40,639 nucleotides of DNA from the IMG/VR virus record IMGVR_UViG_3300038682_000059, positions 1 to 40,639 of that record; one strand, written 5' to 3'. Within the stretch, counting starts at the first letter, position 1; each line of letters begins with the position of its first letter. Below the pieces are notes generated by a model. That model saw only the letters and a list, made by a program, of their open reading frames with translations. It made no database searches and was not told the origin of the DNA. The DNA is from a virus. This document shows, piece by piece, positions 1 through 40,639 of this stretch. The position numbers and the translations under genes were made by a program.

Positions 1-17
1 GTTTCCCAGTCACGATC
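1..17 (+). other. Amplification primer sequence at left contig end
   Basis: GTTTCCCAGTCACGATC opens the window and its exact reverse complement closes it. This is the known fixed part of the random-PCR (round A/B) primer used for viral nucleic acid amplification. It is not phage sequence, and the bases just inside it may come from random priming. Confidence 0.93.
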
Positions 18-57
18 TAAGGTTATTTATAAGCACTAATTTAAGGAATTATAAGCA

Positions 58-234
58 ATGGTTAAGCGACAACCTATGGCAACATTTAACAAAGGTTCTA
101 AGCGTTATAAAGAAATGCGCAAACAACTATTGGAGCAACGTATAAGTAAAGCTAAGGAAGTGTTTGCAGTCATTGTCCTTGTATTTATATGCTCAGTAGA
201 CCTAGAGCCATTGCTCGACATGCTACTAAAGTAA
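58..234 (+). CDS. Small single-pass membrane protein, 58 aa
   Basis: This is an unrecognised short gene. An AAGGAA ribosome site lies about 8 bases before the ATG. The first ~34 residues are strongly basic (many Lys and Arg). One hydrophobic segment follows at about residues 35-47 (VFAVIVLVFIC), then a short acidic tail with three Leu pairs. The positive-inside rule suggests the N-terminus stays in the cytoplasm. It lies beside the artificial left end, so upstream operon partners may be missing. It precedes another small membrane protein at 341-607, which suggests an early host-takeover or envelope role, but no function can be assigned. Confidence 0.6.
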   Translation: MVKRQPMATFNKGSKRYKEMRKQLLEQRISKAKEVFAVIVLVFICSVDLEPLLDMLLK

Positions 235-269
235 CTAAGTATTCTTGTGGTTCCTATTGTTTATAGCAG

Positions 270-298
270 TGTCTTAATTCCGTTAAACAATATATAAT
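270..298 (+). promoter_or_regulatory. Possible sigma70-like promoter (weak -35)
   Basis: TGTCTT and TATAAT are separated by 17 bases, upstream of the gene at 341. The -10 is perfect but the -35 is poor. It is placed with the TGTnnn-type promoters seen elsewhere in the window. Confidence 0.4.
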
Positions 299-340
299 CA
301 TTAAATCATTTAAATAATATACAAAGAATAGGAGAAGTCT

Positions 341-607
341 ATGGAGTATAAAGACCCAATATGGTATTATATGATAGTACCGTTTGCACTTATGTTAATT
401 CAATTGCTCGCATTACTAATCTATATCAAGTGTGCTAAGTCAGTGTTAAGTAGTGTTAAGCGTTTACAAGCAATGCTCGAAGGCGACAACACTTTATATA
501 TACCAACACGTAAAGAGCAAGAGATGCAACGCCACAACAACGAACAAGAGCGCATGGCAGACAATCATCGTATCCTTACCACACAAGGTAGAGTAACTGA
601 AAAATAA
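341..607 (+). CDS. Small membrane-anchored helical protein, 88 aa
   Basis: An AGGAGA site lies 6-7 bases upstream of the ATG. Residues about 9-28 form one hydrophobic transmembrane segment (YYMIVPFALMLIQLLALLIY). The rest is a charged, probably helical tail with heptad-like spacing around residues 36-75, rich in Gln, Glu and Arg. This layout (N-terminal anchor plus coiled helix) resembles inner-membrane spanins and other phage membrane effectors, but there is no partner lipoprotein nearby and the gene is among early genes, so a lysis role is doubtful. Function unknown. Confidence 0.65.
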   Translation: MEYKDPIWYYMIVPFALMLIQLLALLIYIKCAKSVLSSVKRLQAMLEGDNTLYIPTRKEQEMQRHNNEQERMADNHRILTTQGRVTEK

Positions 608-649
608 TTTAAATAAACTGTGTACAAGGTTCTCAAGTCTTGACATAAT
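604..649 (+). promoter_or_regulatory. Early promoter P715 with AT-rich upstream block
   Basis: TGTACA (621-626) and CATAAT (644-649) are separated by 17 bases. An AT-rich block from 604 through the -35 matches 22 of 25 positions of the block before the promoter at 8072. The ACATAATTAA core is shared with the two promoters before the paralogous gene at 39852. It drives the early protein at 715-1200. Confidence 0.7.
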
Positions 650-714
650 TAAATAGTCGAATCAATTTATATAAACACCCAATCTTATGTGTACAACCTT
701 AAGGAACCATTATA

Positions 715-1200
715 ATGGCTACTATCAAAAAAGCATATGCAGCAATCGTTGAACTACTTGAAGCTAACTCAGACGCAGTAGTATCAGACATCCTTCCATC
801 AGTTATCGAACTAGCAGCAGCTAAGACTGGTGCAGGTGGCGGTAAAGCTACAGCATTCCACCGTAACGAAGAAGGTGAAGTTGTTGCCATCAAGTGTTAC
901 TACCACAAACTTTGGATGGACCCACGTGTTGTTGAGTTTGGTAAGAAAGCCACTAGCCCAACAGGCATGAACAATATGTGTAAAGACGGTGTATCTAAGT
1001 GGACTAAACAACAGCGTGAATCTAAAGCTGCTGAAGCTGAGTTGTTAACTCGCGTAGCATCAGGTGAACTTGCTGTTGAAGACATCGCAGGTGAGCAAGA
1101 GCGTATCGCTGAAGAAGCAAGCCGCATCGAAGCTCGTGAAGATGGTTACGGTTTTGAAACTCTTGAAGAGTGTTTGGAAGACAGCGCAGCACGTGCTTAA
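715..1200 (+). CDS. Abundant early protein, paralogue of 39852-40316, 161 aa
   Basis: A single-gene transcription unit: its own promoter lies upstream and a strong intrinsic terminator directly follows the stop codon. AAGGAA precedes the ATG by about 7 bases. The product is soluble, rich in Ala and Glu, with no signal peptide or membrane segment. The conserved core shared with the paralogue at the other end of the window is VVAI-CYYHK-W, then MCK-GVSKWTKQQR, then an almost identical helical stretch containing SGELAVEDIA. Regular codon use and isolated expression suggest high early expression. I do not recognise an experimentally defined family; a DNA-binding or host-takeover role is possible from the Lys/Arg/Trp-rich core but is only inference. 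Confidence 0.85.
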   Translation: MATIKKAYAAIVELLEANSDAVVSDILPSVIELAAAKTGAGGGKATAFHRNEEGEVVAIKCYYHKLWMDPRVVEFGKKATSPTGMNNMCKDGVSKWTKQQRESKAAEAELLTRVASGELAVEDIAGEQERIAEEASRIEAREDGYGFETLEECLEDSAARA

Positions 1201-1215
1201 TCCATCATAATAATC

Positions 1216-1242
1216 GGGTGGCTTCGGTCGCCCTTTTATTTG
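1216..1242 (+). terminator. Intrinsic terminator after the early protein gene
   Basis: GGGTGGC and GTCGCCC form a 7-bp stem (with G-T wobbles) capped by a TTCG tetraloop and followed by TTTTATTT. This is a textbook rho-independent terminator and isolates the 715-1200 gene from the replication operon. Confidence 0.88.
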
Positions 1243-1260
1243 TCAAGAGGTAAGAATATT

Positions 1261-1836
1261 ATGACCGATAAAAACCAAGGACCTGTCCAGCAGGCACATG
1301 CTCTTGCTACAACAACCTCGATGTCGCTAGACCTTATACTTAATAAGTTACAAGTTACACACGAGGAATACCGCCAACATTATCCGCAGACTGAGATTAC
1401 AGCAGGTCTAGCATTAGATATATTAGATGCACGCGACATTGACGGTTTAACTTTAGCTCAGATACAACGTAAGTGGAACCTAACTAACTCTCAGCTTCAC
1501 TATGCGTTATACAATGATAATGCTACACGACCAAAGGTTGATGAGAATGCACTACCAAGACAACGAGTACTAACCTCACTCAAAGAGTCTAACGGTAGAC
1601 GTTCACAAACTGAGATAGCTGCAGAACATGGCGTTTCACAATCATTTGTCCACCAAGTAGCTAAAGACTACGACTTACTGCCTAATAACCGCAAGAAGCG
1701 AGTAGTACTTACAGCAAGACAAAAGGAAACTATCATCGACGCAGCAGTAAATAACAAAGTTCCGGTAGAACGATTAGCTAAGCAATATGGCGTTGCTCGT
1801 GACACTATTTATAAACTTATAAGAGGTGCACAGTAA
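1261..1836 (+). CDS. Helix-turn-helix DNA-binding protein, 191 aa
   Basis: The ATG at 1261 is chosen because AAGAGG lies 10 bases upstream; a TTG seven codons earlier is less likely. The protein contains at least two helix-turn-helix-like segments, about residues 109-131 (TEIAAEHGVSQSFVHQVAK) and 168-188 (VERLAKQYGVARDTIYKLI), both of the homeodomain-like/resolvase type, and possibly a third around LTLAQIQRKWNLTNSQL. Its stop overlaps the start of the primase-helicase by one base, so the two are co-translated. Likely roles are transcription control or origin recognition for the replicase that follows. It is not a canonical CI/Cro repressor. Confidence 0.75.
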   Translation: MTDKNQGPVQQAHALATTTSMSLDLILNKLQVTHEEYRQHYPQTEITAGLALDILDARDIDGLTLAQIQRKWNLTNSQLHYALYNDNATRPKVDENALPRQRVLTSLKESNGRRSQTEIAAEHGVSQSFVHQVAKDYDLLPNNRKKRVVLTARQKETIIDAAVNNKVPVERLAKQYGVARDTIYKLIRGAQ

Positions 1837-4082
1837 TGAAGGACATCCAACCATTCATTGACTTAGGCTGGCACACAGTTCCTCTGGCTGGTAAACTTGA
1901 GCGTAACTCTGATGGTTCTAAGACTATACCACGCTTTGAATCTAATTGGCGTGACCGTTATCAAGAAGAACGTAATGTTAAGAATAGCCCGCTTGGTGGT
2001 ACTATCACTGGTAAAGTCTCTAACATCATTGCTATTGACTGTGACAATGAAGCTACATGGCAGTTATTCCGTTCACTAGACCCTTACAATGAATTCGTAT
2101 TCATATCTAAGGGTAAAGGTAAAGAAGCTGGTACTCTTATATATGAGTATGACGAAGACCTACCTCAGAACTTTACTATTCACGAGGATGGTATTGACCT
2201 AGACTTTTACTCTAACCATGGGTTCATATACATAGCTACTGCTGCTAATAAGTCTAAGGTACCGTTAACTGACATACCAGCAATACCACAACTACCTGAG
2301 ACTGTTAAGTTAACTCTGTTGCGTCTGTATAAAAGCACAAAGCAAACATTAGTTGAAGACTCATCCTCAACACAGAATACAAACTTATTCACAGCCAACT
2401 TCTTAGCACCATTAGTTGACCAGTTTGTACGTGGACGTGGTGATTATATGCCAGGTTTGTTCCGTATTATTACACCTAAAAAGTTCAGACAACAACCACA
2501 GTATTTAGAGAGTTCACATCTTCATCCTGACAATGTACCTGAAGGTGACGGTTCTACTTACTTAAGCTCAGTGAGTGCCATCTTAGGCGCAGACCTTTCT
2601 ATAAGTCAAGAGTTATATACTGAAGCAATGGTATATATCAATGACTTATTTGACGTTCCTATGGAGCAAGGTAGACTTGACAGTACAATTATTAATCCTA
2701 TGATTAATCGTAAGGCAAATATCGGTGGTGTGCCAATATGGGCTTATGATGATAACTGGGAAAACTATCGCTCAATCTTTACAACTAAAGACCAAAGTAC
2801 GATTGAGGTTGTCTACGACGACTTAGCTAAAGTTCATTATACTGTTGATAGTAGTCGTGGTATTTACGCGAGCTTCATACGTGACACAGAATTATATAAT
2901 CACTTGCAAGCAGTAACTGCAACACCGAAAACTAAGAAGGAGTTAATACATGGAGTTCCTTTGGTCCGTACTGTCACTCATCCTCATAAGCCTTTTGGTT
3001 TTAATCCTGGTACTGATAGCACGAAGCGTGACTTCAACACTTTCAAAGCTACTCCTGCTCTGTCTGTATTTTATAAACCCGAGGATTACGCCGAGAAGTA
3101 TAAGGAACCTGAATACACTCTTAAGTTCTTTGATTCTTTGGTGCCTGATAGTCGTATGCGTGCTTATCTATTTAGTTTCCTAAAGACTAAGCTAACATCA
3201 TTTAAGTATTCACCAGTAGTATTATATTTCTTAGGTGTTCCTGGCTCAGGTAAAGGTACGTTCATTCGTATAATAGAAGAAATCTTTGGGTTAGTACCAT
3301 CACCGACAGCACAAGAGTTTCTTGATAAGTTTAACAAATGGGTTGTCGGTGCGTACTTTGTAGAACTTGATGAATACGGTGATTCGTTAAGTACTCTACG
3401 TGAAAAGGAAGAAGCTATTGGTAAGCTAAAGGCTTTGACTGGTAAACGTAAGGTCGACATACGTGAGATGCGTACTAACTCATATAGCTATGAGCACAAT
3501 ATGACATTCATTATGACAGCTAACAAAAACCCTTTGATGCTTGATGACAATGACCGTCGTATTGCTTTGTTTAATACACCTAATATATTAGCTGACCAAG
3601 AGTGGGTTGAAGATGCTGGTGGTATAGACTATGTGTTTAATCAGATAATGGAATCAGTTAATGACTTTTGTTATTACTTAGCTACAGAAGTTCAACCACT
3701 GCCTGCTGCTGATTACATGCGACCACCTATGTTTGAAGGTAAGTTTGAACTAATTGCAGATAACATGCCTGCAGCTGCTCGTATTGCCTACTGCTTTAAG
3801 CAACGTCAGATTGAATATCTAACAGAGCTTTGTCTTGACTATGCATGTGACGATACGGCTAATGCTATCTCGTCAGGTGAAGTAATGCTCAGTGAGCTTG
3901 ATGATTTATACCAGGAGTTAACACAAGACAAAGGTACAAGACGTGCGCTAATCAAAGCACTACGCGATAATGGTAATGTACATATGCAACGTGGTGGTAA
4001 TGACGGCTCAGACTTCCGTATTAGTGGTTATCTGAAGAAGACTAAGGAGAATCCGTTTGAAGACGAAACTCAGTCTACTTAG
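1836..4082 (+). CDS. Bifunctional prim-pol / SF3 helicase, 748 aa
   Basis: The N-terminal half resembles archaeo-eukaryotic primase (prim-pol) domains. It has a DxD metal motif at D68 and D70 (IIAIDCDNE) after a WHTVPL segment, and the IYIATA strand further on. The C-terminal half is a superfamily 3 helicase. Walker A is GVPGSGKGT at residues 467-475, Walker B is ELDE with D512 and E513, and the SF3 motif C strand ends in Asn563 (FIMTANKNP). It should prime and unwind phage DNA, working with the polymerase (9512-11242) and ssDNA-binding protein. It starts one base inside the previous stop codon. SF3 primase-helicases replace the T7 gp4-type enzyme here. Confidence 0.92.
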   Translation: MKDIQPFIDLGWHTVPLAGKLERNSDGSKTIPRFESNWRDRYQEERNVKNSPLGGTITGKVSNIIAIDCDNEATWQLFRSLDPYNEFVFISKGKGKEAGTLIYEYDEDLPQNFTIHEDGIDLDFYSNHGFIYIATAANKSKVPLTDIPAIPQLPETVKLTLLRLYKSTKQTLVEDSSSTQNTNLFTANFLAPLVDQFVRGRGDYMPGLFRIITPKKFRQQPQYLESSHLHPDNVPEGDGSTYLSSVSAILGADLSISQELYTEAMVYINDLFDVPMEQGRLDSTIINPMINRKANIGGVPIWAYDDNWENYRSIFTTKDQSTIEVVYDDLAKVHYTVDSSRGIYASFIRDTELYNHLQAVTATPKTKKELIHGVPLVRTVTHPHKPFGFNPGTDSTKRDFNTFKATPALSVFYKPEDYAEKYKEPEYTLKFFDSLVPDSRMRAYLFSFLKTKLTSFKYSPVVLYFLGVPGSGKGTFIRIIEEIFGLVPSPTAQEFLDKFNKWVVGAYFVELDEYGDSLSTLREKEEAIGKLKALTGKRKVDIREMRTNSYSYEHNMTFIMTANKNPLMLDDNDRRIALFNTPNILADQEWVEDAGGIDYVFNQIMESVNDFCYYLATEVQPLPAADYMRPPMFEGKFELIADNMPAAARIAYCFKQRQIEYLTELCLDYACDDTANAISSGEVMLSELDDLYQELTQDKGTRRALIKALRDNGNVHMQRGGNDGSDFRISGYLKKTKENPFEDETQST

Positions 4083-4092
4083 TGGCGAGTTT

Positions 4093-4269
4093 ATGTGTTG
4101 TGGTGCGATGTGTGATAAACGTCGCGCCCAAGAACGCATAGACCGTATGCAAAAAGTAATTAATCGCGTTCATCGGTATCTTAACGATGATATAACAACC
4201 ATTGAAGAGTTCGAAAGTATGTTAGCAGAACTCGACAAACTAAAAGTGGAGCTTGATAATGACAAGTAA
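4093..4269 (+). CDS. Small Cys-start, coiled-coil protein, 58 aa
   Basis: A short hypothetical gene in the replication operon. The ATG at 4093 is preferred because GGCGAG precedes it by about 4 bases; a TTG start at 4057 inside the previous gene is less likely. The N-terminus has three cysteines (MCCGAMC), which could bind a metal with a partner. The rest is charged helix with heptad spacing (residues ~10-58). It overlaps the next small gene by 11 bases. Function unknown. Confidence 0.6.
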   Translation: MCCGAMCDKRRAQERIDRMQKVINRVHRYLNDDITTIEEFESMLAELDKLKVELDNDK

Positions 4270-4423
4270 GATTATAGCACTTGCACTTATTGAAGAATAT
4301 GAAGATGCAATTACTACATCATTTCCTAAGTGTGTATGTAATGAAGGTAACGGTGTCTGTGGTCATTGTTATTACAAAGGTAAACTAACAGAGCTAAATA
4401 AGGAGCTTGACAAAAATGATTAG
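4259..4423 (+). CDS. Four-cysteine zinc-finger-like small protein, 54 aa
   Basis: GTGGAG sits 7-8 bases before the ATG, and the gene overlaps both neighbours (11 bases with 4093-4269 and 8 bases with the helicase). Residues 25-37 carry CVC-x6-CGHC, a compact CxC...CxxC zinc-binding pattern like DnaJ-type knuckles. The flanks are helical and charged. Tight overlaps on both sides argue that it is a real gene. It may be an accessory factor of the helicase that follows, by position only. Confidence 0.68.
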   Translation: MTSKIIALALIEEYEDAITTSFPKCVCNEGNGVCGHCYYKGKLTELNKELDKND

Positions 4424-5723
4424 TACATTTAAACAATTCCTTGCTGATGAGCAAGCTTGGGACATGTATATTACAGGCGCTGCTGGTACTGGTAAAACTA
4501 CTGGTCTGGCAGACGGTGTTCAACATTGTATAGACAACGAAATTCCATATGTCGTCTGTGCGTTCACTCACAAAGCTTGTGGTATTCTTCGTAGTAAGTT
4601 ACCACCTATGGCTAATGTTAAAACACTGCACTCTTTTCTTGGTAAGCGACCTTGTATTAATACGAATGCTACCAAGAAAGAGCACGTGAACCAAAATACG
4701 AAGACCTCAGAGACTGATGACGAGCCTAAAGTTTTATTCCTTGATGAATATTCAATGATTGGAGAAAAAGACTTTCTGGACATCCGTGAGGCTCAGGATT
4801 CTGATTATGATGCAATCCCAGAGCTAAAAGTAGTTTGGATAGGTGACAAACACCAATTACCTCCAGTCGGTGACATGCCAGCAATTGTTCCTGAGGGTGA
4901 CTATCAGGTAACGTTAACTAAACAATGGCGTAATGACAATCCATTACAACAACCATTGAATGCATTAATATCTTACATGGAAGGTGAGCAACCAGCACCA
5001 TTAGAAGCAGTACCACAATACTTTGAACGAGGGTATAACCTCATTAAAGAGTATGGTAATTGTGACGATGATAAAGTATTATTAGCTTACACAAATAAAC
5101 GTGTCGAGACGCTTAATGCAGACATTGCCGGTAAGTTATATCCTGATGAACGAGACCGTGTGTTTAGTCCTACTACTCAGAAGTTCTATGAGTTCAAAGG
5201 TTGGGTAGAAGACCCTGAGTATATTGACTTACATTACAGTGACCCACTACATTTAGGTTCAAAGTATCGTACACTAGAAAATCTAATTAAGTCTGGTCTC
5301 TGTAAGTTTGCTTTGCTTGAAGATGAAGATGGTGACATTTGGCAGCATGCAGTTCTCTTTGGCCACTATGAATATAAGGTAGCTAAGGAATCACTTGAAG
5401 CAGAAGCAGTAGCATCGAACAAAGCTATTGAAACTAAATATCGTGGTTATAAAGCTGCAGCATGGGGTCGAGCTAATCCTCAGACAGCTCTAGCACGTGC
5501 TCGTTCAAAAGCATGGCGTGACTGTTTGAGCTTCAAAGATTGTGTGATTTGTATAGACTTCCCTTATGCTATGACAGTTCATAAGAGCCAAGGTAGTACA
5601 TTTCATACAGTATTAATTGACACTGATGACATTGCACAATGCGCTGAACGTAACTTTGACTTATACCTTAAGTTGACGTATGTTGCAATTAGTCGTGCAA
5701 GTAATCGTGTAGTTACAAGTTAA
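4416..5723 (+). CDS. RecD/Dda-like SF1B DNA helicase, 435 aa
   Basis: AAGGAG lies 10 bases before the ATG at 4416; an in-frame TTG at 4407 is not needed. Motif I is GAAGTGKTT at residues 21-29, motif Ia AFTHKACG, motif II FLDEYSM, motif III GDKHQLPPVG, motif V MTVHKSQGSTF and motif VI YVAISRASN at the C-terminus. The order and the UvrD-C-like MTVHKSQG are typical of the T4 Dda/RecD2 group, 5'-to-3' translocases used in replication start and recombination. It ends the first replication sub-operon: the next gene has its own promoter after a perfect 12-bp inverted repeat. Confidence 0.9.
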   Translation: MISTFKQFLADEQAWDMYITGAAGTGKTTGLADGVQHCIDNEIPYVVCAFTHKACGILRSKLPPMANVKTLHSFLGKRPCINTNATKKEHVNQNTKTSETDDEPKVLFLDEYSMIGEKDFLDIREAQDSDYDAIPELKVVWIGDKHQLPPVGDMPAIVPEGDYQVTLTKQWRNDNPLQQPLNALISYMEGEQPAPLEAVPQYFERGYNLIKEYGNCDDDKVLLAYTNKRVETLNADIAGKLYPDERDRVFSPTTQKFYEFKGWVEDPEYIDLHYSDPLHLGSKYRTLENLIKSGLCKFALLEDEDGDIWQHAVLFGHYEYKVAKESLEAEAVASNKAIETKYRGYKAAAWGRANPQTALARARSKAWRDCLSFKDCVICIDFPYAMTVHKSQGSTFHTVLIDTDDIAQCAERNFDLYLKLTYVAISRASNRVVTS

Positions 5724-5734
5724 GTACTAGTGAT

Positions 5735-5770
5735 ATAACATTTTGGTCTATGATTATTCCAAAATGTTAT
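5735..5770 (+). repeat. Perfect 12-bp inverted repeat in intergenic region
   Basis: ATAACATTTTGG at 5735-5746 is mirrored exactly by CCAAAATGTTAT at 5759-5770 with a 12-base spacer. The right arm continues into the promoter at 5770. A matching TTATTCCAAAATGTTATTTA occurs at 39652-39671. It could be an operator or a hairpin; there is no U-tract typical of an intrinsic terminator. Confidence 0.8.
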
Positions 5771-5798
5771 TTACTAAATTCTTAAAACAACGTATAAT
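5770..5798 (+). promoter_or_regulatory. Sigma70-like promoter for the GHKL-ATPase gene
   Basis: TTTACT and TATAAT are separated by 17 bases. The upstream block (ATTCC, 4 bases, TGTTATTTA, 1 base, TAAAT, 13 bases, TATAAT) recurs with identical spacing before the thymidylate-synthase homologue at 11331. Confidence 0.75.
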
Positions 5799-5831
5799 GA
5801 TATTATCTTTTGAGACAATAGGAAAATTGTT

Positions 5832-6875
5832 ATGTTAATTGATTACAATATGAGTAAAGACTACTGTTCTGACTGGACAGCTATCGATGCAATCCGCGAG
5901 ATTGTGCAGAATGCACTAGACTCTGGTAAAAAGTATGAGTGTGATGCTGATAAATATGAAATTGATGTTATCACTTATGATACAGTACTAACTCCACAAG
6001 TATTTTCTATGGGTGTAAGCCAGAAAGACGGTAAGAATGCTATCGGTAAATACGGTGAAGGTTTTAAAATTGTAATGTTAGTACTTACTCGCTTGAATCT
6101 TAATCCAGTTATCTTTACTGGTGACTTGATTGTTAAAGGTTTATTTAAGCAACATGAATTTACAGGTATTGAAACTTTCTGCCTTGAGATACACAAAGAG
6201 CAATCACCAACTAAGGACACTCAGTTTATTTGTAAAGGTGAAGGTATTGACATTAGCGAGCTAGAAGCTAAAGTTACACCTTTTAATAAAGAACCAATGA
6301 AAATACCAGACAACATAAACATTATTCAAAACCGACCTGGCGAAGTATTTGTTAACGGTTTGTATGTTGCTAAAGAAGATTTAGTATTCGGTTATAACTT
6401 TGCACCTAATAAGATTAAACTTAATCGCGACCGTAATATGGTTGATGGTGTTCATTGGCAGTTAGCTAAATACTTCTCAGACTTAGGTGTTAAGCATGCT
6501 GAGACTATTTTCCACCTTATTGAACGTGATGCACCAGATGTACGTGATTTAAGTTATTATTTGTACGACGATAAACTAAAAGCAGAATTAGCTCGTTTAT
6601 TCTATAATAAGTATGGTGATGGTGCTAAGATAGCTAAACCTGGTACAAGCTACTATGGTGGTTCAGGTAACGTTAGCGTTAGTTCATCTGCTTCACGTGT
6701 ATATTCAAAATGTGGTGTACAAGAAGCGAAGAAAGTAGCAGACCCAGATGCACCTGACCAAGTGTTAGCAACATGGCTCAACGACAATCGTAAGAAACTA
6801 CGTCGAGATGTTCGTAACAGTCTTGACACAGTAATTACTCGCTCAAAAGGTTGGCGTAAAGCTGACATATTATAG
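5832..6875 (+). CDS. GHKL-fold ATPase of unknown function, 347 aa
   Basis: First gene of a new transcription unit, AGGA 8 bases upstream. The N-terminal half carries the Bergerat (GHKL: gyrase, Hsp90, histidine kinase, MutL) signatures. The N-box is REIVQNALDSG with E24, N27 and D30; the glycine lid is AIGKYGEGFK at residues 70-79. The usual DxGxG of the G1 box is degenerate. After ~residue 230 there is no recognisable kinase, topoisomerase or MutL C-terminus. The tail has a Ser/Gly linker (SGNVSVSSSASR) followed by a charged helical end. Similar stand-alone proteins are annotated in phages without known function. Possible roles are host takeover, chaperoning or counter-defence. Confidence 0.82.
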   Translation: MLIDYNMSKDYCSDWTAIDAIREIVQNALDSGKKYECDADKYEIDVITYDTVLTPQVFSMGVSQKDGKNAIGKYGEGFKIVMLVLTRLNLNPVIFTGDLIVKGLFKQHEFTGIETFCLEIHKEQSPTKDTQFICKGEGIDISELEAKVTPFNKEPMKIPDNINIIQNRPGEVFVNGLYVAKEDLVFGYNFAPNKIKLNRDRNMVDGVHWQLAKYFSDLGVKHAETIFHLIERDAPDVRDLSYYLYDDKLKAELARLFYNKYGDGAKIAKPGTSYYGGSGNVSVSSSASRVYSKCGVQEAKKVADPDAPDQVLATWLNDNRKKLRRDVRNSLDTVITRSKGWRKADIL

Positions 6876-6885
6876 GAGAATAAAA

Positions 6886-7431
6886 ATGAAAGAACTATCC
6901 ATTGATTTAGAAACTGCTGGCACTTTAGTAGACAGTCAAATCTTGTCTATTGGACTTGCAATGTTTGATTTGAAGACTGGCGCAATTGGTGCTACTTTAT
7001 ACTTACCAATTATACTAGATAATGATGAACCAATTAATGCTACTATCGGTACAATTAAATTCTGGGTTGGACAAGCGCAACAAAATCCAGAAGCATTAGC
7101 AGGCTTACTTGATTCATACGAACCTAATGCTAAATCTGTGCCAATGCTAAAAGCACTACGTATGATTACAACTTTTGTCAACAATCATAAACCTAAAGGT
7201 ATATGGGCAAATGGTACTAAGTTTGATATTGGTATGTTAGAATATCAGTTCCACCAACACAGTCAACCTGTACCGTGGTTCCATAACACTGACCGTTGTA
7301 TGCGAACGCTTAAGAAGTTTGCTGGTAACATTGACATAGAAGATTGTGGTGCAGCTCATAATGCTTTAGCAGACGCAATTTGGCAGGCTAAATACATTAG
7401 TGCAGCATGTAATAAACTATGTCTAGTATAA
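6886..7431 (+). CDS. DEDDh 3'-5' exonuclease/exoribonuclease, 181 aa
   Basis: AGGAG lies 7 bases before the ATG. Motif Exo I is SIDLETAG with D7 and E9, Exo II is WANGTKFDIGML with D114, and Exo III is HNALADAIWQAKYI with H158 and D163, giving the full DEDDh set. The family (RNase T-like, Rv2179c/T4 DexA group) degrades single strands of DNA or RNA from 3' ends with two metal ions. The short length means there is only the nuclease domain. It directly follows the GHKL ATPase with a 10-base gap and overlaps the next gene by 13 bases. Confidence 0.88.
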   Translation: MKELSIDLETAGTLVDSQILSIGLAMFDLKTGAIGATLYLPIILDNDEPINATIGTIKFWVGQAQQNPEALAGLLDSYEPNAKSVPMLKALRMITTFVNNHKPKGIWANGTKFDIGMLEYQFHQHSQPVPWFHNTDRCMRTLKKFAGNIDIEDCGAAHNALADAIWQAKYISAACNKLCLV

Positions 7432-7688
7432 CTGAAATTGTAAAGCAAGCACTTACTAATGCTGAATGTCATTCTAATAAGTGTCTTGCTTCTGAGAACT
7501 TCTGCCTTGTGGTTCCACCAAGTCTATCACATATTGATAGAGTAATGGGTTATGAGGTATTAGTATCGGTTTCGCAACAATCTATAACTTTAGTTGCGAA
7601 GTCTCATGTTAAGGTAAACAATGATTTTATCTTAGCTATAACTGTATTTAACGAGGAAATGAAACATGCAAGTAAATTGGTATCGTAA
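7419..7688 (+). CDS. Hypothetical protein, 89 aa
   Basis: The ATG at 7419 overlaps the exonuclease stop by 13 bases, and the 3' end overlaps the next gene by 23 bases, so the gene is packed tightly in the operon. There is no strong Shine-Dalgarno site; translational coupling is likely. The product is small and of mixed alpha/beta character, with two cysteines near residues 17-22 and a central beta-rich part (EVLVSVSQQSITLVAKSHV). No family recognised. Confidence 0.55.
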   Translation: MSSITEIVKQALTNAECHSNKCLASENFCLVVPPSLSHIDRVMGYEVLVSVSQQSITLVAKSHVKVNNDFILAITVFNEEMKHASKLVS

Positions 7689-8040
7689 TGCGTCTGAGAA
7701 AGACAACAACAAAGAACATGGTACAGGTGAACTAATTGAGATTGTATCACCACACGGCACGAGTGAAAGTATTGCTATTATTGTCGGCACTGATGGTTCT
7801 TTTGTTGAAAAACAACTTAGTTTAATTAAGCAAGCTGATGTAACACCAGTGGTAAGCACGATTGAACTTGAAAGTGAAATCAATCAACTTAAAGCTAAAC
7901 TAGAAGAGTCTGACAAAGTATTTGATACTGTCAACAAAGACTTAGAAGCTGCTAATAACAAAGTTAAAGAACTGACTGAACAATTAGTTAAGAAGCCTAC
8001 GGCTACTAAACCTATCGTAAAACCAACGCCTAAGAAGTAA
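7666..8040 (+). CDS. Hypothetical protein with coiled coil and basic tail, 124 aa
   Basis: GAGGAA lies 9 bases before the ATG. The first ~65 residues form a possible small beta domain (IAIIVGTDGSFVEKQLSLI). Residues ~68-110 are a clear coiled coil (ELESEINQLKAKLEES). The C-terminus is basic and Pro-rich (KPTATKPIVKPTPKK). A nucleic-acid contact by the tail is plausible, but no family is recognised. It is the last gene before the promoter at 8072. Confidence 0.62.
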   Translation: MQVNWYRNASEKDNNKEHGTGELIEIVSPHGTSESIAIIVGTDGSFVEKQLSLIKQADVTPVVSTIELESEINQLKAKLEESDKVFDTVNKDLEAANNKVKELTEQLVKKPTATKPIVKPTPKK

Positions 8041-8054
8041 AAGCAATTTAATAA

Positions 8055-8100
8055 ATAATTTAAAATAAATGTGTACAAGACGAAAATTTTGAATTATAAT
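8055..8100 (+). promoter_or_regulatory. Sigma70-like promoter for the DenV/ssb genes
   Basis: TGTACA (8072-8077) and a perfect TATAAT (8095-8100) are separated by 17 bases. The AT-rich block from 8055 through the -35 matches that before the early promoter at 621 in 22 of 25 positions, so the two belong to one promoter family. Confidence 0.78.
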
Positions 8101-8166
8101 ATATTTAGACAGTGCGGATAACAAGTCTAATCTGTCTAATATTAATAGCATACAGAGAGCAAACAG

Positions 8167-8595
8167 ATGACACGTATAAATACAATCCCACCTGAACAAC
8201 TTACTGACCAGCATTTATTTGCTGAGTTTCGTGAGATTACTCGAGTATCTTCATTAGCACGCCCACTAACTAAACGTGAGCAAGTTGCTGAATATACCAT
8301 GGGTACTGGCCATGTTAAATTCTTCTATGATAAAGGTTTATTCCTTGCTAAACGTTTAGAGCAGCTTCAAGCTGAATTAGACAAGCGTGGTAACATTGCC
8401 TATACTGCTAAGACTTACAAGCCTCATGCTGATGGTCTTAACAATGATTGGCAACCTGACTCTAAAGCTCATTTAACTAACCTTATTCGATTGGATTCAA
8501 AAGTACGTGAACGTCCTGAGTTCTATCGCTATTATAGCAAACCTGTGCAAACAGATATTTATTTAAATTTAATTAAGCAAACTACTGCAAACTAG
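8167..8595 (+). CDS. denV: Pyrimidine-dimer DNA glycosylase / endonuclease V, 142 aa
   Basis: Strong resemblance to T4 endonuclease V. The protein starts MTRIN with the catalytic Thr2 (after Met removal) and Arg3. Arg22, Glu23 and Arg26 align with the T4 residues that bind and cut the dimer (AEFREITR against AEYRELPR). GTGHVKFFYDK matches the T4 GAGHVTFFYDK segment, and RPEFYRYYSK matches the T4 C-terminal RPTWYKYYGK. The length (142 against 138) fits. It removes cyclobutane dimers and nicks the abasic site, repairing UV damage, which fits a phage exposed to light. It heads a unit shared with the ssDNA-binding protein, with a 10-base gap. Confidence 0.93.
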   Translation: MTRINTIPPEQLTDQHLFAEFREITRVSSLARPLTKREQVAEYTMGTGHVKFFYDKGLFLAKRLEQLQAELDKRGNIAYTAKTYKPHADGLNNDWQPDSKAHLTNLIRLDSKVRERPEFYRYYSKPVQTDIYLNLIKQTTAN

Positions 8596-8605
8596 GAGAA
8601 GACAG

Positions 8606-9250
8606 ATGTCTAAAATCGCAAAATTCAAATCACCTAAAGGTACTCTTGAGTGGGTTACAATTGACGGCGAAGGTAAAGAAAACCTCAGCGGTAAACTACA
8701 ATATGTAGCAAACGTTGTTGTTGAAGCTGACAGCCCTATTGTTGCTCAGATTGAGAAATTCTGGGAAGAAAATAAACCAGCTGGCTTTAAGAAAGATGCT
8801 AAGTCAAATGGTATCTACCCTCATAAAGCTGATACTGGTAAGAAAGATGAAGACGGTAAAGCTATCTTTGAAGAAGATGGTAAACTGTATCTTGCTTTCA
8901 AAACTGGTACTACTTTCCCAGATGGTTCTACTAAGAAAGTTCAAATCTACAATGCGAAAGCACGTAAGGTAGAGCTTCCTGAAGGAACTAAAATTGGTAA
9001 CGGTACTATTGGTGTCATCTCTGGCGCTATGGGTATCTACCAAAATAAAACACCTAAAGGTGCTTTGGTTGATGCAGGTGTTACTTTATACCTTGATGCA
9101 ATCCAAGTTCTTAAGCTTGAAGAATTCACGACTGATGCTGGCTTTGACGCTGATGAGTCTGAAGAAGGCGGCTGGACTGGTGACGAAGGTTGGACCGGTG
9201 ACGAAGAGTCTACAGAGCAATCTGAAGGCAAAGCTAAACCACGTCTGTAA
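8606..9250 (+). CDS. T7 gp2.5-like single-stranded DNA-binding protein, 214 aa
   Basis: AGGAGA lies 6 bases upstream. The N-terminal ~170 residues look like an OB-fold of the phage gp2.5/DUF2815 type (FKSPKGTLEW, then a long beta-rich core ending GVTLYLDAIQVLKLEEF). A strongly acidic tail follows (residues ~178-205) with a direct repeat GWTGDEGWTGDE; such tails contact polymerase and helicase. Unlike T7 gp2.5, the last residues are basic (KPRL), which is odd. Codon use is cleaner than in neighbours, consistent with high expression. It is followed by two hairpins and the polymerase genes. Confidence 0.83.
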   Translation: MSKIAKFKSPKGTLEWVTIDGEGKENLSGKLQYVANVVVEADSPIVAQIEKFWEENKPAGFKKDAKSNGIYPHKADTGKKDEDGKAIFEEDGKLYLAFKTGTTFPDGSTKKVQIYNAKARKVELPEGTKIGNGTIGVISGAMGIYQNKTPKGALVDAGVTLYLDAIQVLKLEEFTTDAGFDADESEEGGWTGDEGWTGDEESTEQSEGKAKPRL

Positions 9251-9256
9251 CACATA

Positions 9257-9299
9257 GCCTACCTTAGGCAACCGCTGGTATACCGGTTAAAGTATACCA
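9257..9299 (+). promoter_or_regulatory. Two hairpins after the ssb gene
   Basis: GCCTA-CCT-TAGGC (9257-9269) and the perfect 8-bp pair TGGTATAC / GTATACCA (9276-9283 and 9292-9299, 8-base loop) follow the stop codon. Neither has a strong U-tract, so they look like mRNA-stabilising or weak attenuating structures, setting ssb expression apart from the genes downstream. Confidence 0.55.
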
Positions 9300-9330
9300 A
9301 TCTATTTACTCACTGACGAAGGAGTCAATT

Positions 9331-9525
9331 ATGAGTTATAACAATCTACCTGATAATTGCCAAGATAATAATCCCAACTATCCTTGGAATCAAGAAGACG
9401 AGCCCACTTGTCCTGAGTGTGACTCACCTCTCATTATAAACTGCTCCGACAAGTACTGCACCGATATTGAGTGTAGTGAGTGCGACTATTCTTTTTATAC
9501 GGATAACTTCGATGACTATTTATAA
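9331..9525 (+). CDS. Zinc-ribbon protein, 64 aa
   Basis: GAAGGAG lies 6-7 bases before the ATG. The protein is short and very acidic, with CPEC (residues 27-30) and a second pair CSEC (48-51), plus Cys residues at about 38 and 43: a two-knuckle zinc ribbon. Its last 14 bases overlap the DNA polymerase start, so the two are likely co-translated. It could be a polymerase accessory protein or a transcription modulator. No family recognised. Confidence 0.75.
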   Translation: MSYNNLPDNCQDNNPNYPWNQEDEPTCPECDSPLIINCSDKYCTDIECSECDYSFYTDNFDDYL

Positions 9526-11242
9526 ACTAACTAAACTTGAAGAAATTCAGGTTGATTCAACACAACCTTTATTCTGCGATACAGAGACCTGTGGTCTTTA
9601 TGGTCGCGTTCGATTACTTCAATGTTATCAAGCCGATTGGACTTATGTATTATTAGTTGAGTGGCCCAATCCTATTCAATTAGCTGCATTCTTAATGCAA
9701 AACTATACTGTATGGCATAATGCGCATTATGATATTACAACTGTTCAACAACAAACTAATACTCGTATTGTACCGCCTAAGTTTGATGATACATTCTTAC
9801 TATCACGATTAGCTCAGCCTCAATATGAGACCTACAGCTTAGATGATGTTATGGCTCGTACCTTAGGCAAAGACCCTTATGTAGAAGCTGGACTTGACAA
9901 GAAAATCCTACAGAAGTCAGATTGGTCAAAACCTAAGCTAACTGAAGACCAACTATTATACGCAGCTATTGATGTTAAATACATGCCTGAAGTATGGGCA
10001 GACGTGAGTCCAGCGTTAGACGAACCATCATACGTCCTTGATAAGTCTAGTCTTTGTACTGCATTAGACTTTCAGTGGAATGGTATGCCAGTAAATCAGG
10101 ACCTTGTTAATTCTGAGTATACTCGTATTAATAAAGAGTTGTCTGCAATCCCTATGCCAATCAATGCGAACTCTTGGCAGCAAGTACGTAAGTGGCTAAA
10201 TGTAGACCAGTCAGATAAAAAGTTCCTATCTGAGTTAGCTCTACGTGGTAATGATAAAGCTCGTGCAGTTCTTGATGTACGTTCACGACGTAAACTACTT
10301 AGCTTCCTCGAGAAATATGACCACGAAATGATTGTTGGTAAGTTCAAACCTTCAGCACGTTCAGGTCGTTTTACTTCTGATGATGAAAACTTACAACAAA
10401 TTCCTCGTGCCTTGAAAGGTATCTTTGGACATGAGAAAGATGGTGACCGTGTATTAATCTATTCTGATTACGCTCAGCTTGAGCTTCGTACTATCTGTGC
10501 TATTTTAGGTGTAGAAGTTATGGAGCGTATGTTCCGAGAAGGTGTTGACTTGCATGGTTATGTAGCATCAGTATTATTCGGCGAGAATTATGAGAAAAAA
10601 GACCGCCAAGTTACTAAGACCTATAACTTCAACTTGTTGTATGGTGGCTCTGTTGGTATGGTTCTTAGTATTTTGATTACTTATGGTTTACTTATCGAAG
10701 AACGATTAGCTAATCGACATAAACGCAAGTGGCTAAACTTATTTAAAGAAATCGATAAGTGGCAACAAGAGCAGATTAGTGCTTGGCGTAAAGGTAAACT
10801 TGGTACAACTCCATTAGGTCGTCAATACAAAGGTAAACTAATGACTGACCAAATGAACATCAAGAACCAAGGTGCAGGTGCCGAGGTAGCTAAGTTAGCT
10901 TTACATTACTTCTATCCTAAACTAAAAGAGTTCAATGAGACTCATGCACAGAATGTAGAACTAATTGTAGAAACACACCCTGAAACAGCTTTATGTAACT
11001 TCATTCACGATAGTTATATTCTTGATGCACCAAATGACCCAGCAATTTATGAACCTGTTGCTAAGATGTTAGCAGAGTGTATGCAACTTGCTTGGTTTGA
11101 AATGAGTAAACTCTATAAAATTACAGACCTTCCAATGCCTATCGATGTACGTGTTGGTAATAACTGGGGTGATATTGAGAATGACATTTTTATGTGGCAG
11201 TATGAACTTCAAGACTACGAAATGTTAGTAGAAGTATCATAA
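9512..11242 (+). CDS. Family A DNA polymerase with 3'-5' exonuclease, 576 aa
   Basis: The ATG at 9512 is preferred over a TTG at 9467. The exonuclease domain has D23 and E25 (FCDTETCG), an N...D motif (VWHNAHYDI) and YAAID, the DEDDy proofreading set. The polymerase domain has motif A SDYAQLELR with D319, motif B R365, K369 and F373 in RQVTKTYNFNLLYG, and motif C FIHDSYIL with D500. Motif C is HDS rather than the usual HDE. Phe at the position equivalent to E. coli F762 is the ancestral state. At 576 residues it is shorter than T7 gp5 and has no 5' nuclease domain. It is the replicative polymerase and would work with the SF3 primase-helicase. Confidence 0.94.
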   Translation: MTIYKLTKLEEIQVDSTQPLFCDTETCGLYGRVRLLQCYQADWTYVLLVEWPNPIQLAAFLMQNYTVWHNAHYDITTVQQQTNTRIVPPKFDDTFLLSRLAQPQYETYSLDDVMARTLGKDPYVEAGLDKKILQKSDWSKPKLTEDQLLYAAIDVKYMPEVWADVSPALDEPSYVLDKSSLCTALDFQWNGMPVNQDLVNSEYTRINKELSAIPMPINANSWQQVRKWLNVDQSDKKFLSELALRGNDKARAVLDVRSRRKLLSFLEKYDHEMIVGKFKPSARSGRFTSDDENLQQIPRALKGIFGHEKDGDRVLIYSDYAQLELRTICAILGVEVMERMFREGVDLHGYVASVLFGENYEKKDRQVTKTYNFNLLYGGSVGMVLSILITYGLLIEERLANRHKRKWLNLFKEIDKWQQEQISAWRKGKLGTTPLGRQYKGKLMTDQMNIKNQGAGAEVAKLALHYFYPKLKEFNETHAQNVELIVETHPETALCNFIHDSYILDAPNDPAIYEPVAKMLAECMQLAWFEMSKLYKITDLPMPIDVRVGNNWGDIENDIFMWQYELQDYEMLVEVS

Positions 11243-11273
11243 CAAAAAGTTATATACATATTCCGATTTGTTA

Positions 11274-11302
11274 TTTAATAAATCGTAATTTTACGTTATA
11301 AT
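11274..11302 (+). promoter_or_regulatory. Sigma70-like promoter for the nucleotide cassette
   Basis: TTTAAT and TATAAT are separated by 17 bases. The upstream block matches the promoter at 5770 in sequence and spacing (ATTCC, TGTTATTTA, TAAAT), which suggests shared activation of the two units. Confidence 0.72.
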
Positions 11303-11330
11303 TAATTTATTAAATCAATGGAGACAAATA

Positions 11331-12134
11331 ATGCAGCAGTTTGAAAAAGACTACGCTAAACTAATAACTAAGATTCTTCAATCTGGTGAAGTTCGCAAAA
11401 CGCGTAATGGTGAAACACGTTCTATCTTTGGTGAGATGTTAACTATACCAATGAATGGTATTGAGACTTTCCCAATCCTTCAAGGTCGTCGTATGTATTT
11501 CAAAGGCGTGTTCGGTGAACTTGCAGCTATGTTACGTAAGCCGAAATCTTTAGCTGACTTCGAAGCTTGGGGTTGTAATTACTGGAAACTATGGGCTAAA
11601 GAAGACGGTTCAATTAATGTTGACTATGGTAATGCGTGGCATGCTGATGGACAAATTGAAAAACTAAAGGATTCACTTGCTAACAATCCTACCGACCGTC
11701 GTATGATTATTAATGGTTGGCGCCCAGGTAACCTTGAAGAACTTGACTTACCTTGTTGTCACTTACTATATCAGTTTTATGTCCGCGATGGTAAATATCT
11801 AGACATAATGTGGTACCAGCGTTCAGTAGACACCATGATTGGTTTACCTTCTGATATTGTATTCGCTGCAGCATGGTTAATTGCAATAGCTAATGAATTT
11901 GGTTATGAGACCGGCGAAATTAAAATGTCTCTTGGTGATTGTCACATATACGCTGAACATTATGAAGCAGCTAAGCAATATGTAGCTAATGTAGAAACTG
12001 CACCATTTGACCGTTACCCGACTTATATGTATACACCAAAGGTTGGTAAAGACTTCTGTGAGTTTGAACCGTCTGATATTGTATTGAGCGTATACCCTTC
12101 ACATCCTAAACTTAACTTGGAGTTAAAAGCATAA
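11331..12134 (+). CDS. Thymidylate-synthase homologue, predicted dCMP-specific, 267 aa
   Basis: Clearly of the ThyA fold: E63 (GELAAML), W85, the arginine pair in DRRMIINGW, catalytic Cys143 in LPCCHLLYQFYV, R164 in QRSVD, and GDCHIYAEH with H205 and Y207. The key difference is GLPSD: Asp175 stands where ThyA has the Asn (E. coli N177) that recognises the uracil ring. T4 dCMP hydroxymethylase has Asp at this site, and Asn-to-Asp in ThyA switches preference to dCMP. I therefore predict a dCMP hydroxymethylase or dCMP methylase, not a dTMP synthase. The conserved Trp and a DHFR gene at 38821 lean slightly to methylation. The next gene, a MazG-like pyrophosphatase, could supply dCMP. The one-base stop/start overlap indicates co-expression. 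Confidence 0.85.
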   Translation: MQQFEKDYAKLITKILQSGEVRKTRNGETRSIFGEMLTIPMNGIETFPILQGRRMYFKGVFGELAAMLRKPKSLADFEAWGCNYWKLWAKEDGSINVDYGNAWHADGQIEKLKDSLANNPTDRRMIINGWRPGNLEELDLPCCHLLYQFYVRDGKYLDIMWYQRSVDTMIGLPSDIVFAAAWLIAIANEFGYETGEIKMSLGDCHIYAEHYEAAKQYVANVETAPFDRYPTYMYTPKVGKDFCEFEPSDIVLSVYPSHPKLNLELKA

Positions 12135-12721
12135 TGACTGATATTAATCTTGGCCACGCATTTGAACGTGTATCAAACTGGAATTCAAAGCGTTACGACC
12201 GTAAGTATGACCACAAGCTAAGTGTTGCTTTGTTAGAAGAAGAACTACAAGAATACTTTGATGCTAATACATTAGTTGACCAACTTGATGCTATGTGTGA
12301 CGTAGTATACGTTGCTATGGGTATTCTTTGGAAAATTGATGTTGACAATGAAACTCTAGAGTATAATGCTATGGAATCTCATCGTCAAATGGCGGACTTA
12401 CTTAAGACTAACACATTTGAGCCTGTATATTTTGCTTATGCTGTATTACAACAATATAAGCACGACAACGATTATCCAGTAGCACTTGCTGCTCAAATGA
12501 TGATTACTCTTTGTATGACTCAAATGAATGCTATGGGCCTAAGTACTCTTGACTCACTTGAAGCTTTACTTGTTGTTTGCGATAGTAATGATTCTAAGTC
12601 TATTAAGAAAACAGCAGCACATCTTAAAGCAAATGATGGCGATAAAGGTGTTTACTTTATACCACCTGAGCCGCGACTAAAAGCAATTTTAGCTAAAGTG
12701 GAGACACGACATGGCAACTAA
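12134..12721 (+). CDS. MazG-like NTP pyrophosphohydrolase, possible dCTPase, 195 aa
   Basis: Starts one base inside the previous stop codon; GGAG is 12 bases upstream. Residues 34-63 hold the all-alpha NTP-PPase pattern: LLEEELQEYF with acidic E35-E37 and E40, then DQLDAMCDVVYVAMG with D49, D52 and D56, the two metal-binding helices of MazG/dUTPase-type enzymes. Helical segments follow to residue ~170. Such enzymes cleave dNTPs to dNMP and pyrophosphate. Sitting between a predicted dCMP-specific synthase homologue and a deaminase fusion, a dCTP (or dCTP/dUTP) specificity like T4 gp56 is a reasonable inference but cannot be read from sequence. Confidence 0.78.
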   Translation: MTDINLGHAFERVSNWNSKRYDRKYDHKLSVALLEEELQEYFDANTLVDQLDAMCDVVYVAMGILWKIDVDNETLEYNAMESHRQMADLLKTNTFEPVYFAYAVLQQYKHDNDYPVALAAQMMITLCMTQMNAMGLSTLDSLEALLVVCDSNDSKSIKKTAAHLKANDGDKGVYFIPPEPRLKAILAKVETRHGN

Positions 12722-13313
12722 GGATATTGTACCTTATGTATTAGCTGAAGCAGCTAAGTCTAATGTAGACAAACGTAAAGTAGGTTGTGTAATTACAGAC
12801 CGTTCTGGTTCTATAGTTGCAGCTGGTCGTAATGCCTCATTTGACGATGATGAAACACCTGATATTCATGCTGAAGATATGGCATGCCAAGAGTTTGAAG
12901 AAAAAGACATTGATTCTTCTCGTGGTCCATTTACTGCTTGGGTGTCTCAACCACCTTGTCCAGCCTGTGCTACTCAATTGCTTGACACAGGTATTACGAA
13001 CATCGAAGTTGTTGAAGCGTTTCTAAAGTTTGACGGTGACAAATTACGTCCAGACTTAATTCCACCATCAGCAATACGAGCTCTTGCAGAAGTATTAACG
13101 TTTGGTGCACGCAAGTATAAACCAAACAATTGGCGTAAGTGCGCCGATATGGATAGATATGAAGCGGCTTTGTTACGTCATATACTTTCTTATCAAGAAG
13201 GTGAAACACATGACCAAGAATCTGGTATGCCACACTTATGGCATGCAATGACTAATTTAGCTTTCATGATTGAGTTAGATGGTAAGTCGAAAAACAAGAT
13301 TAAGATTGATTAA
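12711..13313 (+). CDS. Cytidine/dCMP deaminase fused to dATP/dGTP-diphosphohydrolase-like domain, 200 aa
   Basis: The N-terminal ~105 residues are a zinc deaminase: KVGCVITDRSGSIVAAGRN, then HAE (H53, E55), then PPCPAC (C83, C86). The C-terminal part, from D108 (FDGDKLRPDLIPPSAI) to ~D190, matches the phage family annotated as dATP/dGTP diphosphohydrolase N-terminal domain (DUF5664), with TFGARKYKPNNW, RH157 and DQESGMPHLWHA. GGAG precedes the ATG and the gene overlaps its neighbour by 11 bases. Both halves keep their signature residues, so this is a true fusion with no frame break. It links dC(MP) deamination with purine-dNTP hydrolysis in one protein and ends the cassette. Confidence 0.85.
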   Translation: MATKDIVPYVLAEAAKSNVDKRKVGCVITDRSGSIVAAGRNASFDDDETPDIHAEDMACQEFEEKDIDSSRGPFTAWVSQPPCPACATQLLDTGITNIEVVEAFLKFDGDKLRPDLIPPSAIRALAEVLTFGARKYKPNNWRKCADMDRYEAALLRHILSYQEGETHDQESGMPHLWHAMTNLAFMIELDGKSKNKIKID

Positions 13314-13341
13314 AAATATCAATTTCTACAAGCCAAACCAA

Positions 13342-13453
13342 GTCGTCACGGAGTTTTTAAATCAAGTCAATATGATTAATCAGATTATGAAATAAAACTT
13401 GGTGACGACGATTATAGGCGATATTTTGAAAGACTAAAATCTGTTCAATCGCC
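13342..13453 (+). promoter_or_regulatory. Structured noncoding element between deaminase and nuclease genes
   Basis: The 161-base gap 13314-13474 is the longest in the plus-strand replication block. GTCGTCAC (13342-13349) pairs with GTGACGAC (13402-13409), and the stem continues inward through a mismatch and a wobble into AGTTTT / AAAACT, about 15 pairs in all. A second hairpin follows: GGCGAT (13417-13422) with ATCGCC (13448-13453), plus an inner ATTTT/AAAAT. No clear promoter or U-tract is seen. It could be an RNA control element, an RNase processing site or a replication structure. Confidence 0.55.
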
Positions 13454-13474
13454 ATAACTAAAAGAGTAAAGATT

Positions 13475-14308
13475 ATGACCATTAAAATTAACAATAGTGA
13501 TTTTCGTATACGTCCTTCTTCTGTAGAGTCTTTCTACGGTTGTTCTTACCAATGGGGTAAAGCCTTCTTAGAGGGTATTACTTCAATTCCTAATAGTCGT
13601 GCAGCTATCGGTACTGCAATTCATGCTGGCGTTGAAGCTATGTGGAATGATGCAATTGCAAATAAAAAGAAAGACCCTAACCTAAGCATGATGACTGATG
13701 CAGCCATGGCTTCTTGGAAAGAAGAGACTCATGACGGTATTCAGTTTGGTGCAGGTGAAGACGAAGGTTCATGCGCTGTTGAGATTATCAAAGGTACTGA
13801 AGCGTTTGTTGAAGACATTGTACCATTTACCAGTGTACCTAAAGCAGTTGAAACATTCTATGAAATTCCACTTGAACATGCTTTAGTATCAAGTCTTGGC
13901 GGTACTATTGATTATCTCGGTACTGATACTATTGCGGACGTTAAAACTTCCAAACGTAAGTCAGGACCAGAAGGTCACTCAGTACAGCAGAGTCTGTATA
14001 AAATGTTAGCTAATGCTAACGGTGAAAATATTAAGCATAACCTTATTCAACAAGTTGTACTTAAGAAACAACCTGAAGGCGCTATCTTACAACTAGAAGC
14101 TGATATTCCACATGCTAAGTATTTAGTTAATACTTTGCTTGACACTCTTGACTTAGTTGTTAAAGATGTAGCGCCTATTGAAACTATTCTGCGTCCAAAT
14201 CCTAAGCATGTATTCTGTAGTGAAAAGTTCTGTGCTCATTACCGTACTTGTCCTGCAATCAAGGGTAACTTAAAACCTGCAGAAGTAATTCAAAAGGTTA
14301 AATTATAA
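13475..14308 (+). CDS. PD-(D/E)XK nuclease with Fe-S-type cysteines (Cas4/RecB-like), 277 aa
   Basis: The N-terminus has SSVESFYGCSYQW with Cys23, then AIGTAIHAGVE (His50). The catalytic core is GGTIDYLGTD followed by IADVKTSK, the D...DxK of the PD-(D/E)XK fold, and then QQSLYKMLA. The C-terminus has three cysteines spaced CSEKFC-x5-C (VFCSEKFCAHYRTCPA). With Cys23 this gives the four-cysteine layout of Cas4/AddB iron-sulfur nucleases. Likely a 5'-3' or processive exonuclease in recombination or host-DNA degradation. Not part of a CRISPR locus here. It follows the structured gap and overlaps the next start by one base. Confidence 0.85.
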   Translation: MTIKINNSDFRIRPSSVESFYGCSYQWGKAFLEGITSIPNSRAAIGTAIHAGVEAMWNDAIANKKKDPNLSMMTDAAMASWKEETHDGIQFGAGEDEGSCAVEIIKGTEAFVEDIVPFTSVPKAVETFYEIPLEHALVSSLGGTIDYLGTDTIADVKTSKRKSGPEGHSVQQSLYKMLANANGENIKHNLIQQVVLKKQPEGAILQLEADIPHAKYLVNTLLDTLDLVVKDVAPIETILRPNPKHVFCSEKFCAHYRTCPAIKGNLKPAEVIQKVKL

Positions 14309-14538
14309 TGCGTATTATCGATAATCGTTGGGTATCTGAGGTTATCGATGTTATGACTACGGTGGAGATAGCACTACATCTTCATCGTGGTAAGAACAAA
14401 GATACAACAGTAAGGCGTACGTGTAATAGAATGAAACATCGTATGTCACCTGACATGAAAGCAATTCTACATAGTTGGTCGAAGTCAAATAGTTCTTTTG
14501 ATGCATACACCAAGTTTATGGATAAGGCGGGATTATGA
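14308..14538 (+). CDS. Small basic hypothetical protein, 76 aa
   Basis: The start overlaps the nuclease stop by one base and the stop overlaps the next gene by four bases, so it is embedded in the operon. The product is basic and helical (TVRRTCNRMKHRMS), with a Trp/Ser-rich end; a DNA or RNA contact is plausible. No recognised domain. Confidence 0.6.
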   Translation: MRIIDNRWVSEVIDVMTTVEIALHLHRGKNKDTTVRRTCNRMKHRMSPDMKAILHSWSKSNSSFDAYTKFMDKAGL

Positions 14539-14720
14539 CTACCAAAGAAGCAGTAACACACGTCCTAAAGTCTACTGGGATAACTAAGTATAAGTTGGCG
14601 CAGAAGTTGGGAGCACATCCTCCATCTGTAGACCAATGGTTACGTCGTACTCGTATGTCTAAGGCATACGCAGATAAGTTTAACGAACTATTTAATGTTC
14701 AAGTAACGGATGCTGTGTAA
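14535..14720 (+). CDS. Cro/YdaS-like helix-turn-helix protein, 61 aa
   Basis: The ATG is within an ATGA overlap with the upstream stop. Residues ~15-45 read as a compact HTH of the lambda-repressor-like type (ITKYKLAQKLG then PSVDQWLRR). Such short proteins (Cro, YdaS) bind operators as dimers. There is no integrase or CI partner, so it more likely times phage gene expression than lysogeny. It overlaps the SF2 helicase start by one base. Confidence 0.78.
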   Translation: MTTKEAVTHVLKSTGITKYKLAQKLGAHPPSVDQWLRRTRMSKAYADKFNELFNVQVTDAV

Positions 14721-15910
14721 TGAAGCCTTATGACTATCAAATAGAAAAAGCTGAGTTGGCTTACGAAGTACTCAAAGAAGACATGATAGTCTACTTAGCT
14801 ATGGAAGAGCGCACAGGTAAAACATTAACTTCTATTCTTGTAGCGGAACTGTCTAATAGTATTAAGACTGTCTTAGTAATAACTAAGAAGAAAGCATTAG
14901 ATGGTTGGTTTGATACGCTTAAAGCTTTCAAACATGAAAAGATTTATACAGTTGTTAACTACCACCAAGCTCATAAACAGAAAGGTAAATTTGATTTAGT
15001 TATAATTGATGAAGCACATAACTATATATCTAGTTATCCAAAACCTGGTAAACTCTGGAAAGAGGTTAAGCAGTTAACTAAAGGTTTACCACTAATATAT
15101 ATTAGTGCAACTCCTTACGCCCAAGGTCCACAACAGTTATTTCATCAATTTGCACTATCCTCATGGTCACCTTGGCTTAAACACAAAAATTTCTATACTT
15201 GGTTCCAACTGTTTGGTAAACCGTACACTATGGAAATTAATGGTATCAACATACCACAGTATGATAAGATTAATGTTGACATGACTTTAGGTTGCGTTAA
15301 ACATTTATTCATCACAGCAACACGACAGGAGTTAGGTTTTGAACACGAACCACAAGATTACGTTCATGACATTGAATTGGGTGAAGCTACCCGCAATGTT
15401 TATAATGAGCTTATACAGCATGACCTTGTTGAGTTGTCTGTTGGTATGCTTGTTTGCGATACTAGTCCCAAGTTAAGAACTAGTCTACATCAAATAGAAG
15501 GCGGAACTATTAAGATTGATGATAGTAGATTTGTATTAGGTAATACTGAAAAGGTTGACTTTATACTTGATAAGTTCGGTGACAATGAATCTTTAGTTAT
15601 AATGTATAACTATATAGCTGAAAAGGAAAAGCTAGAGCAGCATTTTAAGAAAGCTAAAATACTTCAAGCAACATCGTTTGCTGAAGGTGTTGATTTACAC
15701 GAATACAAGGACTTAGTCATATACTCACAAGACTTCTCTACTGCACGTCATACACAACGTAGAGCTCGTCAGTGCAATAAGAAACGTGATATACCAATCG
15801 ATGTACATTACTTATTAGTTAAGGGAGCAATTAGCTCTCAAGTATATAAGACTGTCTCTGTAAACAAGAAGAACTTTGTTGATTCTGTGTTTAATAGGAG
15901 CACGATATGA
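14720..15910 (+). CDS. SF2 (SNF2-type) DNA helicase/ATPase, 396 aa
   Basis: The Walker A is EERTGKT (residues 29-35), motif Ia LVITKKKALDGW, motif II IIDEAHNY, motif III SATPYAQ and motif VI ARHTQRRARQ near the C-terminus. ATFAEGVDL-like (QATSFAEGVDL) provides motif V. This size and the DEAH box fit the short phage SNF2/DEAD-like ATPases found in podoviruses and siphoviruses, which move along duplex DNA. It is stitched to neighbours by one- and four-base overlaps. The exact role (replication fork remodelling or recombination) is not known. Confidence 0.86.
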   Translation: MKPYDYQIEKAELAYEVLKEDMIVYLAMEERTGKTLTSILVAELSNSIKTVLVITKKKALDGWFDTLKAFKHEKIYTVVNYHQAHKQKGKFDLVIIDEAHNYISSYPKPGKLWKEVKQLTKGLPLIYISATPYAQGPQQLFHQFALSSWSPWLKHKNFYTWFQLFGKPYTMEINGINIPQYDKINVDMTLGCVKHLFITATRQELGFEHEPQDYVHDIELGEATRNVYNELIQHDLVELSVGMLVCDTSPKLRTSLHQIEGGTIKIDDSRFVLGNTEKVDFILDKFGDNESLVIMYNYIAEKEKLEQHFKKAKILQATSFAEGVDLHEYKDLVIYSQDFSTARHTQRRARQCNKKRDIPIDVHYLLVKGAISSQVYKTVSVNKKNFVDSVFNRSTI

Positions 15911-16152
15911 GAATGTTTATTAAGGGTTATGCACCATGTAGGTATGAATTGGAACTAAGTGGTAAAGAGTACTCCATGTTCAAGACCTGCGATTTTAAAT
16001 TCGTAATAGTGGCGAATAAAGATTACACAAGATTCGCTACTATATCAGCATACTGGGATTTTCTAGATTTACCTAAAGCTAAAAGAGTAAGCTTTGATAA
16101 GTTTGAAGACGCAGTAAAATATTTTGAAATTAAGGAATGTAATAATGTTTAA
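15907..16152 (+). CDS. Hypothetical protein, 81 aa
   Basis: AGGAGC precedes the ATG, which overlaps the helicase stop by four bases; the end overlaps the ligase start by eight bases. The product is a small alpha/beta protein rich in Phe, Tyr and Lys (CDFKFVIVANKDYTRF), with two cysteines at about residues 11 and 28. No domain recognised. Its tight placement supports a real gene. Confidence 0.58.
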   Translation: MRMFIKGYAPCRYELELSGKEYSMFKTCDFKFVIVANKDYTRFATISAYWDFLDLPKAKRVSFDKFEDAVKYFEIKECNNV

Positions 16153-17008
16153 ACCTATGTTAGCTTGCTCTACAATACCAAAGTTTAGTGAGATTAAATA
16201 CCCTGTATTGGCTTCACCAAAACTTGACGGTATTCGCTGCCTTATTGTAGACGGCAAACCTGTAAGTCGTAATCTTAAACCTATACCTAATAAGTTTATT
16301 CAACAGGAACTAAGTAAATTATGTTTACCTGACTTAGATGGCGAATTAATGTTATTATCTGGTGATTTTAACTCTGTTCAATCTGCTGTCATGAGCGAAG
16401 AAGGTAAACCTAACTTTATATACGTTGTATTTGATTACTGGGCAGACCTGAAAGCTGGTTATGCTCGTCGTATTACAGATTGTATTAGTTTAGGTCTAAT
16501 GTCAGAACGTGTACGCTACATTGATAACCAACATATTCATAATGCTTTGCAAATGGAAAAGCAATATGATGATTGGTTAGAACAAGGTTACGAAGGTGCA
16601 ATTATACGTGACCCTTATGGTCCTTATAAATGTGGGCGTTCTACTATGAACCAAGGTTGGATGCTTAAGCTGAAAACATTTGATGATGCTGAAGCTAAGA
16701 TTGTTGGCCTTGAGGAGTTAATGCACAATGACAATGAAGCAACAACAGATAATCTCGGGCATCAAGTACGTTCAGCTCACCAAGCAGGACAAACGCCAGG
16801 AGGAACTCTTGGAGCACTTGTCGTCGAATTTAATGGAAAGCAATTCAAGATTGGCACAGGCTTTGACTCAGCTGAGCGGTCAAGACTTTGGCATCTTGGA
16901 GATAAACTTAAAGGAAGACTTGTTACATTCAAGTATCAAGAATTGTCTAAATACGGAATCCCACGATTCCCTGTTTATAAAGGTTTACGGGCCAAAGGAG
17001 ATACTTAA
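16145..17008 (+). CDS. ATP-dependent DNA ligase, 287 aa
   Basis: The ATG at 16145 has AAGGAA 6-7 bases upstream; a start at 16124 lacks support. Adenylation motif I is PKLDGIR with Lys26, motif III DLDGELML, IIIa YVVFDYW, IV YEGAIIRD, and V GWMLKLKTF. The rest forms an OB domain ending in a basic strand (VTFKYQELSKYG). The size suits a minimal phage ligase of the T7 gp1.3 kind (T7 is 359 residues, so this one is shorter). It joins Okazaki fragments and seals repair nicks made after DenV and the nucleases. Confidence 0.93.
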   Translation: MFKPMLACSTIPKFSEIKYPVLASPKLDGIRCLIVDGKPVSRNLKPIPNKFIQQELSKLCLPDLDGELMLLSGDFNSVQSAVMSEEGKPNFIYVVFDYWADLKAGYARRITDCISLGLMSERVRYIDNQHIHNALQMEKQYDDWLEQGYEGAIIRDPYGPYKCGRSTMNQGWMLKLKTFDDAEAKIVGLEELMHNDNEATTDNLGHQVRSAHQAGQTPGGTLGALVVEFNGKQFKIGTGFDSAERSRLWHLGDKLKGRLVTFKYQELSKYGIPRFPVYKGLRAKGDT

Positions 17009-17307
17009 TGTCGGAGCAAAAGACACAGAAAAAGATTCTTGATTGGTTAACTAAACATGGTTTTTATACTGTAAAGACTATTGTGTCAAACAAGAAGGGT
17101 GTGCCGGATATTCTGGCATGCTCACCACAAGGTCGCTTTGTTGCTATTGAGGTAAAGTACGGAGCAAATAAAGCGTCTAAGTTACAAGAATATAACATAC
17201 AACAAATCAAAGAACGTGGTGGGTTTGCTATTGTATGCTGGGACTTAGAAACATTAGTTTGTCAATTACATAAAGAAGGTATTATACAATGGGACAATTC
17301 TATTTAG
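17008..17307 (+). CDS. VRR-NUC endonuclease, 99 aa
   Basis: One-base overlap with the ligase stop. Residues 31-34 GVPD and 46-50 AIEVK with E48 and K50, then Q60, form the restriction-fold pattern G[VI]PD-x(n)-ExK-...-Q of the stand-alone phage VRR-NUC family. Members of this family resolve branched DNA such as Holliday junctions. It probably clears branched replication intermediates before packaging. It overlaps the endolysin start by 19 bases. Confidence 0.9.
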   Translation: MSEQKTQKKILDWLTKHGFYTVKTIVSNKKGVPDILACSPQGRFVAIEVKYGANKASKLQEYNIQQIKERGGFAIVCWDLETLVCQLHKEGIIQWDNSI

Positions 17308-17693
17308 GTAAAACAAGTTTATCACGATTAGAAGGTGTACATCCTGACTTAGTTCGTGTAGTGAAACGTGCTATTGAAATTACACCTATTGACTTTGGTG
17401 TTACTGAAGGTCTACGTACTGTTGAGAAACAAGAGCAGTATGTTGCTGAAGGTAAGTCAACAACTATGAACTCTAGACATCTACCACAAGACGATAACTA
17501 TAGTCATGCAATTGATTTATACTGCCGTGATAATACTGGTAAAGTAACTTGGGAGCACAAATGGTTTAGACTAGTTATCCAAGCTATGATGACAGCGGCC
17601 ATTGAAGAAGGTGTTCAAATTAAAGCAGGTGGACTATGGAGAACCTTCCTTGATTCTCCACATTTCGAGTTAAACAAAGAGTATTACAACTAA
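17289..17693 (+). CDS. Peptidase M15-type endolysin, 134 aa
   Basis: GAAGG precedes the ATG by 9 bases. The N-terminus (SLSRLEGVHPDLVRVVKRAI) is typical of phage L-alanyl-D-glutamate or D-Ala-D-Ala peptidases. Zinc ligands are H64 (SRH), D76 (SHAIDL) and H125 (DSPHFEL). H64 and D76 are separated by a longer loop (LPQDDNY) than the usual SxHxxGxAxD. There is no signal peptide or cell-wall-binding domain, so it needs the holin to reach peptidoglycan. It is the last plus-strand gene and its stop codon overlaps that of the holin on the other strand by two bases. Confidence 0.9.
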   Translation: MGQFYLGKTSLSRLEGVHPDLVRVVKRAIEITPIDFGVTEGLRTVEKQEQYVAEGKSTTMNSRHLPQDDNYSHAIDLYCRDNTGKVTWEHKWFRLVIQAMMTAAIEEGVQIKAGGLWRTFLDSPHFELNKEYYN

Positions 17694-18169
17694 GTTTTCT
17701 TCTTAGCAAATACTTGAACAATCATTGGTGTAAGGTTTTGTACAGCACGTTCACCGAACAAGAAACCAAGCACCAATGTGTTAATCACTATCAAAGCGGT
17801 CTGTTGTTGTTCATCAAACGTATAATTTCCAAAGAACCACTTCGTATCCATCCACAAAGTAGCAAATCCCCAAATAGGTCTTTGAGCACCTCTAGCAAAT
17901 AAAACTATATGACCTAATATAGGAATAGTTTTTAAATCACCTGCAGTACCTTCTTGCTCAGCAATACGTTTATCCAATTGAGTTGCAGATTGTCGTAAGA
18001 ACTCATTTGCTTTAGCTTGTTTCTCCATTAACAGTCGTTCAACGTTTAATTCAACTTCTGCTTTTTGTTGTGGACTCATGTCAGGAGGGAAGTAAGACAT
18101 TACTCCCTCCTTAATTTCTTTAAATAATGAGCCACCAACAAAATCTGTAATTTTTGTTAGTAACGACAT
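17690..18169 (-). CDS. Holin of the 3-TM gene-transfer-agent type, 159 aa
   Basis: A GGAG site precedes the start. The N-terminal ~80 residues form an amphipathic coiled region (ERLLMEKQAKANEFL); two to three hydrophobic segments follow (IPILGHIVLFARGAQRPIWG, then TALIVINTLVLGFLFGERA). ARGAQRPIWGF and the GFLFGERAVQNL end match the 3-TM holin family (GTA_holin_3TM). It would form membrane holes that release the M15 endolysin encoded convergently at 17289. It closes the late operon, so late transcription times lysis. Confidence 0.78.
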   Translation of the reverse strand: MSLLTKITDFVGGSLFKEIKEGVMSYFPPDMSPQQKAEVELNVERLLMEKQAKANEFLRQSATQLDKRIAEQEGTAGDLKTIPILGHIVLFARGAQRPIWGFATLWMDTKWFFGNYTFDEQQQTALIVINTLVLGFLFGERAVQNLTPMIVQVFAKKKT

Positions 18170-18180
18170 TAACTATCTCC

Positions 18181-18465
18181 TTATAGTTTTGGATTCGCAT
18201 CTTTAATTGGTTTAATAAGTTCATCGCGCCACTTATCAATACCGTTATGGTAGATATAATCCAGTTGTTCTTCAATAGTTGGGTACTTACGTCGTGCTTT
18301 ATAATCTGCAACAGCTAAGTAAGTACCATCTGCCATTTCTTCTACTGGTTCAATAGATTTGACCCAGTCCGTTGGAACTTCTGGTAGGTCTTTGCTGGAG
18401 TCATCCCACACACCTGTAAATACAATTTTACCGTTAAGTCGATATACTTCCATATCTTTAATCAT
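18181..18465 (-). CDS. Tailspike-associated small protein, 94 aa
   Basis: The first Met of two is chosen because GGAGAG lies a few bases upstream and the ATGA overlaps the tailspike stop. The C-terminal half has KYPTIEEQLDYIYHNGIDKW and ends in IKDANPK, a pattern common in short phage proteins encoded just after tail fibres. Position and composition suggest a tailspike chaperone or tail-fibre assembly partner, but this has not been shown for the family as far as I can say. Confidence 0.62.
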   Translation of the reverse strand: MIKDMEVYRLNGKIVFTGVWDDSSKDLPEVPTDWVKSIEPVEEMADGTYLAVADYKARRKYPTIEEQLDYIYHNGIDKWRDELIKPIKDANPKL

Positions 18466-20357
18466 GCTCTCTCTCCACTCATATCAATACGTGTAACAGA
18501 ACCGCGGAACGCACTATTTAATGGTACGTTCAAATCACCATTCAAAGACACTGTAGGTGGTGCAGTAAAACCAGAACCTGCACCTATTACCTGAGACTCG
18601 CCAAAAATTTGCCCATCAGGTAACACAAAAGCGTAAACAAGGTATGCTCCACCTTGTTGTGAATTAGTAGCTTGCCAGCTAGCTGTTACGAGAAAAGCTG
18701 CGCCTACAGAATACGAATTATTACCTTGACCAGTAGTACGTAGATTGTCTCTTATATAAGAACTAACAAAAGTGCCCGCTGTACCATCGCCAAATGCATC
18801 ACGACCAACTTGCACATGCTTATCAAGCGTCATTTCTTCATTAAACTTGTGCTTAACTTTAATGTTATACAGAAAATCGCTGTATTCATATAAGAACGGG
18901 TCTATAGACTGCTGCGTGTCAATTCTCACATCAATTAGATTAGGTGGAGTTATGTCACCAGTAAATATAGCACCACGACTAGCATCTTGAATAGCATTAC
19001 GTTCTATACGTAAATCGTAAATTTGTGGAGTAGAGCCACCTGCTAAACCATAAACACCTAATTGATGATTAAGGATATCAGAAGACGGGTCAGCTAATCC
19101 TAGAGTTGGTATAGTATAATTACCGCTAAATTCTACTAGTCGTAATGGATAATTGACTTGCAATGCAACTAATCGTGCGCAGTCTTCTGCATAACAATCT
19201 GTTACTCTTAAATTAGGTGAACCTAATGCATTACCTTCCATACGTAGCATGCCGCGTACAAAAGTAGCATCAGCTGGTTTACCTACACTTTGTGTAGCAC
19301 CGTAGCCATACCAACCGTTTGAATTACCGCCGCATCGATTAAACACTACTGTTTTCTTGAAGTTTGATAGTAGAAAACCATCAAGTCTGTTAGCAACAAA
19401 TGCACAATGGTCAGCCCAAAAATATTCTTGGTTATTATCGCCACCGCCACCTGCTGTTGTTACGCCATAACCACCACATTGTAGTGCAGCAACAAATTCC
19501 CAACGACAAACTTCAATACCATTTTTAAGTGCAATACCGTCGCCACCTGCACCAGACACAGCTATATTACGCCAATTGAAAGCTACGCCTATATAGCTTG
19601 CATTAAATTCATGTTCGATACAATGTTGACCAGCGTTCTCTAACCAACCAGATACACCATAACCTTCGTGTTTAAATATAGAGCTAATTTTTACTACAGT
19701 AGATGGTAGGTCTCCATAAATACAAACACCGTAACCAAAACGATAGTCCATCTGGTAAACTTCAGACACAGGCGGACGACCATCTGGTAAACCTGTTAAA
19801 ATACCAAATCCAAAGTTGTCTTCAGCTACAATTGCACCAAAGTTAATGGTAGCTTGTTTATCACCAAATACGTCTAGTCCAGTAAAGTCAATAGTTTCTT
19901 CAGTATATATCTTAGTCTTTTCACCGTTAGAAACTAATTTAAGACTTAGACTTTTAGCTCTACAATAATCTGCATAACCATTCAATGTTGGACCATCATT
20001 AGTAGGATAACCTACACAAGTGACACCAAACTGTTTTTGATTTAAATTAGCCGTAACAATTAAACGAGCTACATTACCATTAGCTAATTCATGGTCGCCA
20101 TAACCATCAACAGCACCACTAGCTTCTATGAAATAATAAGCACTACCACCATCGTCTTCTGTTACATAACCTTTAGTTTTAACAGTCATACCAGGCATTA
20201 GTGCTGTTGATGCTTTTAAATCTGTGATTGCTGAAAATACAAGGTCGAAAGCAATTCTATCAACCTCAATATTCTTACCATTTCTAGACTGCGTTACTTT
20301 ACCTGAACCAAATGCCAAGTCTTGTAATGCAGCTAATTGTTTATAAACTGTAGTCAT
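18462..20357 (-). CDS. Tailspike / receptor-binding protein, 631 aa
   Basis: The N-terminal ~35 residues (QLAALQDLAFGSGKVTQSR) form a short anchor module shared with the 174-aa protein at 31950-32474. A linker (residues ~50-110, EDDGGSAYYFIE) leads into a long parallel beta-helix. Gly/Asn-rich turns repeat about every 20-25 residues over ~110-530, including NGIEVCRWEF and YDLRIERNAIQDAS, as in pectate-lyase-fold depolymerase spikes. A beta-rich C-terminal domain (ending FRGSVTRIDMSGERA) follows and may trimerise. It should bind, and perhaps cut, host surface polysaccharide. The start overlaps the ejection-protein stop by one base. Confidence 0.88.
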   Translation of the reverse strand: MTTVYKQLAALQDLAFGSGKVTQSRNGKNIEVDRIAFDLVFSAITDLKASTALMPGMTVKTKGYVTEDDGGSAYYFIEASGAVDGYGDHELANGNVARLIVTANLNQKQFGVTCVGYPTNDGPTLNGYADYCRAKSLSLKLVSNGEKTKIYTEETIDFTGLDVFGDKQATINFGAIVAEDNFGFGILTGLPDGRPPVSEVYQMDYRFGYGVCIYGDLPSTVVKISSIFKHEGYGVSGWLENAGQHCIEHEFNASYIGVAFNWRNIAVSGAGGDGIALKNGIEVCRWEFVAALQCGGYGVTTAGGGGDNNQEYFWADHCAFVANRLDGFLLSNFKKTVVFNRCGGNSNGWYGYGATQSVGKPADATFVRGMLRMEGNALGSPNLRVTDCYAEDCARLVALQVNYPLRLVEFSGNYTIPTLGLADPSSDILNHQLGVYGLAGGSTPQIYDLRIERNAIQDASRGAIFTGDITPPNLIDVRIDTQQSIDPFLYEYSDFLYNIKVKHKFNEEMTLDKHVQVGRDAFGDGTAGTFVSSYIRDNLRTTGQGNNSYSVGAAFLVTASWQATNSQQGGAYLVYAFVLPDGQIFGESQVIGAGSGFTAPPTVSLNGDLNVPLNSAFRGSVTRIDMSGERA

Positions 20358-23300
20358 TATTTGTCTCCTAAAATACGGACTCTGTCTGAACCTTGTAGAA
20401 TTGCTTCGTAACCATACTGTCTAAGAACAGCATCTAGTGATTTACTATCTAAATTAAGTGCTTCAGATTCTGCAATCCCCCTAGCTTGTTGTAGTGTTAC
20501 TATTCGGTGCATAGGAATTGAAGTACTAGGTCCAGTACCTTTCAGTTTACCACCTTGATAGACTTTTACTTTTGGTGTTCCAACTTCTACTTCACGCATA
20601 CGATTACGAGCAGCTTCTTGTTGTAGCTCCAAAATTTGTTTTGATAAGTTAGCATCATCAAAGACTTCTTCTTGTAACATCTTGAAGTTTTTAGCGTCAA
20701 GAGGTTTTTCAAGTAACTTAGATGTAGCACGAACTAAAGCTAACTGTTTATTTGCATCACCTGGTGCTTTACTTTTAACGTAATTAAATACGCCTGATGC
20801 AACTTCAAATTTAGCACGCACAACTGGGTCAGCTGTTAAATAACTCTGGAACTTAGGTATAGTAATCTGTCCAGAAGTTTGTGCTAAATACACATCGTTT
20901 TTAAACGTTTCACCTAGTTCAATTAATGCTTTCTTAGTAGCACGAGCATCAGGTGTTGTAAAGTTAATTTTACGGAGTTCGTCAGCTAATAGTGGGAAGT
21001 GAATAGCTTTAGAACCTTTCTCGACACCAGCTGTATAACGATTAGCTAATGCGTCCACAACTGCACCTTCGTACATCTTGCGACCTTCAATAGGTAACTT
21101 GGACATTACTTCTTCAAATGAACCGTCAATTGACGTAATGTACTTACCTAGTGCTTTGACCACAGTCTCAGGTTGTACTGCACGCATGGAGCCATCTTTG
21201 TTAAACATTGCACGATACATAGCAGTCTTTTCAATCTGCTTCATCTTAGTATAGTCTACACGTGCTTTAGACCAGTCATCTAACCATTGTTGAGGATTCT
21301 CCAGCACATGTCCCGCACCATCTTCGATAGCTTCATCAATATTAGCTATTACACCACGTAGTGTTGCTTGGTCATCAGCTTTAGTTATACGCTTGTTATA
21401 CAAAAAGTCATTAACCATCTGACGTAGTTCAATTAAATCACCGTAGTTACGACTTTCAGACATAGTGTTTACGCGACGCATTTGCAATAAGAACTTCTCT
21501 TTAGTTGCAGGGTCTGTAATCTTCTTCTCAAGTTGTTCCATAACAGGTTTAATAGCTAGCTCTTCAAAATCCCACTCAAAGTTAAGACCACGAGGCGATT
21601 GGGTAGCAGTAGCTTTGACCTTAGCGTATTGGTCTTTAACATCGCCAACGTAATTCTGTAAGTCCATAACTAACATACGTGGTACTTGTTCATCAGTTAA
21701 GCGAGCAGTTTGTTGTAGTACGTCTTCGGCACGAGCAGACACTACGTGAGCAGTAGCTGAACTTGCTTTTGGATGAGTACCACCAGCTGCACGAACCAGG
21801 TCTTGCATACCAGGCTCAGTAAGTGCAACAGCTTGAACACCTTTCTCATACTTATTACCACTTAGTTCTGCATGTTTCTCTAGTTGCATTACAATAGCAT
21901 CAATTTGGTCATCAGTAAGGAAAGTTGTATCTTTAAGTGATTGATACGCAGCTTTAGCTTCACCGCCCATAATGTGATTCTTAGCTGCTACAATACCGTT
22001 CCAACCTTTACCTAGACCTTTAACTATTGGATAACCTAGAACTTCACCAATGGCTGCTGCTTCAAACGCGTTAAGCGCACGGTAGGCCATAGCTTCAGCT
22101 TCCATATCTTCTTGTAAAGATACAGCTTGAACCATATAGTCAAACTGAGAACCGGCCATAGCACCAGTCCAACCACCGCCAATCATACCAAGTAAACCGC
22201 CAATAGCAGATGCAACTGGTACAGTAATAATTTCTTCCGGTGTTCCAACTTGTGGACCAGCTTGTCCTGCAGCTAATGCAAATGCTGCACCTGCTTTAGA
22301 GCCATACTTAGCACCAACCCAAGCACCAGACATACCACCAATCATTTCACCTGATACTTTCTTAAAATCTTCCCAGAATCCTGGTGTTACTTCAATAAGA
22401 CCTTGGTCTGTTTGTGCATACCAACCTTCAGTTGCAACACCATTAGGTTGCCAAACCAGGTCAAGGTTATAATTTTCTTTAGCTAAGTTAACAATACGAG
22501 AACGACTAGCTTCACGAGCTTGGTCATAACGTTGTTGTGCTTCTTTATTACCAAAGTAAGCTGGTATTGTTGTAACAGTGTCTGACACCATTGTTGGATG
22601 CAAAACTTTAAGTGAACTAACTAATTCTTCAGCAGTCATTTCATTTGACTCATCAGTTAGCTGTGTAAAGTTATCATCTTTAGGTGAAGTATAGCGATAA
22701 CCACGTCTAGTTAATGTTCTGTTACGTTGAGCATCACCAACTGGGTCTGTAACACCTTGGTCGCGCATAGCTTCAGCCATACCTGCAATATCAGTAGAAT
22801 ACTCTTTTGGCTTTGATGCAGTTGTGTCAGCAGTAGTCTGTGAGCCACGCATACGTTGATTAATATCGTCAACAGACATACCAGCTTCTTGAGCTTGTGT
22901 AATAACGCCAATACGCTTATTAATGTCAACTAGGTCTTGCTCATCATAACCATATTCAGCTAATTTAACATTAATCTGTTCTGTTGACATACCAGCTTGC
23001 ATAGCTTGATAAGCAACAAATGCGCCTTTAATTGTGTCAACTTTATTCGGTTGAGACTCAGTGTTTGGACGAATAACAGCGTACTGTGTACCATCAACGT
23101 CTTGTACACCAAACTCTGCACCATTTTTATGAGCAACACGCTGCGCTTCAGGTACGACTGTTTGCTCATAAAATGCTTGAGTTTGAGGAGACCGTTGCTG
23201 TTCATCAGCTTTGGCACCAGTAATAGGTATAGCTAATTGAGCTCGGTCTTCATCGACACTATCAAATAGTTCTCGCTCGATACCTGCACCAGTCCACTTA

Positions 23301-23518
23301 GTCTGTGCATCAGCGTCTACAGGTTCTTGCAATTGACTTAGGTCAGTTTGCATGTTATTTAACACACGAGTGGGTACACCTTGTAATGTATCATCATGTA
23401 CGTTAGTGTCCATAACATAACCTGTCTCGGTACCAACTTCTTGTTGATTCTGACGCAAGTTAAGTTGTTTATCACGATAGGTAGGATTACTACCTTCTTT
23501 AATCGTATAAAACGCCAT
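20357..23518 (-). CDS. Large internal virion / DNA-ejection protein, 1053 aa
   Basis: Largest gene in the window, between the portal and tailspike genes. The N-terminus is Gln/Asp-rich and disordered (about 1-150). A repeated motif QAGMSTEQINVKL / EAGMSVDDINQRM occurs at about residues 175-225. A Gly/Ala-rich hydrophobic stretch at about 385-465 (MIGGMSGAWVGAKYGSKAGA, VASAIGGLLGMIGGGWTGAM) could cross a membrane in oligomeric form. The rest is long charged helix. I see no lysozyme or transglycosylase signature. This matches podovirus ejection proteins (T7 gp16 and P22 gp16/gp20 in role, not in sequence), carried in the capsid and released into the cell envelope. Confidence 0.8.
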   Translation of the reverse strand: MAFYTIKEGSNPTYRDKQLNLRQNQQEVGTETGYVMDTNVHDDTLQGVPTRVLNNMQTDLSQLQEPVDADAQTKWTGAGIERELFDSVDEDRAQLAIPITGAKADEQQRSPQTQAFYEQTVVPEAQRVAHKNGAEFGVQDVDGTQYAVIRPNTESQPNKVDTIKGAFVAYQAMQAGMSTEQINVKLAEYGYDEQDLVDINKRIGVITQAQEAGMSVDDINQRMRGSQTTADTTASKPKEYSTDIAGMAEAMRDQGVTDPVGDAQRNRTLTRRGYRYTSPKDDNFTQLTDESNEMTAEELVSSLKVLHPTMVSDTVTTIPAYFGNKEAQQRYDQAREASRSRIVNLAKENYNLDLVWQPNGVATEGWYAQTDQGLIEVTPGFWEDFKKVSGEMIGGMSGAWVGAKYGSKAGAAFALAAGQAGPQVGTPEEIITVPVASAIGGLLGMIGGGWTGAMAGSQFDYMVQAVSLQEDMEAEAMAYRALNAFEAAAIGEVLGYPIVKGLGKGWNGIVAAKNHIMGGEAKAAYQSLKDTTFLTDDQIDAIVMQLEKHAELSGNKYEKGVQAVALTEPGMQDLVRAAGGTHPKASSATAHVVSARAEDVLQQTARLTDEQVPRMLVMDLQNYVGDVKDQYAKVKATATQSPRGLNFEWDFEELAIKPVMEQLEKKITDPATKEKFLLQMRRVNTMSESRNYGDLIELRQMVNDFLYNKRITKADDQATLRGVIANIDEAIEDGAGHVLENPQQWLDDWSKARVDYTKMKQIEKTAMYRAMFNKDGSMRAVQPETVVKALGKYITSIDGSFEEVMSKLPIEGRKMYEGAVVDALANRYTAGVEKGSKAIHFPLLADELRKINFTTPDARATKKALIELGETFKNDVYLAQTSGQITIPKFQSYLTADPVVRAKFEVASGVFNYVKSKAPGDANKQLALVRATSKLLEKPLDAKNFKMLQEEVFDDANLSKQILELQQEAARNRMREVEVGTPKVKVYQGGKLKGTGPSTSIPMHRIVTLQQARGIAESEALNLDSKSLDAVLRQYGYEAILQGSDRVRILGDK

Positions 23519-25404
23519 TAGTAACCCTCATTTGTATTTTGAGGCAGTTTCATAGACTGACTCATTGGTTGTTCAGGTTGACCAGAACCTTGTGCCATAG
23601 CCGAAGCTTGTTGTTGAGCAGCAGGGTCGCCGCCAAGTTGTTGAGCAGTTTGGTCAAGTATAGCTGACATCTGAGGACTATATTTAGTACCCATAGTTTT
23701 CATCGCAAGTGATGCTACCTTAAAGAAACCAGCTGGATTAACCTGAGCTAACATAGAACCAATTTGACCGGACATCACCGATTCAAGCATTAGTTGTCCT
23801 TTCTCATCTTCATCGTTATAACTAGAAGACTCAATTTTAACATCAAACTCACTAAACTCAAAGTCTGTACCTTCTTCTGATACTGGAGCTAATAGGATAT
23901 TACCTTCGTCATCTTCCATCATCTCACCTGTAGCAGGGTCAATAACTTCCATAAGAATAGGTTTGAAGATAGGTTGTCCATTAGCATCAAACTGACCAGA
24001 GAACATCTCCATTGGTTTGTTAATCTCTACCCAACGCATACCAGTCATAGCATCTGTGATACGCAAGAACTGTGTAGCACGATAGTACTGTTTAGCTAAG
24101 TTTGCAATGTCCATAGCTAATGATTGGTAAAATGACTCGATACGTGCGGTGACATAGCGAAGCGACATAATAGTTGCGTTCTGTTGCAACTTAACTTTGC
24201 GACCGGAATCGCTAGCATAAGCCATACCTAAGAAACTATCATTAACACCTAAGACACGTTGAATACGGTCAAGAGCTTTATCAATCAACGTATATTGGTC
24301 AATAATTTCCTTAGACATTTGGTCAACACGAATACCAGCTAAATCATTTACTGGGATAACTCCATTGACACGATTAATAAGTGTCTTGAAATCTTCTATG
24401 TTATCTACTGCACCATCTTGAACAAACACTTTAGTTGTGTTAGCCATCAACTGAATTTGAATCAAGGCCTGGTTAATAGCTTTCTGCGATTCAATTACTT
24501 CACGGAATAAGCCGTAGTACTCAGTCTTATTTGAGCTATGTAATTTTTGTACACGATAAGGCCATTTTGTATCTTTGTAAGTAATTTCAGTTTTACTAAG
24601 GATAGTTTCATCGTGCCAGTAAATAGACCAACGTCGACCGTCTTCATCTTCTAGTACTGTATGTACAATAAGGAAGTTGTCATGCACACGGTAATAACCA
24701 CTAAAACCAAAACCAGAATAACCGTAGTTATAATCACCGTAACCAGAGTAAGTAGAGCGAGTACCGAACTTATACTCAAAGTCTGCTTCATTAGCATTTA
24801 AGTAGTTCTGATAAGCATTGATTTTCTTAAGCGCTTCAGCACCAAAGGTTTTCTTAACATCATCTTCAGACATCCACTTAAAGCGGTGCAAGTATTTAGC
24901 GTCAGAGTAATCGTCTAGTTCACTCATTGGGTCCAAAACTAGCTCGTAGTCTGGGACATGATGAACAGTACACTCATTAATAGGTCTACCAAACTGGTCT
25001 TGCTTACCTGTGTCTCGTACTTCTGTATAAGAACACAGAATACCAGAAATCATGCCACCTAACTTAATTTGGTCACCTTCAATATCAAAGCGATTTTGCT
25101 CTAATATAAAATTGATGGTGTCATTAAGCACTGTAGCGGTAGTAACATCACGTGGATTACGAGGGCGTACGACAACAGTATTAACAACAGTGCTGTAATA
25201 ACCGACAAGCATACGTGCAAACATCTTGACGACGTTAAATGTTTCTTTTGGTTGACCGCGATTTTCAAGTACAGCCAATTGGTCATAAGTATAGTGACGA
25301 TTATGATAAAGGTTCCAAGCTTCATTAGCCTCTTTACGAGACGCGTTATACGTCTCGTACCCAATTTTAAAAGTGTCTTTACAATCCTTTACCGTAGCTT
25401 TCAT
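23518..25404 (-). CDS. P22-type portal protein, 628 aa
   Basis: The start overlaps the upstream stop by four bases. The N-terminus (WNLYHNRHYTYDQLAVLENR, PKETFNVVKMFARMLVGYY) and the later segment RIQRVLGVNDSFLGMAYASDSGRKVKLQQ are typical of the P22 portal family, including a helical wing and a long C-terminal Gln/Pro tail (AAQQQASAMAQGSG). A Tyr/Gly run (SGYGDYNYGYSGFGFSGYY) at about residues 215-235 is an unusual insert. Portals form the 12-fold ring that takes packaged DNA from the terminase and holds the tail. Unusually, it is read between two ejection-protein genes rather than first in the operon. Confidence 0.9.
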   Translation of the reverse strand: MKATVKDCKDTFKIGYETYNASRKEANEAWNLYHNRHYTYDQLAVLENRGQPKETFNVVKMFARMLVGYYSTVVNTVVVRPRNPRDVTTATVLNDTINFILEQNRFDIEGDQIKLGGMISGILCSYTEVRDTGKQDQFGRPINECTVHHVPDYELVLDPMSELDDYSDAKYLHRFKWMSEDDVKKTFGAEALKKINAYQNYLNANEADFEYKFGTRSTYSGYGDYNYGYSGFGFSGYYRVHDNFLIVHTVLEDEDGRRWSIYWHDETILSKTEITYKDTKWPYRVQKLHSSNKTEYYGLFREVIESQKAINQALIQIQLMANTTKVFVQDGAVDNIEDFKTLINRVNGVIPVNDLAGIRVDQMSKEIIDQYTLIDKALDRIQRVLGVNDSFLGMAYASDSGRKVKLQQNATIMSLRYVTARIESFYQSLAMDIANLAKQYYRATQFLRITDAMTGMRWVEINKPMEMFSGQFDANGQPIFKPILMEVIDPATGEMMEDDEGNILLAPVSEEGTDFEFSEFDVKIESSSYNDEDEKGQLMLESVMSGQIGSMLAQVNPAGFFKVASLAMKTMGTKYSPQMSAILDQTAQQLGGDPAAQQQASAMAQGSGQPEQPMSQSMKLPQNTNEGY

Positions 25405-27098
25405 AGTCCAGCCTCCTTCATAGCTGCATCAAAATCGAAGGTAGAGTCCTGGTCTTTGCCATTTACATCCTGTGGTGTAGGAGTAGCATCTGCCTGCACA
25501 CGTTGTACTTTAATTTCTTGACCTTTAGCTTTACGTCCAATACGTAAACGAGGGTCATTCATACGCTCTTCAATTGCCATAATAGCATTATCAATTTCTT
25601 CAATTGATTGTCCAGTATAGTAATGAGCAATATCAGGGTCATTTAAATCACGCACAGCTTCCAAGTTCTCTTTAATTGTCTCCATTTGAACTTGTAGTTG
25701 AGCCATAACAGGTTGGAACTGCTGACCTAATGTACCTGCGGCTTTGTTAAACGCATTAATTTCAGCTTGAGTAAGTGAAGCACCGTATAAAGCATTACGG
25801 AAAATATTACGGAATGTCTCATAAGATGATGTAGCTTTTTTACCACCAACTTCGTCAAATATGTACTTCTTAACACTGTTCAATGAGCTGTCTAAAAGAC
25901 CAGTTTCATCAGGAGTTAGCTCAGTGCCTGCTTTTTTACCTAAAGCAGTAAGGTCTCGCAGATTACGAATAGTGCGTTTATCTTCATTCGACATACTAAA
26001 ATTACGTAAATCTTCTAAAGGACTAATATAATCACGATAAACACGAGCACGTTCAGTCATAGACATATCACCAACATTAGTCTCAAGCCAGTTCATTTCG
26101 TCTAACCCAGTACGTAGTTGTTGAACGTCCGCAACCTCTTTCTGAGTTGTCGTCTTCGCCAGATTACGATATTCCGCCGCTGCCTCTTCATAAGTAGCAC
26201 CTTCGTTATTATCTAAATACTCTTGAATGAAACGAGACTCATTAGTTGTACCAGTACCTTGACGCTTAGTAGTATAGTATTTATCTAAAGCTTCAATATA
26301 ACTAATATTCTCATCTTCCATGATTCGACTTACTGCGCGCTCTTCTGTAGAACTTAACACGCCTTGACCTTTACCTGATGCATCCATCTCTTTCAACAGT
26401 TGATAGGCTTCTGCTACATTAGATGCTTTGCCAGTATCAATCAAGTCTTGTACAACGCGCTCTTGCATTGTTACTTTGTGACCAGATTGACCAGAACGAA
26501 GCAACTGATTAATGCGAGCTTTACGTTCCATCTCAGTTAACTGTTCATTTGACAAATAATTAGCAAAACCAGTTCCAGCGTACATATCATTCATGTTAAC
26601 GATACCGCGTTGGTCAGTACCAGTCATAACAACTAAGTCTTTACTTAACTCTGGGTCATTATAAACCGCATCTAAATCAGTATAGCCCATTTTGCGAAGT
26701 AACGAGTCATTCTCAGTTGTCTTAGCTAATTGGTCTACACGGACAACGTCACCGTACAAATTGGCACCAACTGGATTACGTTTAACGTCGTTCAACCAAG
26801 TATTTAGGTGTCTAACATCCTTGTCAGACTCAAAGCGTCGGAATGCATCATACGTTTGCTGTTGGGTAGATTGTTGATTAATTGTACGTGTATTAGCTTC
26901 GAGTTGCTGCATTTCAAGCTCATTCGCACGTTGGCGATTTGGAGCATTAGCAGCATATTCTTCTAATTGCATTTGTGATTGTTGTTGTCTGGACTTAGCC
27001 TCAGCTAATTGCGCCTGACGTAGGTCTGATTCTGACATATATTGTGATGCCTTATCTAAACCTTGAGCTACACCAGACCATACTTGTGCACTTGCCAT
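25401..27098 (-). CDS. Internal virion / ejection protein, 565 aa
   Basis: AGGAGT lies 6 bases upstream of the ATG. The product is almost entirely charged, Gln/Glu-rich helix, with a coiled N-terminus (AQLAEAKSRQQQSQMQLEE) and repeat-like helical pairs at ~210-300 (NVAEAYQLLKEMDASGKG, EDENISYIEALDKYY). No membrane span or enzymatic motif is visible. Being encoded with the large ejection protein and portal suggests it is packaged inside the capsid and enters the host with the DNA. No clear family name is possible. Confidence 0.72.
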   Translation of the reverse strand: MASAQVWSGVAQGLDKASQYMSESDLRQAQLAEAKSRQQQSQMQLEEYAANAPNRQRANELEMQQLEANTRTINQQSTQQQTYDAFRRFESDKDVRHLNTWLNDVKRNPVGANLYGDVVRVDQLAKTTENDSLLRKMGYTDLDAVYNDPELSKDLVVMTGTDQRGIVNMNDMYAGTGFANYLSNEQLTEMERKARINQLLRSGQSGHKVTMQERVVQDLIDTGKASNVAEAYQLLKEMDASGKGQGVLSSTEERAVSRIMEDENISYIEALDKYYTTKRQGTGTTNESRFIQEYLDNNEGATYEEAAAEYRNLAKTTTQKEVADVQQLRTGLDEMNWLETNVGDMSMTERARVYRDYISPLEDLRNFSMSNEDKRTIRNLRDLTALGKKAGTELTPDETGLLDSSLNSVKKYIFDEVGGKKATSSYETFRNIFRNALYGASLTQAEINAFNKAAGTLGQQFQPVMAQLQVQMETIKENLEAVRDLNDPDIAHYYTGQSIEEIDNAIMAIEERMNDPRLRIGRKAKGQEIKVQRVQADATPTPQDVNGKDQDSTFDFDAAMKEAGL

Positions 27099-27107
27099 GT
27101 TATACTC

Positions 27108-27761
27108 CTATACCGTTGGCGTGTTGTAGTCAATATAAGGTTGACCAGCCATCTGAGTTCCACCAGACGTTACAGGTTGCGTGTTGTATGCGTCAATAGC
27201 ACGACCTACTGAAGGAATAGCAGCGCTCCACGCTTGTCCTGCTGCTTGCTGTGCAGCCATAGAATTTTGTTGTGCTACTGAAGCTTGCTGACTAAGAGCA
27301 CCACTGACTGAGCTTGCTGGGTTTTGACCTAAACCAATTTGTAAGAATCGACTTTGGTCTTCAGCAGCTTGTGTAACTGAGTCCCGACGAATACCCGCAC
27401 GTGTCTCTGCTGCGTTTAACTCAGCCTGAGCCTCTATACTAGAAGCAATACCTGATGATGGGTCAATACCACGCTGCGCTAAGTTTTCGTCCATACGCTG
27501 TAAACTAGTTTGATATTGTTGTTCAAACGTTTCTAATCCAACAGCAGCATAATACTCAGGTGTAACGTTCTGATAATAGTTAGATAAATTATCCTGAATA
27601 GGTCCATATACAGCTTGCCAATCGTCGTAACGCTCTTGTTCAAAAGCTAATTGAGCAGCGGAAGCATCTGAGGCAGCATCAGCTTGTTTACTTGCTGAAC
27701 GCGAACTCATTGCACCACTAACGACGGTTGCACCTGCTACAGCTACTAAGCCCCAAGACAT
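27108..27761 (-). CDS. Small internal virion / ejection protein, 217 aa
   Basis: A 9-base gap separates it from the next gene, and it overlaps the cupin-like gene by 16 bases. The N-terminus is a short hydrophobic, Gly/Ala-rich segment (SWGLVAVAGATVVSGAMSS) followed by Ala/Gln-rich helix (KQADAASDASAAQLAFEQER). The pattern matches the smallest ejection proteins of podoviruses (T7 gp14/P22 gp7-like), which are small, Ala-rich and have an N-terminal membrane-active stretch. The C-terminus is Gly/Pro/Tyr-rich and beta-poor. Confidence 0.72.
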   Translation of the reverse strand: MSWGLVAVAGATVVSGAMSSRSASKQADAASDASAAQLAFEQERYDDWQAVYGPIQDNLSNYYQNVTPEYYAAVGLETFEQQYQTSLQRMDENLAQRGIDPSSGIASSIEAQAELNAAETRAGIRRDSVTQAAEDQSRFLQIGLGQNPASSVSGALSQQASVAQQNSMAAQQAAGQAWSAAIPSVGRAIDAYNTQPVTSGGTQMAGQPYIDYNTPTV

Positions 27762-28219
27762 GGTGTACCTCCAAAGCTCTCAACAAGAGCATTAATAGTT
27801 TGTTCGTCATATTCCTTAGCTATACATTGTTCTTCAATCTTAGCTAAGTCTGTTTCTTCGGTTAAATGTATAGTTGTCCACACCACATCTTCATGCATAT
27901 AAACGACTTTCTGTTCACCTTCCATTGACTCAAAAGTAAATGGCGCTTCAATTTCTAGTCGTCGTGTAGGTGTCGCAACTGTACACTTACCTTGTGAAAT
28001 AATATTTAGGTGACGGGTTTTATGTATCTTACCAACAATCAGCATACCTTTAGGCATAAAGATTTCGCGCGCATAAACACCTTTAGAAAAGTTATGTTTA
28101 ACAGGTGCGTCTAATTGAGGTAAGTCTTTCATTACATCAACTAAATCTTTAATACTACCAATTCTGGATTCCACTCCAGCTTTTGATACAATTGGTTTAC
28201 CTTTGTAAGTTATTTGCAT
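27746..28219 (-). CDS. Phage cupin-fold protein, 157 aa
   Basis: The ATG at 28219 follows the upstream stop after one base, so it is coupled; the in-frame Met at 28282 would overlap the upstream gene by 62 bases. Residues ~40-120 form a cupin barrel: VKHNFSKGVYAREIFMPKGM, GKIHKTRHLNIISQGKCTV and YMHEDVVWTTIHLTEETDL, with several His (GKIHKTRH) that could hold a metal. This kind of short cupin occurs commonly in phage tail or ejection regions without a known role. An enzymatic role is not shown. Confidence 0.75.
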   Translation of the reverse strand: MQITYKGKPIVSKAGVESRIGSIKDLVDVMKDLPQLDAPVKHNFSKGVYAREIFMPKGMLIVGKIHKTRHLNIISQGKCTVATPTRRLEIEAPFTFESMEGEQKVVYMHEDVVWTTIHLTEETDLAKIEEQCIAKEYDEQTINALVESFGGTPCLGA

Positions 28220-28220
28220 A

Positions 28221-29021
28221 TTATATACCAGGTAAAGTGTTTCCAGCTTCTGACACGTGTACAGCGTAGAACGTAGAACCAATATTAACTACATTATTAA
28301 AAGTATCACCGTCCGTGCCTACTTGCAACTGTATAATATCACCAGCACTTGCTGTAATGTCACCTACAATGCTAATGTCTAAGTTTTCACCGCCTTGGTT
28401 TCTACCGACGAAGTAGTTAAACACACTAGTACCAGGTACACCAGTAGTTAAGTTAAATAAACGTAACTGTATCTTACGTCCATTATTCACTTCATCAAAT
28501 TCTAGCGAAACTTTACCTTTTAACTCCCATACATTTTCAATTAGTAGTCTTAAACCATTGCTGCTTAATTCATTAGTTACGTTCTTTGGTGGGTCAACTA
28601 GTAAAGTGTCAAAACCTGTAATGGTTTGGAATGTAGTATTAACTGTACCAATATTAGTAGGTGCATTAACACCTATACCACCATAACCTGCTTGTACAAA
28701 ATTCTCCGCAACTGCAACTTTAACAGCTTCTAGCTCTTCTTCTAATGCGGTTATACGCTTGGACAGTTCTTCTACTATTAATTCGTCTACTAACTCTAGT
28801 CGCTCTAACGCTTGTTCTAACGCAAGTTCAGCATCACTAAGTGCTTTAGCTAAGTTTATTGCTTGTTCTAATAGTTGCTCTTGGCTGACATACTGGTCAT
28901 TTGGACCAGCACGATTACCTAATACGATGTCAAGTTGTTCCACCAAACGCGAAAGAAACCTGCGCAAAACAGTAGGGTCGTCTACATTAGGTGGAACTGC
29001 AACTACAGATTGATTAGCCAT
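28221..29021 (-). CDS. Trimeric coiled-coil tail protein with TNF/C1q-like knob, 266 aa
   Basis: Overlaps the nozzle gene by eight bases. Residues ~1-35 are a short head; ~45-110 are strong coiled coil (EQALERLELVDELIVEELSK, ITALEEELEAVKVAV). A beta-sandwich follows from ~125 with the strand pair TASAGDIIQLQVGTDGD and STFYAVHV, typical of TNF/C1q-like trimeric knobs. The Sf6 and HS1 tail-needle tips have such a knob, so a tail needle (P22 gp26-like plug) or a receptor-contact knob is the best inference. The head-end plug motif cannot be checked by eye. Confidence 0.72.
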   Translation of the reverse strand: MANQSVVAVPPNVDDPTVLRRFLSRLVEQLDIVLGNRAGPNDQYVSQEQLLEQAINLAKALSDAELALEQALERLELVDELIVEELSKRITALEEELEAVKVAVAENFVQAGYGGIGVNAPTNIGTVNTTFQTITGFDTLLVDPPKNVTNELSSNGLRLLIENVWELKGKVSLEFDEVNNGRKIQLRLFNLTTGVPGTSVFNYFVGRNQGGENLDISIVGDITASAGDIIQLQVGTDGDTFNNVVNIGSTFYAVHVSEAGNTLPGI

Positions 29022-30927
29022 TTTGTCTAGGACTCGCTATATACTCGATTTCTTGCACAACGCCTGTACCTTCAACTTCAAATTGGATACTATAACCTCG
29101 TTGCAATTGTTGAGGTACTTGAAGTTGGTGTGTTTCTTTACCTGTTAGGTCAAAACTGGCAACAACTTCATCGTCAATTATTATATTTAATATTATATCG
29201 CCTTCTGAACGAACGTACACCTTTTTATATGTTTTGTTGTTAGAAAATGAACCTTCTACAAATCGTGGTGACTTGTACTTAAAAACTAAATTACTGGTAT
29301 CTTTATATAAAAGGTACAACAAACCGTCATAATAACCGTAAAGTTCACCTTCAGCAACAGCTAAGGATTCAGTAGCTAAGTTTAACCACTTAGGTATAGT
29401 ATTAAATCTGTAGTCCCAAGCTAGTATAGTACCATCTGAGTTGTGACAGTAGTAGATTTCATCATGTACCACAGAACTAACTGGAGTTAACTTAATTTCG
29501 CCTACATAACCTTTGGTTAAACTTTGAACATTATTACCTGAAGATGTACAAAGACCGTCTTCCGAAGCCCAAATTAAAGTACCAGCAGTTGCTTCTGTTA
29601 TAGACTCAAAAGCTATACAACCTTGGTCCCCGCGCAAAGGTTGTTGAGCTAACGAGGTGGGTCCAGTACCAGTAACAATAAATGTGCGTGTTCTGGTGAA
29701 TACTAACAAACCATTTGCCACAGGCCCTAAGCCTGTTATATCATCGTCAAAGAGTAGTTCATATTCTGGTGGCCAAGCATTAGGAACACCTATAGGTGTG
29801 AATCTAAGGGACGAGCCTATTACACCAAATAACATTGCATAAGATTCTGATAAATATTTTAAACCAGCTGGTGCTTCATAGTAATTATCTGACTCTAATA
29901 GTCTACCGTCCACTGCTGTATCACTTAAAGTATCACTAAAACTAGTTACAACTACGTCTAGCTCTACAACTAAGGTAAACCGTGTAATATTACCACCGAT
30001 TCTATACAATCTCTTTTTATCTACTTGTGGGTCATCAGATATACTTGGTATATTAACATTTATTATTCCACTAGTTACAGCTAATTCCTGTGATAAATCA
30101 CTAGGAGCAGATTCTGTACCATCAGTTGAATTATAATAAGTGTACACATACTGATAGGTACCATTAAACTTTGATATTAATTCTTCGTCTAATTCTGCTT
30201 TGTTACTTATATCAAATACACTGTCTAAAAATACATCAGTTTTATTTACAAACTTATAGACTAAACGCCAAGCACCATCATAAAAGCGATATAATAAAGC
30301 ATAGTCAGCAAAATCACCACTTAGTTCCTTAAACTGTATTGCTCTGTTTGTAGGTGTGTCTTCAGTAGTTATAGTATTTCTACCGAATCTTGTTAACTCA
30401 CTAAACGTAATAACTTCACCATTAGCTCTAGTGGCAGTTGTGGTACTAGAATAAACAGTAAATTTAAAAGGTGTAGAATACGTACCATTACTAACATTAA
30501 ACAGTAAGTAATCAAAATCAGATGCAGGTAAATCACCAGAATCAGTTTTGTTTAGCACTGTTATGTCTTCTAATGGAGTGGCTTTATTACCATTAGACAA
30601 CGTAGGAGCACTTTCAGGTCGCTCTATACCTAAATAATTATACTCACCGTTTGAATACTTTTGTGGTCTATTAATCCTATCTGTTAAGTACATTTTACGT
30701 TGAAATTCTAAGTAATCTGTTAATGTATTAGAACTTAACCATTCTTTTTCTGCTTTAAAATATTTATTGTACCGTGCTACTTCTATTTTGGTAGCTAGTT
30801 TGTCTTTTACTGGATATAGTACACCTTTTGCGTTGTCTATATTTTCGTAAACTACACCTTGATTATTATTTAGTAACTGTGGCTCTAGACGACTTGCTAC
30901 TCCGCCATCAAATTGTTGTAACTTCAT
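29014..30927 (-). CDS. Tail nozzle-like beta-propeller protein, 637 aa
   Basis: Starts MKLQQFDGGVASRLEPQLL and is beta-rich throughout, with blade-like repeats (TRTFIVTGTGP, DGLCTSSGNN, YYDGLLYLLYK). The N-terminal segment with FDGG...R..PQLL...QG...ENID is common to podovirus tail tubular/nozzle proteins of the P22 gp10/T7 gp12 class. It forms the lower tail ring through which DNA passes. It follows the adaptor region and precedes the knob protein, the order expected for a short-tail assembly. Confidence 0.78.
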   Translation of the reverse strand: MKLQQFDGGVASRLEPQLLNNNQGVVYENIDNAKGVLYPVKDKLATKIEVARYNKYFKAEKEWLSSNTLTDYLEFQRKMYLTDRINRPQKYSNGEYNYLGIERPESAPTLSNGNKATPLEDITVLNKTDSGDLPASDFDYLLFNVSNGTYSTPFKFTVYSSTTTATRANGEVITFSELTRFGRNTITTEDTPTNRAIQFKELSGDFADYALLYRFYDGAWRLVYKFVNKTDVFLDSVFDISNKAELDEELISKFNGTYQYVYTYYNSTDGTESAPSDLSQELAVTSGIINVNIPSISDDPQVDKKRLYRIGGNITRFTLVVELDVVVTSFSDTLSDTAVDGRLLESDNYYEAPAGLKYLSESYAMLFGVIGSSLRFTPIGVPNAWPPEYELLFDDDITGLGPVANGLLVFTRTRTFIVTGTGPTSLAQQPLRGDQGCIAFESITEATAGTLIWASEDGLCTSSGNNVQSLTKGYVGEIKLTPVSSVVHDEIYYCHNSDGTILAWDYRFNTIPKWLNLATESLAVAEGELYGYYDGLLYLLYKDTSNLVFKYKSPRFVEGSFSNNKTYKKVYVRSEGDIILNIIIDDEVVASFDLTGKETHQLQVPQQLQRGYSIQFEVEGTGVVQEIEYIASPRQNG

Positions 30928-31646
30928 GCTGTCACCATATTAATACACATACGTGCAACAACTTCAGCTGGAGTACCGCCAGATGCATCAGTCGTAAATG
31001 CAGTTAAATAAAAATCAGCAGGACCAGCGCCTTGTGATGGAATAGCATTAGGATAGAAATTACTAGAATTACCTGTATTCACTGTAGCAAACTTAAAAGC
31101 TCGTCTAAATGCAAAACCTACAGGTCTAAAATAAATAGAGACAGTACTAGTAGCTTGTCCACCAGAAGCTCTAGTAATAGCAGAATAAATACTATCAACT
31201 ACCCATTTACGGTCAGATGGTACGCTATAAAACATGTCTAAACTAATTTGCGCTTCCGGTGAAGCTGAACGATAATTCGATGTATCGCCTGTGTTTGTAA
31301 CACGTATAAAACCTTGAAATGCTGTAGGTTCTAACCAGCTAATATTGTTTATTCTAGTAAATAACTTAGTTGTTTGTACTGGAGTTAACCCGTTCATTTG
31401 AACACGTTCACGATGAGATTTAAACTCTGTATCTAAACCGCTGATTTCTATTAGACCAACATCAGCAGCATTATCACTAACCACTGCTACTATTTCACCA
31501 TCGTTAGAAGGATAACTAGGTAGTGTACCCAGCAGAGGTGAAATCAAGGTCTCGACATCATCAACTGTAATATTTACTTCACCGTATAAATTTGCCACAT
31601 TACTATTAGATATAGGCGCAGAAAATCCACGTATATTATGAGTCAT
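30924..31646 (-). CDS. Virion beta-sandwich protein, 240 aa
   Basis: The ATG at 31646 is used because AGAGAGGA lies about 6 bases upstream; an in-frame Met at 31742 would overlap the preceding gene heavily. It overlaps the nozzle gene by four bases. The protein is beta-rich, with GLIEISGLDTEFKSHRERV, LNG-like MNGLTPVQTTKLFTRINNI and Asn/Thr/Ser-rich strands, like unassigned structural proteins of aquatic phages. It has no signal peptide or membrane segment. It may be a tail or head-tail decoration; the exact function is unknown. Confidence 0.62.
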   Translation of the reverse strand: MTHNIRGFSAPISNSNVANLYGEVNITVDDVETLISPLLGTLPSYPSNDGEIVAVVSDNAADVGLIEISGLDTEFKSHRERVQMNGLTPVQTTKLFTRINNISWLEPTAFQGFIRVTNTGDTSNYRSASPEAQISLDMFYSVPSDRKWVVDSIYSAITRASGGQATSTVSIYFRPVGFAFRRAFKFATVNTGNSSNFYPNAIPSQGAGPADFYLTAFTTDASGGTPAEVVARMCINMVTA

Positions 31647-31947
31647 TTTTATCCTCTCTTCTTCTGGGAAGACGAGCCAAGTGAATCTTAATATCTTGCA
31701 CGTCTTTCTGCATATCTGACATATTAACCATGAACGGGTCAAAGTAGTCTTTTAAGACTTGTCTAACTTCACGCTCAGTCATTAACTCCGTCTCAACCCT
31801 AGTTAAGCGTTCAGCTAATACGGCATCACGTAAAGCGCATTCCTTAGCATTATCTTCATTTCGCTTCTTATCCATACGGTAATTAATACCTAAGATAGTT
31901 AATAAGAATCCAAATAATGCTGCTGCCCAACCCGTCCAATCTTCCAT
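31636..31947 (-). CDS. Membrane-anchored coiled-coil protein, 103 aa
   Basis: The N-terminus has a single hydrophobic segment (WAAALFGFLLTILGINY, about 7-23), followed by charged coiled helix (ERLTRVETELMTEREVRQVL) and a basic end (LARLPRRRED). Similar layout to XhlA-type or inner-membrane spanin-like phage proteins, inverted relative to XhlA. It could be an additional lysis or membrane accessory protein, but its place among virion genes leaves this open. It overlaps the next gene's start by 11 bases. Confidence 0.6.
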   Translation of the reverse strand: MEDWTGWAAALFGFLLTILGINYRMDKKRNEDNAKECALRDAVLAERLTRVETELMTEREVRQVLKDYFDPFMVNMSDMQKDVQDIKIHLARLPRRREDKNDS

Positions 31948-31949
31948 TA

Positions 31950-32474
31950 TTATACCTCAGCCCACACAGTACCAGTATAAATCAGACGTAATCCAGTGTT
32001 AGCTGGAATTAAATAATTAGCTCCACCTTTCAATACAATACTAGCAGTATTTTCAATAGTAGTATTTGCAGTAGTAGAAATAACGTTCAGCTCTTGACCG
32101 ACAATACCATTGGTAATATCTGTTATACTTTGGGTAGAACCAACACTAAAAATAACTGTGCTTTTTGCAATAGCAGAAAATGAGCTAATATTGGCAGTTA
32201 TAACTTCTGTTTTCTTAAGTAGTACTAATTCTTCGTATGCGGTACCATTGTGTTGAAAAAATTGTACTGCACCATTACGCACTAATACTGCCTTTGGAAA
32301 TTTAGCAAAATCCAGTTCAGCTAATTCTGTAGCATCATTAACAGGTCTAAAACCACGAATCTTTGATACCGGGTAACTTACACCTGCGCGTGTTTGTTGA
32401 GCTGTACCTTCACCATAGAGTAAGTCTTCCTCTGCGGCTAAAGCTTTTGTTACTGTTCTTACTGAGGAAGCCAT
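31950..32474 (-). CDS. Small virion protein sharing the tailspike anchor, 174 aa
   Basis: Residues ~8-40 (KALAAEEDLLYGEGTAQQTR...YPVSKI) match the first ~33 residues of the tailspike at 18462-20357 in pattern: hydrophobic LA-A--DL--G-G---Q-R-G---V--I. A beta-rich domain of ~130 residues follows with Thr/Ala/Ser/Ile repeats (ISTTANTTIENTASIVLKGG), ending in a hydrophobic strand. The shared module probably docks both proteins to the same site on the tail, so this could be a short alternative receptor-binding or adaptor tip. It is beside the head-tail adaptor gene (one-base overlap). Confidence 0.68.
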   Translation of the reverse strand: MASSVRTVTKALAAEEDLLYGEGTAQQTRAGVSYPVSKIRGFRPVNDATELAELDFAKFPKAVLVRNGAVQFFQHNGTAYEELVLLKKTEVITANISSFSAIAKSTVIFSVGSTQSITDITNGIVGQELNVISTTANTTIENTASIVLKGGANYLIPANTGLRLIYTGTVWAEV

Positions 32475-33514
32475 TAGAACCCTCTCCTATAAGTTGTTTC
32501 AAATTGTCCTGCACGAGTCCAATCTTTCATGCTGTCTTTTTTAGCTGTCTTTAAATGACGCTCATAAATCATCATTTGAGCTGCGCCTTTTTGTTGATAA
32601 CCTGTGTCAATGTCATTTAAGAAAGCTTGACCGCAGACATAGAATTTAAGTGCTATATCATACATAGCCGGTAACGACATTTCGCTATTTAAATCAACTA
32701 AGTCAATAGGATTACGTAGATAATAACATTTTAAGAAAGAACAAGCTTCCACCATAGTATCAACAAAACCGTAAGTGTCTTCAAATGTATCAACAACTGC
32801 ATCATCAGTTATATCTACAACAGTACCAAAGGTTTGTTCGAACTCATAATCTGTTATATCTACTATAATTCCAAAACCGTCCTTAGGCGTATCAATTTGG
32901 TCAGCAATCGTTAGAGCTGAAACTACGCCATAATCAGGGGTAAGGTTTGTGTCTTGAGTTAAATCAGCTAATGAGGATACAACTCCGTAGGTATCAACCA
33001 AATCTGCTTCTACGAATAATGTTGCAACACCGTACAACTCAGTTTGGAAGAAAGTTTCAGATGGTGTACCTACGAAGTTATAAGCTGTGTCTTCCAGAGG
33101 TCTGTCTGGAATAGGGTAAATCTTACCTTCAAGCATATTACGACGGTCGTATATAATTGCCTGAGGTTCACCTTTAGTAACTTCCCAACGAGAGCCAGCA
33201 GTCGGCAGACCAAAGTCTAAGAATCTACGCGACATCGTAGTGTTGTCTAGTTCATGATGTGTAACTAAAGGAAGTGGAGAATTGTCGTACAAGACACGTG
33301 TCAGCTGCCAACAGTCGTCTGGTAGACTAAAATAAGGATTACCTATAATGATAGGTACGTCAATGCGCTCATGAAGCATTTGGGTTTGTTGACAAAAGTC
33401 AATTTGCGCTTCATTGAGTATAGCTAAAAGAGTGTCATCATCCCAACGCTCTTTTTTAGGGTCTGCCAGCGTTAACCTGGCATTCGACAGAATTTTTTCT
33501 ACTCTAGTTGCCAT
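32474..33514 (-). CDS. Head-tail adaptor protein with YG-repeat insert, 346 aa
   Basis: Residues ~1-150 (ILNEAQIDFCQQTQMLHERI, LPDDCWQLTRVLYDN) and ~256-346 (YLRNPIDLVDLN) form the helical adaptor typical of podoviruses (phage adaptor/DUF6682-like), which sits between portal and tail. Between them lies an insert of about 95 residues (160-253) of six acidic repeats with aromatic-Gly starts at Y161, Y176, Y195, F214, F229 and Y248. The spacing alternates 15 and 19. The repeats read like xYGVVxxLxDxx. I am sure of the adaptor class; the repeat is unusual. There is a hairpin between this gene and the 141-aa gene upstream. Confidence 0.76.
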   Translation of the reverse strand: MATRVEKILSNARLTLADPKKERWDDDTLLAILNEAQIDFCQQTQMLHERIDVPIIIGNPYFSLPDDCWQLTRVLYDNSPLPLVTHHELDNTTMSRRFLDFGLPTAGSRWEVTKGEPQAIIYDRRNMLEGKIYPIPDRPLEDTAYNFVGTPSETFFQTELYGVATLFVEADLVDTYGVVSSLADLTQDTNLTPDYGVVSALTIADQIDTPKDGFGIIVDITDYEFEQTFGTVVDITDDAVVDTFEDTYGFVDTMVEACSFLKCYYLRNPIDLVDLNSEMSLPAMYDIALKFYVCGQAFLNDIDTGYQQKGAAQMMIYERHLKTAKKDSMKDWTRAGQFETTYRRGF

Positions 33515-33535
33515 GAGCTAACACCTGTTAGTAGT

Positions 33536-33561
33536 AAGTCGGCAACCGAAGCTGCCGACTT
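33536..33561 (-). promoter_or_regulatory. Strong UUCG hairpin between the capsid-decoration and adaptor genes
   Basis: AAGTCGGCA and TGCCGACTT are perfect 9-bp arms; on the minus strand two more pairs close a TTCG loop. There is no U-run after the stem on the minus strand, so it is probably a weak terminator or an mRNA processing/stability element that raises capsid over downstream gene output. Confidence 0.6.
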
Positions 33562-33567
33562 TATTCA

Positions 33568-33993
33568 CTAAACGTTTGGATTAATCTTAGTTAATTCACC
33601 AGTGTTTAGACGGTACTCAGAGTACTCAATAAACACTACAAACGCACCAGTTGTTGCAGGAGCAGCAAGACCCATATAAACAGGTTTACCACTACCAGTC
33701 TGGGTACGTCCGGTAAATGTACCGGATTGTCCAGGTGTAGCTGTATCACCAGCACTAAGAATCTCTGTACCACCTTCAGTAGTACCAAGAGTCAAAGCAC
33801 CTGCGTCAGAAGCAACGCCAGTGAATACGTAAGCTTGAGAAATCAAAGCATCTGCAGGTAGTACACCAACTAAATAGTTACCACTTGCATCTTGATACTC
33901 TTTTAACTCATCCGCACCAATGTTGACTGTCATCAACGAGCGGGTCTTTTTGTGGTGAGTATCACCAACACGAGTTGTGTCTTTAAAAGCCAT
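33568..33993 (-). CDS. Capsid-associated (decoration-type) protein, 141 aa
   Basis: GGGAGG lies about 9 bases before the ATG. It follows the major capsid gene after 14 bases and precedes a strong hairpin. The product is beta-rich, Gly/Thr-rich (ALTLGTTEGGTEILSAGD, GTFTGRTQTGSGKPVYMG), with no membrane or enzymatic motif, and begins MAFKDTTRVGDTHHKK. Similar small proteins follow the gp56-like capsid in other phages and are thought to decorate or stabilise the head. The specific role is inferred from position. Confidence 0.68.
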   Translation of the reverse strand: MAFKDTTRVGDTHHKKTRSLMTVNIGADELKEYQDASGNYLVGVLPADALISQAYVFTGVASDAGALTLGTTEGGTEILSAGDTATPGQSGTFTGRTQTGSGKPVYMGLAAPATTGAFVVFIEYSEYRLNTGELTKINPNV

Positions 33994-34007
33994 TATTCAA
34001 CCCTCCC

Positions 34008-35174
34008 TTATGAGCCAACTTGAACGTCAACAGTAACAACACCGTAATCGATGTCAGCCACTTTTGCCGCTTTGTAGTTCGCATTTTCAGCTTTAAGGTG
34101 AGTTTTACGCACCTCAGTCCAAACTTCTAGTGCAGATTCTGACTTAATAGCAAAATCTTGCGATGGCTGCCAGCGATAATCAGGTTGCTTACCAAATGCA
34201 ATCTGTAGTGCACCAGCACCAAGAATGACACCACGTGAGTGAAGGTTAGCAGAACTGTAATCGAAGCCTTCTTGACCAGTCCAAACAGCAGTTGTTGGGT
34301 CAGCACCGTCGTATTGACGTAGGCCGCACATTTCAACTTCTGAATCGTTTAGACCCCAACCAGGTGAAGTACCTTCAGTGTCACCGAAGAATTGGTTAGC
34401 TTCAACAACAAGCATAGCACCAATTTGACCGATGATACCAGAGATGTTACGGTTGTTGTTACCACGAACATCACCAGAACGGATAAGCGTTTGGTAACCA
34501 GCGGTATCTTTACGCAACAAGTTAGCCATCGCTGAGTCAATAACGAAAATCCATAGTGGACGTTCACCGTACTCAGTACTTGAAGTGCGGAATGGTTCAA
34601 GTGGACGACGAATGCCACCAGTTGTATAACCATTAGAAGTCTTCAAAGTACGTTCGATGTCAAGCAATTGATTGAAGTTGAAGTTAGTACCAAGGTCGAT
34701 AGTGTGTGATGGAGCTTGCACACCGTCATCATTGGTATTAAGTAGACCTTGTGAAGCATCAAACAATGCTTGGTCTTTCCAACGAATCCACAAATCACCA
34801 AGCTTAGCACGAGAATCAGAGTGTTCGTTGATTTGAAGGTCGCCGATGTTAACACCGTCGAACTTGTCACCATTGTCAACTACCAAGCGGTAACGGTCAA
34901 CAGTAATTTTGTCAGAGAATTTCTTCTTCTGCTCGCCTTTACCAAAAGCAGTATCTTTACCTTTGATAGCTTTGCCAGAGATATTACCATCGAAGTCAAA
35001 GACTACGGTGTGACCTTCAGCAGAATTTTCGTTGTTGGCTTGGAATACGATAGAGTCCTTCGATGTACCCGTGTAGGCATTCCAGAAAGACTGAGAAGCC
35101 TTCTGAATTAGTCCTTCACGCATCCACTTACGGCGTTCTAAATCCGAACCAACCTTAACAATACCAGTAGACAT
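34008..35174 (-). CDS. Major capsid protein, N4 gp56-like (DUF4043), 388 aa
   Basis: The ATG at 35174 is preferred over 35183 because AAAGGA lies 8 bases upstream of it. The N-terminal part (RKWMREGLIQKASQSFWNAY, SIVFQANN...GHTVVFDFDGNISG, then KKFSDKITVDRYRLVVD) matches the DUF4043/N4_gp56 capsid family, which has the HK97 fold. It has its own promoter (35310-35338) and a structured leader, as expected for the most abundant product. The regular codon use is consistent with high expression. Confidence 0.88.
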   Translation of the reverse strand: MSTGIVKVGSDLERRKWMREGLIQKASQSFWNAYTGTSKDSIVFQANNENSAEGHTVVFDFDGNISGKAIKGKDTAFGKGEQKKKFSDKITVDRYRLVVDNGDKFDGVNIGDLQINEHSDSRAKLGDLWIRWKDQALFDASQGLLNTNDDGVQAPSHTIDLGTNFNFNQLLDIERTLKTSNGYTTGGIRRPLEPFRTSSTEYGERPLWIFVIDSAMANLLRKDTAGYQTLIRSGDVRGNNNRNISGIIGQIGAMLVVEANQFFGDTEGTSPGWGLNDSEVEMCGLRQYDGADPTTAVWTGQEGFDYSSANLHSRGVILGAGALQIAFGKQPDYRWQPSQDFAIKSESALEVWTEVRKTHLKAENANYKAAKVADIDYGVVTVDVQVGS

Positions 35175-35230
35175 AATTGTCATCCTTTATATTTTAGGTT
35201 AGAGTGATAATAGACGTCAGGTGATTCCAA

Positions 35231-35296
35231 GCCGGAGACCTTAGCAGAAGCTTACCTTATACGGTGTAGTAACTACAGAACGTGAAAGCAAGCTTC
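35231..35296 (-). promoter_or_regulatory. Hairpin in the capsid mRNA leader
   Basis: On the minus strand AGAAGCTT pairs with AAGCTTCT (8 bp, extended by a G-T and a C-G pair). It lies between the capsid promoter and start codon in the noncoding stretch 35175-35362. It may stabilise the mRNA or attenuate reading from the upstream scaffold genes. Confidence 0.6.
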
Positions 35297-35309
35297 TTCA
35301 TCTATATTA

Positions 35310-35338
35310 ATTTTAAACAAAAGTAAATAAAAAGTACA
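35310..35338 (-). promoter_or_regulatory. Capsid-gene promoter (minus strand)
   Basis: Read on the minus strand: TGTACT, 17 bases, TAAAAT. It lies about 135 bases before the major capsid start and gives the capsid gene an added transcript beside read-through from 36448. Confidence 0.65.
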
Positions 35339-35362
35339 CTTATTAATTTTAATAAATGTAGA

Positions 35363-35665
35363 TTACTCAACTTCGTAAAGTCTTTGCTTTAGTAGATAAC
35401 CTTCAAGCATCCAAATCTTATTACGTGCTTGTTCGAAGGCAATCTTTTGTCCAATTTCTTCATTGAAGTTTTCTGGACTAGCACACGCAGATTCACCAGT
35501 AATAGTAAAACCATTCTCAAGTGTCATACAGCACACAGTAAGACAAGTGTCACCAAATACATGATAATCAACGTGTTTAACTTTAGCATCGATTAAGTCA
35601 GGAGTTAGACGAGGTGCATTTAAACCTTTATCTTGGATTTCTTTTTCAATAGCTTGCTCAGACAT
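35363..35665 (-). CDS. N4 Gp49 / Sf6 gene 66 family protein, 100 aa
   Basis: Recognised by LNAPRLTPDLIDAKV, CCMTLENGFTITGESACASP, NFNEEIGQKIAFEQARNKIW and LEGYLLKQ, matching the small phage family found in N4 (Gp49) and Sf6 (gene 66), whose function is not known. It shares one base with the scaffold gene upstream and lies before the capsid leader. Two Cys pairs (CLTVCC) stand out. Confidence 0.88.
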   Translation of the reverse strand: MSEQAIEKEIQDKGLNAPRLTPDLIDAKVKHVDYHVFGDTCLTVCCMTLENGFTITGESACASPENFNEEIGQKIAFEQARNKIWMLEGYLLKQRLYEVE

Positions 35666-36372
35666 TAGAAGATTTCCTTACTGTAGTCATCAGAGTTTTG
35701 TTTTTCAACTGCTTCTTTAGATGGTGTGTTACTACCACGCGCACCCTGGAAGTTTGGTTCTTCTGGAGCTTTCGCACCAGGCGCAATCTTTTTACCTTTA
35801 CCAAGATAAGTTGCTACTTCATTAAGGAATTCATCGAATTGAATTTCACCAGCTTCAAGCTTACGTGTAATACGCGGTGGAATGTCGTTTGCAATCACTT
35901 CATCACTCAAGTTGATGTCTGGATTGTCTTTGTTGAATTGCTCTAATTGAAGACCACGACGTTCAACTTCAGTAAGCTTAGAAGCTTCTTCAGAGATAGC
36001 CTGACGCTTCTCTTGAAACTGCGTACGTTTCTCACCTTCGATTTTAGCAATCTCAGAACGCCAAGCATCTGGGTCTTGTACTTTTAGTTCTTCAAGACGA
36101 GCTTGCTCTGAATTTGATAAATTTGATACAGCGTCACTTTCCCATGAAGATGCTAACTTTTCGTTCTCAGCTTCAAGTGCTTTTAGACGTTGTTGATTTT
36201 TTGTATACGCACCTTGTGTATCACGACGACGTAATTCTGCTTTAGCTGCAAATGCCAAAGCTTCATCTGTACCTTCTGGAAGTACAAGCTTACCATCATC
36301 ACTCTTAGTTGTAGCAGCGATAACTTCATTTACCCGACTTTCAAAAGTCGGAGTACCTTGTTCTGTTGACAT
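35665..36372 (-). CDS. Scaffolding-protein candidate, 235 aa
   Basis: The ATG at 36372 has GAGGAA 8 bases upstream; an in-frame ATG at 36402 lies in the loop of a hairpin and has no Shine-Dalgarno site. The product is highly charged, helical and Glu/Gln/Lys-rich, with coiled segments (NQQRLKALEAENEKLASSW, EGEKRTQFQEKRQAISEEAS) and a Gly/Pro/Asn-rich tail before the basic end. Position just before the capsid gene, with only a 100-aa gene between, is classical for a head scaffold. Sequence alone does not give a named family. Confidence 0.75.
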   Translation of the reverse strand: MSTEQGTPTFESRVNEVIAATTKSDDGKLVLPEGTDEALAFAAKAELRRRDTQGAYTKNQQRLKALEAENEKLASSWESDAVSNLSNSEQARLEELKVQDPDAWRSEIAKIEGEKRTQFQEKRQAISEEASKLTEVERRGLQLEQFNKDNPDINLSDEVIANDIPPRITRKLEAGEIQFDEFLNEVATYLGKGKKIAPGAKAPEEPNFQGARGSNTPSKEAVEKQNSDDYSKEIF

Positions 36373-36391
36373 GGTGAATTCCTCGTTAACT

Positions 36392-36409
36392 GTGGTTACC
36401 ATTAACCAC
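36392..36409 (-). promoter_or_regulatory. Perfect hairpin in the 5' leader of the virion operon
   Basis: GTGGTTA-CCAT-TAACCAC (7-bp stem, 4-base loop) sits between the promoter at 36448 and the scaffold start at 36372. It is also close to the ATG at 36402, which it would sequester; it likely stabilises the transcript 5' end. Confidence 0.65.
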
Positions 36410-36410
36410 T

Positions 36411-36443
36411 AAGTGATTAGACAAGTCACTTGTGACCGTCTAA
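36411..36443. promoter_or_regulatory. Overlapping palindromes, candidate operator
   Basis: Three overlapping inverted repeats: TTAGAC...GTCTAA (36417-36443), ACAAGT-C-ACTTGT (36421-36433, perfect) and GTCAC-TT-GTGAC (36425-36436). They lie just after the minus-strand -10 and about 60 bases upstream of the plus-strand promoter. An adjacent gene (36526) encodes a ribbon-helix-helix protein, a natural candidate to bind here. Confidence 0.6.
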
Positions 36444-36447
36444 AAAC

Positions 36448-36476
36448 ATTATATAATAAAGTCGTTTACTTGTACA
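36448..36476 (-). promoter_or_regulatory. Promoter of the virion (late) operon
   Basis: On the minus strand: TGTACA, 17 bases, TATAAT. It is the only strong promoter found upstream of the 18-gene minus-strand operon. Its -35 overlaps the -35 of the divergent plus-strand promoter. Confidence 0.78.
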
Positions 36477-36493
36477 ATGTTTTGTCATATAAT
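36465..36493 (+). promoter_or_regulatory. Promoter of the RHH-terminase-DHFR operon
   Basis: TTTACT, 17 bases, TATAAT on the plus strand, identical in -35, spacing and -10 to the promoter at 5770. It overlaps the minus-strand promoter (36465-36476), so the two cannot both be occupied. Confidence 0.78.
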
Positions 36494-36525
36494 TTATATA
36501 AGTTTAATAGATACTGGTAATTAAT

Positions 36526-36687
36526 ATGGCAATCTTTACTTTCAGCACCAAGGACAAGCGTCCTGATGATGCACAACTAATAAAAGATATTAAGCAACAC
36601 TGTGAACGTAAGAACATGAACTTCTCTGGTTTAGTAGTTAATTTATTGCGTGAGTATAAAGCAAAGAATGTAGATAAGGTCTCTTAA
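36526..36687 (+). CDS. Ribbon-helix-helix (Arc/MetJ-like) repressor, 53 aa
   Basis: A short plus-strand gene just inside the divergent region. The N-terminal strand AIFTFST and the helix pair DAQLIKDIKQHCERKN / NFSGLVVNLLREYKAK form a classic ribbon-helix-helix: one beta strand plus two helices, binding DNA as a dimer with the strands in the major groove. It precedes the terminase genes by one base and is co-transcribed with them. No obvious strong Shine-Dalgarno site is visible. It very likely controls the adjacent divergent promoters and could switch packaging and virion genes. Confidence 0.8.
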   Translation: MAIFTFSTKDKRPDDAQLIKDIKQHCERKNMNFSGLVVNLLREYKAKNVDKVS

Positions 36688-36688
36688 T

Positions 36689-37183
36689 ATGGATGATACG
36701 CAGAAATATAGAGTCATATCTAAATTACAAAAGGATATGGCGCCAAAAGATATAGCTGATGAACTAAATGTTAGTTATGGTGGTGTACTTAAGCTAAAAA
36801 GAGAATTTGAAGAAGCTAAAGTAAATGGTACGATTGATGCGTTGTTAAATACTGATAAGTTGATACTTACTGAAGTTGAAGAAAAACTAAGTGATTTGCC
36901 AACAGTAAAGGCAGAGATAAATGAGTTAGCTAAAGGTGTTGCTGGTCTTGAACATTTGAGTGAAGAGTTGCAACAAACTGCTTTAATTATTAATACGCGC
37001 GTACGTTCATTATTACTAAGTATCGACCATCTATCAGAACTTGAGATTGCAGCTGACGTATTATGTAAATTACAATCAGCATTCCTTAATAAGAATATGA
37101 CTCAGGTTAATGTACAGAACAATTACGGCGATAATGAGTCTCCCAAGTACAACCAGTTCTTGTCAGATAGACCACAGGATTAG
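36689..37183 (+). CDS. terS: Terminase small subunit, 164 aa
   Basis: The N-terminus is an HTH of the TerS type (YRVISKLQKDMAPKDIADEL, NVSYGGVLKLKREF), followed by a helical oligomerisation region (VEEKLSDLPTVKAEINELAK) and a helical C-terminus ending in a short unstructured tail (QNNYGDNESPKYNQFLSD). It recognises the packaging site and directs the large subunit. Position directly before terL supports this. The stop of TerS and the TerL start are three bases apart. The phage pac/cos site is likely near, for instance in the 39.2-39.85 kb repeats. Confidence 0.86.
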   Translation: MDDTQKYRVISKLQKDMAPKDIADELNVSYGGVLKLKREFEEAKVNGTIDALLNTDKLILTEVEEKLSDLPTVKAEINELAKGVAGLEHLSEELQQTALIINTRVRSLLLSIDHLSELEIAADVLCKLQSAFLNKNMTQVNVQNNYGDNESPKYNQFLSDRPQD

Positions 37184-37186
37184 TAT

Positions 37187-38824
37187 ATGCAGAATTTACG
37201 AATTACAGAAGAGCAGTTTAATGAGCTCTATCCTGACTTAGAAGGTTATTATGGCTTCTTCGACAACCCTCCGCCGGCGGGACTATCCTCCGAAGAATTT
37301 GAGCGTCGTTACTTAAGTAGTAAATTATGGCGACTGAACAATCTTTACTACGTTATCGATAAGTACGGTAAGCCAGTAGTATTCAGAATGAACTACGCGC
37401 AACATAAAGTGTATGCAGCAACAAGAGAGCATCCACGTGTTATTATATTAAAGTCACGACAACAAGGTATTTCTACATTCTGGCTTGTATGTTACTTCGA
37501 CGATGCAGTGTTTGCACCGTTTATGAATATTGGTCTTATGGCACAAGGTACAGATGAAGCATCAACACTACTTGAAAGAACTAAGTTTCTATGGGACATG
37601 TTAAATGAAGATGTTAAACGCTTCATTGGCGTACGCCTAGAGAAAGATAACACCAAAGAGTTCTCATTTAGTAATGGCTCAACTATATTTATTCGCGTAT
37701 CATTCCGTTCTACAACGCTACAGAGACTTCATATCTCAGAAATGGGTAAAATAGCTAATATGTACCCTAAACGAGCTAAAGAGGTTAAGACTGGTACGCT
37801 TCAAGCATTAGCTAAAGGTAATACCGGAGCCATCGAGAGTACGGCTGAAGGTAAGAACATGTTTAAGGACATGTGGGAAGAGTCTGTATTAGCTCATAAC
37901 TCTGGTCAAATGACGCCTAAGGATTTCATGCCAATATTCCTCTCGTGGTTAGACGACCCAGATTGCCTCTTAGATGTGAACCAAGCTGTAGATGAAGAGG
38001 CACAAACTTACTTCGATGAACTTGAGATGAAGACCGGACGCAAATTAACGCGTAAGCAGAAGAACTTCTGGGTAGCACAACGACGTGAGCTTGGTGGTGA
38101 CATATTCCAGGAATACCCAGGTACACCTGAAGAAGCATTTACTGCGTCACGTGACGGTACATTCTATGCGCGACAGTTCAATGAAGAAGTAGTTCGCAAA
38201 GGTAACGTTCAACAAGGTCTATATGACGAGAATTTACCCGTTGATGTGTATGTTGACCTCGGTGTCGATGACTACTTTGTATTAGCTTTCGTACAATGGT
38301 ACCGCGGTAAATGGCGTGTCATAGCTGAATATTGGAATAACGGTTATGCATTAGCTCATTATATGGACTATATCAGAGACAGTGGATATGACGTAAGAGC
38401 TGTTAGATTCCCACATGATATTAAAGTGCGTGAACTTGGGACAGCTAAAGGTGGAGGCCGCGCGAAAAGCCGTTATGATGTAGCACTTGAGTACAAGAAA
38501 GAGAATGATCTTATGTGGCGCTTAGATGTGTTGCCAAGAGCGAGTATTGACAACGGTATCGAAGCTGTTCGTCGTATCATACCTAATCTTATGGTGGATG
38601 CTTCTTGTAAGTATATAATTGACTGTTTCCTTAATTATAGTAAAGAGTGGGACGAAAAACTTCAATGCTGGAAGACAACTCCTGTACATGATGAGTATTC
38701 TCACGGTGCTGACGTTCTTCGACAGCTCGCAGGTAACACGATAGAAAGTGCGGAACAGCACCAGTCGAAACTGGAAACGTTCTATGGACACAGACAGTCA
38801 AACACAGGTGGATTTGCACTATGA
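37187..38824 (+). CDS. terL: Terminase large subunit, 545 aa
   Basis: N-terminal packaging ATPase: an adenine-binding segment, Walker A KSRQQGIST (residues 89-97), Walker B LHISE (181-185) and the coupling motif ESTAEGKN (~217-224). C-terminal RNase-H-like nuclease: D357 in VYVDLGVDD and a later acidic site in HDEYSHGADVLRQL. Its class (P22/Sf6-like or other headful) cannot be settled by eye. It powers DNA entry through the portal and cuts the concatemer. A four-base overlap couples it to the DHFR gene. Confidence 0.93.
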   Translation: MQNLRITEEQFNELYPDLEGYYGFFDNPPPAGLSSEEFERRYLSSKLWRLNNLYYVIDKYGKPVVFRMNYAQHKVYAATREHPRVIILKSRQQGISTFWLVCYFDDAVFAPFMNIGLMAQGTDEASTLLERTKFLWDMLNEDVKRFIGVRLEKDNTKEFSFSNGSTIFIRVSFRSTTLQRLHISEMGKIANMYPKRAKEVKTGTLQALAKGNTGAIESTAEGKNMFKDMWEESVLAHNSGQMTPKDFMPIFLSWLDDPDCLLDVNQAVDEEAQTYFDELEMKTGRKLTRKQKNFWVAQRRELGGDIFQEYPGTPEEAFTASRDGTFYARQFNEEVVRKGNVQQGLYDENLPVDVYVDLGVDDYFVLAFVQWYRGKWRVIAEYWNNGYALAHYMDYIRDSGYDVRAVRFPHDIKVRELGTAKGGGRAKSRYDVALEYKKENDLMWRLDVLPRASIDNGIEAVRRIIPNLMVDASCKYIIDCFLNYSKEWDEKLQCWKTTPVHDEYSHGADVLRQLAGNTIESAEQHQSKLETFYGHRQSNTGGFAL

Positions 38825-39231
38825 TTATACGACGCGAGCTAATAGTAGCAGTAGATGTAAACGGCGCTATAGGAAGTAAAGGTGGACTAGGTTTCTCATG
38901 CAAAGAGGATATGGCTTGGTTTAAGTGGTATACTATGGGTAAGACGTTACTATGTGGAAAGAACACATATACTACTATAGCTAATCTACCTGGACGAACT
39001 GTGAAACAACTAAGTAGAGGTGAGGAATACCCGGAGGGTTGTTATGTAGGAGGCGGGCAAGTATACTCTAGTGTAATTGGGATAGTAGATAGGGCTGTTG
39101 TGACATTCCTGAACACTGAGATAAAGAACGCGGATACATTCTTTGACTTGCGGGAACTTACACAGTTTGGGCAGAGTATGACTGTTAGGGATGAGTCGTG
39201 GGGACGTGTGGTCATTTATGAACGCTACTGA
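38821..39231 (+). CDS. Dihydrofolate reductase, 136 aa
   Basis: ATGA overlap with the terL stop. The DHFR signatures are IVAVDVNGAIGSKGGLGF (N-terminal strand with NGxIG), the Asp/Lys pair with MAWFKWYTMGKTLLCGKNTY, and CYVGGGQVYSSVI. At 136 residues it is shorter than E. coli DHFR (159), with compact loops. It converts dihydrofolate to tetrahydrofolate. As a thymidylate-synthase-type enzyme that methylates produces dihydrofolate, DHFR makes most sense if the enzyme at 11331 methylates; a hydroxymethylase would not need it. Its place at the end of a packaging operon is unusual. Confidence 0.9.
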   Translation: MIIRRELIVAVDVNGAIGSKGGLGFSCKEDMAWFKWYTMGKTLLCGKNTYTTIANLPGRTVKQLSRGEEYPEGCYVGGGQVYSSVIGIVDRAVVTFLNTEIKNADTFFDLRELTQFGQSMTVRDESWGRVVIYERY

Positions 39232-39235
39232 GTAC

Positions 39236-39349
39236 TTTATATAAATTTATTAACATACTTTCTTGGAGTAAATTTTAATAGTTGTGTTAGCATTTATATA
39301 AATTTATTAATATACTTTAGTGGATGTAAATTTTAATAGTCGTGTTGTA
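39236..39349 (+). repeat. Tandem ~57-bp direct repeat (2 copies)
   Basis: Copy 1 is 39236-39292 and copy 2 39293-39349. The arms TTTATATAAATTTATTAA and GTAAATTTTAATAGT are nearly identical between copies; a few substitutions and a one-base shift separate them. It is AT-rich, immediately after the DHFR stop codon, and contains no gene. It could be an AT-rich unwinding or protein-binding region. Confidence 0.85.
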
Positions 39350-39384
39350 TGGACAACTACTAGGCCGAATCCTCCCTAGGGGCC

Positions 39385-39530
39385 CAGAGCTCCACACTTC
39401 TAGACGTCTAAACACCTACACTTCTTTACCTCTAGAGCTCCATACTTCTAGACTTCCAAACATTTAGACGTCTATACCTCTAAGCTTCCACACTCCTAGA
39501 CATCAATACTTCTAGATTTCTAGACGCAAA
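39385..39530 (+). repeat. Three degenerate 48-bp tandem units with palindromes
   Basis: Unit 1 opens AGAGCTCCACACTTCTAGAC and unit 2 AGAGCTCCATACTTCTAGAC; both are about 48 bases and end in ACCTCT. Unit 3 opens AAGCTTCCACACTCCTAGAC and is more diverged. TAGACGTCTA, a perfect 10-base palindrome, occurs twice. CCTAGG, GGGCCC and GAGCTC lie just upstream. The palindrome density resembles a polylinker but the units are degenerate and the base composition is strongly skewed, so it is natural sequence. Confidence 0.7.
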
Positions 39531-39537
39531 TGCCAAA

Positions 39538-39661
39538 TAGCTCTAAGCATATTCCAAATCAATCTAAGATAATCCTTTACTTTCATTCAATAATACGTTA
39601 TTCACGTGTGCGCACGTTTAATAAAAGAAGTAATTCCATTTAGCTATAAGCTTATTCCAAA
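39538..39661 (+). repeat. 21-bp direct repeat pair (TAGCT..TAAGC..TATTCCAAA)
   Basis: 39538-39558 and 39641-39661 match in 19 of 21 positions. The second copy runs on into the TATTCCAAAATGTTATTTA motif also present at 5754. Between them lies ACGTG-TGCG-CACGT, an inverted repeat. Confidence 0.75.
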
Positions 39662-39678
39662 ATGTTATTTAATTAATC

Positions 39679-39707
39679 GTTTACTTTTGAGAATCAGACG
39701 ACATAAT
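39679..39707 (+). promoter_or_regulatory. Early promoter Pa (tandem, upstream)
   Basis: GTTTAC (or TTTACT, one base later), then CATAAT, 17-base spacing for GTTTAC. It shares GTTTACTTTT, GAATCA and GACATAATTAATT with the second promoter 90 bases downstream. Confidence 0.68.
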
Positions 39708-39768
39708 TAATTTCAAGAGCTGAGTGATTGAGCTCTAAACACTGAGAGGAAAATAAATTCAAAATAAT

Positions 39769-39797
39769 GTTTACTTTTCCGAATCACGTGACATAAT
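39769..39797 (+). promoter_or_regulatory. Early promoter Pb (tandem, downstream)
   Basis: GTTTAC, 17 bases, CATAAT, followed by TAATTCCAAG. It drives the paralogous gene at 39852. The ACATAATTAA core is also present in the promoter at 621 that drives the other paralogue. Confidence 0.7.
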
Positions 39798-39851
39798 TAA
39801 TTCCAAGGTTGAGCACAACGTTCAACTAAATAATGTCGAAGGAGACATATT

Positions 39852-40316
39852 ATGACTACTGTTAAAAAACAATTTGAAGAACTTTACGCCGTTCTAGAAG
39901 AAAACAAGAATAAGAAAGTATCTACTATTCTACCTCAACTAATTGAGTTGATGAGTAAGAAGAACAATGCTAGCGGTCAAGCCAATACGTTCATTAAAGA
40001 CGATGAAGGCAATGTTGTAGCGATTTATTGTTACTACCATAAGAAGTGGGAGCTTCTATCGGATGTTGAGTATGGTAGTAAGAAAGGTACTGCAACGGGA
40101 TACAATACTATGTGTAAAGAAGGTGTATCTAAGTGGACTAAACAACAACGAGTGAAGAAAGCTCAAGAAGCGGAGCTATTAACTAAGGTTAGTAGTGGTG
40201 AACTCGCTGTTGAGGACATCGCAGTGGAACAAGCTCGAATTCTTGAAGAATCTAAAGTAATTCAACCTCGTGAAGACGAGCATGGTTTTGATACTGCCGA
40301 AGAAGCTCTTAACTAA
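39852..40316 (+). CDS. Early protein, paralogue of 715-1200, 154 aa
   Basis: GAAGGAG precedes the ATG by about 7 bases. About half of the residues match the 161-aa protein at 715-1200, and the match is best in VVAI-CYYHKKW, MCKEGVSKWTKQQR and AEAELLTKVSSGELAVEDIA. The N-terminal third is helical and more divergent. Driven by two tandem promoters of the same family. No named family is known to me. Because the contig ends are artificial, the two copies may be only a few kilobases apart in the true genome, with 40390-40590 and 58-607 between them. Confidence 0.85.
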   Translation: MTTVKKQFEELYAVLEENKNKKVSTILPQLIELMSKKNNASGQANTFIKDDEGNVVAIYCYYHKKWELLSDVEYGSKKGTATGYNTMCKEGVSKWTKQQRVKKAQEAELLTKVSSGELAVEDIAVEQARILEESKVIQPREDEHGFDTAEEALN

Positions 40317-40326
40317 ATAAGTAGGT

Positions 40327-40362
40327 TTATAGTAAGGCTTGCCATTATAGTAGGCCTTACCA
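40327..40362 (+). repeat. Two 18-bp tandem copies with an internal hairpin
   Basis: TTATAGTAAGGCTTGCCA and TTATAGTAGGCCTTACCA sit back to back (15 of 18 positions equal). GTAAGGC (40332-40338) pairs with GCCTTAC (40354-40360). It lies between the early gene and the acidic small gene and may act as a weak terminator or a processing site; no U-run follows. Confidence 0.7.
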
Positions 40363-40389
40363 TTAAGTCTATTTATAGGAGACACAACA

Positions 40390-40590
40390 ATGGCTTATGT
40401 ATATCTATTTGAACCATGTGAACTAAGTGAAGAACTTATAGAGCAACTTACTCAATTGTCTATCAATGTTGAACATGAAGAGGAGCACGATATTTATAGA
40501 GTTCTCTTTCATTGTGAATATGAGGCTGAGAAGTCGCTTAAAGACTTTGGCTTGAGTGATACTTACTTTGACTCTTGGTATGAGAATTAA
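40390..40590 (+). CDS. Very acidic small protein, possible DNA mimic, 66 aa
   Basis: AGGAGA lies about 9 bases before the ATG. The protein has 13 Glu and 4 Asp against 3 Lys/Arg, giving a strongly negative charge, with no Cys pattern or membrane segment. It starts MAYVYLFEPCELSEELIEQL and contains a short acidic loop HEEEHD. Its early-region place and charge recall DNA-mimic anti-restriction proteins such as T7 Ocr, but there is no sequence match to Ocr and this is inference. It is close to the artificial right end. Confidence 0.7.
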   Translation: MAYVYLFEPCELSEELIEQLTQLSINVEHEEEHDIYRVLFHCEYEAEKSLKDFGLSDTYFDSWYEN

Positions 40591-40622
40591 CCTAAGTATA
40601 TTAGCGAGTGGTGCACCTTAAT

Positions 40623-40639
40623 GATCGTGACTGGGAAAC
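40623..40639 (-). other. Amplification primer sequence at right contig end
   Basis: GATCGTGACTGGGAAAC is the exact reverse complement of positions 1-17. It marks an artificial end, so this 17-base inverted repeat must not be read as a phage terminal repeat. Confidence 0.93.

Follow-up and report, generated by a model that had tools for sequence, protein, structure and literature searches.

A predicted dCMP methylase cassette conserved across a clade of phages

The window analyzed here, a 40,639-nucleotide stretch of viral DNA (IMG/VR record IMGVR_UViG_3300038682_000059, positions 1 to 40,639), carries a three-gene cassette that we predict to produce 5-methyl-dCMP for building into the phage genome, giving virion DNA in which 5-methylcytosine (5mC) replaces much or all of the cytosine. 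We place the probability of this reading at roughly 0.6. The key enzyme is a ThyA homolog with an aspartate at the position where dUMP-specific thymidylate synthases (TS) have asparagine, set in an otherwise TS-like active site. To our knowledge, full replacement of cytosine by 5mC occurs in very few known phages, and the genes for it are poorly defined.

Organization and distribution of the cassette

The three ORFs lie on the plus strand exactly where the first-pass annotation had placed them, and their Pfam families agree with the gene types named there. ORF1 (11331-12134, 267 aa; PF00303, E 2.8e-55) encodes the ThyA-family enzyme, the predicted dCMP methylase. ORF2 (12134-12721, 195 aa; PF01503, PRA-PH/MazG, 4.9e-7) encodes an all-alpha NTP pyrophosphatase predicted to be a dCTPase/dUTPase, and ORF3 (12711-13313) a fusion of a dCMP deaminase (PF00383, 2.6e-11) and a dATP/dGTP diphosphohydrolase (PF18909, 5.8e-33). 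ORF1 and ORF2 overlap by 1 base and ORF2 and ORF3 by 11 bases. A family A DNA polymerase (9467-11242, plus strand; PF00476, 6.3e-31) lies directly upstream.

The cassette is not unique to the window but is conserved across a phage clade, in which the PolA-TS-pyrophosphatase-deaminase gene order recurs. For comparison, 80 loci were drawn from viral contigs. Among the 70 loci with sufficient downstream sequence, a deaminase is found near the TS gene in 44, the pyrophosphatase in 40 and the deaminase/diphosphohydrolase fusion in 26. Loci without the fusion often encode the deaminase as a protein of its own, together with a DUF6378-like protein, and in several clade members the deaminase is missing from the TS neighborhood. 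Similar gene sets have previously been linked to modified cytosine (PMC8670742).

Elsewhere in the window, a phrog_6077 protein of unknown function (5832-6875) occupies about the position of a gene annotated HATPase in Vibrio phage VPMS1. A pyrimidine dimer DNA glycosylase of the T4 DenV family (8167-8595; PF03013) is also present in VPMS1. Two paralogues of phrog_10459, a family of unknown function, are found one by each contig end (715-1200 and 39852-40316). The sequence GTTTCCCAGTCACGATC stands at both ends (1-17 and 40623-40639, inverted at the far end); it resembles a random-amplification primer tail, and the contig ends are therefore probably library sequence, not phage ends.

An aspartate switch in the ThyA homolog

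The PF00303 match, the TS fold and the catalytic Cys with its Arg/Tyr/His set place ORF1 in the thymidylate synthase superfamily. The first-pass annotation had proposed aligning a structure model of the enzyme to T4 gp42 and E. coli ThyA, and the model (pLDDT 94.5) matches E. coli TS with Z 33.5 and 1.5 Å over 255 residues. T4 dCH was not among the 50 structural matches listed for this model, which excludes nothing. The catalytic residues are all there (E63, W85, Y99, R123/R124, C143, S165, D167, H205 and Y207), whereas the C-terminus is divergent and lacks the PVAI tail of TS.

Asp175 (codon GAT, 11853-11855) aligns with E. coli Asn177 and with T4 gp42 Asp179, as had been claimed. Asn at this position (Ec177, in E. 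coli numbering) is the mark of dUMP-specific TS and is found in 80/80 canonical relatives. Asp is found instead in 86/87 members of the window clade, at identities as low as about 42%, as well as in 32/32 Kolga-type pelagiphage enzymes, the two sets sharing a few fragments. Such conservation indicates that Asp175 is no chance substitution. The change from Asn to Asp at Ec177 is a known dUMP-to-dCMP switch (PMC8670742; PMC6400193), and the switch to dCMP suggested by the first-pass annotation is thus supported. We conclude that dCMP is very probably the substrate of the ThyA homolog.

It is highly improbable that the enzyme is an ordinary dUMP thymidylate synthase that carries Asp by happenstance in a cassette that merely makes dTTP. 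The rest of the active site is indeed TS-like, the deaminase and the dUTPase-like fold of the second gene would supply dUMP, and the score against the NCBIfam TIGR03284 thymidylate synthase equivalog (129.4) exceeds the cut-off of 108.35, so automatic annotation likely says dTMP synthase. Against this stands the near invariance, in a diverse clade, of the very residue known to switch dUMP to dCMP. Asp-type genes routinely carry the label of an ordinary thymidylate synthase. The sole clade member with Asn at Ec177 (L066, 8304-9059) retains Asp at Ec93, has a dihydrofolate reductase (DHFR) gene nearby and no detected deaminase, and offers a naturally occurring control for reversion to dUMP.

The nearest annotated relatives of the enzyme are those of the Edwardsiella phages KF-1, IW-1, ETP-1 and ZHX (60% identity) and Dickeya phage Amaethon (58%), followed by Vibrio phage VPMS1 (53%) and Pseudoalteromonas phage PH1 (about 50%). 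When the diagnostic columns were left out of tree building, the window sequences grouped with the Kolga sequences (SH-aLRT 100), separate from the T4-like, Pamexvirus-like and canonical enzymes. As an AU test (p 0.76) rejected the grouping of the window clade neither with Pamexvirus nor with T4, the Asp switch could have arisen once or several times. A single TS gene was present per record in 31/31 and 14/14 tested records, some of them fragments, so that no second ThyA was found; no ThyX was found in 28 records searched, fragments again included.

Two further loci deserve mention. Vibrio phage VP-1 (Ackermannviridae; L112, 2001-2807) has an unannotated TS with Asp at Ec177 and a thymidylate kinase gene nearby, and its TS branches beside the window clade with support that is not strong. 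A gene annotated as a bifunctional DHFR-thymidylate synthase (MW202744, L027, 329-1339) matches neither PF00186 nor PF00303 and was set aside as a misannotation.

Active-site class and predicted product

In E. coli numbering, the window clade has the signature L143/H147/D177/W83, with W83 in 86/87 members and W80 retained as well. An invariant Asp stands at Ec93 in 87/87 window-clade and 32/32 Kolga-type enzymes, where canonical enzymes have V, I or another non-acidic residue. The window enzyme's own residues for this class are L140/H144/D175/D98/W88, Asp98 (Ec93) being the neighbor of the catalytic base Tyr99. Canonical thymidylate synthases (n = 80) read L143/H147/N177/W83, and T4-type hydroxymethylases (n = 80) D143/T147/D177 with W80 and V or I at 83 (80/80). 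Pamexvirus-like enzymes (n = 34) have N143 (33/34)/P147/D177, mostly F83 and mostly Ala at 93; the SPO1 dUMP hydroxymethylase has D/N/-/F at Ec 143/147/80/83.

The window enzyme thus has the Asp at Ec177 that T4-type and Xp12-type enzymes share, but none of their other marks: Leu140, His144 and Trp88 stand at the positions of the T4-type Asp at C-3 (T4 D145), Thr at C+1 and Val/Ile at Ec83, and the Xp12-type Asn143/Pro147 is likewise missing. Whereas His147 is replaced in both T4-type and Xp12-type enzymes, the window clade keeps it. A metagenomic study finds position 147 to differ between modified and unmodified contigs (PMC8670742). As the window clade has neither signature and an additional Asp at Ec93, it forms an active-site class of its own among predicted dCMP methylases.

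In T4 gp42, the water from which the hydroxyl derives is positioned and activated by Asp145, Ser94 and Tyr96; Val85 and Asp145 stand where E. coli TS has Trp and Leu, and D145N is inactive (PMC6400193). These hydroxymethylase marks are missing from the window enzyme and the TS residues for hydride transfer are kept, which favors 5-methylcytosine over 5-hydroxymethylcytosine. The first-pass annotation had named both bases; of the two, 5-methylcytosine is preferred here and 5-hydroxymethylcytosine disfavored. Engineered TS with the Asn-to-Asp change (N177D) yields 5-methyl-dCMP, according to work cited in PMC8670742, and an Asp177 in an otherwise TS-like site, as in the window enzyme, therefore predicts the same product. 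Given dCMP as substrate, the group transferred is likely methyl, not hydroxymethyl.

We consider a dCMP hydroxymethylase of the T4 kind, in which the methylene intermediate takes up water in place of hydride and 5-hydroxymethylcytosine ends up in the genome, to be unlikely. Asp175, the similarity of the cassette to T4 42/56/cd and the missing PVAI C-terminus would all suit such an enzyme, and the invariant Asp98 beside Tyr99 could place or activate water, a point that we count against a methylase. However, L143, H147 and W83 are TS-like where 80/80 T4-type enzymes have D, T and V or I, the window has no recognized glycosyltransferase, carbamoyltransferase or dNMP kinase, and several relatives have a DHFR gene beside the TS gene.

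Reductive methylation yields dihydrofolate and hydroxymethylation does not. DHFR would therefore be needed by a methylase and not by a hydroxymethylase, and its presence supports the former. The window encodes a DHFR of 136 aa (38821-39231, plus strand; PF00186, 8.7e-18; phrog_316, 2.2e-26) distant from the cassette. Among the relatives, DHFR abuts the Asp-type TS in five loci (L085 and L100-L103) and lies within the same cluster in two (L037 and L039). Only 3/31 records of the clade set have DHFR, which makes it supportive, not decisive; it would also serve a host TS. Further points count against a 5-methyl product: His147 is kept, the clade matches neither the T4-type nor the Pamexvirus-type signature, the PVAI tail is missing, and no 5-methyl-dCMP kinase was identified.

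The pyrophosphatase and the deaminase fusion

A model of the gene 2 protein (pLDDT 95.3) has its best structural matches among dimeric dUTPases, at Z 10-12, with unrelated rows below 6 and the PRA-PH, MazG and DR2231 folds at Z 4-6. Since helical folds may reach Z 10-12 by chance, we treat this match as moderate evidence. In a motif alignment the metal ligands EExxE...D (E36, E37, E40 and D56) are invariant. The protein occurs in 11/50,697 phage records, every one with this same TS, and a sequence search against the PDB gave no true match. T4 gp56 dCTPase matches Pfam dUTPase_2; hhalign gave no detectable sequence match between gene 2 and gp56 (E 0.34). The pyrophosphatase cores of gene 2 and the Pamexvirus-like phages align. 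As the dimeric-dUTPase fold is that of the superfamily of the T4 dCTPase, a T4-like logic is plausible here. The earlier reading of gene 2 as a possible dCTPase is thus reasonable, and we predict that it may act as a dCTPase or dUTPase.

The gene 3 protein combines an N-terminal dCMP deaminase domain, with its zinc site (H53-A-E55 and C83-P-A-C86), and a C-terminal PF18909 domain at residues about 106-194. The full-length fusion is also found in KF-1, IW-1, ETP-1, ZHX, Amaethon and PH1. The fusion of deaminase and dNTPase that had been proposed is thus present, with the difference that the diphosphohydrolase half is of the dATP/dGTP family and not of a dCTPase family. PHROGs families matching the PF18909 domain carry the label 'endolysin; inhibits RNA polymerase', apparently in error.

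The deaminase raises the possibility of a reversed dTMP route, in which 5-methyl-dCMP, the product of the enzyme, is converted straight to dTMP by the fused deaminase; dUMP would not be needed and the virion cytosine would be ordinary. T-even dCMP deaminases accept 5-methyl-dCMP, and the 44 loci counted above have a deaminase gene close to that of the enzyme. Nevertheless, Xp12-type phages have the same deaminase neighbor, yet Xp12 DNA is all-5mC; Asp-type TS together with deaminase is associated with modified DNA (PMC8670742); and the deaminase is not nearby in several clade members. We regard this route as improbable.

Proposed pathway to 5-methylcytosine DNA

For the preferred reading, in which 5-methyl-dCMP is made for the phage genome, we propose the following pathway. 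The gene 2 pyrophosphatase would hydrolyze dCTP, and dUTP as well, to dCMP (dUMP), removing the normal cytosine nucleotides. The ThyA homolog would bind dCMP, transfer the methylene from CH2-THF and reduce it, yielding 5-methyl-dCMP and dihydrofolate, as suggested by Asp175 in an otherwise TS-like site. DHFR, phage-encoded here and host-encoded in most relatives, would regenerate THF. Kinases, presumably of the host, would then supply 5-methyl-dCTP to the neighboring family A polymerase. Of the two halves of gene 3, the deaminase would turn some dCMP into dUMP for host dTMP synthesis, and the PF18909 domain would trim dATP/dGTP to balance the pools. The virion DNA would contain 5mC as in phage Xp12, an outcome that we somewhat favor, and would resist many restriction enzymes.

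A broader proposal, to which we give even odds, is that the window clade constitutes a natural dCMP methylase in its own right, one that recognizes cytosine in a distinct manner, marked by the retained His147 and the invariant Asp at Ec93 by the base Tyr. With the fused deaminase/diphosphohydrolase it would lead to whole-genome 5mC in small podoviruses, a widespread group, and in pelagiphages.

If the prediction is true, 5mC DNA is made by a large clade whose enzymes are annotated 'thymidylate synthase', among them those of KF-1, Amaethon, VPMS1 and PH1 and of pelagiphages such as Kolga, with consequences for restriction, for sequencing-based surveys and for bisulfite/APOBEC selections, and its enzyme would be a compact one for 5-methyl-dCMP production. 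Residue rules at Ec 83, 93, 143, 147 and 177 would separate methylases from hydroxymethylases and are open to mutation tests. The clade includes phages in culture, in which the 5mC claim can be tested.

Comparison with known systems

The T4 set of gp42, gp56 dCTPase and cd deaminase resembles the cassette in the TS-superfamily fold, the Asp at Ec177 and the logic of dCTP removal and dCMP modification, as the first-pass annotation had suggested; gp56 and gene 2 are linked by the dUTPase_2 match of the former and the modeled dimeric-dUTPase fold of the latter. Unlike T4, the window enzyme is without Asp145, Thr at C+1 and Val85, keeping Leu, His and Trp, and no glucosyltransferase was recognized in the window. 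The window clade falls outside the T4 hydroxymethylase type.

The MetaGPA study of sewage and coastal phages found Asp177 TS, PRA-PH and deaminase domains associated with modified cytosine (PMC8670742). The same Pfam domains occur together in its modified contigs and in the window, as does a DNA ligase (PF14743/PF01068) associated there. That study stresses position 147 besides 177; the window clade keeps His147.

Engineered TS N177D/N229D, reported to make 5-methyl-dCMP in work cited in PMC8670742, likewise has Asp in an otherwise TS active site. Unlike it, the window clade is natural, its C-terminus is divergent, and an extra Asp is invariant at Ec93.

Palindrome avoidance, considered as a sign of restriction-proof DNA, was uninformative (o/e about 0.9-1.0 in the clade and Pamexviruses alike), and the literature searched on KF-1, ETP-1, VPMS1, PH1 and Amaethon yielded no usable restriction digests.

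Phage Xp12 (MT664984), represented in our comparison by its relatives, has DNA in which all cytosines are 5mC, and AXL1 DNA resists most enzymes tested (PMC9206674; PMC7653180). The Pamexvirus-like phages AXL1, DLP4 and PaMx28, with their Xp12-type dCMP methylase, share Asp at Ec177 with the window. AXL1, DLP4 and the window genome each encode DHFR, dCMP deaminase, TS and a PRA-PH pyrophosphatase, adjacent in AXL1 and DLP4, with DHFR distant in the window. The TS enzymes are about 25% identical and differ at the diagnostic positions, with Leu, His, Trp and Asp in the window enzyme versus Asn 143, Pro 147, mostly Phe 83 and mostly Ala 93. Xp12 and its Pamexvirus-like relatives thus appear to be the nearest functional parallel, and the window clade, though not a member by signature, probably works most like the Pamexvirus type.
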